In this document: piece after piece, positions 1 through 64,000 of the stretch
Layout: the number at the start of each line of letters is the position of its first letter
How positions within the stretch are numbered: position 1 is the first letter of the stretch
Assembly: GCF_023238205.1 (NCBI RefSeq)
Contig: NZ_CP096659.1
Coordinates: 3,489,626-3,553,625 of the forward strand
Direction: 5' to 3'
Length of the DNA: 64,000 nt
From: Halorussus limi
GTDB lineage: Archaea; Halobacteriota; Halobacteria; Halobacteriales; Haladaptataceae
Notes under the pieces: model-generated
Told to the model about the DNA's origin: nothing
Database searches by the model: none
The model's input: only the letters and a program-made list of their open reading frames with translations
Position numbers and translations under genes: made by a program

Positions 1-165
1 GACGAGGAGCGCAGCGTCGGATGGCTCATCGACGCCGTGAATCAGGTCGTCGGCATCGACACCGACGAGGTAGACGAGAGTGTCGAGAGCGAATCGGTCC
101 GTGGTATCGTCCGGCAGGACGACGGCTTCGTGGTCTGGGTCAAGCCCGAAGAGATCAACAACTGA
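1..165 (+). CDS. CheW-like chemotaxis coupling protein, C-terminal part (5' end outside window)
   Basis: The reading frame is open from base 1 and ends at TGA 163-165, giving 54 residues. The visible tail (GWLIDAVNQVVGI near the start, RGIVRQDDG later, ending in a hydrophobic strand and KPEEINN) fits the last beta-strands of a CheW/P5 domain, which couples receptors to the CheA kinase. A complete second CheW lies at 23534-24061, so the organism would have at least two. The chemotaxis context is distant (about 7 kb to cheF), so the family call rests on the short tail alone. Confidence 0.6.
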   Translation, partial: DEERSVGWLIDAVNQVVGIDTDEVDESVESESVRGIVRQDDGFVVWVKPEEINN

Positions 166-181
166 CCGCGCTCCGCCGTCA

Positions 182-1378
182 CTACTGGTCGCGCGTGACG
201 GTCTCGCCCGGCGGGACCCCGGCGCCCGTCGAGAGTTTGGTACCCGCATTGAGCGCGACGTCGATACCGGTCTTCACGTCGTCGCCGACGACGACGCCGA
301 ACTTCCGGCGGCCGGTGGAGACGCGCTCGCCCTTGACAGTGAGCTTCACCGCCTCGTCGTCGTGGCGGAGATTGGCGACGTTCGTCCCCGCGCCGAAGTT
401 GACGTTCCGGCCGAGGACGCTGTCACCGACGTAGCTCAGGTGGCCGACGGTCGCGCCCGACATGAGAACGCTGTTTTTGATTTCGACGGCGTGGCCGACG
501 TGGGCGTCCTCACCGAGGAGAGTCGCGCCGCGAACGTAGGCGTTGGGACCGACGCTCGCACCCGCCCGGACGAGTGCGGGACCTTCTATCACGACGCCCG
601 CGTCGATGGTCGCGCCTTCTTCGACCACGACGGGGCCGCGGAGGTCGGCGTCGTCGTGGACCTCGCCCCGAACGTCGCGTTCGAGTTCGGCGAGCTTCCA
701 CTCGTTGGCTTCCAGCAGTTCCCACGGTCGACCCACGTCCAGCCACCGGTCGATTTCGACCGCCGTGACCTCGCACTCGTCGATGGTCCGCGCCAGCACG
801 TCGGTAATCTCTCGCTCGCCGCGTTCGCTTGCTGGCACGTCCAGCCACTCGCGGGCCTCGGCGGGGAAGACGTACGCACCGGCGTTGGCGAGGTCGGTCG
901 GCGGGTCGGCCGGCTTCTCCACGATGTCGGTGACCGCGTCGCCCGCCGTCGAGAGCACCCCGTAGTTCGAGGGGTCGTCGACGCGGTGCGCGCCGACGCT
1001 CGGTCCCGACTCGAACAGCGCCTCGATACCGTCGGGGTCGTAGAGATTGTCGCCGTTCAGCACCGCGAACGCGCCGTCGAGATGCTCGCGGGCCGCCCGC
1101 ACCGCGTCGGCGGTCCCTGCCTGCTCGCGCTGGACCGCGTACTTCACCGGGATGCCGGCGTACTCCTCGCCGAAGTAGTCTCGGACCGCGTCGGCTTCGT
1201 AGCCGACGACGAAGAGCAGTTCGTCCGCGCCCGCGCGGACCGCGGCGTCCGCGGCGTGGGCGGCGAGCGGTCGGTCGGCGACCGGGAGCATCGGTTTCGG
1301 GAGCGACGCCGACAGCGGCCGAATTCGGGTGCCCTCGCCGGCGGCGAGGACGACTGCCTGAATCCTCTCGGCTGTCAT
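182..1378 (-). CDS. glmU: GlmU-type sugar-1-phosphate nucleotidylyltransferase with left-handed beta-helix
   Basis: This 398-residue protein starts with a nucleotidyltransferase domain (VVLAAGEGTRIRPL, then SLPKPMLPVADRPL, the NTP-binding signature). It ends with hexapeptide repeats (about residues 245-390: DADLRGPVVV, VLGRNVNFGAG) typical of the acetyltransferase half of archaeal GlmU-like enzymes. The expected reaction is making UDP-GlcNAc (or dTDP/UDP-glucose) from the sugar-1-phosphate. I chose ATG 1378 because the domain begins right after it; an in-frame ATG at 1414 would add 12 unconserved residues. glmS, which makes the precursor glucosamine-6-phosphate, is divergent next door. Substrate specificity is inferred, not visible. 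Confidence 0.85.
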   Translation of the reverse strand: MTAERIQAVVLAAGEGTRIRPLSASLPKPMLPVADRPLAAHAADAAVRAGADELLFVVGYEADAVRDYFGEEYAGIPVKYAVQREQAGTADAVRAAREHLDGAFAVLNGDNLYDPDGIEALFESGPSVGAHRVDDPSNYGVLSTAGDAVTDIVEKPADPPTDLANAGAYVFPAEAREWLDVPASERGEREITDVLARTIDECEVTAVEIDRWLDVGRPWELLEANEWKLAELERDVRGEVHDDADLRGPVVVEEGATIDAGVVIEGPALVRAGASVGPNAYVRGATLLGEDAHVGHAVEIKNSVLMSGATVGHLSYVGDSVLGRNVNFGAGTNVANLRHDDEAVKLTVKGERVSTGRRKFGVVVGDDVKTGIDVALNAGTKLSTGAGVPPGETVTRDQ

Positions 1379-1812
1379 TGGAGGAACGACTCCGGGCGAA
1401 GCCTTTGTTACCACCTGCTTGCGGCGGCGTAAGTGTGAGGTACGGGACCGATTTCGCGGCCTGCACCCGATTCACGCACCCCCAAAGCGTCCCGCGAACC
1501 GAGGTATGCGTCGGAAACGGTTGCGGCCGTTTCGAGATAAGTTCGGCCTACGGACGCCGTATTTCCCCCTACTCGGCGGTCAGCGAGCGTATAACAAAGG
1601 GGACCGGCCCCAATCTGTCGAACATCACCCGCTTCCCGTACGTCGGGGCGGTTAGGACGGTACAATGCTCGATGGAGTAGCCCGGACGAACGATAGGCGC
1701 GGATTATGCGACGGTCAGCGCGCCGTCCCGAACGAATATCGCACTACGACGCTCTAATCATGATAAACACTAGCACGAAAATGGCGACCGAGACGACGGG
1801 GGTGTACTGCTG
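1379..1812. other. Divergent intergenic region glmU/glmS, no gene seen
   Basis: These 434 bases separate two divergent genes and must hold both promoters. Short open frames on both strands have no recognisable product. An AT-rich patch near 1756-1775 (taatcatgataaacac) is the best candidate for the glmS promoter. I see no strong hairpin or tRNA. Confidence 0.5.
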
Positions 1813-3636
1813 ATGTGCGGAATCATCGCACGAATCGGCGGTGACGACGACAGGGCGGTCGACGAACTACTCACTGGGCTCGAAAACTTAGAGTACCGCG
1901 GGTACGACTCGGCCGGACTCGCGATCAAGAACGGCGGTGGGCCCGAAGTGTTCAAGCGGCAGGGCGAGATTTCGCACCTGAAAGACGCGCTCGCCGACGA
2001 GGTGCCCGACGGCGGCCTCGGCATCGGCCACACGCGCTGGAGCACCCACGGCCCGCCGAGCGACGCCAACGCTCACCCCCACACCGACTGCACCGGCGAG
2101 GTTGCCGTGGTCCACAACGGCATCATCGAGAACTACGACGAACTCAAAGCCGACCTACAGTCTCGGGGCCACGACTTCGAGAGCGACACCGACACCGAGG
2201 TCATTCCCCACCTCGTGGAGGAGCAGTTGGCCGAGGGTGTCGACCCCGAGACCGCGTTCCGCGAGACCATCGAGAAGCTCTCGGGAAGCTACGCGGTGGC
2301 GATGATAACCAAGCACGACCACGCGGTGTACGCCACCCGGCGGGGGTCGCCGCTGGTGCTGGGCGTGGACGACGGCGAGTACTTCCTCGCCAGCGACGTG
2401 CCCGCGTTCCTCGATTTCACCGACGACGTCATCTACCTGGACGACGGCGACGTGGTCGTGGCGAAACCCGACGGCCACCGCATCTCGACCACCGCGGGCG
2501 AGACGGTCGAGCGGTCGGTCCAGACGGTCGAGTGGGACCCCGAAGACGCGGGCAAGGGCGGCTACGACCACTACATGCTCAAGGAGATTCACGAGCAACC
2601 CGCCGCGCTCCGCCAGACGCTCCGCGGCCGGGCCGACCCCGCGACGGGCGACATCCACCTCGAAGACTTCCCGGCGGGGGCCTTCGAGGACGTGGACCGG
2701 GTCCAGTTCGTGGCCTGCGGGACTTCCTATCACGCCGGACTCGTTGGGGCACAGTTCCTCTCCGACGGCGGCGTGCCGGCCCAAGCGTTCCTCGCCAGCG
2801 AGTACGCCACCGCCCAACCGCCGGTGGACGAGGAGACGCTAGTCATCGGCGTGACCCAGAGCGGCGAGACCGCAGACACCCTCTCGGCGCTCCGGCGGGC
2901 CAACGCCTCGGGCGCGAGGACGCTCGCAGTGACGAACGTCGTGGGTTCGACCGCGGCCCGCGAGTGCGACGACGCGCTGTTCATCCGGGCCGGCCCCGAA
3001 ATCGGGGTCGCGGCGACCAAGACGTTCTCCTCGCAGGTCGTCTCGCTGGCTCTGCTCGGCGAACGCATCGTCCGGGACGTGACCGGCGGCCGGACCGACG
3101 ACGCCCGCGAGCGCCTTCAAGCCCTCTCGGACCTACCGGGCCACGTCCAGCAGATTCTCGACTACACGAGCGCCCGCCGGGTCGCCGAGAACTATCGGGA
3201 CAGCGAGGCGTACTTCTTCATCGGCCGCGGCGCGGTCCGACCGGTCGCGCTGGAAGGGGCGCTCAAGTTCAAGGAGATATCCTACGAGCACGCCGAGGGG
3301 TTCGCCGCGGGCGAACTCAAGCATGGCCCGCTCGCGCTCGTCACGCCCGAGACACCGGTGTTCGCGGTGTTCACCGGACGCAACGACGAGAAGACCCTCG
3401 GCAACGTCAAGGAGGCGGAGGCGCGGGGCGCGCCCGTGGTCGCGGTGGCGAGCGACGGGCAGGAGTCAGTCCACCAGTACGCCGACGAGGTGCTGACGAT
3501 TCCCGACACCCACCCCGACGTTGCGGGCGTGCTGGCCAACGTCCAGTTACAACTGCTCTCGTACCACGCGGCCGACCTGCTCGACCGGGCCATCGACAAG
3601 CCCAGAAACCTCGCGAAGAGCGTGACCGTCGAGTAG
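1813..3636 (+). CDS. glmS: Glutamine--fructose-6-phosphate aminotransferase (isomerizing)
   Basis: The 607-residue protein begins MCGIIARIGG: Cys2 is the nucleophile of the class II glutamine amidotransferase domain (about residues 1-220, with TRWSTHGPPSDANAHPH). Two SIS sugar-isomerase domains follow (about 285-430 with GTSYHAG and TQSGETADT, and about 455-600), and it ends in the usual KSVTVE tail. It converts fructose-6-phosphate and glutamine to glucosamine-6-phosphate, the first step of UDP-GlcNAc synthesis. Length and architecture are standard. Its partner glmU is divergent upstream and a polysaccharide deacetylase follows 78 bases downstream, which suggests surface glycan or glycoprotein synthesis. 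Confidence 0.96.
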   Translation: MCGIIARIGGDDDRAVDELLTGLENLEYRGYDSAGLAIKNGGGPEVFKRQGEISHLKDALADEVPDGGLGIGHTRWSTHGPPSDANAHPHTDCTGEVAVVHNGIIENYDELKADLQSRGHDFESDTDTEVIPHLVEEQLAEGVDPETAFRETIEKLSGSYAVAMITKHDHAVYATRRGSPLVLGVDDGEYFLASDVPAFLDFTDDVIYLDDGDVVVAKPDGHRISTTAGETVERSVQTVEWDPEDAGKGGYDHYMLKEIHEQPAALRQTLRGRADPATGDIHLEDFPAGAFEDVDRVQFVACGTSYHAGLVGAQFLSDGGVPAQAFLASEYATAQPPVDEETLVIGVTQSGETADTLSALRRANASGARTLAVTNVVGSTAARECDDALFIRAGPEIGVAATKTFSSQVVSLALLGERIVRDVTGGRTDDARERLQALSDLPGHVQQILDYTSARRVAENYRDSEAYFFIGRGAVRPVALEGALKFKEISYEHAEGFAAGELKHGPLALVTPETPVFAVFTGRNDEKTLGNVKEAEARGAPVVAVASDGQESVHQYADEVLTIPDTHPDVAGVLANVQLQLLSYHAADLLDRAIDKPRNLAKSVTVE

Positions 3637-3714
3637 AAACCGGCGATTACCGTGGAGAACGCTCCTGAACAGTCGGCCCGATTTACTCGCCGACCGCCCG
3701 AAAGCAGCGATACG

Positions 3715-4662
3715 ATGGGTTCTGTCGTACTCTCCCTCGACGCCGAACTCGCGTGGGGGTTCCACGACCGCGAGACGATGCCAGAAGACCGGGTCGCCAC
3801 GGCGCGCGAGTCGTGGCTCCGCCTGCTCGAGACGTTCGACGACAACGAAATTCCGGCGACGTGGGCGGTCGTGGGCCACCTGTTCCTCGACTCCTGCGAC
3901 GGCGAACACGAAGCGCACCCGACGTCGGCGGAGTGGTTCGACCGCGACCCCGGCACGTGGGAGGGTCGCGACCAACAGTGGTACGGGTCGAAGCTAATCG
4001 ACGCCATCGAGAACGCCGACGTCGACCACGAAATCGGCTCCCACACTTACTCGCACGTCGAGATGGGCCACACCACCCGGGAGATTGCCTCGGCCGAGAT
4101 GCGCGAGTGCGTCGAACTCGCCGAGGACCGTGGTCTGTCGGTCGATTCGGTGGTCTTTCCGCGCAACTACGTCGGCCACCGCGACGTGCTGGCGGCCTAC
4201 GGCGTCAAGAGCTACCGCGGCACCCAACCCCGTCAGTGGTACGACCGCGGCCCGCTCGGGTCGCTTACCAAGTTCCTCGGGTGGCCCACGGGCACCGTCT
4301 CGCCGACGCTGGTCACGCCCGAGGAAGACGAGTACGGACTGGTCAACATCCCGGCCTCGCTGTATCTGTTCTGCTTCGAGGGGCGCAGTCGGTCGGCCGT
4401 CGAGCGCGTGGCCGACGACCCCATCGTCAGCATGGCGAAGCGCGGCATCGACCGAGCGAGCGCCGAGAACGGCGTGTTTCACATGTGGCTCCACCCGAAC
4501 AACCTGACCGAGGAGCGGGACTTCGAGCGACTCGAAGCCATCCTCTCGTACCTCGCGCAGGTCAGGGACACGACCCCGCTGTCGGTCGAGACGATGGGGT
4601 CCATCGCGGCAGACATCAAGGACGACGAACCGCTCCCGCGCGAACCCATCGGCCCGCGCTAA
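3715..4662 (+). CDS. Polysaccharide deacetylase (NodB-homology, CE4-like)
   Basis: The 315-residue protein starts MGSVVLSLDAELAWGF; this ATG is preferred over one 63 bases upstream because the family begins with the buried strand carrying the catalytic aspartate. The second motif, SHTYSH (about residues 109-114), supplies the metal-binding histidines, and a late WLHPNN motif matches the family's third conserved histidine. No signal peptide is visible, so it probably acts in the cytoplasm on a sugar or lipid-linked glycan. Placement behind glmS suggests de-N-acetylation of an amino sugar, which is inference. Confidence 0.85.
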   Translation: MGSVVLSLDAELAWGFHDRETMPEDRVATARESWLRLLETFDDNEIPATWAVVGHLFLDSCDGEHEAHPTSAEWFDRDPGTWEGRDQQWYGSKLIDAIENADVDHEIGSHTYSHVEMGHTTREIASAEMRECVELAEDRGLSVDSVVFPRNYVGHRDVLAAYGVKSYRGTQPRQWYDRGPLGSLTKFLGWPTGTVSPTLVTPEEDEYGLVNIPASLYLFCFEGRSRSAVERVADDPIVSMAKRGIDRASAENGVFHMWLHPNNLTEERDFERLEAILSYLAQVRDTTPLSVETMGSIAADIKDDEPLPREPIGPR

Positions 4663-4780
4663 GCTTCGTTTCGCCGGTTCTACCGGCCAATACTGTTGGT
4701 TTCCCGACCTCAATCTACGCCGTACTGCGACGCGTGGAGCGGCGAGCGGACCGACCGCTCACCGTCGCGTTCCTCGCGAG

Positions 4781-4882
4781 AAGCGGAAGGGGCGGGAGTC
4801 GAACTCGGTGACACGGTCCGGGATGCTCGCTTCGCTGCGCTTCCGGGCCTGCGACTCACCTGCTCGACACCCTTTCTGGGCT
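4781..4882 (-). repeat. tRNA-derived palindromic element A
   Basis: Bases 4781-4804 exactly repeat 24 bases (4938-4961) that form the 3' end of the adjacent tRNA-like gene. The element then reads through a core (4811-4860) with two TCCGGG copies around a GCTTCGC-type hairpin. It closes with an imperfect inverted copy of the tRNA end (about 4855-4885). The core is clearly related to one beside tRNA-Ser at 54659-54711. Confidence 0.7.
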
Positions 4883-4942
4883 CGCTTTCTGTTGCTGAAG
4901 ACACTCGGCGCTACGCGCCTCGCAGTGTAGCAACAGAAAGCG
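4883..4942 (-). repeat. Long nested hairpin directly after the tRNA-like gene
   Basis: Perfect 14-bp arms (4883-4896 and 4929-4942) enclose inner inverted repeats ACACT/AGTGT and GGCGC/GCGCC. The outer right arm overlaps the last bases of the tRNA-like gene. It may act in transcription termination or 3' processing, or be a module of the repeat element beside it. Confidence 0.75.
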
Positions 4943-5026
4943 GAAGGGGCGGGAGTCGAACCACGCGAAGCCTGTAAGGCTGCCACCGGGGAGTCCGGTG
5001 GCACTCTACCACTGAGCTACCCTTCC
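4941..5026 (-). tRNA. tRNA-like gene, isotype undetermined (possibly degenerate)
   Basis: On the minus strand a perfect 7-bp acceptor stem (GGAAGGG with CCCTTCC), a standard D-arm (GCTC-AGTGGTA-GAGT), a 5-bp extra arm (AGCCT/AGGCT) and a TTCGACT T-loop are visible over 86 bases, like a class II tRNA. Two things are abnormal. The anticodon region forms a 9-bp stem with a 5-base loop (ACTCC) instead of 5 bp and 7 bases. The 5' half of the T-stem (GCGTGG) carries an extra base against CCCGC. I cannot assign an anticodon. It could be a functional tRNA with a processing oddity or a pseudogene. Confidence 0.55.
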
Positions 5027-5107
5027 ACGTCCGACCGATAGGTTCGGGACTGACTTCGTTACGGGCCGCCTGCCCGTCGCGTTCGGAGTGTCGGTTCCGA
5101 ATCCAAA

Positions 5108-7438
5108 TCAACGTTCCGACGGCGACTCGTCGCAGACCGAGACGCGGGAGAACTCGAAGCGCGCGCCCGTCTCGCCGCCGGTTCCCTCGCCGGAACCGCA
5201 GTTCACGACTTCGACGTTCCAGCCGTGGGCGTTGGCGATGGACGAGACGATGGCGAGACCGAAACCAGTTCCCTCCTCGTCGGTCGTGAACCCGTGGTCG
5301 AAGATTCGCTCGCGCTCGCTCTCCGGGATGCCCGGCCCGTCGTCGGCGACGTAGAAGCCGCTGCGGTCGTCCAGTACGCCCACCTCCACGACCGGCCCGG
5401 AGTCGCCGTGTTCGACGGCGTCCTCGTGAGCTTGCGAACGAGGGCTGGTCGAACCGTGTTCGACGGCGTTGCGGAACAGGTTCTCGAGCAGTTCCCGGAA
5501 CCGGGCCTCGTCGGCCTCGACCACCGCATCGCCGTCGAGCAGCAGCGACGCCTCCTCGGTGTCGACGGTTTCCCACGCCGCCTCGGCGGCCGCGGCGAGG
5601 TCGACCGGTTCGGGGTCGTCGACGACCTGTCCCTGCCGGGCGAGCGTGAGCAGGTCCTCGACCAGTCCGTCCATGCGGTCGAGCGACCGGTCGATGGGCG
5701 CGAGGTGGTCGCTCTCGACTTCGTCGGCCAACAGGTCGAACCGGCCGAGCGCGACGTTGAGCGGGTTGCGGAGGTCGTGGCTCACGACGCTGGCGAACTC
5801 CTCCAGTCGCTCGTTCTGGCGGGCGAGCTGGCGCTCGCGCTCCTTCTGCTCGCTGATGTCCACGTAGATGGCGAACGCCTCGCTCTCGTCGCCGTTGCCC
5901 GCCGGTGCGGTGTGGAGCAGGAAGTCGTGGTCGCCGTCGCGGGTCTCACGGTGGACCTCGGCGCCCTCGATTCGCTGGCCGTGGCTCACTCGCTCGTTGA
6001 GCGCCTCGGCCTCCTCGCGCCGGTCGTCGGACAGGATGTAGTCCTCCACGGGGTCGCCGACGATGTCGGCCTCGTTCCAGCCGAACACGTCCTCGAACGC
6101 CGGGTTCACCGACTTGCAGATGGCGTCGGTGCCGTCGATTTCGTAGCGCACGACCGGGTTGGGAACGTTTTCGAAGAGCGCGGCGAACCGGTCGCGCTCG
6201 GTTCGGAGTTCGGTCTCGGTCCGGACGCGGGCCAGCGCCTCGGAGATGTGGGCCGCGAGGAGTTCCGCGAGTTCGCGGTCGCCGTGGTCGAAGCCGCCGG
6301 CGTCCTTCGAGACCGCTTGAAACACCGCGAACTCGTCTAGCGGAACCGTCAGCGCCGACCGGTACTCGCTCTCGGCGGGCACTACGTTCGTCGCGTGGAG
6401 GTCCCGGACCAGCGAGGTCTCGCCCTCGCGGTAGACCCGGGCCGCGAGGTTGTTCTCGGTGTCCACCGGGGTGCGCTCGTAGTAGCCGTCGGTCGAGACG
6501 ACCTTCGAGACGGCCCTCGTGACCAGTTCGTCGCCCTCTAACGCGTCCACCGTGCAGAGGTCGAACGCCAGAATCTCCTCGGCGGCCTCGATGGCGAGGT
6601 CGTAGATGTCCTGTTCGGTCGTACACGCGACCGCCCGAGCGGCCACGTCGTGGAGCGCCTCTATCTTCTGTTTGGTCTCGCGGAGTTCCAACTGGGCGCG
6701 GCGCCGTTCGGTGACGTTCCGGAAGTACACAGACAGGCCGTCCTCGGCGGGGTAGACCCGGACCTCCAGCCAGTTTCCGGGCCGGAGCGTCGATTCGGCT
6801 TCGAGGGTGACGGGTTCCTGAACGTCGAACGCCTTCCGGTAGGCCGCCCGGAACTGCTCGCCGAGGTCCTGCGAGAACGCCTCGCGGATGTCCTCGCCGA
6901 GCAGGTCGTCGGCGTCCCGGTCGAAGAAGTCGGCCGCGCGCTCGTTGACGTGCGTGAACCGCCACTCGTCGTCAAGCGCGAAGAAGGCGTCCGTGATGCG
7001 GTCGAAGATGCGTCGAATCTGCTCGTCGGCCTCCTCGGCCTCTCGCTCGGCGCGATACTGGGCGACGGCGTTCTCGACGCGGTTGGCGAGCACGGCGTAC
7101 TGGTCGGACCCCGTCCCCTTCTGGAGGTAGTCGGTGACGCCCGCCGAGATGGCCTCGGACGCGATTTCCTCGCTGCCCCGTCCCGTGAACAGGACGAACG
7201 GGAGCGACGGAGCGGTCTCGCGGACCGCGTCCAGAAATTCGAGGCCATCCATCTCGGGCATCTCGTAGTCGCTGACCACACAGTCGACGCTGCCGTCGGT
7301 TACGTGGTCCAGGGCCGCGTCCGAACGGGTCTCGACGACCGTCTCGATGCGGTCGCTCGCCCGCTCCAGATAGGTGGCGGTCAGGTCCGCGATGGCCGAA
7401 TCGTCGTCCACCAGCAGGACGCGGATGGCGTGGCCCAT
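5108..7438 (-). CDS. Receiver-PAS-GAF-PAS histidine kinase
   Basis: The 776-residue cytoplasmic sensor has, in order: a receiver domain (1-120, phospho-acceptor Asp57, Lys near 110), a PAS domain (about 145-255), a GAF domain (about 265-400), a second PAS (about 415-535), a HisKA dimerisation domain with phospho-His554 (SHDLRNP), and an HATPase domain (DDGPGIP, GTGFGLAI). No membrane segment is seen, so it senses an internal signal through PAS/GAF ligands. The order receiver-first is common in haloarchaea. It lies just downstream of cheF on the same strand but about 100 bases apart with its own TATA-like box (tttttaaag), so co-regulation is uncertain. The output partner is unknown. Confidence 0.92.
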   Translation of the reverse strand: MGHAIRVLLVDDDSAIADLTATYLERASDRIETVVETRSDAALDHVTDGSVDCVVSDYEMPEMDGLEFLDAVRETAPSLPFVLFTGRGSEEIASEAISAGVTDYLQKGTGSDQYAVLANRVENAVAQYRAEREAEEADEQIRRIFDRITDAFFALDDEWRFTHVNERAADFFDRDADDLLGEDIREAFSQDLGEQFRAAYRKAFDVQEPVTLEAESTLRPGNWLEVRVYPAEDGLSVYFRNVTERRRAQLELRETKQKIEALHDVAARAVACTTEQDIYDLAIEAAEEILAFDLCTVDALEGDELVTRAVSKVVSTDGYYERTPVDTENNLAARVYREGETSLVRDLHATNVVPAESEYRSALTVPLDEFAVFQAVSKDAGGFDHGDRELAELLAAHISEALARVRTETELRTERDRFAALFENVPNPVVRYEIDGTDAICKSVNPAFEDVFGWNEADIVGDPVEDYILSDDRREEAEALNERVSHGQRIEGAEVHRETRDGDHDFLLHTAPAGNGDESEAFAIYVDISEQKERERQLARQNERLEEFASVVSHDLRNPLNVALGRFDLLADEVESDHLAPIDRSLDRMDGLVEDLLTLARQGQVVDDPEPVDLAAAAEAAWETVDTEEASLLLDGDAVVEADEARFRELLENLFRNAVEHGSTSPRSQAHEDAVEHGDSGPVVEVGVLDDRSGFYVADDGPGIPESERERIFDHGFTTDEEGTGFGLAIVSSIANAHGWNVEVVNCGSGEGTGGETGARFEFSRVSVCDESPSER

Positions 7439-7541
7439 TGTATGTTGTTGTTTACCAAAGATGTCTTTAAAAATCCATAGGAGGCTTACGGCTGTAGATA
7501 GTTTGGAATAAATTACGTGTCGGAATAGATGACAAACTTTC

Positions 7542-8396
7542 CTAGGTGTTCACCGATTCGATGCGGTCGCTGACGAGAAGTTTCCCCTGCGCGGTCAGCG
7601 ACAGTCCCTTCTGGCCCTCGTCGATGAGTCCCTTCTCCCGGAGGTCGTTGAGCAGCATCGTGACCCGACTCGAATCGACGCCGAGGGTCCCGGCGAGGTC
7701 GCCGCTTCGCGCCCCGGAGTATATCGCGACCAGCGCCTCCATCTCGTCCTCGGAGGTCGTGACCTCCTCGACCTCCTTCGCGAGTTCCGAGTACTCGAGT
7801 CTGAGATAGCGTCCGAGCAGGTTGAGTTTCCGGTCGCTCTCGATGCCGAACTCCGAAGTGACCGACTGGCCCTCGTCGGCGTGGCGGACGACGAGGACCG
7901 CGCTGCCGTCGCGGGTGTCCTTCTGGAAGTGAGTGACGTTGGCGAGGTCGACCGTCACCGACTCCTCGCCGACGAACTCGACCGCGCCGGGTCGAATCTT
8001 GAGTTTCGACGGGCGGAACGACGAACCGGTCACGCGACCACCGACTCGCGCCGGGTGCTTGACCGTTGCCTTCGAACCGTTGAGTTCGGCCTTGAACAGC
8101 ACGGTCTTGAACCGCGACACCTCCTCGGTCCCGGCCTCGACGACCGCGGTCCGGCGACGGTCGTTCTCTCGGTAGGCGATGGTGATGGTGTCCTGGAAGA
8201 ACGATTCGAGTTCGCCGGGAACCTGCCCGACGTTGATGTCGAAGATGGCCGAGAGCGGGACCGTCGTCTTCGAGTCGCCGGACGCCAGCACCAGACGCTT
8301 CCGACTGAGGACGATTCGTCCTTTGACCGGGTCTGGCGAATCGAAGGTGTCGAGGCTGAAACGTGCGACGAAGTCGGCGATGACCTTTTCGGACAT
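7542..8396 (-). CDS. cheF: CheF-family chemotaxis/archaellum adaptor
   Basis: The 284-residue protein matches the archaeal CheF family: a beta-rich N-terminal half (MSEKVIADFVARFSLD, ILNV-type strands around VPLSAIFDINVG) and a C-terminal winged-helix-like segment (about 210-284, EDEMEALVAIYSGARSGD through LSLTAQGKLLV). In Halobacterium salinarum, CheF proteins bind CheY, CheD and CheC2 and connect them to the archaellum motor; the same role is inferred here. It sits about 1.2 kb from arlJ, separated by a gene on the other strand. No partner regulon dyad was seen upstream of it. Confidence 0.85.
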   Translation of the reverse strand: MSEKVIADFVARFSLDTFDSPDPVKGRIVLSRKRLVLASGDSKTTVPLSAIFDINVGQVPGELESFFQDTITIAYRENDRRRTAVVEAGTEEVSRFKTVLFKAELNGSKATVKHPARVGGRVTGSSFRPSKLKIRPGAVEFVGEESVTVDLANVTHFQKDTRDGSAVLVVRHADEGQSVTSEFGIESDRKLNLLGRYLRLEYSELAKEVEEVTTSEDEMEALVAIYSGARSGDLAGTLGVDSSRVTMLLNDLREKGLIDEGQKGLSLTAQGKLLVSDRIESVNT

Positions 8397-8539
8397 GGTA
8401 GACGAAACCGAGGACGCTCGCTGTCCGCGCGCCTCTTTGAAACCTAATTCTCAGTCGGGGTAAATATTTTTTCGGTCCCCGAGCGCCACTCCGCCGAAGC
8501 CACGAGACCTAACTGTCTCTCGCTCGTTCCGTGGTGTAG

Positions 8540-9568
8540 ATGTCGACCGAAACGTCCGGTGAGGTGTTCGACCGGCGCACGACACTCAAAGTCATCGCCG
8601 GATTCGCCGTGGCCGGACTGCTCCTCTACTTCTTCGGCCGGGTAATCGGGTGGAACGAAATCCTCCGGACGTTCCGGAACGCCAACCCCGTCTGGATCGG
8701 TCTCGCGTGTCTCTCGACGGTGGTCTCGCTCGTCATCTGGGCGAAGTCGTGGGACATCATCCTCTGTACGGTGGGAATCGACGTTCCCTTCCCGAAAATT
8801 GTCACGACCTACTTCGCGGCGACCTTCGCCGACTACGCGACGCCGTTCGGCAAGGCGGGGGGCGGCCCCTTCATCGCCTACGTGCTGGCGGCCGACACCG
8901 AGGCCAACTACCAGGACAGTCTCGCGAGCGTCGTGACCGCCGACCTGCTCAACCTGCTTCCGTTCTTCACCTTCGCGGGACTGGGAACCCTCGCGCTCCT
9001 GATACAGGGAGAAGTGCCCAAACAGGCCGAACTGCTCGTGGCCGGACTCGGCGGAATGGCCGTCGTCCTCCCGCTGATCATCTACGGGTCGTATCGCCAC
9101 CAGCAGTTCGTGGAGCGACTCCTGATGAAGGTGATAGGCCCCATCGCCAAGCGCGTCGAACGGATCAATGCCGACAACGTCCGGGACCGCATCGACGAGT
9201 TCTACGAGTTGGTCGACCGAATCGCCGCGAGTCGGGGGCAACTCGCCAAGACGCTCGTCTACGCCTACGTCGGTTGGCTCTTCTTCGCCGCGCCGCTCTA
9301 CTTCGCGGGGCTGACCCTCGGCGTGAGCCACCAACTCACGCCGATACTGGTGCTGTTCGTCGTCCCGGCGAGTTCGCTCGCGGGCGTCGTCCCCACGCCG
9401 GGCGGCGTCGGGGGCGTCGAGTTCGCGCTGGTGGGGCTGATAGTCGCGCTGACCACCCTCCAGGCCGACGTGGCCGCGAGCGCCGCGCTGGTCTACCGAG
9501 TGGCGAGTTACTGGTTCGCGCTGGCGCTCGGCGGTATCGCGGCGTTCTTCGTCATCCACCGGACCTGA
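8540..9568 (+). CDS. Flippase-like membrane protein (LPG synthase TM region / UPF0104 family)
   Basis: The 342-residue protein has about eight hydrophobic segments, beginning at residues 18-36 (VIAGFAVAGLLLYFF) and ending with a C-terminal helix. It carries the family hallmark PTPGGVGGVEFALVGL near residue 285. Relatives include the membrane half of lysylphosphatidylglycerol synthase and archaeal AglD-like proteins tied to lipid-linked glycan handling. The soluble transferase domain of MprF is absent, so it is not a lysyl-PG synthase. Its exact substrate is unknown. It interrupts the archaellum/chemotaxis region on the opposite strand. Confidence 0.85.
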   Translation: MSTETSGEVFDRRTTLKVIAGFAVAGLLLYFFGRVIGWNEILRTFRNANPVWIGLACLSTVVSLVIWAKSWDIILCTVGIDVPFPKIVTTYFAATFADYATPFGKAGGGPFIAYVLAADTEANYQDSLASVVTADLLNLLPFFTFAGLGTLALLIQGEVPKQAELLVAGLGGMAVVLPLIIYGSYRHQQFVERLLMKVIGPIAKRVERINADNVRDRIDEFYELVDRIAASRGQLAKTLVYAYVGWLFFAAPLYFAGLTLGVSHQLTPILVLFVVPASSLAGVVPTPGGVGGVEFALVGLIVALTTLQADVAASAALVYRVASYWFALALGGIAAFFVIHRT

Positions 9569-9632
9569 CGCGAGTGAGACGCCCGCCGGACGCGCCCCGC
9601 CGCGAACTCCGAGGGAGTCCGTGAACGCCGAC

Positions 9633-11369
9633 TCAGACGTTCAGGAACGACCCGACGACGATGCGGGTGAACACCGCGATGAGACTGGACGACCACATCA
9701 GGAACACGAAGTGCATGTAGGAGTTGACCTTGTGGCCGCCGTCGGCGATGCGAATCATCAGCGACGACAGCACGGCGTTGAGGAGGGTGATGATGACGAG
9801 CAGGTACTCGATGGTCGGGATGTCGTACACGTTGGTGTGGATGATGGTCGTGATGTCGAGTTGACTGCTGTTGAGACCGATGGACATCTGGGACAGCACT
9901 TGGACGATTTCGAGACCGATGAAGAACGCGAAGGTGGAGGCCGCGGTAATCCCGTAGAGGACGCCGATGAGCGTCACGGTGGACTGGGCGCGGCGCTCGC
10001 GCAACTGGAGCACCTCGTTCATGTTGGCCGAGATGAGTTCGCCGAGTTTCTTCGGGTCGCCGCCCATCTGTCGCCCGACGAGGAACATCTCGGAGAACTT
10101 CTGGATGAGGTACGACCGCGAGTCGGCGGTGAAGTGTCGCCACGCCATCGAGGGTTCGATGCGCATGTTGAGACGCTTGTAGAGGTCGCTGACGTTGTCG
10201 GTCAGCGCGCCGAAGTCCTTGCCACGGAGGCTCTGGAGGACCTTGGTGGTGGTACTCTGCTTCGCGGTCTCGGTCGCACCGAGCGCCCGGATGAAACTCG
10301 TGAACTCCTCGTCACGCTCCTTGATGCTCTCCTCTTCCCTCCGCGCGACGATGCCGGGGAGCAACAGCGGCGTAGTCGGAATCGCGGCGTAGATGGGGAG
10401 CGGAATCGCGTCGGGGTCGATGCCGGTCCGCCCCAGTAAAATGAGCAGGCAGGCGCCGATGAGCGCGAGGGTCAGTGCGAATCCGACCGCGACCGCAATG
10501 CGGATGCGCCACTCCGAGTCGGTGGTGTGTTCCTCCGGGTGGTACCACACCGGGTCGTAGGGCGCGGTGTTGCGAATCATCACGAGGAACCCGGTCTGGA
10601 CGAACGCGAACATGACGACGACCGCGCTGACCGTCATCGTGGGGTTGGTCCCGGTCAGAATCGGCAGGACCGTGGCGAACACCAGCGCGAACGTCACGGA
10701 CAGCACCATCGAGAGATAGAGGTCCTTCATCACTTCGAGGTTCTGGAGCGACCCCTCGTAGATGGTGACGTAGTTCTGGATGACCACGTCCTGCTCGCTC
10801 AGCAGGAAGTCCTGAATCTCCTGCCCCGCGTTGATGGTGTAGGCGAGTCGGTCGAGGAAGTCGGCGAACGGCTTGCTCGGCGACTTGTTCGCTCGGATGC
10901 GCAGGGCGTCGTCGAGGCTCTGGTTCCACGTGTCCACGAGTTGCGTGATGCGGCGCATCTCCTCGGCCAGCGCGCCGTACTCCTCCTCCTCGCCGAGCGT
11001 CCGGAACACCTCGACACGGTCGATGTTCGCGGTCGAGAGGATGGTCATGTGGGTGATGAACAGGTGGAGGCGGTCCTCTATCTCCTTGCGCTTCTGGTCG
11101 CGCAGAATCTTCGGGTAGATGATTGCGACGACGATAGCCAGCAGGCCGAGCAGCGGAATCGGCGCGCTGATGAGCAGCGGGAAATCGGTGACGGCGTAGA
11201 CCACCACGGTCAGCAGGAAGAACACGGCCGAGGGAGCCACGACCAGCGTGAGGTATCTGGAGACGGGCGTCTCCATGTGCTGGTAGGACTCGATAGTCGA
11301 GGACATGAACCCCGAGATGAGGTCCTTCACGTCCTTGGGGGCGTCCTCGGATTGTTCGTTAGTCGCCAT
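9633..11369 (-). CDS. arlJ: Archaellum membrane platform protein ArlJ (FlaJ)
   Basis: The 578-residue polytopic protein carries two T2SSF-type cytoplasmic domains (about 100-210 and 390-510, the latter with SEMFLVGRQMGGDPKKLGE) between clusters of membrane helices, as in ArlJ, the platform on which ArlI turns and assembles the filament. The length is typical for haloarchaeal ArlJ. Unusually it is separated from arlI by 294 bases and has its own promoter with the shared regulon dyad (11431-11444), so it is probably transcribed alone. Confidence 0.93.
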   Translation of the reverse strand: MATNEQSEDAPKDVKDLISGFMSSTIESYQHMETPVSRYLTLVVAPSAVFFLLTVVVYAVTDFPLLISAPIPLLGLLAIVVAIIYPKILRDQKRKEIEDRLHLFITHMTILSTANIDRVEVFRTLGEEEEYGALAEEMRRITQLVDTWNQSLDDALRIRANKSPSKPFADFLDRLAYTINAGQEIQDFLLSEQDVVIQNYVTIYEGSLQNLEVMKDLYLSMVLSVTFALVFATVLPILTGTNPTMTVSAVVVMFAFVQTGFLVMIRNTAPYDPVWYHPEEHTTDSEWRIRIAVAVGFALTLALIGACLLILLGRTGIDPDAIPLPIYAAIPTTPLLLPGIVARREEESIKERDEEFTSFIRALGATETAKQSTTTKVLQSLRGKDFGALTDNVSDLYKRLNMRIEPSMAWRHFTADSRSYLIQKFSEMFLVGRQMGGDPKKLGELISANMNEVLQLRERRAQSTVTLIGVLYGITAASTFAFFIGLEIVQVLSQMSIGLNSSQLDITTIIHTNVYDIPTIEYLLVIITLLNAVLSSLMIRIADGGHKVNSYMHFVFLMWSSSLIAVFTRIVVGSFLNV

Positions 11370-11407
11370 GGTGGAAGCCGTCGGTGTTCGCGGGGTTTAC
11401 GTTCCAC

Positions 11408-11455
11408 CTTCAATTCTCTTTCCCTCGGAGTATTTCTACTGATACTCGGCGAGGT
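11408..11455 (-). promoter_or_regulatory. arlJ promoter with swimming-regulon dyad
   Basis: The dyad position 11431-11444 (tatttctactgata) keeps one intact half-site, CTGATA. In columns shared with the arlCE promoter, 24 of 34 bases agree, including CTGATACTCG and CGA beyond. The weak TATA element (aattct on the plus strand, 11412-11417) sits at the same spacing as in the arlCE and cheY promoters and about 45 bases before the arlJ start. The region 11370-11663 otherwise holds no gene I recognise. Confidence 0.6.
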
Positions 11456-11643
11456 CTGATCGGTCGATGGAATCGCCCGAAAGAATCGAGAATGTCACTC
11501 GTTCTCGGGAGTCGTCTCAGGAAACGAAAGCACCGTCGTCGAACTCCCCGTCCGATTGGACGCCACTCACGGAGCGGTCAGCGTTCCGCCGTCCACTCGT
11601 CCCGTGGTTCGCCGCGGGAACCCTCGCTGAACGGGAAGGAGTG

Positions 11644-11663
11644 CGCTCCCAAAAACGTCCGCC
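11644..11663 (-). terminator. T-tract just after arlI
   Basis: Nine bases after the arlI stop codon the minus strand runs into TTTTT (11655-11651) behind GC-rich sequence. Archaeal termination often uses such T-tracts. Together with a separate arlJ promoter it suggests that the arlCE-arlI transcript ends here. Confidence 0.35.
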
Positions 11664-13451
11664 TCAGTCGATGGACCGGTGGATGTCGAAGGGCAGTTCG
11701 TCCACCCCGCCGCGCTGGAACGCCTCGATGGTCTCGTTGACCTCGTGGTAGCCCAGAATGTTCTCCTCTATCATGCGCTCCATGAGTTCGGCCCGGAAGT
11801 CCAACTCCTTGTAGATGTCGCGGGTGTTCTCGTACCCGAGCAGGGTCGCGATCTGCTCTTCGAGGACGAAGGAGTTGTTCATCCCCTGGAAGACGATTTC
11901 GTCCTCGACGGGGTCCCAGTAGAACGACTGGCGGGTCACGACGCCGCCCATCTCCTTCGAGTAGCCCTCGATTTCCTGCACCGAGGTCACGCGGCGCAGC
12001 ACGTCGTCGCCCTGCTTGACCCGGTTCTGGAACAGCGCCACGTCGGCGTTGTCCATGAACGTCTCGGGGATGTTGATGGGGTCGCCGGTGAACCGCTGAA
12101 TCATCGAGACGATGTCGCTGGCGTGGAACGTCAGCATCACGGGGTGGCCGGTCTGGGCCGCCTGGAACGCCATGCGACCCTCCTCGCCACGGACCTCACC
12201 CACGATGATGTAGTCGGGACGAGAACGGAGCGCGGCCGCGACGAGGTCGAACATGTCCACGTCGGTGCTGTCCTCGCCGCCGCCCTCGCGGGTGAGGAGC
12301 TGCTGCCACGTGTCGTGGGGCGGCAGCACCTCGGCGGTGTCCTCCGCGGTGTAAATCTTACTGTCGCGGGGGATGAACGACATGATGCAGTTCAGGGTCG
12401 TGGTCTTCCCGGACGCCGTCTCCCCGACCACGAACACGGTCTGCTCGTTCTCCAGACAGAGCCAGAGGTACGCCGCCAGTTTGGGCGACAGCGTTCCCCA
12501 CTTGGTAATCTGGGCGACCGACAGCGGCGTCCCCTCGCCCTGACGGATAGTGAGGCTCGGCCCCTTCAGACTCACGTCGTCGGAGTAGATGATGTTGATA
12601 CGCGACCCGTCCGGCAGGGTCGAGTCGACGATTGGGTCGGAGTCGCTCACGGGGTCCCCGATTCGCTCGCCCATGTTTCGCAGCCAGTTGTCGAACCGGT
12701 CGGGCGACCCGAAGTCCACGCTGGTCCCGAGCATGCCGAACGTGCCGTGGTCGACGTACGTCTCGTGGGGACCGATGACGTGGATGTCCTCGTTGGCCGG
12801 GTCGCGCATGATGGGTTCGAGCGGACCGAAGCCGACGATGTCCCGGTTGAGTCGGTACCGGATGTTCTCGTAGGTCTGTTCGGACACCTCGTAGGTCCCG
12901 ATGTTGGTGAAGTCCTTGACGTACCGCACGATGTCGTCGGTCGAGAACGTCCGGACGTTGTGCTTGAAGTCGTTGTACGAGACGTCCTTTATCCAGTCGA
13001 GAATCTGCTGTGCCGAGACGTTCTGGAGGTTACCCCTACCGCCACCGCCGTTGTTGCCGTTGTTGACTAGCACCGTGTCGTCCAGCAGTTCCTCGATGCG
13101 GTCGTCGTACTCGCCCTCGTCCTGCGGCGCGGGCTTCTTGACGCTCTTTTCGAGAATCTCACCCCGGACCTTGCCGAACAGTTCCTGTTCGGTTCCCGAT
13201 AGTTCCGGTTCGACCGCGTAGTACTCGGTGTCTTGGCCCACGTCGCCGTAGACGTGACAGTAGATGGGACCACCGACCGGGTAGATGACGTTGGGCTTGT
13301 CCGCCTCCCACTCGTCGTCCGGTTCGTCGATGAGTCTGGGGAACTCGCCGGTGAACTGCTTGAACCGCTTGAGATAGTCCCGCAGGTGGGGTCGCCGCAT
13401 GGCGACCTCCCGAAGGTCGTCCTGAATCTGCGCGGTCCCGTGCTCTGTCAT
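11664..13451 (-). CDS. arlI: Archaellum assembly and motor ATPase ArlI (FlaI)
   Basis: The 595-residue secretion ATPase has an acidic N-terminal region, then the GspE/ArlI core with Walker A GETASGKT and Walker B IIVGEVRGEE, plus the conserved histidine region FHASDIVSMIQR. The hexamer drives both filament assembly and rotation at the inner face of the membrane, with ArlJ, ArlH and the ArlCE/F/G stator-sensor parts. The start is 11 bases behind arlH, in one operon. A T-tract follows the stop codon, before the separated arlJ. Confidence 0.95.
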   Translation of the reverse strand: MTEHGTAQIQDDLREVAMRRPHLRDYLKRFKQFTGEFPRLIDEPDDEWEADKPNVIYPVGGPIYCHVYGDVGQDTEYYAVEPELSGTEQELFGKVRGEILEKSVKKPAPQDEGEYDDRIEELLDDTVLVNNGNNGGGGRGNLQNVSAQQILDWIKDVSYNDFKHNVRTFSTDDIVRYVKDFTNIGTYEVSEQTYENIRYRLNRDIVGFGPLEPIMRDPANEDIHVIGPHETYVDHGTFGMLGTSVDFGSPDRFDNWLRNMGERIGDPVSDSDPIVDSTLPDGSRINIIYSDDVSLKGPSLTIRQGEGTPLSVAQITKWGTLSPKLAAYLWLCLENEQTVFVVGETASGKTTTLNCIMSFIPRDSKIYTAEDTAEVLPPHDTWQQLLTREGGGEDSTDVDMFDLVAAALRSRPDYIIVGEVRGEEGRMAFQAAQTGHPVMLTFHASDIVSMIQRFTGDPINIPETFMDNADVALFQNRVKQGDDVLRRVTSVQEIEGYSKEMGGVVTRQSFYWDPVEDEIVFQGMNNSFVLEEQIATLLGYENTRDIYKELDFRAELMERMIEENILGYHEVNETIEAFQRGGVDELPFDIHRSID

Positions 13452-13462
13452 GGTAGGGGTCG

Positions 13463-14227
13463 TTACGCGACGCTACGGCTCTCGATGACGATTCCGGCGT
13501 CGGCCCGCACGGAGAACCCGATGGTGTCGCCGACCTGCTCGCCCATCCCGGCGAAGCGCTTCACCGAGATGTTGCGGCGCACGTCGTTGCCGACCTCGAC
13601 CATCTGGAGTTCCATGAACACGTCGGCGATGGCTCGGAACGGCCCGATGGCCTCCTCGTCCACCGTCGAGGGGTCCACCGTGAGGACGATGACCTGCCCC
13701 TGGGACACGAGGTCACGGAAGAACGAGATGATTTCGAGGGCGGCCTGTCGCTCCTCGTTCTGGCGAATCAGCGCCTCGAACTTGGGGTCGTTGCGGAGGA
13801 TGGCGTCGAACGTGTCGATGACGATGACGTCGGCCTGCCACATCGCCTCGGCGTTCATCAGCCGATTCAGCAGTTCCTTGCGGTTGCCCTCCTCGTCCTC
13901 GGCGGGCGCGGTCAGCCGACCGCCGCCGGTGTCCACGTCGGCGTGGAGAAAGAGGAGGCGTTCGTCGAGGAGGTGGTCCTCCACGCCGTACGACAGCGAG
14001 TGCATCTGGTCGATGAACCCGCCGATGGTCAGTTCGGTCGAGAGCAGGGTGACCGAGTGGCCCGTCTCGCAGAGCCCGTAACTGAACCGCTGGCTGATGG
14101 CCGACTTTCCGGCCCCGTAGTCGCCCTCGATGAGGACGATGGAACCGCGGGGGACGCCGCCGCCCAGTTCGTGGTTCAAACGGTCGTGGTCTTCCAAGCC
14201 GAGGGAGTAGAGATTATCGTGACTCAT
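13463..14227 (-). CDS. arlH: Archaellum KaiC-like ATP-binding protein ArlH (FlaH)
   Basis: The 254-residue RecA/KaiC-fold protein shows Walker [10 protein letters not shown] (about residues 32-40) and Walker [11 protein letters not shown]. It is known to form a ring around ArlI and to regulate switching between assembly and rotation. Start ATG overlaps the arlG stop by 4 bases, and arlI follows, so the three are cotranscribed. Confidence 0.95.
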
Positions 14228-14676
14228 GTTCTGAACTGAAGCACCTCCTTGTCACCGTTGACGATGACGACGACTCGATGGTCTGAGTCGGCGTCGAGCG
14301 ACTGAGAGATTTCGAGTTTCGCGACGTTGCCGACGCGCCACGCCGACCCGTCGAGGACGGTGATACCGACGTTCGTCTGGTATCTGCCGTCCACTAAGAC
14401 TTCGATTTGGTCACTCTCCGCTTCGAGTGACCGTGACCCTGTGTTCTTTACCAACACCGTGACGTTCTCGTTCCCGGAGGCGTTGTACACCGCACCGCTA
14501 CCGGGGTCGCTGATGATGGAGATGTCCGTACGGATGTCGCCGCTCACGTCGACGCTCCGCTCGCCGAGCGCCGAGGAGAGTCGTTGGACGCCCTGCGTGA
14601 ACGTGCCGGCCACGCTCGCGGCGATGATGAGACTGGCTATGAACAGGATGAGGTGTGAACTGGAGACGCTCGCCAC
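14224..14676 (-). CDS. arlG: Archaellum stator protein ArlG (FlaG)
   Basis: This 150-residue protein has one N-terminal membrane helix (about residues 5-27, [17 protein letters not shown]) followed by a beta-sandwich facing outside the cell. In known archaella ArlF and ArlG form a complex that anchors the motor to the S-layer. The gene begins one base after the arlF stop codon and overlaps arlH by 4 bases. Confidence 0.9.
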
Positions 14677-15126
14677 TCAGACCACCTCCGAGTCGGCGAC
14701 TCCCGGTCCGGTCACGACCTTCACCCTGTCGGGATTGGTCTCGACCGAGAGGTTGAAGTGCAACGTCTCGCCGGGAAGCCAGATGTCGGTCTCGTTGTTG
14801 CCGTTCACTTCCAGCGTCTCCATGTTCGAACTCGTGTGGTTGGTGTAATTTCCACCTATAAGAATGTCGGTGTCATCTACCGACAAGGTCGTGGAACCGG
14901 CGTTGTTGACTGTCACGTTCACGTAGCGCTGTCCGCCCCTATCGACGAGCGACGCGTTGCCGATATCTATCGCGGTGTTCTGGCGTGCGAGCGCGTCCTC
15001 GCCGTTCGCCTCGTAGGCGTCGTTGACCCGCTCGAAGCCGTTGTTCGCCGTCGTGTAGGCGATACCGAAGCTGATGAAGATGCCGAGGAACAGGACGACC
15101 GTCGCGCCGCTAACGCTGAATCCCAT
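14677..15126 (-). CDS. arlF: Archaellum S-layer-binding stator protein ArlF (FlaF)
   Basis: The 149-residue protein has an N-terminal membrane helix (GATVVLFLGIFISFGIAY, about residues 7-24) and an outer beta-sandwich domain that in relatives binds S-layer protein. ATG 15126 (MGFSVSG) is chosen; an in-frame ATG at 15135 adds three residues. Either start overlaps the end of arlCE, so translation is probably coupled. Next gene arlG is directly adjacent. Confidence 0.88.
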   Translation of the reverse strand: MGFSVSGATVVLFLGIFISFGIAYTTANNGFERVNDAYEANGEDALARQNTAIDIGNASLVDRGGQRYVNVTVNNAGSTTLSVDDTDILIGGNYTNHTSSNMETLEVNGNNETDIWLPGETLHFNLSVETNPDRVKVVTGPGVADSEVV

Positions 15127-16525
15127 CGCGCCCACCTCGAATCCGCGAACAGTGTTCGACTATCTTCCGCTGGACCGCGTCGCCGGTGAGCTGGCTGAGG
15201 AAGGTGAGGCTCTGGATGTGGTCGTCGACTTCGAGCGTCGCGGGGCCGGTCTCCTCGGTGTCGACCGACTCCACGTCGGCGAACCCGCTCACGAACGCCA
15301 GCAGTTCCTCCTCGACCGACTCGCTGATCCACCCGATGTCGCTGTAGTACTCGATGGTTCGGACCGCGTCCTCCGGCCCGAACTCGCTCACGAGGAACTC
15401 CAGCCACTCCATCACGACGAGGTCCGAGACGTAGCCGTTCGGGAGTTCCGCGAGGTACGGCTTGCCGCCCCGGCCCGAGTTCGCGGGCGTCGCGGGGTCG
15501 GCGGTCGCGGGTTGTGCGTCGGCGGGTTCCTCGAACTCGAAGTCGCCGTCTTCCGAGTCGTCGGTCTCGATAGTCGGTTCGGGGTCCGGGTCGAGGTCGG
15601 CCGGCGGTTCGTCTCCGGCCTCTTCGCCCTCCTCCGCCCAGTCGGCGTCGCCCGACTCGTACTCCTCTTTGAGTTCCGCGAACGTCGAGCCACCGGCCTG
15701 TCCGCCTTCGCCGTCGTCGTCGGCGTCGTCCGCGGTCGAACCTTCGTCGTCGAGCGCCTCGTCCGGCGACTCGAAGCCGAGGTCGTCGGCCGCGTCGTCT
15801 TCGAAGTCGTCCTCCCCGTCGCCGAACTCGTCACCGTCCTCCTCGAAATCGTCCTCCTCGTCGAAGTCGTCGTCGAAGAAGCTCTCGGCCTCGGCGTCGG
15901 CCACGTCTTCGCTGAGGTCTTCCTCTTCCTCTTCTTCCTCCTCGCCGTCGAACAGGCCGAAGCCACCGCCGCCGTCACCGCCTAAGGCGTCACCGCCCGC
16001 ACCCATGCCGCCCTGTTGAACGTCGTCCACGAACGGGTTGACACCGCGCGTCACCATCTCGTAGATTTCGAGGAGTTTGCGGACGTTCTCCTCGGTCTCG
16101 TCGACCTTCGAGGATATCTGTTCGTTCTCGCTCCGGACCGTCCCGACCGTCGAGGAGATTTCGGCGACCTCGTTTTCGAGTTCGTCGATCCGGTTTTCGA
16201 GTTCCTGCGTCGGCCCGCTTCCGCCGCCGCCCATGGCGAACTCGTCGTCGCCGCCCCCGTCGCCCCAGTCGTCCATCTCCCCGTCCATCCCCATGCCGTC
16301 GTCCATACCGCCGAAGTCGTCGTCCATCTCCCCGCCCATGCCGTCGCCACCCATACCGTCGCCGCCCATGCCGTCGCCGAAGAGGTCGTCATCGCCACCG
16401 CCGCCGGAGCCGTCGGCGTCGGCGCTCTCGCCCTCCTCTTCGTCCATGAAATCCATGATTCCCATGCCGACCAAGCCCGTCCCGAGGAGGTGAACGAACT
16501 GGTCGCTGAGACCGATAAGTTTCAT
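15110..16525 (-). CDS. arlCE: Archaellum switch-complex protein, ArlC-ArlE fusion
   Basis: The 471-residue protein combines an ArlC-like coiled coil (about 105-170, LENRIDELENEVAEISS, then ISSKVDETEENVRKLLEIYE) with a C-terminal ArlD/E domain (about 350-460, YVSDLVVMEWLEFLVSEFG). A long acidic linker rich in D/E lies between, and a Met-Gly-Asp repeat (GDGMG units, about residues 55-80) precedes the coil. In haloarchaea this fused protein receives CheF/CheY signals at the motor. ATG 16525 is preferred over 16534 because the TATA element centred at 16554 would place the transcript start there. Confidence 0.9.
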   Translation of the reverse strand: MKLIGLSDQFVHLLGTGLVGMGIMDFMDEEEGESADADGSGGGGDDDLFGDGMGGDGMGGDGMGGEMDDDFGGMDDGMGMDGEMDDWGDGGGDDEFAMGGGGSGPTQELENRIDELENEVAEISSTVGTVRSENEQISSKVDETEENVRKLLEIYEMVTRGVNPFVDDVQQGGMGAGGDALGGDGGGGFGLFDGEEEEEEEEDLSEDVADAEAESFFDDDFDEEDDFEEDGDEFGDGEDDFEDDAADDLGFESPDEALDDEGSTADDADDDGEGGQAGGSTFAELKEEYESGDADWAEEGEEAGDEPPADLDPDPEPTIETDDSEDGDFEFEEPADAQPATADPATPANSGRGGKPYLAELPNGYVSDLVVMEWLEFLVSEFGPEDAVRTIEYYSDIGWISESVEEELLAFVSGFADVESVDTEETGPATLEVDDHIQSLTFLSQLTGDAVQRKIVEHCSRIRGGRDGIQR

Positions 16526-16548
16526 TATCGACAACAGCGAACTTCCAG

Positions 16549-16595
16549 CACATTAATCTTCCCCCTGAGTTATCAGCTCTGATACTCGCCGACGA
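16549..16595 (-). promoter_or_regulatory. arlCE operon promoter with perfect dyad TATCAG-CT-CTGATA
   Basis: A perfect palindrome occupies 16571-16584. Its centre is 23 bases upstream (in transcription sense) of the centre of a TATA element (ATTAAT, 16552-16557), which is about 29 bases before the arlCE start. Dyad, G-rich spacer and TATA all line up with the cheY and arlJ promoters, so it looks like an activator or repressor site for swimming genes. Confidence 0.7.
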
Positions 16596-16646
16596 GAACG
16601 TCGAAACGCCGATGGAGGACTTCTGTGTCCCGTTTCCGAGACACTA

Positions 16647-17471
16647 CTACTGAACAGATGTGTGGTCAGTTTTCTTGTATATCCGGAGGCGTCGCGCCAC
16701 CGGTTCGAAGGCGGGTTTGAGCGTGTCGGGAAGCGTCTCGGTCTTCCCGATGACGAGATAGCCGCCCACCGAGAGCGACTTCGAGACGGTCTTCAGAATC
16801 GGGAGTTTGTGTTCGGCGTCGATGTAGATGAAGAGGTTGCGACACACTACGAGGTCGAAGTTCGACTTCGGGTCGCCGTTGATGAGGTCGTGGCGCTCGA
16901 ACGACACGAGGTTCTTGACGGGGTCGGTCACGGCGAACTGGTCGTCGTCGCGGTCGACGTACCGCTCGTACTCGTCGAGCGGTGCGAGTTGCTCGCCGAT
17001 GTCGGTCGTCCGGGTGTTCTCGTAGACGCCCTGCCGGGCCGCGGCCAGAATCTCGCGGTCGATGTCGGTCGCGGTTATCTCGATGCTCGCGTCGTCGACT
17101 TCGGGGTCGTCTAGCGCGAGCATCGACAGCGAGTAGGGCTCTCGACCGTCGGAACAGGCCGCGCTCCAGAGCCGAATCCGGCCGCGCTCGTCCGAGAGCG
17201 CCCGGAGGACCTGCCGGACTTCCTCCCAGACCTCGGGGTTGCGATAGAAGCTGGTGACGTTGACCGAGAAAGCATCGAGCAGGGCCTCCTGCTCGCGCTC
17301 GTCGTCTTTCAGCAAGTCGTGGTACTCGGCGTACTCCTCGGTGTCGGTTCGGCGCATCCGCGAGGAGACCCGCCTGTCGAGATACGAGTCGTCGTAGTAA
17401 CTGGTCGCGAAGCCGAGTTCGGCCTCGACGTACCCGAGCAGTCGGTCGAACGCCTCGTCGTCCGGCCTCAC
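16647..17471 (-). CDS. cheR: Chemoreceptor glutamate O-methyltransferase CheR
   Basis: The 274-residue enzyme has an N-terminal helical CheR domain (DDSYLDRRVSSRMRR) and a SAM-binding domain with SAACSDGREPYSLSM and VVCRNLFIYI. It methylates receptor glutamates during adaptation, opposite to CheB. I start it at GTG 17471, which overlaps the cheD stop in a GTGA junction, rather than at an ATG 45 bases inside cheD. It is the last gene of the che run; 121 bases with the arl promoter follow. Confidence 0.93.
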   Translation of the reverse strand: MRPDDEAFDRLLGYVEAELGFATSYYDDSYLDRRVSSRMRRTDTEEYAEYHDLLKDDEREQEALLDAFSVNVTSFYRNPEVWEEVRQVLRALSDERGRIRLWSAACSDGREPYSLSMLALDDPEVDDASIEITATDIDREILAAARQGVYENTRTTDIGEQLAPLDEYERYVDRDDDQFAVTDPVKNLVSFERHDLINGDPKSNFDLVVCRNLFIYIDAEHKLPILKTVSKSLSVGGYLVIGKTETLPDTLKPAFEPVARRLRIYKKTDHTSVQ

Positions 17472-17980
17472 AGGTTCTCGACCCCCTCGTGGGTGCTCTT
17501 CACCCGAAACGTCCACGTCTTCGGGGTCAACTCGACCGACCGGCCGTAGTCGCCGCCCACGTCCTCGGCCACGACCGGCACGTCGCGGTCTGCGAGTGCG
17601 ACCCGCGTCTGTTCGACGTTCCGCTTGCCGACGCCCTCGCTGACTCCCGAGAAGTCGAACATCTGGCTTCCGCCGGCGAGTTTGGCCTCTGTGCGCTCGG
17701 GGTCGCCTCCCGCGGCTTCGAGTTCGGCCAGCAGTCGCTCGACGCCGACCTCGACCGATTTGGCCGGCTTCCCCCGGTCGTCGCCGCTCGCCTCCGGGAG
17801 CATGACGTGGGCCAGTCCGGCGACTCCCGCAGTCGGGTCGGCCACGGCGACGCCGACGCAGGAGCCGAGTCCGCTGGTCGTGAGTACCGTGTCGCCCGCG
17901 GCGACTGCGAGTTCGGCGACGCCGACTCGGACGCGCTCGGGGGGTTCTTCGGCGAAGGAAGGTCGTTCTGCAGTCATCAT
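17468..17980 (-). CDS. cheD: Chemoreceptor glutamine deamidase CheD
   Basis: The 170-residue protein shows the CheD catalytic Cys (TSGLGSCVGVA) and His (LAHVMLPE). It deamidates receptor glutamines and, in archaea and Bacillus, binds CheC; in haloarchaea it also contacts CheF. The ATGATG start at 17980 overlaps the cheC stop by 4 bases. A longer reading frame upstream is arginine-rich and is a shadow of cheC. Confidence 0.93.
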   Translation of the reverse strand: MMTAERPSFAEEPPERVRVGVAELAVAAGDTVLTTSGLGSCVGVAVADPTAGVAGLAHVMLPEASGDDRGKPAKSVEVGVERLLAELEAAGGDPERTEAKLAGGSQMFDFSGVSEGVGKRNVEQTRVALADRDVPVVAEDVGGDYGRSVELTPKTWTFRVKSTHEGVENL

Positions 17981-19149
17981 AGTGACCCTGCTTTCGTGGT
18001 GCGTTCGGCCGTGGCGTCCGGGTCGAGGTCGTCCAGGGCCGTCCGGAGGTCGTTCTCGTCCGGGAGGGCGTATATCCCGCAGTCGAACTCCGCGTCGTCG
18101 GCCCGCAGGGTCGCGTCGAACAGGAACGCGAACGCCTGCTTGCGGCCGAGGCGCGCGACGACCGACTCGGCGACCGCCGGCCCGACGTCGTGGACGAACT
18201 GGGGCGGCGAGATGTCGATGGTCGCGTTCAACACGTTCGCCCATCCGTCGATGAAACTGCTGGTCATCACGTTACCGATTTCCTCCATCGCCGACCGGGC
18301 CTGCCCCTCGAAGGCCGACACCTCCTCGGTGCCGGGCACGAGCGCCGCGGCCACCTCGCGGGCCGACGCCTCGTCGAACAGCACGAGGACGTAGCCCCCG
18401 AGCGGTTCGTCGGTCTTGAGGACGACGCCGACGTAGGGCCGGTCGTCCAACTCCGCGGGCACGTCCTCGACGGGGACGAAGTTCAGGTTCGTGATGTCGA
18501 CGCAGGTGGCGATGCCGGTCATGGCCGAAACGCTCTCGGAGGCGGTCTCCGCGCCGGTCGTCGCCATCTCGCGGAGCGTCGCCAACTTCTCGACCGAGAC
18601 GGGGTCGTCGCCGTCGGCTAACATCTCCTCCATCGAGTCGCTGTCGGGGAACATGTGGAAGTTCACGTCGAGTTCCTCGCCGACCGCGCCGACCTGACTC
18701 CGGAAGACGAACGCTCGGTCGCGCTCGACTCCGGCCGCGTCGAGCAGTTGCTCGCCGGCCCCCTCGACGTACTCCGGCGGCGAGATGTCGATGGTCGCGT
18801 CGAGGTGGTCGGCCCACCCCTCCACGAACCCGCTGGTGACGATGTTGCCGACCTCCGCGACCGCGCTCTCCTCGACGCCCTCGCCGGGGAGAAGCGTGTC
18901 GAGCAGCACCTCGACGCCCTCGGGCGAGAACGTCAGGAGACTCGTCCCGTCGATGCCGCCCTCGAAGTCGATGGCGACGCCGACGCGCCGGGCGTCGCGA
19001 GAGACGTCCGCCGCGGAGGCCAGCGTCACCTCGGTCACGTCCACGGCTGTCTCGATGCCGGTCATCCCGGTGAGGTTCTCGGCCGCCCGTTCCGCACCCG
19101 CTCGGGCGGTCCGATTGAAAGTCCCCAGCGATTCGATGTCCACGTTCAT
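17977..19149 (-). CDS. cheC: Double-domain CheC phosphatase-type protein
   Basis: The 390-residue protein is two CheC domains in tandem. Each carries an E-x2-N motif: EVGNIVTSGFVEGWADHLDA (about residue 90) and EIGNVMTSSFIDGWANVLNA (about 285), each followed by TIDISPP. CheC proteins dephosphorylate CheY-P and bind CheD. Duplicated CheC is known in haloarchaea. It follows a single-domain CheC by 22 bases and overlaps cheD by 4. Confidence 0.9.
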   Translation of the reverse strand: MNVDIESLGTFNRTARAGAERAAENLTGMTGIETAVDVTEVTLASAADVSRDARRVGVAIDFEGGIDGTSLLTFSPEGVEVLLDTLLPGEGVEESAVAEVGNIVTSGFVEGWADHLDATIDISPPEYVEGAGEQLLDAAGVERDRAFVFRSQVGAVGEELDVNFHMFPDSDSMEEMLADGDDPVSVEKLATLREMATTGAETASESVSAMTGIATCVDITNLNFVPVEDVPAELDDRPYVGVVLKTDEPLGGYVLVLFDEASAREVAAALVPGTEEVSAFEGQARSAMEEIGNVMTSSFIDGWANVLNATIDISPPQFVHDVGPAVAESVVARLGRKQAFAFLFDATLRADDAEFDCGIYALPDENDLRTALDDLDPDATAERTTKAGSL

Positions 19150-19171
19150 GGTTCGAACCTCGGGTCCGGGT

Positions 19172-19786
19172 TCATATCTCTATCTTCTGCATGAGCGAGA
19201 CGAGTTCCTCCAGTTCGGGGAACGTGTACACTTTCACCTCGACGTCGGCCGCGCGGGCGTGTACGCGCGAGTCAAACACTAAAGCCATCTCGTCGGGCCG
19301 AGTCCCCACGAGGTTCTCGACCATCTTCGACCCCGCACCGTAGGTGAACTTCGGCGTCGAGATGTCGATGGTGGTGTTCAGCACGTTCGCCCACCCGTCG
19401 ATGAAGCCGCTGGTCATGATGTTGCCGATTTCCTGTACCGCGGACCGTTCCATGTCCGAGAACCCGCTCGAGGAGGGGTCGGCGCTACCCGGGAGCATCC
19501 CAGTGGCGAGTTTCTTCGCACTGCTCGCGCTGAAGAGGAACAGGATGTAGCCGTGGGGCGGTTCCACGAGTTCGATGTGAGTACCGACCTGCTTCTCGTG
19601 ACCGACGTGGGTCTTGATGTCGTCGATTTCGAGGAAGTTGATCTTCGTGATCTCCATCTCGGTTTCCATGCCGGTCATCTGGTTCAGATGGTTGGCGACC
19701 GTGTTCGCCCCCTCCTTGGCCATCTGGTTGAACAAGTTCAGTTTTCGTATGTCGATGTGCAAGTTTCTGTCCTCACCTCGGCTCAT
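19172..19786 (-). CDS. cheC: Single-domain CheC protein
   Basis: The 204-residue protein has one CheC domain with EIGNIMTSGFIDGWANVLN and TIDISTP, very close to both halves of the next gene. The N-terminal part (HIDIRKLNLFNQMAKEGAN) also matches the start of each repeat. Role as in the family: CheY-P phosphatase or CheD partner. Whether both CheC proteins are active cannot be told from sequence. It lies 13 bases after cheA in the same operon. Confidence 0.88.
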   Translation of the reverse strand: MSRGEDRNLHIDIRKLNLFNQMAKEGANTVANHLNQMTGMETEMEITKINFLEIDDIKTHVGHEKQVGTHIELVEPPHGYILFLFSASSAKKLATGMLPGSADPSSSGFSDMERSAVQEIGNIMTSGFIDGWANVLNTTIDISTPKFTYGAGSKMVENLVGTRPDEMALVFDSRVHARAADVEVKVYTFPELEELVSLMQKIEI

Positions 19787-19799
19787 ATCTCGTCACCTC

Positions 19800-22016
19800 T
19801 CACAATGTCTCCACGTCCAGAATCGTCACCACGTCGCCCTCGCCGAGAACCGCGGCACCCGACAGGCCGGGGATGCCGCTGAGGATGCCCTCGAACGGTT
19901 TGACGACGACCTCTTCCTGTCGGCTCACGGCGTCGCAGTGGATGGCGACCTGTCGCTCGGACTCCTTGACCCGGACCAGCATTCCGTCGCCGTTCTTGGT
20001 CTCGCCGGGCACGTCCAGCGCGTCGCCGAGTCGCACGAGCGGGTAGACCGTGTCGTCGTGGGTGACGACCTCCTCGCCCTCGACGGTCTGGACGTCCTCC
20101 ATCCGGCGAATCTCGTCCACGTTCTTGATGGGGACCCCGTACTCCTCCTCGCCCGACTGGACGAACAGGACCTTCACGATGGCGACCGTGACCGGCAGCG
20201 AGAGGCTAATGGTCGTGCCCTCGCCGGGCGTGCTGTCCACTCGAATCTCGCCGTCGAGTCGCGAGACGGTGTCTTGGACCACGTCCATCCCGACGCCGCG
20301 GCCGCTCACGTCCGTCACCTCGTCGTTGGTCGAGAACCCGGCGTGGAACACCAGCTTCTGGGCCTCCTCCTCGCCGAGTTCGTCGACCTCCTCGCGGCTC
20401 ATGATGCCCTTCTCGACGGCCTTCCGACGGATACCCTCGGGGTCGATTCCCTGTCCGTCGTCCTCTACCTCGATGGTCACGCGGTCGCGCTCGCGGAAGC
20501 CTCGGAGCCGAATCGTCCCCTCGCGGGACTTGCCCGCGGCCTCGCGCTCCTCGGGCGGTTCGATGCCGTGGTCCACCGCGTTTCGCAGGAGATGCATCAG
20601 CGGGTCGCTTATCTCGTCGAGGATGGTGCGGTCCAACTCGATGTCGGTTCCCTCCATCCGGAAGTCGACCTCCTTCTCCTGTTCGCGCGCGAGGTCCCGG
20701 ACCAGACGCGGGAACTTGTTGACCACCTTCTTCAGCGGGACCAGCCGCATGTCCATCACGGTGTCCTGCAGACTCGAGGTTATCTTGTCGAGTTCGTCGA
20801 GGTGGTCGGTGGCGCTGTCGAGTTGCGCCTGCTCGACCGACCGGCGGAGTTTGATGCGACTCGTGACGAGTTGCTCGACCTGTCCGTGGAGGTCGTCGAG
20901 TTGGTCGACGTCCACGCGAACCGACTGAATCTCCTCTATCTCTCCGGCGGTCGACTCGTCCGACGACTCCGAACCGCTCGCCGAATCGTCGGGGTCGTCG
21001 GAGCCATCTCCGTCGGCGTCCGAGTCGGCGGTCTCGACCACGTCCGCGTCGGTGAAGCCGTCCTCGGAAGAGTCACTGCTTTCCGCCGCGTCGGCGTCCG
21101 ACTCGGACGCCGACGCGCTTGCATCTACTTCGGCTTCGGCGCTCTCGTCCGGCGCGTCGCCGGAGTCGCTCGCGCGGGCCGCGTCACTCGGTTCGTCGGC
21201 CGCCTCCTCAGATTCGTCAGCAGCACTGCCCGACTCGTCGCTCCCGCCGCCCGCGCTCGTCGCGTCGATTTCGGCCGGGTCGAGCGGGGTCACGGTCCCG
21301 CCGGAGATTTTGCCGACCGAGGCGACGACCGACTCGACCTCGCTCGCGCCGTCGGCCGAGACGAAGGCGTCGAACCCGTCGCCGTACTCGCCGTCGTTGA
21401 CGGCGTCCACGTCGGGAACGGTGCCCAGGAGGTCGAGGTTCTCGCTCAGTCCTTCGAGCGCGAACATGCCGTCGACGCCCTTCATCTCGGGGTCGCCCAT
21501 GTCCACGTCCACGTGGAACACCTCGCCGCCGGGGTTCGAGAGCGCCGACGGGTCGTCGAGTCGCTCGACCGGAACGTCGGCCAGCGCCGCGCCGGTCTCG
21601 TCTGCGGCGTCGTCGGTCGCGGCGTCACCGTCCTCGCCACCGTCGCCGTCGATGACGCTCCGGATGTCGGCGATGATGTGGTCGGGGTCGATGTTCGACT
21701 CGCCGTCGGCCTCTATCTGGTCGAGGGCGTGGTCTATCTCGTCGACGCCCTCGAACACGAGGTCCATGACTTCGGGGGTGACCTCCATGCGACCCTGCCG
21801 AATCTCGTCCAGCAGGTCCTCGATGGCGTGCGCGAGGTCGCTGGCGTCCTGAAAGCCCATCGCGCCGAAGTTCCCCTTCAGCGTGTGGGCGGTCCGGAAG
21901 ATGGAGTCCATCGCGGCCTCGTCGCCGGGGTCGTCTTCCAGTTCGAGCAGGGAGTTGTTCAACTCCGTGACGTTCTCTTCGCTCTCGCGTATGAAATCCT
22001 GAATGTAGTCTTCCAT
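19800..22016 (-). CDS. cheA: Chemotaxis histidine kinase CheA
   Basis: The 738-residue kinase has an N-terminal HPt domain with phospho-His44 (FRTAHTLKGNF), a CheY-binding region (about 150-270), a long Ser/Asp/Glu-rich linker (about 270-370), then the dimerisation, HATPase (about 430-590, NAVDHGIEPPEER; GRGVGMDVV) and CheW-like regulatory domains (about 600-738). It phosphorylates CheY and CheB in response to receptors. The acidic linker is longer than in bacteria, a common haloarchaeal trait. cheB ends 6 bases upstream. Confidence 0.96.
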   Translation of the reverse strand: MEDYIQDFIRESEENVTELNNSLLELEDDPGDEAAMDSIFRTAHTLKGNFGAMGFQDASDLAHAIEDLLDEIRQGRMEVTPEVMDLVFEGVDEIDHALDQIEADGESNIDPDHIIADIRSVIDGDGGEDGDAATDDAADETGAALADVPVERLDDPSALSNPGGEVFHVDVDMGDPEMKGVDGMFALEGLSENLDLLGTVPDVDAVNDGEYGDGFDAFVSADGASEVESVVASVGKISGGTVTPLDPAEIDATSAGGGSDESGSAADESEEAADEPSDAARASDSGDAPDESAEAEVDASASASESDADAAESSDSSEDGFTDADVVETADSDADGDGSDDPDDSASGSESSDESTAGEIEEIQSVRVDVDQLDDLHGQVEQLVTSRIKLRRSVEQAQLDSATDHLDELDKITSSLQDTVMDMRLVPLKKVVNKFPRLVRDLAREQEKEVDFRMEGTDIELDRTILDEISDPLMHLLRNAVDHGIEPPEEREAAGKSREGTIRLRGFRERDRVTIEVEDDGQGIDPEGIRRKAVEKGIMSREEVDELGEEEAQKLVFHAGFSTNDEVTDVSGRGVGMDVVQDTVSRLDGEIRVDSTPGEGTTISLSLPVTVAIVKVLFVQSGEEEYGVPIKNVDEIRRMEDVQTVEGEEVVTHDDTVYPLVRLGDALDVPGETKNGDGMLVRVKESERQVAIHCDAVSRQEEVVVKPFEGILSGIPGLSGAAVLGEGDVVTILDVETL

Positions 22017-22022
22017 TTCAGT

Positions 22023-23063
22023 TCACCCGTTGTCTCGTATCGTGTCGAGAATCGCTTTGCCCATCTCGTCGGCCGAGTGCACGCTGTCGACGCATCCGGT
22101 CTCTATCGCGCGGGCCGGGATGCCGAACACCGAGCAACTCTCCTCGTCTTGGGCGAGGGTGGCCCCGCCCGCCGACTCGATGGCCTCGATGCCCGCCGCG
22201 CCGTCCGAACCCATGCCGGTCAGGACGACGCCGGTCAGCGGCCCGTCTACTTTCTCGGCGGCCGTCTCCATCGCCACGTCGATGGCCGGGCGGACGCCGT
22301 GAAGCGGTTCGTCCTGCGTGAGGCGGACGCGCAGTCGCCCGTTGCCGTACCCCGCGACCGCCATGTGGTAGTCGCCCTTCGCCACGAGCGCCTCGCCGCC
22401 GCCGATTCGGAGGCCGTCTTCGGCCTCTCGAACGTCGTACTCGCTCCGGCGGTCCAGTCGCTCGGCGAACCGGCCGGTGAAGCCGTCGGGCATGTGCTGG
22501 ACGACCAGCACCCGGAAGTCGGCCTCCCGCGGGAGACTCGACAGCACGCGCTCGACCACTCGCGGCCCGCCGGTCGACGCTCCGACGACGAGCGTCGGAT
22601 TCTCGACGTAGCCGTGGTCGGTGTGGAGGGTGTCGGAACTCGACGTGTCCACTCGATCGACGGACTGGGGGTCGGCCCGCGTCGCCGACTCGACCTTCTC
22701 GACCAATGCGTCGCCGTGGGCCGAAATCTCGGTCGAGACTTCCCCGCCGGGTTTGGCGAGGAAGTCGACCGCGCCCTTCTCCATCGCCTCGAACGTCGCG
22801 TCCGCGCCGTCCTCGGTGTGGGCCGACAGCATCAGAATCGGAGTCGGGTTCGTCGCCATGATCTCCTCGACGGCCTCGATGCCGTCCATGCGTGGCATCT
22901 CCACATCCATCGTCACCACGTCCGGGTCGTGGTCGACGACGGCCTCGACGCCCTCCTCGCCGTCGCTCGCCTGCGCGACGACCTCGATGCCGCCGTCGTC
23001 GAGGATGTCGGAGATGACCGTCCGCATGAAGTGAGAGTCGTCCACGACGACTGCCCGCGTCAT
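22023..23063 (-). CDS. cheB: Chemoreceptor methylesterase CheB
   Basis: The 346-residue protein has a receiver domain (Asp53 in VTMDVEMPRMDG), a linker, and a C-terminal methylesterase domain with the catalytic Ser in VVGASTGGPR, His in VVQHMPDGFT and Asp in MGSDGAAG. It removes methyl groups from receptors and can deamidate glutamines. The ATG overlaps the cheY stop by 4 bases. Confidence 0.96.
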   Translation of the reverse strand: MTRAVVVDDSHFMRTVISDILDDGGIEVVAQASDGEEGVEAVVDHDPDVVTMDVEMPRMDGIEAVEEIMATNPTPILMLSAHTEDGADATFEAMEKGAVDFLAKPGGEVSTEISAHGDALVEKVESATRADPQSVDRVDTSSSDTLHTDHGYVENPTLVVGASTGGPRVVERVLSSLPREADFRVLVVQHMPDGFTGRFAERLDRRSEYDVREAEDGLRIGGGEALVAKGDYHMAVAGYGNGRLRVRLTQDEPLHGVRPAIDVAMETAAEKVDGPLTGVVLTGMGSDGAAGIEAIESAGGATLAQDEESCSVFGIPARAIETGCVDSVHSADEMGKAILDTIRDNG

Positions 23064-23422
23064 GCTGAGACGACGTCCTCGATGGCGTCCATCACGCTGG
23101 GTTTCTGGAAGGGTTTGGTGATGTAGCCGTCAGCACCCGCCTTGATGGCGGCCTTCATCTTCTCTTCCTGCCCGATACTGGTACACATGATGATGTTCGA
23201 GTCGGGGTTCGCGTCCTTGATTTCGGTGGTCGCTTCGATACCGTCTCGGATGGGCATCACGATGTCCATCATCACGAGGTCCGGGCCGTGTTCCTCGTAG
23301 AGTTCGACGGCCTCGACGCCGTTCTCGGCCTCGCCCACGATTTCGAACTCCTCTTCCAGTATCTCGCGAAGTAGATTCCGCATAAATTCCGAGTCGTCTA
23401 CGATGAGTACGTTCTTAGCCAT
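23060..23422 (-). CDS. cheY: Chemotaxis response regulator CheY
   Basis: The 120-residue single receiver domain has the acidic pocket (VDD at residues 8-10), phospho-acceptor Asp53 (MMDIVMP), Thr near 82 (CTSIG) and Lys near 103 (ITKPF). Phosphorylated by CheA, archaeal CheY acts on the archaellum through CheF and ArlCE. It starts the cheY-B-A-C-C-D-R run and is preceded by the regulon dyad promoter. Confidence 0.96.
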   Translation of the reverse strand: MAKNVLIVDDSEFMRNLLREILEEEFEIVGEAENGVEAVELYEEHGPDLVMMDIVMPIRDGIEATTEIKDANPDSNIIMCTSIGQEEKMKAAIKAGADGYITKPFQKPSVMDAIEDVVSA

Positions 23423-23460
23423 GCGATAGTCACCGAGCGGTTGGTTTGAAACGGGGTGAA

Positions 23461-23500
23461 ATAAATTCTCCCCTCCGATTATCAGGACTGATGCTGTCTT
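23461..23500 (-). promoter_or_regulatory. cheY promoter with swimming-regulon dyad
   Basis: The dyad TATCAG-GA-CTGATG occupies 23480-23493 with one mismatch. The TATA element (ATTTAT on the minus strand, 23461-23466) is at exactly the same offset as in the arlCE promoter, and the start codon follows about 40 bases on. This is an internal promoter between cheW and cheY. Confidence 0.7.
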
Positions 23501-23533
23501 CGCCGCGTTCTCGACTGAAGCAACTGAGTTCTA

Positions 23534-24061
23534 TCATTTCAACTGTTCTATGATAACGTCGATGTCTATCCAGACCACGAGGTCGAGCGCATCGCCGCTG
23601 GGCTTGCGGATGATGCCTCGCGAAATCTCTTCCTCGATGCCCCGCGTCTGGAGGTCCGAGAGGTCGTCGTCGGTGTCGATTCTGCTCTCGGGGTGGGTCG
23701 TGACCTCCAGCACCTCGTCGACCCGGATACCGATTTTCTGCTTGTCGTCGGCCCGGTCCAACACGAGGACGTTCTGTTCCTCGCTGGTCGGTTGGTCGCC
23801 GTCGATGCCGAGGAACGTCCGGGGGTTGATGATGGCGGTGGTCTCTCCCCGGAGGTCCATCACGCCGTCGATGGAGTCGGGCGTCCGGGGGATTCGCGTC
23901 ACCTTCTTTATCTCAACGATGCTATCGACCTCGTCGATGTCGATGGCGCAGTAGTCCTCGCCGAGGCGGAACTCAACGACCTGTCGCGTCGGTCCCTCGG
24001 CGACCTCCGGCGATTCGGTCCCGTCGGTCCCGTCACCAGTGTCGGTTTCCTGTACCTCCAT
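23534..24061 (-). CDS. cheW: Chemotaxis coupling protein CheW
   Basis: The 175-residue protein has an acidic N-terminal tail (about 30 residues) and a single CheW domain (RQVVEFRLGEDYCAIDIDEVDSI cut short here: EYCAIDI-type strand, then IINPRTFLG and VLVLDRADDKQKIGIRVD). It bridges receptors and CheA. ATG 24061 is preferred over ATG 24082 because the clear TATA box (TTTATATG, minus strand, centred near 24097) would put the transcript start near 24071. It precedes cheY by 111 bases. Confidence 0.93.
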   Translation of the reverse strand: MEVQETDTGDGTDGTESPEVAEGPTRQVVEFRLGEDYCAIDIDEVDSIVEIKKVTRIPRTPDSIDGVMDLRGETTAIINPRTFLGIDGDQPTSEEQNVLVLDRADDKQKIGIRVDEVLEVTTHPESRIDTDDDLSDLQTRGIEEEISRGIIRKPSGDALDLVVWIDIDVIIEQLK

Positions 24062-24217
24062 AGCAGTCTCTAACTTGAACATCGAAGCCCAGCATATAAA
24101 TCCCGGCCTCGCCTCTCGGATTTGATAATCGGTCTCGTCGGCGGTGGACGCGGTGAACTGTCGGCGCGACGACGGGAGGTGGAAACGTACTTGTCACCGG
24201 AGCGTAACGACCGGTGT

Positions 24218-25582
24218 ATGGCTCGCGTCCTCCGCCTCGCCGCCTGTGCCCTCGTGGTCGTCTCGCTCCTCGCCGTCGTCGCACCCGGTAGCGCCGCCCC
24301 GCCGCCGCGACCGCTCTGTGACGCCTGCGGGGAGTCGTTGGAGAAGACCGCCGCGTCTCGCGACCTCACCGTCTCAGTAGAGCGAAGCACCGCCACCGTC
24401 TCGGTCGCCCGGAACGGGACCGCGACGTGGGTCGTCCGGAACCGACTCGCCGACTCCCCGGGCGTCGAACGCCTGCGCGAGAACGATACGCTCCGGTCCG
24501 AAATCGCCGACGACGCGATGTGGGACGCCGAGTTCGTCGCCGCGAACGTCTCGTCGTCGGGCGTCCTGACGATGCGCTACCGCGAACCCGACTTCGCGGA
24601 GGCGTCGGTCGGCGGGACGCTCCGGTCGGGCGAGTTCACCGACGCCTACGGCTACCGGAACCTCGACGGACTCGGTGCGGACCGCCTCGTCGTCGTCGCG
24701 CCCGAGGGGACCGAAGTCGGGTGGACGGTCCCCGGCGCGACAGTCTCCGACGACGGCCGCCGCACGGTCCTCACGGCGTTCGAGGACCGGGGGTTCGTCA
24801 CGTTCGTTCCCGAGGAGAGCGCGCTCGGTCCCCTGCTGAGTCTGCTGGCGGTCGGGACGCTGGTCGCGCCGCGAGTCGGGAGCAACCTCGTCGCCGTCGT
24901 GGTGTTCCCGACCGCGCTGTTCGGACTCTTCGTCGGGGCGGTCGGCGCTGGGGTCTCCCGGTCGGACGGACTCGTCGGGCGCGTCGGCGAGGCGGTCGGC
25001 CCCGTCCTCGTCGGCGTCGGCGTCCTGTTGACGGGCGGAGCGCTCCTCGCCAGCGGCGGCCTGTCGCTGCTCGGCGGGGCCGCCACGCCGCTGTTCGGCG
25101 TCGGCGCGACCGCGGTCGTCTTCGGCGCGTTGCTCGGGCGGCCCGCGGTCCGAGCGCGAGCGACCTACTGGCGACTCGTCGCGGCCGGAGGGGTCGGCGT
25201 CGCGCTGGCGGCAGGGACCACGCTCGTCGGGGCCGTCGCGTTCGACCAGAGCGGACTGACCTACTCGCTCCTGAGCAGTTTCCCGCCGCTGGTCGCCGTG
25301 TTCGCGCTGTTCCCGGCGGGGTACGCGCTCGGCCGCGGGGACCGACGACTCGCGCTGGCGACGGCCGCGGTCGGGTTCGCGCTCTCGGTGCTGCCGTTCG
25401 TGTCGCTCCTCTCGCCGACGAGAGGGTTCGGACTGTTCGTCGCCGTCTTCGTCGCGGCGTACGCGGGCGCGGTGGCCGCCGTCGGGACGCCGTTGTTCGT
25501 CGTCGGCGCGTCGCTCGCCGACTCGTCGGGCGACGCTTCGACGTCGCCGGACGACGAACGACCGACCGCGACGGCAGAGTAG
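24218..25582 (+). CDS. Secreted/multipass membrane protein of unknown function
   Basis: The 454-residue protein opens with a signal peptide (ARVLRLAACALVVVSLLAVV, cleavage after GSA-like site). A CDACG motif and an extracellular beta-rich domain follow to about residue 200. About seven or eight membrane helices fill the C-terminal half (from LGPLLSLLAVGTLVAPRVG). I do not recognise the family; haloarchaea have many such proteins. ATG 24218 is chosen because the signal peptide starts there. The promoter is shared back-to-back with cheW, but nothing else links it to chemotaxis. Confidence 0.8.
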   Translation: MARVLRLAACALVVVSLLAVVAPGSAAPPPRPLCDACGESLEKTAASRDLTVSVERSTATVSVARNGTATWVVRNRLADSPGVERLRENDTLRSEIADDAMWDAEFVAANVSSSGVLTMRYREPDFAEASVGGTLRSGEFTDAYGYRNLDGLGADRLVVVAPEGTEVGWTVPGATVSDDGRRTVLTAFEDRGFVTFVPEESALGPLLSLLAVGTLVAPRVGSNLVAVVVFPTALFGLFVGAVGAGVSRSDGLVGRVGEAVGPVLVGVGVLLTGGALLASGGLSLLGGAATPLFGVGATAVVFGALLGRPAVRARATYWRLVAAGGVGVALAAGTTLVGAVAFDQSGLTYSLLSSFPPLVAVFALFPAGYALGRGDRRLALATAAVGFALSVLPFVSLLSPTRGFGLFVAVFVAAYAGAVAAVGTPLFVVGASLADSSGDASTSPDDERPTATAE

Positions 25583-25656
25583 CTCACTCTGTATTTCTTC
25601 GACACGAGTATATATTTCTTATAGAATGGAGGATATTTCTCGTTCCGACGGGCGCG

Positions 25657-27918
25657 TCAGTTTCCGAAGAGTCGGTCCTTGATGCCGCGCTTGTGAGCGC
25701 GCTCGGCCAGCAGGACCGAGCACTCGACGCCCTCGGCCACGTCCGCGACGAGTGACCCGCCGACGAGACGCGAGAGCAGACCGCGCTCGGTCGCGCCCAG
25801 AATCACCATCGAGGAGTCGGCGGCGGCGCGTTCGATGGCCTCCTCCACGTCGCCGGTCTCGACCCGGAGGTTCGCGTGCGCGAGGTCGTGGTCGGTCGCC
25901 CACTGGTCGAGGAACGCCTCGCCCTCCGCGCGGTCGTCCGCGACGTGCAGGAGCGTCACCTCCGAGTCGTAGGCGTCCCTGAGCAGGCGCGCGACCTCGG
26001 CGCTGAGTTCGGAGTCGGGACCGCCCGCGGTCGGCACGAGGACGCGTTCGGGGTCGAACCCGCGGTCCTTCATGACGATGAAGTCACTCGGCAGGTCCAT
26101 CCCGAGGTCGTCGAACGCGCTCTCGACCCGGCCGGGCGAGCCGTGGGCGTCCTCGCCCCACCCCATCACCACGAGGTCGGCGTTGTGGCTCCGGGCGGCC
26201 GAGAATATCTCCTCGAACGAACGGTGGGAGACGATGGTGTGGGTCTCGACGTCCACGCCGAACGTCTCGGCGTCGCGCTTGGCGTCGTCCAGAATCTGGT
26301 GGTAGTTCTCCTCCCGTTCGTCGAGGTGGTCGGCGGCGTACTCCAGCGAGGTCTGGTCGGGCACCGTGATGACGTGGACCGCGTCCAAGACGCCGCCGCG
26401 CTGTCTGGCGAACGCGCTCGCAAGCGTGATGAGGTCGGTCTCGTGTTCGGGGTTGGCCAGCGGCACCATCACCCGGTACTGCCCGCCGTCGGGTTGGAGC
26501 GACGTCGCGGCCGAGACCGCCGACCGTGGCATCTCGTCGCTCCGCGAGAGGATGTAGTCCGAGAGGATACCCTCTTTCTGGGTCTTCGAGCGGGCGTAGA
26601 CGAAGTACCAGACGATACCGCCCGCGACGAAGACGAACGCGAGCGTGATTTCGATGGGCTTCATGAACGCGATGAGACCGAACGAGGTGAACGCGCCGAG
26701 AACGGGGACGGCGGGGTAGAACGGTACCTCGAAGTCGGGGTCGTACTCCTCGGTGTCGGCCTCGCGCATGACGATGAGCGCGACGTTCAGCAGGCCGTAG
26801 ACGATGAGGTGGAGGACGCTCCCGGCCTTCGCGAGCGTCTTCACGTCGCCGGCCACGATGAACAGCAGGATGAGACCGCCCGTGACCGCGATGCTCCGGT
26901 ACGGCGTCGCGAAGTTCGGGTGGATGTCGTTGAGTTTCGGACTGATGAGTCGGTCCCGGCCCATCGCGAAGTTGATGCGCGAGGACGCCAGAATCGAGGC
27001 GTTCGCGCTCGACGCGGTGGCGAGGAGTCCGGCGAACGTCAGCAGTCCGACGCCGACGGCCGCGAGACCGACGGTCCCGAACGCGATTTCCGCCACGTCG
27101 AGGACGGGCGTCGTCGTGAACTCGGGCCCGAGTTGCCGCCAGTTGACGACGCCCATCATGACGACGAGGATGACGGCGTACATCGTCGTCACGATGAGGA
27201 CGCTCCCGACCACCGCCAGCGGGAGGTTCCGGCCCGGATTCTTGAGTTCCTCGGCGACCGTGGTTATCTTGGCGAACCCGAGGAACGAGACGAAGACGAG
27301 ACCCGTCGCGGGCAGAACCGCGGTCGCGCCGCCGGTCTCGGCGGGGAAGAACGGTCGGAGCGTCGAGAGGTCGGCCTGCAGGAAGCCGAGCGCGGAGAAC
27401 AGCGTGAGGATGCCGACCAGCGTGACGACGATGAACACCTGCAGGCGGCCGGTCTCCTTCGCGCCGACGTAGTTGACCGCGATGAAGACCAGTCCCGCGA
27501 AGAGCGCGCCGACTTGGAACGACGAGAGGGTGACGACGCCGAGACCGATGGCGGGTATCGGCAGGAAGGTCGCCAGGTACTCGCCGAACCCGAGGGTGTA
27601 GAACGCGCTGGCGAACGCGAGTCCCATCCAGTTACCCCATCCGGCGATGCACCCGAACAGCGGTCCGAGCGCGTGGTTGACGTAGTAGTAGCTTCCCCCG
27701 GCTTTCGGCATCGCGGTGCCGAGTTCGGACGCCGAGAGCGCGGTGAACAGCGAGATGACGCCCCCGACGACGAACGAGAGCGCGACCGCGGGTCCGGCGG
27801 CGGCCGCCGCCTGCCCCGGCAGGACGAAGATGCCCGCGCCGATCATCGTCCCGACCCCGATGGTCAGGGCTGCGAGCAGGCCGAGGTCCTTGGCCAGTTC
27901 CTCGTCTTCGGAACTCAT
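25657..27918 (-). CDS. APC-family amino-acid permease fused to two UspA domains
   Basis: The 753-residue protein has about 12 membrane helices (residues 15-440, opening with GVGTMIGAGIFVLPGQ, the APC substrate-binding signature). Two universal-stress domains follow (about 455-600 with VVMGWGEDAHGS, and about 610-745 with VILGATERGLLSRLVGGS, both nucleotide-binding glycine motifs). Such permease-Usp fusions are known in haloarchaea; the Usp part probably gates transport by nucleotide binding. A single UspA gene is directly upstream with a 4-base overlap, so they are cotranscribed. Substrate is unknown. Confidence 0.92.
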   Translation of the reverse strand: MSSEDEELAKDLGLLAALTIGVGTMIGAGIFVLPGQAAAAAGPAVALSFVVGGVISLFTALSASELGTAMPKAGGSYYYVNHALGPLFGCIAGWGNWMGLAFASAFYTLGFGEYLATFLPIPAIGLGVVTLSSFQVGALFAGLVFIAVNYVGAKETGRLQVFIVVTLVGILTLFSALGFLQADLSTLRPFFPAETGGATAVLPATGLVFVSFLGFAKITTVAEELKNPGRNLPLAVVGSVLIVTTMYAVILVVMMGVVNWRQLGPEFTTTPVLDVAEIAFGTVGLAAVGVGLLTFAGLLATASSANASILASSRINFAMGRDRLISPKLNDIHPNFATPYRSIAVTGGLILLFIVAGDVKTLAKAGSVLHLIVYGLLNVALIVMREADTEEYDPDFEVPFYPAVPVLGAFTSFGLIAFMKPIEITLAFVFVAGGIVWYFVYARSKTQKEGILSDYILSRSDEMPRSAVSAATSLQPDGGQYRVMVPLANPEHETDLITLASAFARQRGGVLDAVHVITVPDQTSLEYAADHLDEREENYHQILDDAKRDAETFGVDVETHTIVSHRSFEEIFSAARSHNADLVVMGWGEDAHGSPGRVESAFDDLGMDLPSDFIVMKDRGFDPERVLVPTAGGPDSELSAEVARLLRDAYDSEVTLLHVADDRAEGEAFLDQWATDHDLAHANLRVETGDVEEAIERAAADSSMVILGATERGLLSRLVGGSLVADVAEGVECSVLLAERAHKRGIKDRLFGN

Positions 27919-28346
27919 CCGTCCTCACCCTTCGGGAGTACGACCACCGGCCGGTCGGCCTCGGTGACGATTCTGGTCGTACGATTACCCGAGAGGAACC
28001 GGGCGAGGCGGCCGCTATCGCGCGGTCGGAACGCGACGGCGCTCGCGTCGATGTCGTCGGCCACGTCGAGGATGGCCTCGACCACGTCCCGACGGTACGC
28101 CGTCCGGTCGTCGGCGTCGGGGAACGTCCGTCGGGTCGCCTCGAACGCGGCCGCGGCGATTTCCTCTGACTGCTCGACCGGCGTCTTGTCCGGGACGCCC
28201 TCGCCCTTCTCGACGACGTGGAGGACGGTGACGCGTTCGGGACCGTACGGTTCGAGCGCACGGGCCGAGCGTTCGGCGTCGTCCTCGTCCGCCACCGGGA
28301 GCAGAACGTCGGACAGCAGCGATTGGTCGTAACTCTCGTCGGTCAT
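27915..28346 (-). CDS. Universal stress protein (UspA family)
   Basis: The 143-residue protein begins with the family strand SDVLLPVADEDDAERS and ends with RFLSGNRTTRIVTEADRPVVVL, in which the ATP-loop motif G-x2-G-x9-G is only partly kept (it reads SGRLARFLSGN). It may not bind ATP in the classical way. The start of the permease-Usp gene overlaps its stop by 4 bases, and it may work as a partner of that protein's tandem Usp domains. Confidence 0.88.
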   Translation of the reverse strand: MTDESYDQSLLSDVLLPVADEDDAERSARALEPYGPERVTVLHVVEKGEGVPDKTPVEQSEEIAAAAFEATRRTFPDADDRTAYRRDVVEAILDVADDIDASAVAFRPRDSGRLARFLSGNRTTRIVTEADRPVVVLPKGEDG

Positions 28347-28488
28347 GGTGACTGGTGGTTTTCGGTGGAGCCGTCAAAACAATTCCTACTTGTTTGGAGA
28401 CCATTCGGCCGCGACGCCGTTCAATCGGGGTGTATCTGCCGGTTCCGGCGAGAGTTACCAGATAACGAGCGTCTCGACCGCCGACTGC

Positions 28489-29139
28489 TCACCCGACGTT
28501 CTCGGGCGGGAACACCATGCCGCGGTCGTCCTGCACCGCCTCGAAGAGGTCGGCGATGGTGTCCTCGGGACCGAGGTCGTAGGTCTCCAGAATCGACTGG
28601 AGGCAGGACGGCGAGTAGCGCACCCGGACGTTCGACTCGGTCAGCAGGATGCCGAGCACGTCCTCGACCGCGGTCTCGGTGGTCAACTGCTGGGCGTACC
28701 ACCGCAGGAGGCTGTCGAACACCGCGCCCACGTCGTCGGAGAACATCTGCTGGTGGCTGATGGCGTCGTCGGACTTGGCGGTGACGTGGAAGCCGTAGCG
28801 CGCGCTGACGCTGTCGAGGTCGTCTTCGAGCCACTGCTTGACAGCGCCGGAGTCCACCGGCCCGGACGCGGCCGACTCCTCGCGAGACGCCGACTCCGCC
28901 GGGGCCGACGCCTCGCCGGACCGCGAACCGCCCGACCGGGAGTCCGGTGAGTCGTCGGGGACGTTCGGCCGTTCGTCGGTGCCGATGACGTATCGGTCTT
29001 GGTCGAGCGAGACGACGTTCTCCTCGCTCTCGATGTCGAGTTCGTCGGGGGAGAGCGCACCGTCGTCGCTCGTCCGGTCGGCGGCTTCGAGCGCCGACCG
29101 CTCCTCGGGGTCCCGACCGTCGTCGGGCATCGGACACAT
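28489..29139 (-). CDS. Conserved haloarchaeal protein, function unknown (DUF7500-like)
   Basis: The 216-residue protein has a low-complexity acidic, Ser-rich N-terminal half (to about residue 95) and a folded C-terminal half (KQWLEDDLDSVSARYGFHV, then LLRWYAQQLTTETAVEDVLG). The TATA-like box TTTATGTG (minus strand, about 29160-29170) lies 28 bases before ATG 29139, which supports a leaderless transcript from there. No catalytic motif is visible; the DUF assignment is from memory of the C-terminal pattern and is tentative. Confidence 0.75.
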   Translation of the reverse strand: MCPMPDDGRDPEERSALEAADRTSDDGALSPDELDIESEENVVSLDQDRYVIGTDERPNVPDDSPDSRSGGSRSGEASAPAESASREESAASGPVDSGAVKQWLEDDLDSVSARYGFHVTAKSDDAISHQQMFSDDVGAVFDSLLRWYAQQLTTETAVEDVLGILLTESNVRVRYSPSCLQSILETYDLGPEDTIADLFEAVQDDRGMVFPPENVG

Positions 29140-29375
29140 TGCCAGTGGCTACCGTTCGATTTCACATAAACCCACCGCCTACCCCGACCTGCCGCCGCGT
29201 CTCGCGGGCCTCGCCGTCGGCCGCACCTCTCGGTTCGCCGAGAGTCGTCGCACGGTCCGGACTTCGAGCGACGATTGGCACCAGAAGTCGCAATTTTTGC
29301 TACGGGCCGCCGTATTTTCGACAATCGTTGTAGATGGGGTTTATTATCGTCGAAGTACTCGACACCAATACCGAA

Positions 29376-29600
29376 ATGAGCGTTCAACGTCCGACGACAC
29401 GCACCGAAGCACTGCCGAGCGAACTGGAGTCGCCGCGCGCGAAACTCGTTTATCTCTACCTACAGAGCGCGGAGGCGTCGATAGACGAACTGCAGTCGGG
29501 TCTCGGCGTCAAGAAGATCACGCTGTACAGCATCCTTCGAACACTTCGCGAGCGAGAACTCGTGGAGAAGCGGGACGGACGGTTCGCGGTCGCCGAGTAG
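29376..29600 (+). CDS. Small winged-helix DNA-binding protein (TrmB/MarR-like)
   Basis: The 74-residue protein is essentially one helix-turn-helix domain: AKLVYLYLQSAEASIDELQS, GVKKITLYSILRTLRERELV and a short wing (KRDGRFAVAE). ATG 29376 is chosen because a TATA box (tttatta, near 29340-29346) lies about 30 bases before it. It is likely a transcription regulator. It is tail-to-tail with the next micro-gene, and its targets are unknown. Confidence 0.82.
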   Translation: MSVQRPTTRTEALPSELESPRAKLVYLYLQSAEASIDELQSGLGVKKITLYSILRTLRERELVEKRDGRFAVAE

Positions 29601-29705
29601 TTACTCTTCGTCTTCCTCGGGGCAGAGTTGGTCGGGTGTTCGCTGGTAGCGCGGGGTGGCTACGAACTGCTCGATGCGCTCGCGTTCTTCTTTCGAGAGA
29701 GCCAT
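29601..29705 (-). CDS. 34-residue acidic microprotein
   Basis: An open frame from ATG 29705 to TAA 29601 encodes MALSKEERERIEQFVATPRY and then QRTPDQLCPEEDEE. Composition is typically haloarchaeal (acidic tail), and its stop directly abuts the stop of the regulator gene. A single Cys is present, so it is not a zinc finger by itself. I rate it as real because the composition and neat convergent packing look non-random, but nothing shows its function. Confidence 0.55.
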   Translation of the reverse strand: MALSKEERERIEQFVATPRYQRTPDQLCPEEDEE

Positions 29706-29909
29706 AGGCGAAGGAACTCACGGTAAGACCAAAAAGACAGCGGCCGTCTTCGCCGGTTTAGCGACCGGGTCGGTACGGCGGCCACGAACCCGACGCACGG
29801 CGCTGTCGGTCGTAGACCCCCGACAGTTCTTTTACCGCAGGAGCCCACTACTTCATGATGGGGTTTTGTATGTTCGACAGTAGCACGAGCGCTTTCCGGG
29901 GGAGAGAGC

Positions 29910-30764
29910 ATGTCTGAATCGGGAGACAAGTATCCCGAGGAGTCGGGACGGCGTCGGTTCGTCAAGGGCGTCGTGGGGAGCGCGACGCTCGCGGGACTGG
30001 GCACCGCGGCCGCCGCTGGCATCGACACGACGACTTCGCCGACCGGAGAGGGCGGCGGTATCACCCAGTACTACGGTCCGGAGAACGTCGCCGGACCGGC
30101 ACCGCGGGCGATGCCCCAGATTCCGATAGAGATAGACGACGAGGGGTTCGTCAAGGGCATCTGGCCCGAACCCAAAACTGTGACCGAACAGGGCCGGGAG
30201 ATAACGGTCGCTGAGATGGAACTCGGCGGCATCACTTACTCCAGCGAGTGGTTCCAGTACTGCGGGGTCCAGACGTACCCCGGCGTGAACCCCGAAGCGG
30301 ACCAAGACAACTTCTTCCGGTACGCGAGTTCTCCGCCGTACCAGTGGCAACAGGAGGAGGTCGAACCCGGCACTAAAGTCAACGTCAGCGACTTCGAGGA
30401 CTACGCGACGTGGGGCAACGGCATCGGGCGGGACGGACTCGGCAAACCCGCGCTGGTGACGTGGCGCTCGCAGGACGTGCCGCCGGGCGGAACGATGCCG
30501 GTCCAACTCATCCGGAGTACCCGAGTCGAGGCGATGACCGAGCAGGGCAACGACTGGCTCTCGGAGAGCACCGAACAGGGGTTCATCGCCAACCTGAACA
30601 AGTGTACCCACTTCTGTTGCGTCCCGGGGTACAAGGCGCTCGGGTCGAGTCAGCGGTTCAACGCGGCCAACGAAATCTACTGTCAGTGCCACCAGTCGGT
30701 GTACGACCCGTACAACATCGTGGAGGTCTCGTTCGTCGCGCTCCCCCGACCCGAGGAGGACTGA
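29910..30764 (+). CDS. Rieske [2Fe-2S] protein with Tat signal
   Basis: The 284-residue protein starts with a twin-arginine signal (SGRRRFVKGVVGSATLAGLG) and ends with a Rieske domain: CTHFCCVPGY near residue 231 and CQCHQSVYDP near 261 supply the two Cys and two His ligands. It should be exported folded and stay membrane-attached as the electron carrier of a cytochrome bc-type complex. Unlike usual pet operons, no cytochrome b gene follows; the next gene is a small zinc-ribbon protein. CTHFCC has Cys at the position often seen in soluble-disulfide Rieske proteins. Confidence 0.9.
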   Translation: MSESGDKYPEESGRRRFVKGVVGSATLAGLGTAAAAGIDTTTSPTGEGGGITQYYGPENVAGPAPRAMPQIPIEIDDEGFVKGIWPEPKTVTEQGREITVAEMELGGITYSSEWFQYCGVQTYPGVNPEADQDNFFRYASSPPYQWQQEEVEPGTKVNVSDFEDYATWGNGIGRDGLGKPALVTWRSQDVPPGGTMPVQLIRSTRVEAMTEQGNDWLSESTEQGFIANLNKCTHFCCVPGYKALGSSQRFNAANEIYCQCHQSVYDPYNIVEVSFVALPRPEED

Positions 30765-30928
30765 CGGCCATTCGACCCTCCGGGGCGACCGGTCGCCGCG
30801 ATCGACGCCCGGCGGCCATCCGGCGTCGTTCCCGAACCGACGGGAGTCGCGTCGCCGGACGTATCAGTTTACGTAGCTGGCAACAAACGTTTTATATCCG
30901 CGGTAAGCATCCACGAACGTTGCATCGC

Positions 30929-31126
30929 ATGCTCTCCGCAGTCCTCGACAGACTCAGGCGAATGGTGGGGTCGGCAGAGTCGGGACCCGACGACGAAAGC
31001 GCCGCCCGCGACGACGGCCCCGACCTCTACGAGTGCGAGGGCTGTGGTTCGGTGTTCATCTCGAAGCCCGAACAGTGTTCGAAGTGCGAAGACGACGATT
31101 TCTCGAACGTCGGTAAGTTTAATTGA
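30929..31126 (+). CDS. Small zinc-ribbon protein
   Basis: The 65-residue protein has a basic amphipathic start (MLSAVLDRLRRMVG), an acidic middle, and a C-terminal zinc ribbon with CEGCG and CSKC (CxxC...CxxC). The TATA box tttatat (about 30890-30897) fits a start at ATG 30929. Such micro zinc proteins are common and mostly uncharacterised in haloarchaea. A role in regulation or metal handling can only be guessed. Confidence 0.75.
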   Translation: MLSAVLDRLRRMVGSAESGPDDESAARDDGPDLYECEGCGSVFISKPEQCSKCEDDDFSNVGKFN

Positions 31127-31357
31127 GAGTATATTTCTGTCGGCGTTGCGGCAGTCCGACTACCTGACTAATCTTCTCGCACACGCGAAGGATACTATCG
31201 AGACCCCCGGCGGTGCCGACGGCGGGCCCGCCGACCGTGCCTCGTAAACTGCTGACCACACCGGTTTCGGATTCGCCGACCGCACCGACGCCGAATAGAG
31301 ACGCTTTTCCCGGTCGGGCGACGAGTTTCGACCAATGGTCGCCCGCCGACCGACACC

Positions 31358-32683
31358 ATGACTCGAACGAAACTCCTCGCCGTCGGGACGGTCGTCTTTC
31401 TCGCTGTCTTCGCCGGCGCGGGCGCGTTCGTCGCCACGCAGACCGGCGACTCCGGCGACGCGTCGACCGACGCGCTGACCGCGAACTGGGTTAGCGACAC
31501 CGGCCGGAACATCTCCGGAAACCACCACGTCGCGGTCGGCGGACGGGTCGGCAACCGGTCGCTCGTGTTCGCACCCATCAGCGGCGAGGCCGGGAGCGCC
31601 GCGGGCGACGGTCACGACCACGACCACGGGACCGCGGCGTCGAGCGCCGCGGCAGGGTGCGGGTTGGTTTCGCTCGACGGCACTTCGGGCGCGGCCCGGT
31701 GGACCTACGAGGTGCCCGCCGAGAACTGCACCATCCACGCCATCGCCGACCCGACGCTCGCCGACCTCGACGGCGACGGCACCCGCGAGGTGCTGGCGAC
31801 CTCGACCGAACGGACCGTCGCGGCGTTCGACCCGGCGACCGGCGAGGTCTCCTTCGAACACAACCTCTCGGCGTACGGCTACACCCGGCCGCTGGTGGCC
31901 GATTTCACGGGCGACGCGGGACCGGAGGTCGTCGTCGTGGACGTTCACGGGACGGTGTTCGTGGTCCGGCCGAACGGCGAGACCGTCTGGACCCGCAAGC
32001 TCCCGGCCGACTACGTCTGGGGTCAGCCCCACATAGAGGACTTCGACGGCGACGGGTCGCCGGAGTTGGCGGTCGCGCTCGGCAGCGGCCGCCTCGCGAT
32101 GCTCGACAGCGACGGGACGCTCGCGTGGAACCGTTCGGTCGGCGCGGGCGACTCGGTTACGTGGTTCACGACCGGGCAGGCCGACGGCGACTCGCCCGCC
32201 GAACTCGTGACCGCGACGTCCGGAGGCAACGTCTCGCTGTTCGACGGCGACGGGTCGCGGGTCTGGCAGCGGTCGTTCGGCGCGTACGCCGCGGTGAACG
32301 CGGTCGGCGACGGCGACGACGACGGCACGGCCGAGGTGTACGCGACCGCCCGAGACGGCAACCTCCGGGCCGTCGACGCCACCGACGGGACCGTCGAGTG
32401 GTCGACGAGTCTGACCACGGTCAACGCCCAGATGACGCCGCCGCCGGTCCTCGGCGACCTGAACGACGACGGCGAGGCCGAACTCGTCGCGGCGTCGAAC
32501 GGCGGGCGCGTGACGGTAGTCGACCCCGATTCTGGCGAGATTCTGGCGGAGTACGAGCGCGACACGCCGATTTGGACGAACCCGACGCTCGGGAACGTGG
32601 ACGACGACCCCGCGCCGGAGATTCTGGTGATGTACGGCGACGGTCGGGTCGCGGCGCTGTCGTACGAAGACGAGTCGGCGTAA
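31358..32683 (+). CDS. Secreted PQQ-type beta-propeller / VCBS-repeat protein
   Basis: The 441-residue protein starts with a membrane-anchoring signal (KLLAVGTVVFLAVFAGAGAF). It then has about seven blades that mix PQQ-like strands (GCGLVSLDGTSGAARWTYEV) with calcium-binding DxDxDG motifs (ADLDGDGTREVLA, EDFDGDGSPELAV, GDLNDDGEAELVA). A His-rich stretch (DGHDHDHG, about residues 81-88) might bind metal. Function is unknown; it probably sits outside the membrane as a binding or adhesion scaffold. Confidence 0.8.
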   Translation: MTRTKLLAVGTVVFLAVFAGAGAFVATQTGDSGDASTDALTANWVSDTGRNISGNHHVAVGGRVGNRSLVFAPISGEAGSAAGDGHDHDHGTAASSAAAGCGLVSLDGTSGAARWTYEVPAENCTIHAIADPTLADLDGDGTREVLATSTERTVAAFDPATGEVSFEHNLSAYGYTRPLVADFTGDAGPEVVVVDVHGTVFVVRPNGETVWTRKLPADYVWGQPHIEDFDGDGSPELAVALGSGRLAMLDSDGTLAWNRSVGAGDSVTWFTTGQADGDSPAELVTATSGGNVSLFDGDGSRVWQRSFGAYAAVNAVGDGDDDGTAEVYATARDGNLRAVDATDGTVEWSTSLTTVNAQMTPPPVLGDLNDDGEAELVAASNGGRVTVVDPDSGEILAEYERDTPIWTNPTLGNVDDDPAPEILVMYGDGRVAALSYEDESA

Positions 32684-33083
32684 AATCGAACGGCGGGTCT
32701 TCCCCCTGTCCCGGCCGCTGCGCTTCGACCTGACACCGAGTTCCGCAGTCCGCCGAGCGGGAGCGTGCGCCCGGCGGACCCGGTCGCGTCACAGGTTCAG
32801 TGAATACGGGAGTCGTCCGGGGAGTTCCGGCGGTTTCGATGCGGACTCTGGCACGCGAGTCGCGACACATCGAGGCGGTCTATCACCGCCTACCCGAGTA
32901 GAGTGCGGTGCGATAATTAAAACGGCGTCAGACTCCCGGACCGTTTCACTTTAAGTGAAGCGGGACGGTTCGCGGTCGAGCGACGCCGCGACGGCGAACC
33001 GTCTGCAACCGGCGGTGGGATTCTTAACCCTCGCTTAGAGTGAGTCGGATAGCGCACGCGACTCCCCGCGTGCCCCGCCACCC
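32684..33083. other. Intergenic region with two related palindromes
   Basis: No gene is seen in these 400 bases. A near-perfect palindrome lies at 32941-32963 (core TTCACT-TTA-AGTGAA), and a weaker relative at 33030-33044 (CTCGCTTAGAGTGAG), 40 bases before the next start codon. These are candidate operator sites. An AT-rich stretch near 32915 (ataattaaaac) may be a TATA element. Confidence 0.55.
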
Positions 33084-33437
33084 ATGGAATTCGAAACCGC
33101 GTTCGACCTGCTGAGTAACGAGTACCGACGCGCCGTCGTCGCGCTCTTGGACGAGGAGGGGTCGGTCCCCCGCGATAAACTGACGGCCCGACTGCTCGCT
33201 CGCGGCGTCGGCGTCTCCGCCGAGGACGACCGGACGAACCGGCGTCAGTTGCGCATCGCGCTCCACCACAACCACTTGCCGCGCTTGGCCGACGCGGGCG
33301 TCGTGACCGACGACGGCGAGGCGATTACCCCGACCGAGGAGTTGGCGGACCTCGCGGCGTGGCTCGACGAGTCGTCCCACGTCGCGCCGACAGCGACCAC
33401 CGACCTCGACGACCAGTTGCTGGCGTTCTACGCCTAA
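33084..33437 (+). CDS. Haloarchaeal winged-helix regulator (DUF7344-like)
   Basis: The 117-residue protein opens with FDLLSNEYRRAVVALLDEEG, the typical N-terminal helix of haloarchaeal ArsR-like regulators, followed by the recognition helices (RRQLRIALHHNHLPRLADAG). It lacks a visible ligand domain. The same kind of domain forms the C-terminal end of the protein at 56755-57660. Palindromes upstream could be its own operator, which is inference. Confidence 0.8.
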   Translation: MEFETAFDLLSNEYRRAVVALLDEEGSVPRDKLTARLLARGVGVSAEDDRTNRRQLRIALHHNHLPRLADAGVVTDDGEAITPTEELADLAAWLDESSHVAPTATTDLDDQLLAFYA

Positions 33438-33535
33438 TCTCGGCGTTCTCTCCTCTTGTCGGAAAGACGAGCGGACTGGACTCGTCGCTCACAATAGATG
33501 TGTCGGTCCCGGCCGAAAAGGGCCCGCGACTACCA

Positions 33536-33609
33536 AGCCAGGGGTGGGATTTGAACCCACGAACTCCCGATTACAAGTCGGGTGCTTGAACCGCCCAAGC
33601 TCCCCTGGC
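33536..33609 (-). tRNA. tRNA-Thr (anticodon TGT)
   Basis: Minus-strand cloverleaf: acceptor GCCAGGG/CCCTGGC with discriminator T, D-arm, anticodon stem CCCGA/TCGGG around loop CTTGTAA (anticodon TGT), and T-arm GTGGG-TTCAAAT-CCCAC. All stems pair. No intron and no encoded CCA. Confidence 0.95.
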
Positions 33610-33628
33610 GCGCATCGCCACCTTCTGG

Positions 33629-34186
33629 CTACTCCTTTGTGAGCGTATCGCTTTCGACCGATTTTTCGAGTTCGACGCGGTGGGGAGCGTAGCCGTGGCG
33701 GCGGTAGAACCGCCGGGCGTCGGCGTTGTCAGCCATCACTTCGAGCGAGACGGCGTCCGCGCCGGCGTCGGCCAGACCCGCCTCCGCCTCGGCGAGCAGG
33801 GCCGACCCGATGCCCTCGCCGCGACGGTCCGGCACGACGTAGATGTTCTGGACGATGCCGCGGACCGCGTCCTGCTCGTAGCTACTCGACTCGATGCCGA
33901 AGGTCACGAAGCCGACGATTCGGCCGTCGTCGGTCCCGTCACCGTCCTCCGCATTCCCGGCGTCCTCGCCCGCGTCTTCGGCGTCCACCTTCGGGTCGGC
34001 CTCGTCCGCGCGAGCGACGAGGAGTTCGTCGGCGACCGCGCGTTGAGCCACCGATTCCCGGACCGCTTGGCGGTTCTCCGCGGAGAGCAGTCGGGAGTCG
34101 AACTCGCGCTGGCCCTCGGCGAGTTCGACCCATCGGTCGGCCACCGCGTCGACGTCCGCCGTCGTGCCGACCTCGATGCTGACCAT
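33629..34186 (-). CDS. GNAT-family N-acetyltransferase
   Basis: The 185-residue protein has the GNAT acetyl-CoA loop VVPDRRGEGIGSALL (about residues 121-136) followed by LEVMADNADARRFYRRHGY, the standard motif B. A loop rich in D/E/G (about 65-90) is an acidic insertion. Substrate unknown. It starts directly at the base after the pgk stop codon, so it is cotranscribed with pgk; a link to glycolysis is not implied. Confidence 0.87.
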   Translation of the reverse strand: MVSIEVGTTADVDAVADRWVELAEGQREFDSRLLSAENRQAVRESVAQRAVADELLVARADEADPKVDAEDAGEDAGNAEDGDGTDDGRIVGFVTFGIESSSYEQDAVRGIVQNIYVVPDRRGEGIGSALLAEAEAGLADAGADAVSLEVMADNADARRFYRRHGYAPHRVELEKSVESDTLTKE

Positions 34187-35386
34187 TCAGTTTCTGAGCG
34201 CCTCGACCGCCGGGAGGTCCTCGCCGGTCAGCATGTTGAGCGCCGCGCCGCCGCCGGTGCTGACGTGGTCGAAGCCGTCGATGTCGAACCGTCGGATGGC
34301 CGCGGCGGTGTCGCCGCCGCCGACGACGCTGTACTCGGCGTCCGTGGCGGTCTCGAACAGGTCGCGCGTACCCCGAGCGAACGTCTCGTTCTCGAAGACT
34401 CCCGCCGGGCCGTTGAGGATGACCGCGCCCGAGTCGCGAACGACCTCGCCGTACGCCGAGACGGTCGCGGACCCCACGTCCATCGCGGCCTCGCCCTCCC
34501 GCGGCGGCAGGTCGTCCACGGCGATTTCGTGACGGTCGCCGTCGCGTTCGACGGCGAGGTCCACCGGGAGGCGGATTCGGTCGCCGTACTCCGCGAGCAG
34601 GTCGGCCGCGCGGTCGATTTCGTCCCAGTAACCCTGCTCGTAGACGAAGTCGGCGCTGGCGTCGCCGAGGTCGGTCCCGTCGGCGAGCAGGAACACGTTG
34701 GCGACGACGCCGGTCGTCAGCACGGTGTCCGCGAGGCCGCGTTCGAGGACGCTCTCGGCGACCGCCATCGAGTCGGGGACCTTCGCGCCGCCGACGACGT
34801 AGGTCCGTGGTTCGGGCGTGGACTCGATGTCTCCCAGCACGTCGAGTTCCGCCTCCATCACCCGACCTGCGTAGCTCGGAATCCGGGTCGGGAAGCCGAC
34901 GATGGAGGGTTGCGAGCGGTGGGCCGCGGCGAAGGCGTCGTTGACGTAGGCGTCCAAGACGGGCGCGAGTTTGTCCACGAGTTCGGTCTCTCCGGCGCGG
35001 TCGGCGGGAAACTCCATGTACTCCTCGCTGTAGAATCGGGTGTTCTCCAGCACGACCGCTTCGCCGTCGTCCAGACTCTCGACCGCGCGGCGGGCCTCCC
35101 CCGAGAAGGTGCCGTCGGCGTACCCCACCGGCGCGTCGAGCAGTTCGTCGAGTCGGTCGGCGTGCGGGCGGAGGTCCCTGAACTCGTCACCGCCCGGACG
35201 GCCCTGATGGGCGAGGACGGCCACCCGACCGTCGCGTTCGAGCAGTTCCGAGAGGGTCTCGACGTGAGCGCGGAGGCGGGCGTCGTCGGCGAGCGCGCCC
35301 TCGTCGGTCAGGGGGCTGTTGATGTCGATACGCACTCCCAGCGTTGTCCCTTGGACGGCGAGGTCGTCCAGGGTCTCTATCGCCAT
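34187..35386 (-). CDS. pgk: Phosphoglycerate kinase
   Basis: The 399-residue enzyme has the substrate-binding N-terminal domain (RIDINSPL near residue 18, HQGRPGG near 60, NTRFYSEE) and the nucleotide domain (GGAKVPDS, NGPAGVFENE, GGGDTAAAIRRF, STGGGAALNMLTG). It makes ATP and 3-phosphoglycerate in the cytoplasm. Length is usual. Its start faces an ABC binding-protein gene across a 173-base divergent promoter region. Confidence 0.96.
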   Translation of the reverse strand: MAIETLDDLAVQGTTLGVRIDINSPLTDEGALADDARLRAHVETLSELLERDGRVAVLAHQGRPGGDEFRDLRPHADRLDELLDAPVGYADGTFSGEARRAVESLDDGEAVVLENTRFYSEEYMEFPADRAGETELVDKLAPVLDAYVNDAFAAAHRSQPSIVGFPTRIPSYAGRVMEAELDVLGDIESTPEPRTYVVGGAKVPDSMAVAESVLERGLADTVLTTGVVANVFLLADGTDLGDASADFVYEQGYWDEIDRAADLLAEYGDRIRLPVDLAVERDGDRHEIAVDDLPPREGEAAMDVGSATVSAYGEVVRDSGAVILNGPAGVFENETFARGTRDLFETATDAEYSVVGGGDTAAAIRRFDIDGFDHVSTGGGAALNMLTGEDLPAVEALRN

Positions 35387-35513
35387 GTACGTCTGTCCGA
35401 CAGCGGGAGGGAAATATGTGTCGGGCTGATTGACAAATAAAAATTCGATTCCGAGTGAACTTTCCGGAGCGGGGCGTTGGGTTCGCAGTCGCGAAGGTGT
35501 GAGTTAGGTCCAC

Positions 35514-35534
35514 AGTTTGCAAACTTTTTTATAC
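35514..35534 (+). promoter_or_regulatory. Promoter of first Liv-type binding protein with abutting palindrome
   Basis: The perfect 12-base palindrome AGTTTGCAAACT (35514-35525) runs directly into a TATA box (ttttttata, 35526-35534), centred about 29 bases before ATG 35560. A regulator bound here would overlap the BRE where TFB binds. Confidence 0.55.
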
Positions 35535-35559
35535 CCCGTCTGAGACGTATTGGTAGACT

Positions 35560-36840
35560 ATGACAGGCATGGAGAAGTCGCGGCGCGCGTATCTGAAGAC
35601 GACTGGTGCGGTCGCCGGGGCCGGACTCACGGGTCTCTCGGGATGCATCGGAAGCATCTCCGGCGGCGGCAGCGGCGGTGGGGGCGGCGAACCCATCCAG
35701 ATGGGCTCGATACTGCCGATTACGGGGTCGCTGAGTCCCTACGGGCAAGGGATGCAGGACGCGGTGAATCTCGCGAAGAAGCACATCAACGACGCGGGCG
35801 GACCGCTCGGTCGGACGGTGAAGGTCACGAACAAGGACAGCGAGACGAAACCGAGCAAAGCCTCTCAGAAGTACAAATCGCTGGTCAACGAGCAGGGCAT
35901 CGTCGGGTTCGTCGGGGCGGCGTCCAGCGGGGTCTCGGTTCCTCTCGCCAAGAACGTCGCCTCCGACGGCGTGATGCAGGTCAGTCACGCGAGTACGACC
36001 CCGGCGCTCTCCGGAATCGGGTACAACGACGACGAGAGCGTGAAGTACTTCGGCCGGACCGCCCCGAACGACGGCCAGCAGGGTCTCGTGATGGGCCGCA
36101 TCATGAACGAGGACCAGTACATCGGCGCGGACAAGGCGGCGTTCCTCTACGTCAACAACTCCTACGGCAAGGGTCTGGCCGACAAGGCGAAGGCCGCGTT
36201 CGACGGCGAAACCGTCGGGATGGTCCCCTACGACAAGAAGTCGACCGACTACACCTCGACGCTCGACAAACTGTTCGAGAACGACCCCGACGCCATCGGG
36301 TTCGTGGGCTACCCCGGCAACGGGAAGACCATCCTCAAGCAGTGGGACAACGGCGGTTACGGCGGCGAGTGGGTCCTGAGCGAGGGCCTGAACGACAAGG
36401 GGTTCTTCCAGAGCCTGAAATCCATCACCGACGGGATGTACCTCGCCTCGCCGAGTCCCGAGTCCGCGAAGAAGAGCGCGTCCGCGTTCGAGGAAGGGAT
36501 GGGCGACCAAGCCGGGACGCTGTTCGCACCCCACGCCTACGACGGTCTGTTCCTGCAAGCGCTCGCCATCCACAAGGCAGGCGAAGCGACCGGGAAAGCC
36601 ATCGCCGAGAACATCCGGTCGGTCTCGCGCGAGGGAACGAAGGTGTACGCCGGACAGTTCCAGAAGGCCAAGGACCTGCTGGACGACGGCGAAGACATCA
36701 ACTATCAGGGCGCGTCGAGTCCCGTGGACATGAACAAGTCGCTCGAACCGCTCAACCGATTCGCCATCATGCAGGTCAAGCAAGGTAAGCGCGAGCAACT
36801 GACCTCCATCAAACGGTCGTGGTTCGAGGGGAAACTGTAA
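35560..36840 (+). CDS. ABC transporter substrate-binding lipoprotein (branched-chain amino-acid type)
   Basis: The 426-residue protein has a Tat-like start (KSRRAYLKTTGAVAGAGL) with lipobox LSGC, then a Gly/Ser linker. A periplasmic-binding fold of the LivJ type follows (PIQMGSILPITGSLSPYG opening; VGAASSGVSVPLAKN). It captures a small solute, probably an amino acid or amide, outside the membrane for the LivHMGF importer encoded convergently at 38653-43827. A paralogue follows 166 bases downstream. Confidence 0.92.
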   Translation: MTGMEKSRRAYLKTTGAVAGAGLTGLSGCIGSISGGGSGGGGGEPIQMGSILPITGSLSPYGQGMQDAVNLAKKHINDAGGPLGRTVKVTNKDSETKPSKASQKYKSLVNEQGIVGFVGAASSGVSVPLAKNVASDGVMQVSHASTTPALSGIGYNDDESVKYFGRTAPNDGQQGLVMGRIMNEDQYIGADKAAFLYVNNSYGKGLADKAKAAFDGETVGMVPYDKKSTDYTSTLDKLFENDPDAIGFVGYPGNGKTILKQWDNGGYGGEWVLSEGLNDKGFFQSLKSITDGMYLASPSPESAKKSASAFEEGMGDQAGTLFAPHAYDGLFLQALAIHKAGEATGKAIAENIRSVSREGTKVYAGQFQKAKDLLDDGEDINYQGASSPVDMNKSLEPLNRFAIMQVKQGKREQLTSIKRSWFEGKL

Positions 36841-37006
36841 CGAATTCGCCGCCATCGCGGTGACTGCTTGCGCTTTCTTTCGAGGACAAATCGCAGGAAC
36901 GTCCTGATATTCTTCGTCGCTCACCGGATCCGGTTGAACTATTCCGCCGTACCGTGGGAATCATACACAATTGTTTATTGCTATCGCGTCGTGTGATACG
37001 TCGGAG

Positions 37007-38374
37007 ATGTCAGAGAAATATCGAACGACGCGACGGGTGTATCTAAAGGGCGCGACGGCCGCGGGGGTGGCCGGGCTGACCGGACTGTCAACCTCGGCGG
37101 GTGCCCGGCAGGGCGGTCCCATCCAGATGGGGTCGATTCTCCCCATCACGGGGAACCTGAGCGCCTACGGAAGCGGGATGCAGAAGGCGGTCAACATCGC
37201 CGTGCAGGACGTGAACGACGCCGGCGGGCCGCTGGGTCGGCAGATAAACATGACGAACACCGACAGCCAGACCCAGCCCTCGCGGGCCATCCAGCAGTAC
37301 AACACGCTGGTCAACGAGCAGAACATCATCGGGTTCGTCGGGGCGGCGTCCAGCGGAGTCTCGGTTCCGCTGGCTCAGAACGTCGCGGCCGACCAAGTGA
37401 TGCAGATGAGCAACGCCAGCACGTCACCCGCGCTGTCGGAAATCGGCTACGCCGAGGGCAGCAACGTCAAGTACTTCGGCCGGACCGCCCCGAACGACGC
37501 CCAGCAGGGCATCGTGATGGGCCGCATCCTCAGCGACGACAAGTACATCGGCGCGGACAAGGCGGCGTTCCTCTTCGTGGACAACCCCTACGGGCAGGGT
37601 CTGGCGGAGCGCGCCCGCGAGCAGTTCCAAGGCGAGACGGTCGGGATGGTCGGTTACAGCCAGCGGGCCAGCGACTACACCTCGACGCTCGACCAGTTGT
37701 TCAGCAACAACCCCGACGCCATCGGGTTCATCGGCTACCCCGGCAACGGTCGAACCATCCTAAACCAGTGGAACAACGGCGGCTACGGCGGCGAGTGGGT
37801 CCTCAGCGAGGGACTGAACTCCTCGGAGTTCCTGAGTAGCCTCAGCAACATCACGTCGGGGATGTATCTGGCGTCGCCCGACCCCGAGCAGACGCCGGGC
37901 CGGACCACGTTCGAGCAGAAGATGGGCGACCAAGCCGGGACGCTGTTCGCGCCCCACGCCTACGACTGCCTGTTCTTGGAGGCACTCGCCATCCAAGCCG
38001 CCGGAGAGGCGTCGGGGACCGCCATCGCCGAGAACATCCGGTCGGTCTCGCGGCCCGAAGAAGGTGCAAGCCAGCAGACCGCCACGACCACCGGCGGGGG
38101 TGGCGGCGGTGGCGGTGGCCAGCAGGCCAACGTCGTGACTGTCGGCGAGTTCCAGAAGGCCAAGGACTTGCTCTCGAACGGCGAGGACATCAACTATCAG
38201 GGCGCGTCGAGTCCCGTCAACCTCAACGAGTCGCTCGAACCGCTCAACCAGTTCGCCATCCTGCAGGTGCAGGGCGACGGGTCGACTAAGGTGCTGGAGA
38301 CGATTCCCCGGAGCTTTTTCAAAGGGAAACTGGGCGTCGGTGGCGGTACGACTACCACGACGACGCAGGGATAA
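37007..38374 (+). CDS. Second ABC substrate-binding protein (branched-chain amino-acid type)
   Basis: The 455-residue paralogue of the preceding gene shares long near-identical stretches (GGPIQMGSILPITG, GFVGAASSGVSVPLAQN). It has a Tat signal (TRRVYLKGATAAGVAGL) but no lipobox Cys (it ends STSAGARQGG), so anchoring differs. A Thr/Gly-rich insert (about residues 362-378, nine Gly in a row) and a Gly/Thr tail are extra. ATG 37007 is chosen from the TATA box (tttatt, about 36974) 30 bases upstream. The two may bind different ligands for one importer. Confidence 0.9.
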   Translation: MSEKYRTTRRVYLKGATAAGVAGLTGLSTSAGARQGGPIQMGSILPITGNLSAYGSGMQKAVNIAVQDVNDAGGPLGRQINMTNTDSQTQPSRAIQQYNTLVNEQNIIGFVGAASSGVSVPLAQNVAADQVMQMSNASTSPALSEIGYAEGSNVKYFGRTAPNDAQQGIVMGRILSDDKYIGADKAAFLFVDNPYGQGLAERAREQFQGETVGMVGYSQRASDYTSTLDQLFSNNPDAIGFIGYPGNGRTILNQWNNGGYGGEWVLSEGLNSSEFLSSLSNITSGMYLASPDPEQTPGRTTFEQKMGDQAGTLFAPHAYDCLFLEALAIQAAGEASGTAIAENIRSVSRPEEGASQQTATTTGGGGGGGGGQQANVVTVGEFQKAKDLLSNGEDINYQGASSPVNLNESLEPLNQFAILQVQGDGSTKVLETIPRSFFKGKLGVGGGTTTTTTQG

Positions 38375-38652
38375 AGCCGCGACGCCGGACAGTCGGCCCG
38401 CGACGTCAAATTTTTCGACGCTCGGCCGAGGGGAGCGACGGGTCAGCAGGCGAAATTTTACGTCCGGTGAGGTGACCAACCCCGACCGGACGCTTCGCGC
38501 GGTTCCGGACGAGTCAGTGGGCCCATCCCGGGACTGCCAGTCCGACTAACCTGAGAGAGGGCTGAGCCATACCGCCAGGGCCGTATCCGAAGGTGAGGAC
38601 GTGTCGCCGATTTCGAGGCGGAACGCCGGAACCGCGGTCGAGAAGAGGGTCG

Positions 38653-39402
38653 CTAGTCGTCGGTCGCGGCCTCGCCGGTATCGCCGCCGCCACCGCCGCC
38701 GCCGCCGAGGTAGAGTTCCGTGACCTCGTCGTTGTCGAGCAGGGCGTCACCGGTGTCCTCGAACCGGTTCTCGCCCATCTCCAGCACGTACCCCCGGTCG
38801 GAGTTCCGGAGCGCCTTCCGGGCGTTCTGCTCGACCATCAGGATGGCCGTCCCCGACTCGTTTATCTCGATTATCTTCTCGAACACCTCGTCTACGAGGT
38901 CAGGCGCGAGGCCCGCCGAGGGTTCGTCGACCAGCATCAGGTCCGGGTCCACCATCAGGCCGCGACCCATCGCGAGCATCTGCTGTTGGCCGCCGGACAT
39001 GGTGCCGGCCTTCTGGTTCTGGCGCTCCTCCAGAATCGGGAAGCGGTCGAACACCTCCTGCAGGGCGCCTTCGGGCATCGAGTCGAGGATGTACGCGCCC
39101 ATCTCCAAGTTCTCGCGCACGGTGAGGTTCGGGAAGACGTTGTCCACCTGCGGGACGTAGCACATCCCCTCGCGGGTGATTTCGTCCGGTCGGAGGTCGG
39201 TGATAGGCGCACCGTCGAACGTGACCGACCCGTCCCAGCACTCGATGAGACCGAACACCGCCTTCATGAACGTGGACTTCCCGGCGCCGTTCGGGCCGAT
39301 GATGCAGACGATTTCGTCGTCGCTCACGTCCATCGAGACGCCGTGGAGAATCTGGGCGTCGCCGTAGCCCGAGACGATGTCGCGGGCTTCGAGGAGTGCC
39401 AT
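38653..39402 (-). CDS. livF: ABC transporter ATP-binding protein LivF
   Basis: The 249-residue ATPase has Walker A GPNGAGKST (residues 36-44), signature TMSGGQQQM and Walker B LMLVDEPSAGL. The C-terminal tail is unusual: a run of eight glycines followed by acidic residues, absent from bacterial LivF. It is the last gene of livHMGF and follows livG by 3 bases. Confidence 0.94.
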   Translation of the reverse strand: MALLEARDIVSGYGDAQILHGVSMDVSDDEIVCIIGPNGAGKSTFMKAVFGLIECWDGSVTFDGAPITDLRPDEITREGMCYVPQVDNVFPNLTVRENLEMGAYILDSMPEGALQEVFDRFPILEERQNQKAGTMSGGQQQMLAMGRGLMVDPDLMLVDEPSAGLAPDLVDEVFEKIIEINESGTAILMVEQNARKALRNSDRGYVLEMGENRFEDTGDALLDNDEVTELYLGGGGGGGGDTGEAATDD

Positions 39403-39405
39403 CGA

Positions 39406-40410
39406 TTATCCCCCCAAGTAGGCGTCCACAACTCGTTGGTCGTTCTGTACCTCCTCGGGCGTGCCTTGCATCAGCTTCTTTCCTTGGTCCATGACGATGA
39501 TGGTGTCCGAGAGGTTCATGATGACCTCCATGTCGTGTTCGACGATGCAGAACGTGTAGCCCTGCTCGCGCAGACTCTCGATTCGCTCCAGCAACTTCTC
39601 GGTCAGCGCGGGGTTGACCCCGGCGACCGGTTCGTCCAGCAGGATGAGGTCGGGGTCGGTCATCAGCACCCGACCCAGTTCCAGCAGTTTGCGCTGGCCG
39701 CCGGAGAGGTTGCCAGCGTACTCGTTGGTGAGGTGGTCGATTTCGAGGAACTCCAGCATCTCGACCGCGCGCTCGCGCACGTCGTTCTCCTCCTCGGCCA
39801 CCGCGCCGCGCCGGAACCACGCGTTGGTCAGGCGCTCGCCGCGCTGGTCTTGGGGCGCGAGCATCAGGTTCTCTAGCACGGTGAGTCCCTGTAGCTCGCG
39901 GGTCAACTGGAACGTCCGGGACAGACCCGCCTGCGAGACCCGGAACGGGCGCTGGTGCTTCACGTCGAGGTAGTCGTTCTTGACCTTCTCCTCGGCCTGA
40001 TAGACGCCGGCACCTAGTCCCGCGCCGACGACCGCCGCGGCGCCGAGTCCGAGCGTCGAGACCCCGGCGGCCGCGGCGGTCGCGAGACCGACGCCGCCGA
40101 AGGTCATCCCTGACGCGCCCATCCAGATTCCCTGCTCGGTGTCGCTCGGCCGCATGATGTCCTGCAGGTCGGTTCCGCGGTACCGGACCTCGCCGCCGTC
40201 GGGTTCGTAGAACCCGCTGATGAGGTTGAACGTCGTCGTCTTCCCGGCCCCGTTCGGGCCGATGAGACCGGTGACGGTCCCCTCCTCGACCTCGAACGTC
40301 GCGCCGTCCACGGCGGTGATGCCGCCGAACGTCTTGCGTAGGCCTTCGACTTCCAGTATCGATTCGCCGGTTCCGTGGGTCTCGCGTTCGGATTCGACTG
40401 TCTCGCTCAT
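39406..40410 (-). CDS. livG: ABC transporter ATP-binding protein LivG with hydrophobic insert
   Basis: The 334-residue ATPase has Walker A GPNGAGKTT, signature NLSGGQRKL and Walker B LILLDEPVAG. Compared with about 255 residues in bacterial LivG it carries an Ala/Gly-rich hydrophobic insert at about 95-148 (GVGLATAAAAGVSTLGLG, then AAAVVGAGLGAGVYQAEE) between the Walker A core and the LSGGQ region. The helical or Q-loop region could be reshaped by this. It overlaps livM by 4 bases. Confidence 0.92.
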   Translation of the reverse strand: MSETVESERETHGTGESILEVEGLRKTFGGITAVDGATFEVEEGTVTGLIGPNGAGKTTTFNLISGFYEPDGGEVRYRGTDLQDIMRPSDTEQGIWMGASGMTFGGVGLATAAAAGVSTLGLGAAAVVGAGLGAGVYQAEEKVKNDYLDVKHQRPFRVSQAGLSRTFQLTRELQGLTVLENLMLAPQDQRGERLTNAWFRRGAVAEEENDVRERAVEMLEFLEIDHLTNEYAGNLSGGQRKLLELGRVLMTDPDLILLDEPVAGVNPALTEKLLERIESLREQGYTFCIVEHDMEVIMNLSDTIIVMDQGKKLMQGTPEEVQNDQRVVDAYLGG

Positions 40411-42380
40411 TCTTCGGTCACCTCAGCGACGGTTCGTTGCTCGCCCCACAGCCCTTCGGGGCGGTAGTAGAGGATGACGATGAGTAGCGCCCCGATGAAC
40501 GCCAACCGGAGCGCCTGCACCGACGAGCGCGCCGCCGTCGGGAAGAACGCCGCGATGTCGGCGGTGGCCTTCTGGAACGCCCAGTAGATGGTTGCACCCA
40601 GAATCATCCCCTTGTTGTTGGCGGTCCCGCCGATGATGAGCGCGAGGAACGCGATGAACGTCACCCGCGGCGCGAACATCGTGTGGACCAGACTCTGGAA
40701 GTAGATGGCGGTCAGGCCGCCGGCGAACCCGGCGAGCGCCGACCCGAGCATCATGCTCTGGACCTTGTAGGCGAAGGTGTTCTTCCCGAGCGACGTCGCC
40801 ACGTCCTCGTCCTCGCGGATGGACTTCAACACCCGGCCGAACGGCGACTCGACCGTTATCTCCGCGAGGTAGTACAGCATCCCGAGCGACGCCAGCGTCA
40901 GCACCAGCAGGAACCGCGAGTAGTCGAACGCCGCGGTTCCGGCCTGAAACTTCAACAGCCACAGCAGGTTCTGGACGGTGTTGTCCACGACGGCGCCCGC
41001 GCCCGCGCGCTGGAACGGAACGATGTTGGCCATCACGAAGTACCGGATGACGAACAGCCAGATGGCGCCGACCCCGACGATGCGGACGAACTCGACGCCC
41101 GACCCGAACCGACTCCAGTTCGACCCGAGGTAGTAGACGCCGTAGAGGAACGCGACGAGCATCCCCATCGTCACGAACAGGCCGAAGCTGCTCATCGCGT
41201 CGCCCGACCCGCCGCCCAACACGATGAGCGGTACGAAACACGCGACGAACACGACCGCGAGGGCGAGCGCGACGCCGAAGTCGCGCCCGGAGAGGTCGCT
41301 GTACCGGCGGACGACCGCGACCGCGCCGAAGACCCACGTAAACAGCGAAATCGCCGCGAGGAAGACGAACGCGACCGTCGGCGAGTCGCCCGCGACCAGC
41401 GCGGCCCCGAAGGCGACCGCCGCGGTGACGGCACCGGCCGCCGGCGCGTAGCGGCGGTTCGCACCGTAGAACCCCGCTGTGACGGCCGCGAAGACCACGA
41501 CGCCGAACAGCCAGTCGAGGTTCACGCCGAGGAGCGTCCACCACTCGAAGGCCTGCCACGCGACGCCTCCGGCCGCCAGACCGAAGAGCGCGCCGCCGCC
41601 GAGCAGGAGTCGCTGTTCGGACGCGCCGGTCTCCGTGCGCGAGCGGCGGGCGGCGACGTAGCCGACCCCGAGCGTCGTCAGCGCGAGCAGGCCGTCCACG
41701 ACCCACCCGCCGACGCCCGGCGTGCCCGATATCGTCCGGCCCGCGGCGACGCCGCCGTCGGAACGCGGTCCCGACGAGGCGGGCGACCCGTCGGCACGCT
41801 CGCCGCCGTCGGCCTTGGCTTCGACGCCCTCGGCCGCGAGTTCCGAGTCGCGCTCGGTGCCGACCTGCGCGAGCAGGTAGGTCGCCACCGTCCAGAGGAC
41901 GAGGACGACGAATCCGAGGAGCGCGGCCGCCTGAAGCGTGTCGGCCGGGAGCGGGAAGTGGTCGCGGAACGGCTGGCTGAACCCCCGGAGCGACCCGGGA
42001 CCGTTCGCCAGCCAGCCCTCCGACTGGACGACGCGCTTCAGGATGACCGAGATGCCCAGCACCGCGATGGCGAGGTAGTCCTCCCGGAGACGTATCGCCG
42101 GGAGCGCGACCAGCATCCCGAGCAGTCCGGCGACCAGCGTCCCGACCGCGATGGCCGGGAGCCACGGCCAGTTCCACCCCAGAATGTACGTGGTGAACTG
42201 CTGTTCGCTGGCGGGCGGTAAGACCAGCAACGCGGTGACGTACGCACCGACCAGATAGAACGCCACGTGTCCGATGTCGAGCAGGCCGGTGTAGCCGAAC
42301 TTGATGTTCAGTCCGAGGGCGAGTATCGCGTAGATGCCCACGATGATGCCGAGCGAGACGAGGCTGGATGACAGTGCCAT
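40407..42380 (-). CDS. livM: ABC permease LivM with large membrane insertion
   Basis: The 657-residue permease begins normally (GLNIKFGYTGLLDIGHVAFYLVGAY) and ends normally (GRVLKSIREDEDVATSLGKN; GLWGEQ). Between about residues 175 and 490 it has an extra block with a Gly/Ala/Asp linker and several added membrane helices; bacterial LivM is about 300-430 residues. ATG 42380 follows the livH stop by one base. The reading frame stays open through the insert with normal codon use, so it is not a frameshift fusion. Confidence 0.9.
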   Translation of the reverse strand: MALSSSLVSLGIIVGIYAILALGLNIKFGYTGLLDIGHVAFYLVGAYVTALLVLPPASEQQFTTYILGWNWPWLPAIAVGTLVAGLLGMLVALPAIRLREDYLAIAVLGISVILKRVVQSEGWLANGPGSLRGFSQPFRDHFPLPADTLQAAALLGFVVLVLWTVATYLLAQVGTERDSELAAEGVEAKADGGERADGSPASSGPRSDGGVAAGRTISGTPGVGGWVVDGLLALTTLGVGYVAARRSRTETGASEQRLLLGGGALFGLAAGGVAWQAFEWWTLLGVNLDWLFGVVVFAAVTAGFYGANRRYAPAAGAVTAAVAFGAALVAGDSPTVAFVFLAAISLFTWVFGAVAVVRRYSDLSGRDFGVALALAVVFVACFVPLIVLGGGSGDAMSSFGLFVTMGMLVAFLYGVYYLGSNWSRFGSGVEFVRIVGVGAIWLFVIRYFVMANIVPFQRAGAGAVVDNTVQNLLWLLKFQAGTAAFDYSRFLLVLTLASLGMLYYLAEITVESPFGRVLKSIREDEDVATSLGKNTFAYKVQSMMLGSALAGFAGGLTAIYFQSLVHTMFAPRVTFIAFLALIIGGTANNKGMILGATIYWAFQKATADIAAFFPTAARSSVQALRLAFIGALLIVILYYRPEGLWGEQRTVAEVTEE

Positions 42381-42381
42381 G

Positions 42382-43827
42382 TTAGCTTCCTCCCGTGATG
42401 CCTTCCGGTTTGACCAGCAGGACGACGAACAGGATGGCGAACGCGATGGGGATGCGGTAGGTCGACCCGATGTTCGGAATCGCGTAGATGCCCACGTCCA
42501 TCGACAGTCCGACGATGTAGCTCCCGAGAATCGCACCGTACACCGACTGGAGGCCGCCGAGGATGACCCCGGCGAACATCGGGAGCAACAGGAAGAATCC
42601 CATGTTGACCGTCAGCTGGCTGAACAGCACTCCGAGCATCACGCCGCCGACCGCGGCGAACGCCCCGGCGATTATCCACGTCGCCATCATCACGCGGTCG
42701 GTGTTGATGCCCGTAATCTTCGCGAGGTCGATGTTGTCGCTGGAGGCCCGCATCGCCTTCCCGAGTTTGGTCTCCTGAAGCAGGAAGTGCAGGAATCCCA
42801 TCATCCCGAGCGCGATGAACAGGACCGAGGCCCGCATGACCGAGATGCGGATGCGGGTCGCGAACGCCGACGAGTCGGGAACCGACCCGCCGCCCGCCAG
42901 CGCGAACAGGAGCGCGACGAACGTCACGATTCCCCCGAGCGCCGCGGTGAGTCTCGGTCCGACGGTGTGGCCCGCGCCGTAGCCCTCCGCGCCGCCGCTC
43001 CGCCAGCGGTAGGCCGCGGCCGCGACGACCAGCGTCAGGCCGACCAACGCGACGAACGCGAGCCACGAGTAGGTCGCGGTGAACATCGCTTGGTCGGGTT
43101 CCGGCCCGGTGTCGATGACGTGCATCGTGAAACCGCTACCGGTGACGTAGAAGTCGAAGAACTTCGCGGCCGACAGGCCGATGTCGTAGCCGAACACCGT
43201 GCCGACCTGCGGGACGACGTAGGTCCGGACCTGTCCGCCGTAGAACGCCTGCGTACCGAACCGAAGCACGAAGGAGAGACCCAGCGTGACGATGAGCATC
43301 GTCGCCAGCGAGGCGTCCTTCGCGCGGAACTTCTGGAAGATTACCTTCTCGAGGAACGGTGCTATCCACGCGAGCATCAGCGCCGAGAGCAACAGTCCGG
43401 CCCAGATCGAGGGGAATCCGAGCGTGACGACGACGCCCAGCACCGCCGCGACGGCCGCGTGGACGCCGAGTGCGAGCGCCGGACTGGGGTCGCCGGGCCA
43501 CCACGACCCCTTCAGCGCGGGGAGACCGCCGAGTAAGTACACCGTGGCCAGCGCCGACCCGGCGGCGAGGACGAAGAGGACGGCCATCCCGACGCCGGTG
43601 AGTTCGCGGGCCGCCGCGTCGGTCAGCATCTCGAAGACCGGCACGGTCGTCGGTTTGTTGACGAACAGCGCCATGTACGCCCCGAGCATGAGGAGTTCGC
43701 CGTGCGCGAAGTTCGGGACTTCGGCGATGTTGTACACCAGCGCCAGTCCGATAGCACCCAGCGCGACGATGCTCCCGGTGACTAATCCGGTCGTAATCGC
43801 GTTGGCCAACCCGGTACTAGGTGGCAT
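42382..43827 (-). CDS. livH: ABC permease LivH with large membrane insertion
   Basis: The 481-residue permease keeps the family start (GLANAITTGLVTGSIVALGAIGLALVYN cut here: GSIVALGAIGLALVYN) and end (AYGAILGSYIVGLS-like, LLVKPEGITGG). Extra hydrophobic stretches occur at about 75-140 and 220-300; bacterial LivH is about 300 residues. ATG 43827 (MPPSTGL) is chosen since homology starts there. It is first in the livHMGF operon. Its partner permease LivM has a matching enlargement. Confidence 0.9.
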   Translation of the reverse strand: MPPSTGLANAITTGLVTGSIVALGAIGLALVYNIAEVPNFAHGELLMLGAYMALFVNKPTTVPVFEMLTDAAARELTGVGMAVLFVLAAGSALATVYLLGGLPALKGSWWPGDPSPALALGVHAAVAAVLGVVVTLGFPSIWAGLLLSALMLAWIAPFLEKVIFQKFRAKDASLATMLIVTLGLSFVLRFGTQAFYGGQVRTYVVPQVGTVFGYDIGLSAAKFFDFYVTGSGFTMHVIDTGPEPDQAMFTATYSWLAFVALVGLTLVVAAAAYRWRSGGAEGYGAGHTVGPRLTAALGGIVTFVALLFALAGGGSVPDSSAFATRIRISVMRASVLFIALGMMGFLHFLLQETKLGKAMRASSDNIDLAKITGINTDRVMMATWIIAGAFAAVGGVMLGVLFSQLTVNMGFFLLLPMFAGVILGGLQSVYGAILGSYIVGLSMDVGIYAIPNIGSTYRIPIAFAILFVVLLVKPEGITGGS

Positions 43828-44180
43828 GTGAAACCACCTCGCATGTCTGCTTGTCACAACCTACCATATGACGTATCTCGCAAGCCCGACCTATTTGTGT
43901 CTTGCGCTTTTTCACACCCCTCGAAGAAGCGGATGGCCTGCGCTCGAGACGGTGGTCCAAGCGTAGAGCGTCTATCGACGTCCAGAACGACTATCTGGGT
44001 CCGGGACTGCCGCCTGCGCTAGGACCGCCGGGCCACGGTCCACGTCCGAGCAGCACGGTCGCGGCAAGCGTCCGAACGAGAGCGGACAGTCTCCCGGTCC
44101 GCGATTGCCGGAGCGTTCCGGTCTCCGACTACCGGGACATCTCGGTTCCCGATTGGGAGTCGCCCGGCCGACCCGACCGG
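43828..44180. other. Intergenic region between livH and the CBS gene, no gene seen
   Basis: These 353 bases must include the livH promoter and the 3' end of the CBS transcript. The less GC-rich part next to livH (43845-43915) is the likely promoter. The rest is GC-rich without a convincing frame, tRNA or repeat. Confidence 0.45.
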
Positions 44181-44810
44181 TTACACTTCGCGGCAGTCGG
44201 CGCAGATGAGTTGGCCGTTGACGTTCGCGAGTTCTCGGCTCAGCGTTCCGCAGGTCTCGCAGATGCTCCGGTCGGAGTACTCGCGGCGGTCGCCGTTCTC
44301 GCCGACGGTCCCGGTCGGTTCCGCGGGCCGGTCGCCGGTCATCGGTTCGCCGCCCACGCGGTCGTCGCTCATCGGTCCGCGGCCACTGACCTCGGCGGGC
44401 GAGTCGCCGTGGAACGACGGGACGGCCGACAGCGACGCCGACGCCGAGATGACGTCGCGCTCCGAGAGGACGCCGACGAGTTCGTCGCCGTCGGTGACGA
44501 GGAGTCGCCGGATGTCCTCGCGAGACATCGTGCCGGCGGCGTCCGACAGTTCGCGCTCGGCGTCCACCGAGACGACCGGTTCGGACATCACCGACGACAC
44601 CTCGGTCTCGGCCGGAGCGCCCTCCTCGGCGACCAGCGAGAGTACGTCCGACTCGGTCATGATGCCCACCGGGTCGCTCCCGCGGAGGACGACCACACAA
44701 CCGGTTCCCTCCTCGTCCATGAGTCTGACCGCTCCGAGAACCGTGTCCGATTCGCTGACGCCGACGTATTCTCGGGTCATCACGTCCCGGACAGTCACTT
44801 CGCCTTCCAT
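44181..44810 (-). CDS. Two-CBS-domain protein with C-terminal zinc ribbon
   Basis: The 209-residue protein has two CBS motifs (about 5-60, TVRDVMTREYVGVSESDTV cut: VRDVMTREYVGV; and 70-125, EVSSVMSEPVVSVDA), which usually bind adenine nucleotides. A spacer follows, then a zinc ribbon (CETCG and CADC, last 30 residues). It is likely a cytoplasmic energy-state sensor that acts on a partner through the ribbon; partner unknown. The CBS plus ribbon layout is known in archaea. Confidence 0.85.
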   Translation of the reverse strand: MEGEVTVRDVMTREYVGVSESDTVLGAVRLMDEEGTGCVVVLRGSDPVGIMTESDVLSLVAEEGAPAETEVSSVMSEPVVSVDAERELSDAAGTMSREDIRRLLVTDGDELVGVLSERDVISASASLSAVPSFHGDSPAEVSGRGPMSDDRVGGEPMTGDRPAEPTGTVGENGDRREYSDRSICETCGTLSRELANVNGQLICADCREV

Positions 44811-45081
44811 GTGCGAAAGATTGGCACAGATTCTCTAAAAGGTATCCCCGGCAACTTTATGCCCGTAAGAAACCAACGTTAGAAGTTGTCTCTTCGGACA
44901 CGACGAGATTGGCGGTCGGACGGCGAACCGCCGGCGGGAGCGAAGTTACCCCGTCATTGCTCGACGAGGCCGGCGACGGAGTTCGATTCGGGGTGTTCGT
45001 TCGGATACGCGAGCGTCGAAAAACGGTATCGACCAAAAACGACCGAAACGGCCGTATCGACCGCACCGACCCGACCGCGTG

Positions 45082-45840
45082 TCAGTCGATGACGACGCGG
45101 TCGCCGTCGTCGCGGCAGTCTTCGAGCGCGTGCTTGGCGGCCATCCCGGCGGTCTGAGCGTTGGCGGCCTGTCCGACGCCGACCTTGAGTTCGACTTCGA
45201 CGGTCTCCTCGACGTGCCGAATGGCGTCCTCGTAGGCCGCCGCGTCGAGGTCGGGGGAGAGCGCGATGACGTTGTCCCCGCCGACGAAAAAGGAGAGGCC
45301 CTCGTGGGCGCGCCGGAAGTACCGCATCAGTTCGGCGTAACCCTGTTCGATGTGGATGAACGAGTCGAAGGCGTTCAACTGGTCGGTGTACTTCCCGGTG
45401 GCGTCGTTCACGTCGAAGTGCGCGATCTGCACGTCGTCGTCCGTGCGCTCGTCGGGGTCGAGCGTCGCGCCCCGGAGGATTTCGGTCCGGTCGGCCGCCT
45501 GCGCGCTCCCGGCGTCCTGAATGTGTTCGGTCGCCGCGGAGAGCGCCTCGACCGGACTCGGGTCCACGCCGACGCCGAAACTGACGGTCACGGGGTAGCG
45601 GTTGGCGACCGACTCCTGCACCAGCGCGTGGTCGGCCTCGTCCATCCCGTTCGTGACCGCTATCATGTTGTCGAACCGGGTGAAGAAGACGTACCCCTCG
45701 CGGTTGCCGACCAGTTGCGCGAGGTCGGCGTAGAGTCGGGACTGGAGGGTCTGGAGGTCCACTTCCCGGCGCGGTTCTGGCGTCACGGTCCACGGTCCGT
45801 AGTTGTCGATCTGAATTAGGGTGACCTGCGCGTTCGTCAC
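45082..45840 (-). CDS. gch3: GTP cyclohydrolase III
   Basis: The 252-residue protein matches archaeal GTP cyclohydrolase III: IQIDNYGPWTVTPEPRREVD at the start, GYVFFTRFDNMIAVTNGM, and FVGGDNVIALSPD in the second cyclase-like repeat. It hydrolyses GTP to 2-amino-5-formylamino-6-ribosylamino-pyrimidinone phosphate, the first step to riboflavin and F420 in archaea. The TATA box CTTATAAG (45868-45875) lies about 31 bases before the ATG, so the transcript should be leaderless. 271 bases without a clear gene follow before the CBS gene, holding its promoter. Confidence 0.93.
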   Translation of the reverse strand: MTNAQVTLIQIDNYGPWTVTPEPRREVDLQTLQSRLYADLAQLVGNREGYVFFTRFDNMIAVTNGMDEADHALVQESVANRYPVTVSFGVGVDPSPVEALSAATEHIQDAGSAQAADRTEILRGATLDPDERTDDDVQIAHFDVNDATGKYTDQLNAFDSFIHIEQGYAELMRYFRRAHEGLSFFVGGDNVIALSPDLDAAAYEDAIRHVEETVEVELKVGVGQAANAQTAGMAAKHALEDCRDDGDRVVID

Positions 45841-46132
45841 TGTTGGGCGTTGGTTTGTGACGGTGGCTTATAAGTTATCCTAATTGTGGTAGCGTTTCCA
45901 GAACTGAGAACGGAATCGGCGCGGGAGACGAAACCCGACCCGTTCGATTGTCGATACGGACAGAATATCACTGAGAGAACCGAAACCCGACTCGATACGG
46001 AGTCGAAGTGACTGTACGGTCGGACTCCGACGATAGAAGTCGGGAATCGGAAAATACTCGTCCACATTTCGGGGCGTTTCGTAGACGTATCTCACAATAC
46101 TTATCCGTGCGGCGGACATTCGTTAATTTGCT

Positions 46133-46327
46133 ATGGCAGAAGGAACCGTTGACTTCTTCAACGACACAGGCGGCTACGGCTTCATCGACACTGAGGACGC
46201 GGACGAGGACGTTTTCTTCCACATGGAAGATATCGGCGGCCCCGACCTCGAGGAAGGCACTGAGGTAGAGTTCGAGATCGAGCAAGCGGACAAGGGTCCG
46301 CGCGCGACGAATCTTACGCGACTTTAA
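46133..46327 (+). CDS. cspA: Cold-shock-domain protein
   Basis: The 64-residue protein is one cold-shock OB fold with the RNA-binding motifs [15 protein letters not shown] and DVFFHMEDI. Basic residues of bacterial CspA are partly replaced by acidic ones, as usual in halophiles. A TATA-like box (aatacttatc, about 46096-46105) lies about 32 bases before the ATG. It is likely an RNA chaperone, often highly expressed. Confidence 0.95.
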
Positions 46328-46638
46328 ATTAGCGCAGTTGTCCGCTTGACGGCGGTACGACTCGTGATTTTCTCTGGAACCGCACGCGAGTAGCGCTGGC
46401 TATTCCGGGACGACTCGTAGATACGTGAGCAGGTACTGCTGACGCCGGAGTCGAAATCCCGTGCGGGATTACCCGCGACTCGTCACGAGCAGGCGTTGTT
46501 ACGCGACCAGCGACAGCGATTGTGGGACGGCCGACAACGTCCCGAAACCGTCCTCCCGCGCGGCGGGACACCGCCCGCGGAGAGAGCGGAAATCCGAATC
46601 CGAGGGATTCAAACCACAGTCTGCCCTGCACCTCACCA
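46328..46638. other. Intergenic region cspA/udk, no gene seen
   Basis: These 311 bases separate two same-strand genes. A GC-rich inverted repeat near 46553-46580 (gcgcggcggg with cccgcgg-type partners) might end the cspA transcript. There is no clear TATA for udk, so part of its expression could be read-through. Confidence 0.4.
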
Positions 46639-47451
46639 ATGACCATTCCGTCGTTCGTCGTGGGTATCGCGGGGGGAACCGGGGCCGGAAAGACGACGGT
46701 CGCCCGCGAGATTACCGAGGAGGTCGAGGACGCCGTCACGCGGATTCCGATGGACAACTACTACAAGGACCTGAGTCACATGGACTTCGAGGAGCGCACG
46801 GAGGTCAATTACGACCACCCCTCGGCGTTCGAGTGGGACCTCCTGCGCGAACATATGGACGCCCTGCTCTCGGGCCAGACCATCGAGATGCCCCAGTACG
46901 ACTTCGAGATTCACAACCGCAAGACGGAGACCGTCACGGTCGAACCGACAGACGTCATCGTGCTGGAGGGCATCTTCGCGCTCTACGACGAGGAACTGAA
47001 CGAGATGCTCGACATCCGGGTCTACGTCGAGACCGACGCCGACGTGCGCATCCTCCGGCGCATCGAACGCGACGTGGTGGACCGCGGCCGCGACTTAGAG
47101 GGCGTCATCGACCAGTACCTCTCGACGGTCAAACCGATGCACGAACAGTTCGTCGCGCCGACGAAGAAGCGCGCCGACCTCATCATCCCCGAGGGAGCGA
47201 ACGCCGTCGCGGTGAACCTGCTGGAGGAGAAGGTCCGCGCCGAGACCTACACCGACTCGGGGTCGGTCTGGACCCTGAGCGAGGAGGGCGTCGAGCGCGA
47301 GGACGCCGAACGCCTCGCGGTCACCAGCGCGGGCGCGACCGACGCGGAACCGGGCGCGGCCGACGCCGAACGCGGAACCCGCGAGGGCGACCGGCGGGCG
47401 GGGCCGGACGACGAGGACCCGGAGAAGTGGAACGACGAGAACGAGAAGTAG
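46639..47451 (+). CDS. udk: Uridine kinase
   Basis: The 270-residue P-loop kinase has Walker A GIAGGTGAGKT (residues 9-19), IPMDNYYKDL, NYDHPSAFEWDLL and RRIERDVVDRGRDL, all hallmarks of uridine/cytidine kinase in pyrimidine salvage. About 45 extra C-terminal residues are acidic, Ala-rich and probably disordered. ATG 46639 is chosen because the conserved part starts at once; the longer in-frame upstream stretch is Arg-rich and not family-like. Confidence 0.93.
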   Translation: MTIPSFVVGIAGGTGAGKTTVAREITEEVEDAVTRIPMDNYYKDLSHMDFEERTEVNYDHPSAFEWDLLREHMDALLSGQTIEMPQYDFEIHNRKTETVTVEPTDVIVLEGIFALYDEELNEMLDIRVYVETDADVRILRRIERDVVDRGRDLEGVIDQYLSTVKPMHEQFVAPTKKRADLIIPEGANAVAVNLLEEKVRAETYTDSGSVWTLSEEGVEREDAERLAVTSAGATDAEPGAADAERGTREGDRRAGPDDEDPEKWNDENEK

Positions 47452-47472
47452 CTCGAACGACGAAAATCCGAT

Positions 47473-47793
47473 TCAGGCGCTCTTCTTCTCGGGGTTCTCG
47501 CCGCGCGGGTGGTAGTCCCAGAAGCCGCCCCGGCGCATCCCCGCGCCGACGGCCTTGTGGAAGTCCAGAATCGAGTCGAACTCCTCGCCCTCGACGTGTT
47601 CGAAGATGTCCGCGACGCTGACGACGCGCTGGTAGTTGATGCGAACCGGTTCGTCGGCGTGTTCCTCGACGAACTCCCGCTTCGAGAGCGGGAAGTCCTC
47701 CTCCTCGTCGAGTTTCTTGGCGAGAATCGCCATGCCGTACTTGCGTCCGCCTTCGCTCCCTTCTTCGCCGTCGGGGTCGTGCGGCCAGTCCAT
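47473..47793 (-). CDS. Haloarchaeal DUF5785 family protein
   Basis: The 106-residue protein (start DWPHDPDGEEGSEGGRKYGM, then AKKLDEEEDFPLSKREFVE and GMRRGGFWDYHPRG) matches the DUF5785 family from haloarchaea. No catalytic or membrane motif is seen. It is convergent with udk, with 21 bases between the stops. Function unknown. Confidence 0.85.
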   Translation of the reverse strand: MDWPHDPDGEEGSEGGRKYGMAILAKKLDEEEDFPLSKREFVEEHADEPVRINYQRVVSVADIFEHVEGEEFDSILDFHKAVGAGMRRGGFWDYHPRGENPEKKSA

Positions 47794-47927
47794 ACCCGGA
47801 ACGTGGGACGGGCCGTAAAAAGAGTTTACCGTTCGTCGGAGCGTCCGAGACGCGGACGGTGACGCGGTAATCGAACCGGAACGGCCCCGACGGCGGACGA
47901 CGGAACCGCCGCGTTAGCTTCGGGAGG

Positions 47928-49109
47928 TCAGTCGTCGGCGTCGGCCGGACTCGTTCGCTCGCCGAGCAGTTCCTCGCGGTGTTCGTCGAGCAGGGGCGCG
48001 CACTCGCCCGGGTCGGGCGGCGTCTCGCTCAGTTTGATGGGCGACCCCGCGACGGTCACGTCCTCGTCGGCCCCCGGCTGTTCGACCTCGACCAGCATGT
48101 CGCGGGCCCGGACGTGAGGGTCCTCGAAAACGTCGGCGACGTCCTGCACGGGCGCGCACGGGACCGACCCTTCGAGCGCGTCGCACAGTTCCTCGGCGGT
48201 CCTGCCGGCGGTCCACTCGGCTATCTCCTCGCGGAGCGACTCGCGGTCGTCGAGGCGGTCGGCCGCGGTCGGGTAGTCGGCCGCGAGGTCCGGCCGGTCC
48301 ATCGCCTCGCAGAGGGCGTTCCAGTGGTTGTCCCCGAACGCGGCCACGACGACGTGGCCGTCCGCGGTCTCGAAGGCGTTGTACGGGAACAGCGTGGGGT
48401 GGGAGTTCCCCCGGCGAGTCGGGACCTCGCCGGTGTAGGAGTGCTGGTAGACCGTCCGCTCGCACATCGAAATCATGGCGTCGTACATCGCGGTGTCGAC
48501 GTACTGGCCCTCGCCGGTCCGGTCGCGGTGGTGAAGCGCCGCGAGGATGCCCACCGCGTTCAGCGTCGCGGTGAACAGGTCGCCGATGCCCGGCCCCACC
48601 TTGGTCGGCGGGCCGTCCTCCGGTCCCGTAATCTCCATCACGCCGCCGAGCGCCTGCGCGACGAGGTCGAACGAGGGTTGGCCCTGTCGGTCGGTCTCGC
48701 CCGTGCGCGGGTCGCCGAACCCACGGATGGAGGCGTAGACGAGTTCGGGGTTGCGCTCGCGCAGGGTCTCGTATTCGAGGGCGAACCGCTCCATCGTCCC
48801 CGCTTGGAAGTTCTCCGCGACCACGTCGGCCTCCTCGACCAGTTCGAGGAAGTCCTCGCGGTCGGCCTCGTCGTTCAGGTCGAGTTCGAGGCTCCGCTTG
48901 CCGCGGTTGACGCTCTGGAAGTACCCGCCGTAGGCCTCCCGGTCGCCCCCGTCGTCGCCGACGAAGGGAGGATTCGGTCGTATGAGGTCGCCGCCGGGAC
49001 GCTCGATTTTTACCACGTCGGCGCCCAAATCCGAGAGGAGCATGGTACAGTACGGTCCCGCTAGAACCTGCGTGAGGTCGAGTACGCGCACGTCGTCGAG
49101 CGCTTGCAT
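47928..49109 (-). CDS. mct: Succinyl-CoA:mesaconate CoA-transferase (family III)
   Basis: The 393-residue enzyme starts VLDLTQVLAGPYCTMLLSDL, the family III (CaiB/BaiF) signature, and has the catalytic Asp region QYVDTAMYDAM near residue 205. Sequence alone gives the family; the specific substrate is inferred from position next to the methylaspartate-cycle operon, where this transferase makes mesaconyl-C1-CoA from mesaconate and succinyl-CoA. It is divergent from mamA with 150 bases between, sharing a control region. Confidence 0.85.
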   Translation of the reverse strand: MQALDDVRVLDLTQVLAGPYCTMLLSDLGADVVKIERPGGDLIRPNPPFVGDDGGDREAYGGYFQSVNRGKRSLELDLNDEADREDFLELVEEADVVAENFQAGTMERFALEYETLRERNPELVYASIRGFGDPRTGETDRQGQPSFDLVAQALGGVMEITGPEDGPPTKVGPGIGDLFTATLNAVGILAALHHRDRTGEGQYVDTAMYDAMISMCERTVYQHSYTGEVPTRRGNSHPTLFPYNAFETADGHVVVAAFGDNHWNALCEAMDRPDLAADYPTAADRLDDRESLREEIAEWTAGRTAEELCDALEGSVPCAPVQDVADVFEDPHVRARDMLVEVEQPGADEDVTVAGSPIKLSETPPDPGECAPLLDEHREELLGERTSPADADD

Positions 49110-49212
49110 CGTTTCACCCCTCGCCGACCCGCGACAAAAATCTTCGCAATAGATGATTACATTTGTCTGAAAGGGACATGGACACCCTCAAATGACCTTA
49201 AAGGGGTTTAAT

Positions 49213-49246
49213 CATGAACAATGATTATCTTTAAGTATTGTTCATG
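49213..49246. promoter_or_regulatory. mam operon operator: perfect inverted repeat around the TATA box
   Basis: Perfect 10-bp arms (49213-49222, catgaacaat; 49237-49246, attgttcatg) enclose a 14-base AT-rich spacer with TATA-like sequence (ttatctttaag, about 49225-49235). That is 28 bases before ATG 49260, the distance of a leaderless haloarchaeal promoter. A regulator bound to both arms would cover the TATA box. Confidence 0.75.
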
Positions 49247-49259
49247 GAAGTTGTAGGTG

Positions 49260-49700
49260 ATGTCTGCTACAGTCATCCTCGGCGTCATCGGGTCCGACGC
49301 GCACGCCGTCGGCATCACGATACTCGAACAGGCGCTCTCGACGGCCGGTTTCGAGGTCGTCAACCTCGGCGTCCAGTCCAGCCAGCAGGAGTTCATCACC
49401 GCGGCCGAAGCACACGAGGGTGACGCCGTACTCGTCTCCTCTCTCTACGGACACGCCGAGCAGGACTGCCGCGGGTTCCACGAGGCCATCGCGGACGCGG
49501 ACCTCGACCTCGTCACCTACATCGGCGGCAACCTCGCGGTCGGGCAGGACGACTTCGACCGGACCAGCGAGCGGTTCCGGGAGATGGGCTTCGACCGGGT
49601 CTTCGACTCCGAGACCGGTCCCGAGGAAGCCATCGCCGCGCTCAAGGCCGACATGAACATCGCGGAGTCCGAAGCCGAACGAGCCAGACTCACGAGCTGA
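49260..49700 (+). CDS. mamA: Methylaspartate (glutamate) mutase, B12-binding subunit S
   Basis: The 146-residue subunit has the cobalamin motif SDAHAVGITIL (DxHxxG, residues 12-18), SSLYGHAE and YIGGNL. With the E subunit it rearranges glutamate to 3-methylaspartate using adenosylcobalamin. ATG 49260 is chosen over GTG 49257, giving the best distance to the TATA box. First gene of mamA-mamB-mal-mch-mcl. Confidence 0.95.
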   Translation: MSATVILGVIGSDAHAVGITILEQALSTAGFEVVNLGVQSSQQEFITAAEAHEGDAVLVSSLYGHAEQDCRGFHEAIADADLDLVTYIGGNLAVGQDDFDRTSERFREMGFDRVFDSETGPEEAIAALKADMNIAESEAERARLTS

Positions 49701-49722
49701 GTTACCCCTCTCGATTCACTCA

Positions 49723-51156
49723 ATGTTACGCGACACGCGACTCTCCGGAAGAGACCTCTCGCGCATCGGCCAAGAGATACGGGCGGACTGGTCGGTCGAC
49801 GACCTCGACTTCGAGGAGGCGGTCGAGTACCACGACTCGCTGCCGGCGAGCAAACGGTTCGCCCGGGTCCTCGAAGACGCCGACCGCCCGCTTCTCCAAC
49901 CCCGGGCGGGGGTCCCGCGACTCGACGACCAGATCGAGCTTCTGGGCCACCTCGAAGAGGCGGGGCGGGCCGACCTGCTCCCGACGACCATCGACTCGTA
50001 CACGCGAGACAACGAGTACGAGAAAGCCCAGCAGGGCCTCGAAGAGGCCCGCGAGAGCGGCGAGGACACTCTCAACGGCTTCCCCGCGGTCAACCACGGC
50101 GTCGAGGGCTGTCGGGAGCTAATCGAGGCGCTCGACGCGCCCATCGAGGTCCGCCACGGCACGCCCGACGCCAGACTGCTCGCGGCCGTCACGTTCGCCG
50201 GCGGGTTCCAGAGCTTCGAGGGCGGTCCCATCTCGTACAACATCCCCTACACGAAGGAGCACGACCTCGCCGAGACCATCGAACACTGGCAGTACGTCGA
50301 CCGCCTCGCCGGAGCCTACACCGAGCGCGGCGTCACGATAAACCGAGAACCGTTCGGGCCGCTCACGGGGACGCTGGTCCCGCCGAGCATCGCCATCGCG
50401 GTGATGCTGGTCGAGGGGATGCTCGCCGCCACGCAGGGCGTCCGGAGCGTCACGCTCGGCTACGGACAGGTCGGCAATCTCGTCCAAGACATCGCGGCGC
50501 TCCGGGCGCTCCGCGGACTCGGCGAGGAGTACCTCCCGGACGAGGTGGCCGTCACCACCGTCTTCCACGAGTGGATGGGCGGGTTCCCGCCGGACGAGGC
50601 CCGCGCCAACGGCGTCATCGCGCTCGGCGCGGCCACCGCGGCCATCGCGGAACCCGACAAGGTCATCACCAAGTCCCCGCAGGAGTTCGGCGGCGTGCCG
50701 ACCAAGGAGGCCAACGCCGCGGGTCTGCGGACCACCAGACAGCTCATCGACATGATGCGAGAACAGGAGATAACCCTCGACGGCGTCGAGCGCGAGCGCG
50801 AGTTCATCGAGAAGTCCACCCGGTCGCTGATGGACACCGTCCTCGAACTCGGCGACGAAGACGTGGCCCGAGGCGTCGTCGAAGCCTTCGACACGGGAAA
50901 ACTCGACGTGCCGTTCGCGCCGAGCGACAGCGCGGAGAGCGCGGTGCTCCCGGCCCGCGACGACGACGGTCGGGTCCGCATACTCCAGTTCGGCGACCTC
51001 GCGCTCGACCCGGACCTCAAGGACGTTCACACCGACCGACTCGACCGCCGGGCGCGCGCCGAGAACCGCGACCGGTCGTTCCAGATGGTCGCCGACGACG
51101 TGGACGCCATCAGCGACGGGCGACTCATCGGCCGGCCGGGAGGTGAGGGCGCGTGA
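49723..51156 (+). CDS. mamB: Methylaspartate (glutamate) mutase, catalytic subunit E
   Basis: The 477-residue protein matches glutamate mutase subunit E (TIM barrel): HDLAETIEHWQYVDRLAGAY, RGVTINREPFGPLTGTLVPP and GYGQVGNLVQD. It binds glutamate and forms the active site with MamA and adenosylcobalamin. Length is normal. It overlaps mal by 4 bases. Confidence 0.95.
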   Translation: MLRDTRLSGRDLSRIGQEIRADWSVDDLDFEEAVEYHDSLPASKRFARVLEDADRPLLQPRAGVPRLDDQIELLGHLEEAGRADLLPTTIDSYTRDNEYEKAQQGLEEARESGEDTLNGFPAVNHGVEGCRELIEALDAPIEVRHGTPDARLLAAVTFAGGFQSFEGGPISYNIPYTKEHDLAETIEHWQYVDRLAGAYTERGVTINREPFGPLTGTLVPPSIAIAVMLVEGMLAATQGVRSVTLGYGQVGNLVQDIAALRALRGLGEEYLPDEVAVTTVFHEWMGGFPPDEARANGVIALGAATAAIAEPDKVITKSPQEFGGVPTKEANAAGLRTTRQLIDMMREQEITLDGVEREREFIEKSTRSLMDTVLELGDEDVARGVVEAFDTGKLDVPFAPSDSAESAVLPARDDDGRVRILQFGDLALDPDLKDVHTDRLDRRARAENRDRSFQMVADDVDAISDGRLIGRPGGEGA

Positions 51157-52442
51157 CGACGATAGAGACCGTCCGAGCGGTGCCCGGCGCGTCGGGGTTC
51201 TTCTTCGACGACCAGCGCGCCATCAAACGCGGGGCCGAACGCGACGGCGCCGCCTATCGAGGCGACCCCGTCACGCCCGGGTTCGACCGCGTCCGGCAGG
51301 CGGGCGAGGCCATCAGCGTCCTGCTCGAACTCGGCGACGGCACCGTGGCGACCGGCGACTGCGCCGCCGTCCAGTACTCCGGCGCGGGCGGCCGGGACCC
51401 CCTCTTCCGGGCCGCGGAGTTCCTCCCGGTCGTGGAGGGACCGGTCGCCGACGCGCTTGTCGGTCGGCCCGCCGAGCGGTTCGCCGAGAACGCCGCGCTC
51501 ACCGAAGAAATCCGGACGGCGTCGGGCGACCCACTCCACACGGCCATCCGGTACGGCGTCTCGCAGGCGCTCCTCGACGCCGCCGCGAAGGCGCGCCGCG
51601 CGACGAAGACGGACGTGCTGGCCGACGCGCTCGGGACCGACCCGGCCGACCGACCGGTCCCCGTCTTCGGCCAGTCGGGCGACGCCCGCCGCGACAACGC
51701 CGAGAAGATGCTGCTGAAGGGCGTGCCCGTCCTCCCGCACGGCCTGTTCAACAGCGTCGAGAAGGTCGGCGAGTCGGGCGAGCGACTGGTCGAGTACCTC
51801 GATTGGCTCGCGGACCGGACCGCCGAACTCGGGCCGGCGGGCGCGGACTACTCGCCCCGGTTCCACGTGGACGTGTACGGCGTCCTCGGCGAGATTTTCG
51901 AGGCCCCGTACGACCGGCCGGAGGTCGCCGACTACTTCGCCGACCTCCGAGCGGCGGCCGACCCCTACCCGCTCCAGGTCGAGGGACCGATGGACGAGGG
52001 CGGCCGCGAGGAGCAGATTTACGCGATGGCCGAACTCCGCGACGCCCTCGCGGACGCCGGCGTCGGCGTGGACCTCGTCGCCGACGAGTGGTGCAACACC
52101 TTCGACGACGTGACGGCGTTCGTGGACGCGGGCGCGGCCGACGTGGTGCAGGTCAAGACGCCCGACCTCGGCGGCGTCCACCGGAGCGGCGAGGCGGTCC
52201 GGTACTGCGAGGGGACCGACACCCGCGCGTACCTCGGCGGGACCTGCAACGAGACCGCCGAGTCGGCGCGGGCCTGCGCACACGTCGCGCTCGCCACCGA
52301 CGCCGCGCAGGTCCTCGCCAAGCCCGGCATGGGCTTCGACGAGGGGTACATGATAGTGGAGAACGAGATGCGGCGAGCGCTCGCGCGCCGCGGCGACTGG
52401 CGCGCGCCGGTGGCGAACGGGGAGGCGGTCGCGGATGACTGA
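51153..52442 (+). CDS. mal: Methylaspartate ammonia-lyase
   Basis: The 429-residue enolase-superfamily enzyme has FGQSGDARRDNAEKMLLKG, FHVDVYGVLG and LVADEWCNTFDDV (metal ligands Asp/Glu), with the general base Lys in VQVKTPDLGG. It turns 3-methylaspartate into mesaconate and ammonia. Start is GTG 51153 in a GTGA overlap with mamB. Its stop overlaps mch by 8 bases. Confidence 0.95.
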   Translation: MTTIETVRAVPGASGFFFDDQRAIKRGAERDGAAYRGDPVTPGFDRVRQAGEAISVLLELGDGTVATGDCAAVQYSGAGGRDPLFRAAEFLPVVEGPVADALVGRPAERFAENAALTEEIRTASGDPLHTAIRYGVSQALLDAAAKARRATKTDVLADALGTDPADRPVPVFGQSGDARRDNAEKMLLKGVPVLPHGLFNSVEKVGESGERLVEYLDWLADRTAELGPAGADYSPRFHVDVYGVLGEIFEAPYDRPEVADYFADLRAAADPYPLQVEGPMDEGGREEQIYAMAELRDALADAGVGVDLVADEWCNTFDDVTAFVDAGAADVVQVKTPDLGGVHRSGEAVRYCEGTDTRAYLGGTCNETAESARACAHVALATDAAQVLAKPGMGFDEGYMIVENEMRRALARRGDWRAPVANGEAVADD

Positions 52443-53508
52443 CTGGACCGACCCCGACGCGTTCGCGGCGGCGCTCGAGCGCGCCGAGACCAAGGAGAAG
52501 GGCAACTGCTTCGAGGACTTCGCCGAGGGCGAGACCGTCGAACACGACCCCGGTCTCGTCCTCTCGCGCCGCGGGTCGGAACTCTGGGCGGGACAGACGC
52601 TCAACTACGACCCGACGTACTGGCGGCCCTCGGTCGCCGAGGCCCGGGGCTACGACGCGGTGCCGGTCCACCCCGACTACCTGCTGGCCTGCGTGATGGG
52701 CGCGAGCGTCGGGGACCTGAGCGAGAAGGGCGGCTACTTCCTCGGGCGCGACGACCTCCGGTACCACCGTCCGGGGGTCGCGCCGGGGACCGAACTCCGC
52801 GTGGAGTCGGTGGTCGAGAGCAAGGCCGAGTCGAGTTCCCGGCCGGCTTACGGCATCGTGACGTGGGAGACCACGGGATACGACGCCGCGACCGGCGACC
52901 CGCTCCTGTCGTACACCCGGACGAACATGATTCCCCGCCGGGAGCCAATCGCGGCCGACGGCGAGGGGGCGAACGCGGGGGACTCCGAGGACGAGGAGGC
53001 GGAACGCGCCGACGCGGACCTCCCCGACGAACTGCTCGCGCCCGAAGGCGGCCACTTCGAGGACTTCCGGGAGGCGCTCGCCCGGGCCGACGGCCGGGAC
53101 GCCGCGGTCGCCTACCGCCACGAGCGGGGCCGGACCATCGACGACACGACGGTGGCCCAGCTCCCGCTGGCGACGCTCAACACCGCGAAGCAACACCACA
53201 ACGCCGACGCGATGGCCGACTCGCCGTCGGGCGAAATCGTCGCGTACGGCGACGTGACCCGTTCCATCGCGCTCGGCCACGCGCGCTCGGACGAGCAGAC
53301 CCTACGTGAGGTGTCCTGCGACGACGAGCGATTCCACGACTTCGTGACCGTCGGCGACACGGTTTACGGCTTCACGCACGTCCTCGACGCGAACGACGGC
53401 GACGCGCGGAACGCGGGCGAGGTCACTTTCGAACACGTCGCGTTCAACCAGCGCGACGAACCGGTCTACTCCGGGACGCGAACCGCACTCGTCCGGAAGC
53501 GAGCCTGA
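52435..53508 (+). CDS. mch: Mesaconyl-CoA hydratase (MaoC-like)
   Basis: The 357-residue protein has two hot-dog/MaoC-type halves (CFEDFAEGETVEHDPGLVL; GHFEDFREALARADGRD), with an acidic linker at about 170-190 (DSEDEEAERADADL). It hydrates mesaconyl-C1-CoA to beta-methylmalyl-CoA. The specific role is inferred from the cluster; MaoC family from sequence. It starts 8 bases before the mal stop. Confidence 0.9.
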   Translation: MTDWTDPDAFAAALERAETKEKGNCFEDFAEGETVEHDPGLVLSRRGSELWAGQTLNYDPTYWRPSVAEARGYDAVPVHPDYLLACVMGASVGDLSEKGGYFLGRDDLRYHRPGVAPGTELRVESVVESKAESSSRPAYGIVTWETTGYDAATGDPLLSYTRTNMIPRREPIAADGEGANAGDSEDEEAERADADLPDELLAPEGGHFEDFREALARADGRDAAVAYRHERGRTIDDTTVAQLPLATLNTAKQHHNADAMADSPSGEIVAYGDVTRSIALGHARSDEQTLREVSCDDERFHDFVTVGDTVYGFTHVLDANDGDARNAGEVTFEHVAFNQRDEPVYSGTRTALVRKRA

Positions 53509-53543
53509 CGACTAAAACGCACACCCGAAACCACACCCAATCC

Positions 53544-54575
53544 ATGACGAACACCCGACTCTGCCGAACGTTCCAGACCGCGCCCGCTGGCGTCCCCCGC
53601 GACGACAGCGCGAAGTACCTCGTCTCCGGCCTCGCGGCCGAGGGCTGGCAGGCGCCCGACTGGCTGGTTCCCGACCTCGAAGACGGCACCGCGCCCGACC
53701 TCAAGGACGAGGCGCTGGCGAACGTCCGGGACCTCCTGCCGGAGTACGCGCCCGACTTCGCGGGCGAAATCTGGCCCCGCGTCGAGTGGGGCTACGACGA
53801 CGAGGCGACCCGCGAACGCGGCCGCGACCAGATAGCGACGCTCGCGGCGTCGGTCGGCGACCACCTCGACGGCGTGGTCGTGCCGAAGGTCGGCCGACTC
53901 GACGACGTGAAGGCGGCCGAGGCCGCGGTCGAAGCCGCGGTGCAGGAGTCGGGCCGCGAAATCGAGATGGCGATAATCGTCGAGACCGCGCGCGCTCGGT
54001 CGGACCTCCGGGAAATCGCGCAGTTCGGCCGCGACTCGCGGCTCTCGGCGCTCGTCTTCGGCCCGGTGGACTACGCCGCGGAACTCGGCGGTCGGGACGT
54101 CGGCGGCCCGGAGGGCGGGCCGAACTGGCCCGGCCTCTACGAGGCGATGTCGAACGAGGCCAGCGCGAACGACCTGCTGGCAATCGGCGGTCCCTTCGAC
54201 AAACTGTTCCGGGAGCGCGCGGGCGTGACGTTCTACAACGGCGACGAGTACGCCGCGCACGTCGAGCGCGAGGCCCGCGTCGGACTCGACGGCAGTTGGT
54301 CGCTCCACCCGAACCAGACCGAGCAGGCCAACCGCATCCACCTGCCCACCGACGCCGAACTCCGCGAGGCGGTTCGGAAGATAGAGGCATTCACGGAGGC
54401 GAAAGACGAGGGGACCGGCGCGGTCTCCATCGACGGCCAGATGGTGGACGAGGCGACCCTGAAGAACTTCGAGAACACGGTCGAGACGGTCCGGGCGGTC
54501 CACGACGCCCGCGAGTCCCAGACCCGGGAGTGCTACGACGCCGACCTGCTGGAGCGCGCGCTCGCGGTCGGGTGA
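53544..54575 (+). CDS. mcl: Beta-methylmalyl-CoA (L-malyl-CoA) lyase, CitE-like
   Basis: The 343-residue aldolase has the CitE-type TIM-barrel motifs YLVSGLAAEGWQAPDWLVPD, VPKVGRLDDVKAAE, MAIIVETARARSDLREI (Glu ligand of Mg2+) and LVFGPVDYAAELGG (Asp ligand). It splits beta-methylmalyl-CoA to glyoxylate and propionyl-CoA, ending the branch that replaces the glyoxylate cycle. It starts 35 bases after mch; the repeated hairpin after the stop codon may end the operon. Confidence 0.9.
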   Translation: MTNTRLCRTFQTAPAGVPRDDSAKYLVSGLAAEGWQAPDWLVPDLEDGTAPDLKDEALANVRDLLPEYAPDFAGEIWPRVEWGYDDEATRERGRDQIATLAASVGDHLDGVVVPKVGRLDDVKAAEAAVEAAVQESGREIEMAIIVETARARSDLREIAQFGRDSRLSALVFGPVDYAAELGGRDVGGPEGGPNWPGLYEAMSNEASANDLLAIGGPFDKLFRERAGVTFYNGDEYAAHVEREARVGLDGSWSLHPNQTEQANRIHLPTDAELREAVRKIEAFTEAKDEGTGAVSIDGQMVDEATLKNFENTVETVRAVHDARESQTRECYDADLLERALAVG

Positions 54576-54587
54576 AGCGCGAGAGCC

Positions 54588-54651
54588 GCGAGCAGATGCA
54601 CTGCTCGCGGTATCGCTCCCGTCAGAAGGACGGTGGGATTGGGATTTGAAC
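54588..54651. repeat. 64-bp direct repeat, copy 1 (with 8-bp hairpin)
   Basis: This exactly matches 54751-54814. The first 21 bases form a perfect hairpin (GCGAGCAG-atgca-CTGCTCGC). The last 22 are the 3' end of the nearby tRNA-Ser read on the minus strand. The copy sits 12 bases after the mcl stop codon and may serve as its terminator. Confidence 0.9.
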
Positions 54652-54727
54652 TACGCCGAGACGGTCCGGGCGTGCGGCGCTTCGCGCCGTTCCGGGCGTG
54701 CGACTCGTCTACTTCAAATCCCACCGT
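54630..54727 (-). repeat. tRNA-derived palindromic element B
   Basis: The left arm (54630-54651) copies the tRNA-Ser 3' end; the right arm (54711-54727) is an inverted shorter copy. The core repeats TCCGGGCGTGCG (54665-54676, 54691-54702) around a hairpin CGGCGC-TTC-GCGCCG. The core matches element A beside the tRNA-like gene at 4811-4860. Confidence 0.75.
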
Positions 54728-54750
54728 ACGCCGAAAGCGCTCGCGGACTG

Positions 54751-54814
54751 GCGAGCAGATGCACTGCTCGCGGTATCGCTCCCGTCAGAAGGACGGTGGG
54801 ATTGGGATTTGAAC
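54751..54814. repeat. 64-bp direct repeat, copy 2 (overlapping tRNA-Ser 3' end)
   Basis: Identical to 54588-54651 at 163 bp distance. It includes the last 21 bases of tRNA-Ser and the sequence right behind it, so this is probably the parent copy. Confidence 0.9.
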
Positions 54815-54876
54815 CCAAGAGGCATGACGCCACCTGCTTTCAAGGCAGGCGCAATAGGCCGCTCTGCCATCCCACC
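54794..54876 (-). tRNA. tRNA-Ser (anticodon TGA)
   Basis: Minus-strand class II tRNA: acceptor GGTGGGA/TCCCACC, discriminator G, anticodon stem CCTGC/GCAGG with loop CTTGAAA (TGA), a long variable arm (TGGCGTCATGCC region) and T-arm TTGGG-TTCAAAT-CCCAA. All stems pair. No intron, no encoded CCA. Its 3' end is repeated downstream. Confidence 0.95.
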
Positions 54877-54904
54877 GCGCGGTCCAAGCTACCGACTCGT
54901 CCGT

Positions 54905-55666
54905 CTAAGAACTGTCGGTCTGCGTTCGAACCAACTCGGGGCCGGCGTCGCCGTCCGCGACCCGCAGGCCCCACTCGCGGAGCAGGGTCGCGGTGTGTTC
55001 CGGAACGATGCGTCCGGCCGCGGCGCGGGCGTTGAGTTCGGGCACGAGCGAGAGGAGGTCGGTCCCCGTCGCCACCCGGGTCTCGGTCGGGAGGAACCCG
55101 ACCTCGTGGCCTGCATCGACCGCGCGGTCGGTCAGCGTCTCGACCGCGGGCGAAGCGTAGGCGCCCTCGAAGTCGATGGTGTCGGTGAAGCCGGCGAAGT
55201 GGACCCGGCCGCGCTCGCTCGGCCCGAGGACCACCTCGTTGCGCCGGAGTTTCATCGCGGCGCTGTCGATTTCCTTCCGGGTGAGCATCGGCGCGGTGCC
55301 GGGGACGACCGCGGCCGACTGGGCGTCTTCCTCGCCGAGCAGGTGCGAGACGGTGTTGCCCGCGCGGGCGGCGAACGTCGACCCGACCTGCACCTCGAAC
55401 CGGGCCTCGTCGTGGTCCGAGAGAGCGTCGGTGACGAGCGCCCGGACCTCCGCCTCGGCGCTCCGGTCGCTCGCGTCGGCGGACTCCTCGTCGCGGTAGT
55501 TGACGAGGAGTTCGCCGCCGCTCCGCTCGGCCGCTCGGACGGTGTCTTTCAGCATCGCGGCGTAGAGGTCGGCCGCCTCCTCCTCCGAGAGCGGCGACGA
55601 CTCGGCGAGTTCCGGCAGTACCAGCCCCGGCCGCGGCGGGTCCGCGAAGACGGCGATGACAGTCAT
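54905..55666 (-). CDS. DUF2064-type glycosyl/nucleotidyl-transferase-like protein
   Basis: The 253-residue protein begins TVIAVFADPPRPGLVLPEL and later has GTAPMLTRKEIDSAAMKLRR and VVLGPSERGRVHFAGF. This is the GT-A-like pattern of DUF2064, whose members are often linked to sugar or cofactor nucleotide transfer. The metal-binding DxD seen in classical GT-A enzymes is not obvious, so activity is uncertain. It stands alone, facing the small membrane gene. Confidence 0.75.
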   Translation of the reverse strand: MTVIAVFADPPRPGLVLPELAESSPLSEEEAADLYAAMLKDTVRAAERSGGELLVNYRDEESADASDRSAEAEVRALVTDALSDHDEARFEVQVGSTFAARAGNTVSHLLGEEDAQSAAVVPGTAPMLTRKEIDSAAMKLRRNEVVLGPSERGRVHFAGFTDTIDFEGAYASPAVETLTDRAVDAGHEVGFLPTETRVATGTDLLSLVPELNARAAAGRIVPEHTATLLREWGLRVADGDAGPELVRTQTDSS

Positions 55667-55827
55667 ACCTCACTCTCGGTGGGCCGCGGCCTTGAAAGTC
55701 GTCATTCCCGCTCCGGCGAAGTCGGTTCGTCGCCTCGGCCGCAGCCGAGGTAACACCGGCGAGTCGGGTGACGCCCACCGACGGCGAAAAGCCCCGTTTT
55801 TTGTCGGCGGCGACCCTCCCCTCGCGT

Positions 55828-56031
55828 ATGAACTGGTGGAAGCCACTCGCGGCGCTGTCGGTCGCGTTGGTCGCGTTCGTCGCGGTCGGCGCGCTGGTCG
55901 GACTGGTCCAGGAGGTCCTCGGAAGCGTCGCGGCGCTCGCGGTCGTCGCCCTGCTACTCGTCGCGGTCGTCGCGGCGAGCAAGGCCGGCACGTCGCCGAA
56001 CCGCTGGCTGTCGAACCCCTACTGGGAGTGA
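55828..56031 (+). CDS. Small two-helix membrane protein
   Basis: The 67-residue protein has two hydrophobic helices (PLAALSVALVAFVAVGALVG and SVAALAVVALLLVAVVAA) and a short polar tail ending NRWLSNPYWE. ATG 55828 is preferred over 55768 because the extension is polar and unlike a signal. Function unknown. It is convergent with the UDG-like gene. Confidence 0.7.
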   Translation: MNWWKPLAALSVALVAFVAVGALVGLVQEVLGSVAALAVVALLLVAVVAASKAGTSPNRWLSNPYWE

Positions 56032-56065
56032 GGGCCGAGACCGGGACTCGCGCCCGCCTCGTCTC

Positions 56066-56698
56066 TCAGCGACCCCGCCGACCCTTCGTCTGGCGGTAGT
56101 CCCGGTCCATCAGCGACGAGAAGTGGTCGAGGAACGCCTCGCGTTCGGCGTCGGTCTGGTCGAGCGGGTCGGTCATCGGGACGATTTCGAAGCCCCGGCC
56201 CCGAATCGTCGTCGCGTGGTCCGCGCTCGCGTCGAACTCCTCGGCGGGGGTCGTGGTGTACTCGGTCGCGATTTCGGTCAGCGCGCGCTGGCCGACCGGC
56301 ACGAGGATTTCGGGGTTTATCATGCGAATCTCGGCGTTGAGGTAGGGCTCGCAGGTCCGAATCTCGTCGTCGGTCGGCGACCGGTCGGGGTCCCGACACC
56401 GCGCGAGGTAGGTCAGAAAGGCGTTTTCGAGTTCGGGGTCGTCGGCGCTCGGCAGGGAGTTGTTGAGACCGAGCAGACCGAGGACGTGCTGGAGGGCCTC
56501 GCCGCGCTCGTCGCCCGTGAAGGGGACGCCCGTCCGGTCGGCGCCCGGACCGGGCGCCTCGCCGACGAACAGGAAGTCCGCGCCCACGTCGCCGTACCCG
56601 TGGACGACCCGCTCGCGGGTCGCACAGAGTTCCGGGCAGTTCTCGCAGTCGGCGTCCATCCCGAACGGGTTCGAGCGAGTCTGCTGGTTCGCGTCCAT
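56066..56698 (-). CDS. Uracil-DNA glycosylase superfamily protein, family-4-like with Fe-S cysteines
   Basis: The 210-residue protein has four cysteines (18, 21, 101, 116) spaced C-x2-C...C-x14-C as in the 4Fe-4S family 4 UDGs. It also has motif 1 GEAPGPGADRTGVPF and a fitting CR...P-type strand (ARCRDPDRSP). The usual C-terminal HPS-like motif is not visible; that position reads VPMTDPLDQTD. It probably binds or repairs uracil DNA, but loss of the His motif leaves doubt about activity. ATG 56698 is chosen because family similarity begins soon after and the upstream extension is Arg-rich. Confidence 0.8.
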   Translation of the reverse strand: MDANQQTRSNPFGMDADCENCPELCATRERVVHGYGDVGADFLFVGEAPGPGADRTGVPFTGDERGEALQHVLGLLGLNNSLPSADDPELENAFLTYLARCRDPDRSPTDDEIRTCEPYLNAEIRMINPEILVPVGQRALTEIATEYTTTPAEEFDASADHATTIRGRGFEIVPMTDPLDQTDAEREAFLDHFSSLMDRDYRQTKGRRGR

Positions 56699-56754
56699 CG
56701 TCGGAATCGAGGGGCGCGCGCGGTAAAAACCGGTCGGAGCGACCCGGCGGCCTC

Positions 56755-57660
56755 TCAGTACCGGTCGTCGTCGGTGCCGAGCGCCTTCCGGAGGTACGGT
56801 TCGACCCGCTCGAAGCGGTCGCCCGGCGCGACTCGGTCGCGTTCCCGGTCGTGGGCGACCATCCCGAACTCGGCGAGTTTCGGCAGGTGGACGTGGCGGA
56901 GGGAGGTGGCGGCCCGCTCGTAGGCCACCGAACTCCGGGCGGCGACCCGGTCGGCGAGGTCCGGAACGGAAATCGGGTCGCCGTCCGCGACCGCGTCGAG
57001 GACCCAGCGGCGACGGGGGTCGGCGACGGCCTCGAAGCAGTCGTCGACCGAAGGGCGGGCGACCCCGGCAGTCTGGGCCTCGACGGTCTCGACGACCGTG
57101 TCGAACAGCGAGGCCACCTGGCGGACGACGCGTCGGTCGTGGGCCGCGGGTCGCAGGCAGAAGTAGCCGACCGCGTCGCGGGCGTCGAGGGCGCGGAGGA
57201 ACTCGGGGAGAAACGCGGCGGCCGACGCGGCGTCGAGGTGGCCGAGAAGGTCGGTCAGCGAGTCGAAGTAGACGACGGTTCGGCCCTCGTCGGGCCACGC
57301 GTCGATATACCCCGTCACGGCGTCGCGCAGTTCGTCGGTGTCGGTCGGGTCCGCCACGCCCCGGAGCGGCGTCCGGTCGGCAGACAGCGGCGCGGACGTG
57401 GCGGCCGAGGAGCGCATCTGTTCGCCGACGCTGACGACGCCGACGTTCCGGGGCGGACGGTCAACCCGGTCGCGCCACTCGTGGAGGAAGCGCTCGGACT
57501 GTCGGTAGGTCACCGCGACCGTCTCGGTGGGCGTCTCGGTCAGGAGGTCGAACAGTACGTCGAATCGCGAGTTCTCGTCGCTCGTCCGGCGCTGGACCAG
57601 TGTATGCGGGTCGCCGTCTACGCACGTCCGGACGAGTCTCGTATCTTGCACACCACTCAC
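56755..57660 (-). CDS. Haloarchaeal regulator: DUF7504-like ATPase-fold domain plus winged helix
   Basis: The 301-residue protein has an N-terminal RecA-like half without a clear Walker A (LLTETPTETVAVTYRQSERF; TVVYFDSLTDLLGHLD resembles a Walker B strand). A DUF7344-type winged helix forms the last 90 residues (CFEAVADPRRRWVLDAVADG). Such proteins are probable transcription regulators of unknown signal. It follows the HalOD1 gene by 4 bases and is cotranscribed with it. Confidence 0.78.
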   Translation of the reverse strand: MSGVQDTRLVRTCVDGDPHTLVQRRTSDENSRFDVLFDLLTETPTETVAVTYRQSERFLHEWRDRVDRPPRNVGVVSVGEQMRSSAATSAPLSADRTPLRGVADPTDTDELRDAVTGYIDAWPDEGRTVVYFDSLTDLLGHLDAASAAAFLPEFLRALDARDAVGYFCLRPAAHDRRVVRQVASLFDTVVETVEAQTAGVARPSVDDCFEAVADPRRRWVLDAVADGDPISVPDLADRVAARSSVAYERAATSLRHVHLPKLAEFGMVAHDRERDRVAPGDRFERVEPYLRKALGTDDDRY

Positions 57661-57664
57661 CTCC

Positions 57665-57985
57665 TCACTCGTCGTCCGATACCGGTTCGTCTACGATTCG
57701 GACGCGTCCGTCGCTCCGCACGAGGACTTCGAGGCCGCAGACGCGGAAGGTAGCCTGGGCCTCGCCCTCGCTGTCGACGAACAGCGAGTCGAGTGCGTCC
57801 GGGTCGATTCTGTCGGCGACCGGGATGACCGTCGTCGTCGGGTCGACGTCCGCGACTTCGGCTATCGCTTCGATGACGACGTCGCTCAGCATCGCCGGAC
57901 CGTCCGGGTCGTACGTCGCGCGGTAGACGCCGGAACGGTCGGGCGCTTCGGTCAGGCCCGGGTTATCGTCGATATCATTTCCCAT
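57665..57985 (-). CDS. HalOD1-domain protein
   Basis: The 106-residue protein consists of a HalOD1 output domain (VYRATYDPDGPAMLSDVVIE, AEVADVDPTTTVIPVADRID, ALDSLF, ATFRVCGLEVLVRSDGRVRI), a haloarchaea-only module. ATG 57985 is chosen from the conserved start; the TATA box TTTATTATT (minus strand, near 58030) lies about 45 bases upstream. It precedes the DUF7504-like regulator in one transcript. Confidence 0.85.
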   Translation of the reverse strand: MGNDIDDNPGLTEAPDRSGVYRATYDPDGPAMLSDVVIEAIAEVADVDPTTTVIPVADRIDPDALDSLFVDSEGEAQATFRVCGLEVLVRSDGRVRIVDEPVSDDE

Positions 57986-58270
57986 GTTACTTTTGGACAC
58001 GTTTCCCGACTCCACTTCTTTTTCAGTTTGAAGGAATAATAAATTTATGGCGTTTATCGGTGGCGACTTCGAAACGGTGAGCCGAGTGACGGAACTGATT
58101 CCGAGGTCGGTCGCGACGTCTCTGTCGGTGCCGGCGACCACCGGCCGCCCCCGGCGAGAAACGGTTCACGTCTGTTAGAAACCTCCCATTACGTCGCTCT
58201 CGGCGAGTGAGAGCGTAGAACTATTGCCGGCATTTAATCCGCTCCCCGAGGAGTATCCGACGGGGGTTTC

Positions 58271-58909
58271 ATGACAGAGAACACATCCCGTCGGCGCTTT
58301 CTGAAAGCGGCGGCAGCGACAGGCGCATTGGCCGGTCTGAACGCGACGGTCCTCGCACAGGGCCAGAACGAGGAGGTAATCCTGCTCGGCGGATACACCC
58401 AAGGGTGGCAGGGCTACCGTCTCCCGGGCGGAGCGAGCGCGTCGGGAACGGCGAACCCGACGCTGACGCTGCAGGAGGGGACGACCTACACCCTGATGTG
58501 GCAGAACGGCGACGGCGTAGGCCACAACTTCGCCATTCAGGACTCGCAGGGGAACAACCTCCAAGTCCTCGAACCGCTCACCGTTCAGGCGGACACGTTC
58601 TCCCAGATTAACCAGACGTCCGAGGACCAGAACGTCACGCTCGACATCACGGGCGGGAACGTGACCGGCGTGAGTAACGGCACCGGCGGAAACATGACCG
58701 GCGGAAACGCGACCGGCGGTCAGCAGACGACCCAGTCGCTGGTGGCCAAGACCCAGATTCTCTCGGAGGAGGGCGCGGTGCAGGCGGTTCGCTTCACCGC
58801 CACCCCGGAGATGGCCCAGTACATCTGCATCGTCCACCCGAACACGATGGTCGGCGACATAGAGGTCCAGAGCGGTGGCGGAAGCGGCAACATGACGGGT
58901 TCGATGTAA
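58271..58909 (+). CDS. Secreted cupredoxin-like protein with dense N-glycosylation sites
   Basis: The 212-residue protein has a Tat signal (SRRRFLKAAAATGALAGL) and a type 1 copper fold: the first His in GDGVGHNFAI (about residue 83) and Cys-His-Met in YICIVHPNTM near residue 187. An insert at about 110-158 carries many N-x-S/T sites (NQTS, NVTL, NVTG, NGTG, NMTG, NATG), and NMTG recurs at the C-terminus. It probably moves electrons outside the membrane. It resembles halocyanins but lacks a lipobox. Confidence 0.85.
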   Translation: MTENTSRRRFLKAAAATGALAGLNATVLAQGQNEEVILLGGYTQGWQGYRLPGGASASGTANPTLTLQEGTTYTLMWQNGDGVGHNFAIQDSQGNNLQVLEPLTVQADTFSQINQTSEDQNVTLDITGGNVTGVSNGTGGNMTGGNATGGQQTTQSLVAKTQILSEEGAVQAVRFTATPEMAQYICIVHPNTMVGDIEVQSGGGSGNMTGSM

Positions 58910-58962
58910 CCCCGCCGTTCGACCGACAGCGAACTATCGAACTCTTTTCGACCGTCGGGAGG

Positions 58963-60129
58963 TCACTCGTTTCTCGGACTGCTCGGATGGTAGTCGGTGT
59001 CGTACTCGCCGGGTCGGTCGTCGACGCGGTCGGGGTTGATTCGCCCGCCCAACAGCATGAAGTCCACGAGCGTCAGCGCGAGCATCGCCTCCACGACCGG
59101 GACGCCCCGGGGCGGGAGGACCGGGTCGTGGCGGCCGATGACCTGCTCGTCGCGCTCCTCGCCGGCCTCCCAGTCCACGGTGGTCTGGGACTTCGGTATC
59201 GAGGTGGGCGCGTGGAGCGTCACCTCGCCGTAGATGGGTTCGCCCGTGGTGATGCCGCCCTGTAGCCCGCCGTGGTCGTTCTCGACCGGCACGGGGTCGC
59301 TCTCCTCGGGGTTCTCGGGGTCCTCGAACTCCCACTCGTCGTTGCGCTCGCTCCCGGTGTACTCGCGGGCCTCGCGGCCGAGGCCGAACTCGAAGGCCGT
59401 GGACGCCGGGACGGACATCATGGCCTGCCCGAGTCGGGCCTCGACGGAGTCGAACCGCGGCGCGCCGAGTCCGCGGGGGACGCCGCGGGCCTCGAAGTAG
59501 ATGGACCCGCCGATGGAGTCGCCCTCCTGCTGGTACTCGTCGATGCGCTCGCGCATCTTCTCTGCCGTCTCGGGGTGGGCGCACCGGACCTCGTTCTCCT
59601 CGCTGTGTTCGAGCATCTCCTCGAACGAGACTTCGGGGGCCTCGATGTCGCCGATCTGGTTGACGTGTGCCTTGAGTTCGATTCCCTCGCTGGCGAGAAT
59701 CTTCTTGGCGATGGCCCCGGCCGCGACCCAGTTGACCGTCTCGCGCGCCGACGACCGGCCGCCGCCGCCCCAGTTGCGCGTGCCGAACTTCGCGGAGTAG
59801 GTGAAGTCGCCGTGGGAGGGCCGGGGCGCGGTGACGAACGGTTCGTACTTCTCCGAGCGGGCGTCCTTGTTGTCGATGACCATCCCGATGGGCGTGCCCG
59901 TGGTGTAGCCGTCCTGTAGCCCCGACTTGATGGAGACGTGGTCGGGTTCGCCCCGACTCGTGGTAATCATCGATTGGCCGGGCTTCCGACGGTCGAGGTC
60001 GGCCTGCACGTCGTCTTCGTCGAGTTCCAGTCCGGCCGGACAACCGGAGACGGTGACGCCCATCGCCTCGCCGTGACTCTCGCCGAACGTGGTGACTTGG
60101 AAGAGGCGACCGAAGCTGTTTCCGTTCAT
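58963..60129 (-). CDS. aroC: Chorismate synthase
   Basis: The 388-residue enzyme starts MNGNSFGRLFQVTTFGESHG, the chorismate synthase signature with the active-site His, and later has GGGRSSARETVNWVAAGAIA and VPRGLGAPRFDSVEA, closing with VDDRPGEYDTDYHP. It makes chorismate from EPSP with reduced flavin. aroA, the preceding step, lies 1.3 kb away on the same strand with a transporter between. Confidence 0.97.
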   Translation of the reverse strand: MNGNSFGRLFQVTTFGESHGEAMGVTVSGCPAGLELDEDDVQADLDRRKPGQSMITTSRGEPDHVSIKSGLQDGYTTGTPIGMVIDNKDARSEKYEPFVTAPRPSHGDFTYSAKFGTRNWGGGGRSSARETVNWVAAGAIAKKILASEGIELKAHVNQIGDIEAPEVSFEEMLEHSEENEVRCAHPETAEKMRERIDEYQQEGDSIGGSIYFEARGVPRGLGAPRFDSVEARLGQAMMSVPASTAFEFGLGREAREYTGSERNDEWEFEDPENPEESDPVPVENDHGGLQGGITTGEPIYGEVTLHAPTSIPKSQTTVDWEAGEERDEQVIGRHDPVLPPRGVPVVEAMLALTLVDFMLLGGRINPDRVDDRPGEYDTDYHPSSPRNE

Positions 60130-60248
60130 TACCGGAACGTTGGTCGGGGCCGGTATTTATGGTTTGGAGTAGGCGCAAGTTGGTCCTCGACGCGCTCGCA
60201 CCGCCATCCCTTTTGTCTGTCCGGCGGAAATACCTCCACCAGCGCGCC

Positions 60249-61286
60249 ATGGTCTGGGGGACAGTCTTCGGTCAGGTCGGCGTAATCGTCGCTTCGGTCC
60301 TCGGTCTCTGGCTCGGAGCGCGGCTTCTGGTCGATTCCGCGGTTCGACTGGCCCGCCGGGCGGGGCTCTCCGAACTCGCCATCGGACTCACCGTCGTCGC
60401 GATAGGTACCTCGACGCCCGAACTCGTCGTGACCGTCGACGCCGCGCTCACCGGTGCGAGCGACATCGCGGTCGGAAACGTCGTCGGGTCGAACATCTAC
60501 AACCTCGCGTTCATCCTCGGCGTCGTGTCGCTGTTCCGAGTCGTCCCCATCGAGCGGTCGCTGGTTCACCGGGACGGACTCGCGCTCGTCGCGTCGACGC
60601 TCGTCGGGTTCGCGGCGATGCGCGACCTGACGGTCGGCCGCGCCGAGGGACTGCTGCTGGTGGGGTTGCTGGTCGTCTACACCGGTTACCTGTTCCGCGC
60701 GGAGTCCGGAGGCGACGTAGCTGACGACGGGGAGTCGTCGGCCGAAGCGTCGTCTAACGGCGGTCGGGAGTCACCGGAAACGACCGACAGCGGCCGAGAC
60801 TCGACCGACGCGTTCGCCGTCGAGCGGAACGCCTCGTGGGGCCGAGACGCGGTCCCGCTGGTCGTCGGACTGGCCGTCGTACTGGTGAGCGGCCACTACA
60901 TGGTCGAGGCGGCGACCGCACTCGCTCGCGGAGCGGGCGTCTCGGAGTGGGTCATCGGCGGGACGATAGTGGCGGCCGGTACCTCCACCCCGGAGTTCGC
61001 GGTGTCGCTGGTTGCGCTGCGGCGCGGCCGCCTCGGCGTGTCGGTTGGGAACGTCGTCGGCAGTAACCTCTTCAACCTGTTCGGCATCCTCGGACTCGGC
61101 GCCCTGATACGTCCGCTGGCGGTCTCTGGGGCGGCGATAGAGAGCATGGCGTGGCTGACGGTCGTCGTCGTCGTGATGGTGGCGGCACTCTGGTCGGGTC
61201 GGCGACTCTCCCGCGCGGAAGGCGGCCTGTTCGCGCTGTCGGAGGCGGTTCGGTGGGCGCTGGGACTCGCCGGTATCACGGGGTAG
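60249..61286 (+). CDS. Calcium/sodium antiporter (CaCA family, YrbG-like)
   Basis: The 345-residue membrane protein has two inverted alpha-repeats (VVAIGTSTPELVVTV with GNVVGSNIYNLAF; VAAGTSTPEFAVSLVA with GNVVGSNLFNLFG) joined by an acidic cytoplasmic loop (about 150-190). These bind and exchange cations. ATG 60249 is chosen because the first helix starts at once; an upstream extension is basic and unlikely. It is divergent from aroC and sits between aroC and aroA. Confidence 0.92.
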   Translation: MVWGTVFGQVGVIVASVLGLWLGARLLVDSAVRLARRAGLSELAIGLTVVAIGTSTPELVVTVDAALTGASDIAVGNVVGSNIYNLAFILGVVSLFRVVPIERSLVHRDGLALVASTLVGFAAMRDLTVGRAEGLLLVGLLVVYTGYLFRAESGGDVADDGESSAEASSNGGRESPETTDSGRDSTDAFAVERNASWGRDAVPLVVGLAVVLVSGHYMVEAATALARGAGVSEWVIGGTIVAAGTSTPEFAVSLVALRRGRLGVSVGNVVGSNLFNLFGILGLGALIRPLAVSGAAIESMAWLTVVVVVMVAALWSGRRLSRAEGGLFALSEAVRWALGLAGITG

Positions 61287-61432
61287 GGAGACGTAACAAT
61301 TACAGATGATTCTCAAAGGGCTGTATATCTTTCTCCGACATCACTTTACAAGTCCGTCGGCCACGTCCGTCCTGAGCATCCGGCAGGGGTTCGATTCGTC
61401 GGAAAAAGTACGTTTCGATGGTGCGGGAGCGA

Positions 61433-62746
61433 CTACCGGTTCACGGTCGCGCCGAGGTCGTACAGCACCTCGAAGAAGTCCGGGAACGACACGTCGACGT
61501 GTTCGGCGCCCGCGACGGTCGTCGGGCCGTCGGCCGCCAGCGCCGCGACCGAGAGCGCCATCACGATGCGGTGGTCGCCCCGGCCGTCCACCCGTCCGCC
61601 GGTCAGATTCGACTCGCCGCCCCGAATCGTCAGCGTCTCCTCGGTCTCCTCGGTCACGGCGCCCAGTTTCTCCAACTCCTCGGCCATCGCGGAGACGCGG
61701 TCGGTCTCCTTGTACCGGACGTGCTCGCAGTTGACGATGCGGGTCTCGCCGTCAGCGACCGCCCCCAGCGCCGCGATGGTCGGCAGGAGGTCGGGCGTGT
61801 CGCCCACGTCCACCTCGACGCCCGAGAGCGAGGAGCGTTCGACCGTCACCACGCCGTCGTCGCGGTTCCAGTCCACGTCCGCGCCCATGCGCCCGAGGAC
61901 GCCGACGATTTTCGAGTCGCCCTGCGCGCTCGGGTAGGCGCCCCGGACGCGGACCGCGTCGCCCTCGTCGGCCGCCAGCGCGCCCGCCGCGAGCAGATAC
62001 GAGATGGACGAGAAGTCGCCGGGCACGTGGTACTCGCCGTCCTCAGGTTCGTAGAACTGGCCGCCCTCGACGTAGTAGGTGCCGCCGCCGTCTCCCTCGC
62101 CGCCGACGCCCCTCTTGCCCGCTTCGACGCCGAACTCGTCGAGCAGTTCGAGCGTGATGTCGACGTACGGCGCGGACTTGAGTTCGGTTTCGAGTTCGAC
62201 CTCGACGCCCTCCTCGGTCACCGCGCCCGCCATCAGCAGGGCGGTCACGAACTGCGAGGACACGTCGCCGGGCATCGAGACGGTGCCGCCCGAAATCGGC
62301 CCGTCGACCACCAGCGGGGCCTGTCCGTTCCGCCGGGTACTCCTGGCGCGTCCGCCCAACTCGTCGACGGCCCGGAGCAGGGGGCCGTGTGGCCGCGACC
62401 GGAGCGAGCTATCGCCCGTCAGGACCGTTCCCCCGTCGGCCAGCGCGGCGGCCGCCGTGACGAGTCGCATGGTCGTCCCGCTGTTCGCGCAGTCGATGAC
62501 GTCGCCCGGCACCTCGGTGCGTCCGTCGAACCCGTCCACGTCGAGGTGGTCGGACTCGCGGGAGACCGCTCCGCCGAAGGCGTCCACGGCGCGCATCGTC
62601 GCTTTCGTGTCGGCGCTCACGAGCGGGTCGTAGACCAGCGCGCCGCCGGAGTAACCCGCGGCCAGAATCGCCCGGTGAGTGTAACTCTTCGAGGAGGGCG
62701 CGCGCGCCGACCCCGAGAGCGTCGATGGTCCTATCTCTACGTCCAT
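61433..62746 (-). CDS. aroA: EPSP synthase (3-phosphoshikimate 1-carboxyvinyltransferase)
   Basis: The 437-residue enzyme has [18 protein letters not shown] (PEP/shikimate Lys), [15 protein letters not shown] (the class signature N-S-G-T-x2-R), [14 protein letters not shown] and VKETDR-like [14 protein letters not shown] with GDHRIVMA. It adds PEP to shikimate-3-phosphate. Length normal. Partner of aroC in the shikimate pathway. Confidence 0.97.
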
Positions 62747-62818
62747 GTCCGGGCCGACGGCCCGAGGGTGTATCAGAATACCGGAGGTGGCGAATTATCC
62801 GACGACTCGGCAGTCCGG

Positions 62819-63268
62819 TCAGCGCACGACCGTTACGGGCACCGTGGCCCGCCCGACGAGTTCCTTGGCGGTCGAACCGACCAGACCCTCGTAGCGCTCC
62901 GAGAGGCCCCGGTGGCCGACGAAGACGGCGTCGTACCCCTCGTCGTCGGCGAACTCGGTCAGGACCTCGACCGGTTCGCCGTACAGCAGACCGGTCTCGA
63001 CCTCGACGCCCGTCTGCTCGCCCACCTCGGCCGCCTCGTCGAGGACCGCTTGAGCCTCCTCCTCGGCGTCCTCCACGTCCTCGGCGACGAGTTCGTCGGC
63101 GGCCTCGGTGTAACTCGTCGGCGGGTCGTCGCCGCCGGTGAAGAACTGGTCTGGCACGACGACGCTGACCGCGGTCACGTCGGCACCGGTCGCGGCCGCC
63201 TGCTCGACCGCGTACCGGAGCGCGTCCATGCTGGGTTCGGAGCCATCGACCGCGACGAGGTACTTCAT
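62819..63268 (-). CDS. Universal stress protein (UspA family)
   Basis: The 149-residue protein has the N-terminal VAVDGSEPSMDALRYAVEQA and the C-terminal ATP-loop region VFVGHRGLSERYEGLVGSTA, with G-x2-G-type spacing better conserved than in the UspA at 27915-28346. Likely binds nucleotide. Single gene. Confidence 0.92.
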   Translation of the reverse strand: MKYLVAVDGSEPSMDALRYAVEQAAATGADVTAVSVVVPDQFFTGGDDPPTSYTEAADELVAEDVEDAEEEAQAVLDEAAEVGEQTGVEVETGLLYGEPVEVLTEFADDEGYDAVFVGHRGLSERYEGLVGSTAKELVGRATVPVTVVR

Positions 63269-63356
63269 ACGAGCGACTTCGATGCGACGGCTGATTTGGA
63301 TTACGGCGGACTCCCCGCGAGTCGTCCGCGAGGAGACGGTCGAGTGGACACTGACT

Positions 63357-63659
63357 TCAGAACTCGCGTCCGCGCTCGCGCTCGCGGTCCCGCGCTCGAC
63401 TCTCTCGGGAAGCGGCGTCGGTCGCCTGCCCCTCCATCGCGTCGGCGATGCGTTCGACCGCCGCGACGAACTGCACCGCGAGGTGGAACGTCCGCCACGC
63501 GAGGTACGCCCCGAACAGCAGAACCACCAGCGTCACGCCGAGCAGTGGCCGAGTGGCGATGAGGACGCTGTACAGCAGGACCAGAACTGCGAGGACCCCG
63601 AGCGCACCCCGGACCCGAGACGGTTCGTGTACGCGCACCGAGTCGTCTTGGCTTGACAT
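63357..63659 (-). CDS. Small membrane protein with charged tail
   Basis: The 100-residue protein has two adjacent hydrophobic helices (about 20-60, GALGVLAVLVLLYSVLIA; GVTLVVLLFGAYLAW) and a C-terminal, strongly charged helix (ASRESRARDRERERGREF). ATG 63657-63659 is chosen as composition turns protein-like there. Function unknown. It is divergent from the next gene. Confidence 0.65.
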   Translation of the reverse strand: MSSQDDSVRVHEPSRVRGALGVLAVLVLLYSVLIATRPLLGVTLVVLLFGAYLAWRTFHLAVQFVAAVERIADAMEGQATDAASRESRARDRERERGREF

Positions 63660-63744
63660 GTTTCGGGCTTCGCAGGCGGGAGTTGAAAAGCCTCGGTCCC
63701 GACCTCGGAGAAAGTATTTACTTCGACCGTGAGAGTCGCCGGAC

Positions 63745-64000
63745 ATGTCACCGCCGAGACGCCGCCGGACCGACGGGCAGTCGAACCCCGGCGCGGGAGG
63801 TCTGGCGCGACGCCGCGCCATCCGCCTCGGCGCGGCCGCGCTCGTCGGGTCCGTCGCCGGATGTGTCTCGGGCGTGCGGGACGACGAGTCCGGCGCGACG
63901 ACGACCGATTCCGGGACCGAGACGACCGCGGACGCGACCACCGACGCGAACAACACCGACGCGGCGACTACCGACGCCACGACCCACGCGCTCGGCGTCG
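63745..64000 (+). CDS. Lipoprotein, N-terminal part (runs off the window)
   Basis: From ATG 63745 the frame is open to the edge. It has an Arg-rich start, a hydrophobic stretch and lipobox VAGC (RLGAAALVGSVAGC), then a Thr/Asp-rich linker (TTDSGTETTADATTDANN) as in many haloarchaeal lipoproteins. The functional domain is outside the window. Confidence 0.7.
   Translation, partial: MSPPRRRRTDGQSNPGAGGLARRRAIRLGAAALVGSVAGCVSGVRDDESGATTTDSGTETTADATTDANNTDAATTDATTHALGV

Follow-up and report, generated by a model that had tools for sequence, protein, structure and literature searches.

Hairpin repeats bounded by tRNA 3´-end copies at two tRNA genes of Halorussus limi belong to a family found throughout Halobacteria

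Background

In Escherichia coli, processing of the tyrT tRNA sets free a small RNA, rtT, and to our knowledge the repeats at this locus have so far looked like a one-off. Integron attC sites are imperfect hairpins with a paired foot (GTTRRRY / RYYYAAC), above which lie an internal loop without pairing, another stem that contains a mismatch, and a tip that varies; their cassettes stand in tandem. In haloarchaea, the PATEs of Haloquadratum are relatives of IS605 that carry palindromes near their termini and cause no target duplication (PMC3119063). Archaeal integrases often use tRNA genes (PMC8371274). Here we compare with these systems two palindromic elements that lie behind tRNA genes of Halorussus limi.

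Results

Two elements in the window

The window is the whole analysed stretch of 64,000 nucleotides from H. limi contig NZ_CP096659.1, numbered from its first letter. It holds three tRNA genes, two of which are followed by an element:

4941-5026, minus strand: odd tRNA-like gene, host of the first element (ARAGORN; Rfam tRNA model; conserved in Halorussus)
4938-4961, minus strand: tRNA-side copy of a 24-base repeat, from the T-loop to the tRNA 3´ end plus 2-3 bases
4883-4942, minus strand: trailer hairpin immediately behind the odd tRNA, with perfect arms of 14 bp
4795-4872, minus strand: hairpin unit at the odd tRNA (covariance-model match 4795-4861, 67.2 bits)
4781-4804, minus strand: distal copy of the odd tRNA 3´ end, exact, 0 mismatches
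33536-33609, minus strand: tRNA-Thr(UGU) without an element (ARAGORN and copy search)
54791-54877, minus strand: tRNA-Ser(UGA), host of the second element (ARAGORN)
54751-54814, minus strand: tRNA-side copy of the 64-base X (tRNA 3´ end and trailer) at tRNA-Ser
54630-54727, minus strand: hairpin unit at tRNA-Ser (covariance-model match 54642-54710, 91.2 bits)
54588-54651, minus strand: distal copy of the 64-base X, 64/64 identical

The initial annotation had described a nested hairpin, a second palindrome and an exact 24-base repeat at the odd tRNA. All three are present where it placed them, and the 3´ end of the tRNA-like gene (4938-4961) recurs without change in the distal copy (4781-4804). 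In a whole-genome search with the Rfam tRNA model, the gene itself reaches 40.7 bits. The arms of its trailer hairpin occupy 4883-4896 and 4929-4942, the right one entering the tRNA's own 3´ end. Behind it, the hairpin unit runs from an inverted T-loop arm (4861-4872) through the core to a direct T-loop copy (4795-4804), with the nested hairpin at about 4805-4860; the minus strand of 4781-5026 folds with a z of -5.1 against shuffles. At tRNA-Ser, the hairpin arms (54630-54649 and 54708-54727) are direct and inverted copies of the T-loop and acceptor 3´ strand, and the fold of the element (54627-54728, minus strand) reaches a z of -3.7 against shuffles. The initial annotation had described the core as shared by the two elements, and both match one covariance model. 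No 3´ copy follows the remaining tRNA, tRNA-Thr (33536-33609), so that one of the three tRNA sites in the window is empty.

The odd tRNA deserves a separate remark. Its acceptor, D and T arms are kept in 14 genomes and its anticodon loop differs between species; therefore it may not be an ordinary tRNA. In its variable arm, a stretch of 21-25 nt (GCCTTACAGGCTTCGCGTGG) is found again, unchanged, at a single further site in several Halorussus genomes:

G000:C1:1052352-1052372, minus strand: recurrence of the variable-arm stretch GCCTTACAGGCTTCGCGTGG (also at loci L247, L249 and L251)

This recurrence sits between two ORFs read from the opposite strand, and their transcript would thus be complementary to the tRNA-like RNA. 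The same genome, G000, holds about 15 divergent tRNA genes within 3 kb of a 169-kb contig (G000:C4:132597-135401). This cluster resembles a viral or plasmid tRNA array and carries no hairpin units.

Anatomy of the unit

On the tRNA strand the unit has the form X-hairpin-X, where X comprises the tRNA from the T-loop (G53) to the 3´ end together with the hairpin trailer. The reading order is the tRNA, a trailer of approximately 40-75 nt that is often a hairpin, an inverted T-loop arm (resembling GGATTTGAAC), the core (for example GAGTCGCACGCCCGGA...CCCGGACCGTCTCGGCG) and, in direct orientation, a second copy of the tRNA segment between G53 and the 3´ end. In the hairpin, a conserved stem in two parts and a variable tip follow the inverted T-loop arm, and the foot is the T-loop sequence GTTCAAATC. 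Hairpins measure 46-128 nt, mostly 76-80 nt, with tips of widely variable length, and there are no genes inside the units, which span about 100-160 bp. Units are single or arranged in tandem; the Arg-GCG locus of genome G006 has five, identical ones among them.

We compared tRNA-end copies with their tRNAs in 136 units at 28 tRNA types, using a search that tolerated up to four mismatches. Over 20 nt, 97 of the copies are exact and 19 have one mismatch, and in 133/136 units the stretch identical to the tRNA begins 0-3 nt ahead of G53. The direct repeats around recent single units are longer, 49-99 nt; they cover the tRNA end and the trailer and end at or short of the inverted arm (repeat length against arm position: His 99 vs 96, Gly 61 vs 63, Ser 64 vs 93). 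It is X-hairpin-X, rather than a simple short duplication of a target, that leaves this footprint.

Range of the family and its location behind tRNAs

When the Ser element was used as a blastn query, matches appeared in 19 of 21 genomes. With few exceptions, the first 33 loci inspected had an ARAGORN tRNA a short way upstream and in the same orientation. A covariance model built from the core and the T-loop copy matches 279/292 Halobacteria genomes from 74 of 77 genera, including Halorussus, Haladaptatus, Natrialba, Natronorubrum, Halovenus and Halorhabdus. In a search across the phylum it matched 38 of 43 Halobacteria and none of 204 genomes from outside this class. We found no description of the hairpin family in the open full-text literature, and the Halobacteria family of tRNA-end hairpins looks undescribed.

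The initial annotation had asked if copies always abut tRNA 3´ ends. Best-hit loci were picked without regard to tRNAs, and ARAGORN reported a tRNA directly upstream on the same strand in 29/30 and 8/8 of them, i.e. in 37 of 38. The remaining locus, L038 of genome G005, proved to be the odd tRNA, mis-read by ARAGORN, and all 38 examined loci consequently lie just behind a tRNA gene. Units occur at about 28 tRNA types.

Four loci had been considered as orphan copies without a tRNA, and all were rejected: L209 has an intron-bearing tRNA-Arg(UCU), L220 is the odd tRNA, L218 has a tRNA-Gly fragment, and at L221 the unit follows a degenerate tRNA-Val. The last case (genome G004) consists of a tRNA-Val-like gene with an insert at about the T-loop junction and an intact X-hairpin-X behind it (unit 1433-1645); it is possibly an insertion that did not regenerate the tRNA. 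In genome G237, a tRNA-Gly fragment is fused to a hairpin.

Arms, stems and folding

The arms follow the tRNA of their own locus. In its T-loop part, the inverted arm agrees with its own tRNA at 8.66 of 10 positions, whereas other tRNAs reach 7.76 (at most 7.90 in any of 200 draws). Past position 62, the agreement is 2.59 of 6 with the own tRNA and 1.78 with others (control maximum 2.01). This property, the class-wide scale and the fixed X-hairpin-X anatomy go beyond what the initial annotation had seen.

Stems were analysed in 118 distinct aligned hits, in an alignment fitted to the same structure. Stem cells are paired in 99.3% and both-sided changes occur in 9 of 10 pairs; the fitting inflates the paired percentage, but not the variety of pair types to such an extent. 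Covariation scores 0.344 in this alignment; shuffles give 0.091, and slid controls no more than 0.059. The stems thus contain compensatory base changes, as structured RNA elements do. GU makes up 8 of 1140 stem pairs (0.7%), while the tRNA stems at these loci have about 3%, and there are 8 GU against 3 AC; because the stems are GC-rich and the alignment is structure-fitted, low GU is a weak argument. An excess of GU in the outer arm is confined to positions 53-54, in the T-loop.

Both DNA strands of the units fold equally well, as would be expected if complementarity is maintained in DNA. In the trailer of the odd tRNA, the outer stem is almost wholly different between congeners and still forms a perfect palindrome around the same inner hairpin. 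The mean fold z behind tRNAs is -1.99 at filled sites, -0.90 at empty sites and -0.04 in controls. In three Halorussus genomes, trailer hairpins are enriched even behind tRNAs that have no unit: 20% of these show z below -2 in the first 62 nt, vs 4% of controls.

Gain, loss and spread

In three complete Halorussus genomes, a 3´ copy follows 10/46, 12/45 and 14/46 tRNAs, and the sets of carriers differ; a control with swapped tRNAs gave 3/127. Empty sites, a further point that the initial annotation had wanted checked, do exist. Units occupy the His-GUG and Gly-UCC loci of G004, whereas the same loci of G000, in surroundings that match, have none. Most Halorussus have the odd-tRNA unit. G009 does not, and there a convergent gene that served as a marker lies 108 bp behind the tRNA (empty), compared to 284 bp in G000 (filled).

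Cores have their nearest neighbour mostly in a different genome, behind the same tRNA (40.5/135; shuffles 6.8), and most copies have therefore been inherited and are not newly moved. Neighbours at another tRNA of the same genome number 8.5/135, vs 2.6 +/- 1.8 in shuffles (maximum 8.0 in 200), which suggests some spread between tRNA loci within one genome. In G006, for example, Leu-UAG and Arg-CCU have a rare long tip in common and arms that each fit their own tRNA. Our data support the idea of a small family of elements, not necessarily mobile ones, that target tRNA 3´ ends or copy them; most copies were inherited in place.

Mobile elements and viruses

In genome G047, an integrated 3-kb element (L200, 904-4110) occupies tRNA-Gly(UCC) and encodes a DUF7342 protein along with an integrase (PF00589). 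The tRNA 3´ half, the trailer and the hairpin are present in each of the two att copies, and the crossover lies in the anticodon loop. An element of this type offers a route of transfer between cells. Homologues of its integrase occur near a few tRNAs both with and without units, so there is no specific link between integrase and unit. We detected no true hairpin copy in viral contigs (four scans), none in plasmids and none in phages; a single phage match, at 34%, is spurious. Two viral matches, L253 and L254, fall into coding sequence away from any tRNA and are due to chance.

Discussion

Both palindromes of the window belong to one Halobacteria-wide family of short non-coding repeats found only behind tRNA genes, and we suggest that these repeats act at the DNA level and insert or duplicate at the T-loop point. 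We regard this proposal as evenly balanced between right and wrong. From the sequence comparisons we infer DNA, and not RNA, to be the acting molecule, and likewise the duplication step: a hairpin would be gained at the T-loop/3´-end point together with duplication of X, so that the tRNA would always be regenerated. Arrays might then expand and contract through recombination between copies of X. The arms would be held complementary via pairing of single-stranded DNA, either by a recombinase that recognizes the folded hairpin or by template switching in replication. We found no enzyme for the unit, which is itself gene-less.

The main rival of this proposal is that the unit acts as RNA. It would be transcribed by read-through from the tRNA, and the trailer with its mimic of the tRNA end would aid 3´ processing or termination, or a small RNA would be released. 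Such a role agrees with the fixed orientation behind tRNAs, with compensatory changes in stems and with stable hairpins that begin right at the tRNA 3´ end, and the E. coli rtT RNA derives from a repeat with the same architecture. Constant orientation and conserved structure also fit an RNA role, and this counts against the DNA-level proposal, as does the inheritance of most copies. Most tRNAs of each genome, however, lack the unit and its carriers differ between congeners, so the unit is dispensable. Further, GU wobble is rarer than in tRNA stems, folding is without strand bias, and tips are highly variable in length within hairpins of 46 to 128 nt. Strict Watson-Crick pairing, an apparent lack of strand preference, rapid replacement of whole stems and dispensability all favour DNA over RNA, although none of them is decisive, and we consider an RNA role somewhat unlikely.

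Alternatively, the units could be leftovers of integrative elements, since tyrosine recombinases integrate at tRNAs and leave behind copies of tRNA 3´ sequence, and the hairpin might be a piece of their attachment region. The 3-kb element of G047, with its PF00589 integrase at tRNA-Gly(UCC) and a hairpin at both ends, and the tRNA-Gly fragment fused to a hairpin in G237 would suit this explanation. It appears quite improbable in view of the uniform unit size and the approximately 28 tRNA types, a larger number than a single integrase family should be expected to serve. Viral contigs, plasmids and phages contain no hairpin copy, and the crossover of the G047 element lies in the anticodon loop, not in the T-loop. 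Scarcely credible is ordinary tandem duplication, in which slippage copied tRNA ends and neighbouring palindromes without any element family. It would account for direct repeats and for tandem arrays of identical units such as that at Arg-GCG in G006, but the conserved core at dozens of different tRNA loci in 74 genera and the compensatory stem changes cannot be explained by local slippage alone.

On a further reading, the units would form a cassette system without genes that resembles integrons and is built on tRNA genes. The hairpin, folded as a single strand, would rebuild a double-stranded T-loop site at its foot, a recombinase would join this site to the T-loop of a tRNA, and every insertion would restore the tRNA. 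The repeats at tyrT of E. coli would then have arisen from the same principle a second time, independently and in another domain. We deem this reading improbable.

Because the same anatomy recurs at approximately 28 tRNA types across an archaeal class, with variable copy number and empty sites, a comparative study becomes possible, also in genetically tractable haloarchaea. For annotation, tRNA 3´ fragments beside tRNA genes of Halobacteria need not be scars of prophages.

Comparison with known systems

Like the tRNA-targeting integrative elements of archaea with their tyrosine recombinase att sites, the units have a 3´ part of the tRNA duplicated on either side of the insert and leave a regenerated tRNA. 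Unlike them, the units have no integrase gene, their insert measures about 50-130 bp, and inside it the tRNA end is repeated in inverted form. The PATEs and MITEs of Haloquadratum (PMC3119063) are similarly short, non-coding, palindromic and haloarchaeal. By their description in that paper they differ from our hairpin units, which lie behind tRNA genes and duplicate the tRNA end; scatter over many genomic sites, as in MITEs or PATEs, was not encountered, all 38 best-hit loci being behind tRNAs. The layout of the hairpin from foot to variable tip and the tandem arrangement recall integron attC, from which the units differ in their T-loop foot (in place of GTTRRRY / RYYYAAC) and in having no cassette genes.

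The tyrT/tyrV repeats of E. coli (rtT/RttR RNA, Rfam RF00391) likewise stand in tandem behind a tRNA, and every unit terminates with an exact copy of the tRNA 3´ end, which in their case is 19 nt long and starts in the T-loop. Behind tyrV of strain MG1655 the units are 178 bp long and end in AATCCTTCCCCCACCACCA, the 3´ end of tRNA-Tyr, and an inverted tRNA-end arm closes each unit around an inner hairpin (GGGGAAGGAT...ATCCTTCCCC). In the E. coli genome they are restricted to one locus and one tRNA type and overlap the small ORF tpr, in contrast to about 28 tRNA types and a whole class in archaea. The RF00391 model has no match in the genome of the window at E <= 1, and it does match the E. coli control; the archaeal family is separate from RF00391 and not a member of it. 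As the tyrV units end in a copy of the tRNA-Tyr 3´ end and fold via the inverted GGGGAAGGAT arm, the archaeal units share with tyrT/rtT the architecture, not the sequence.
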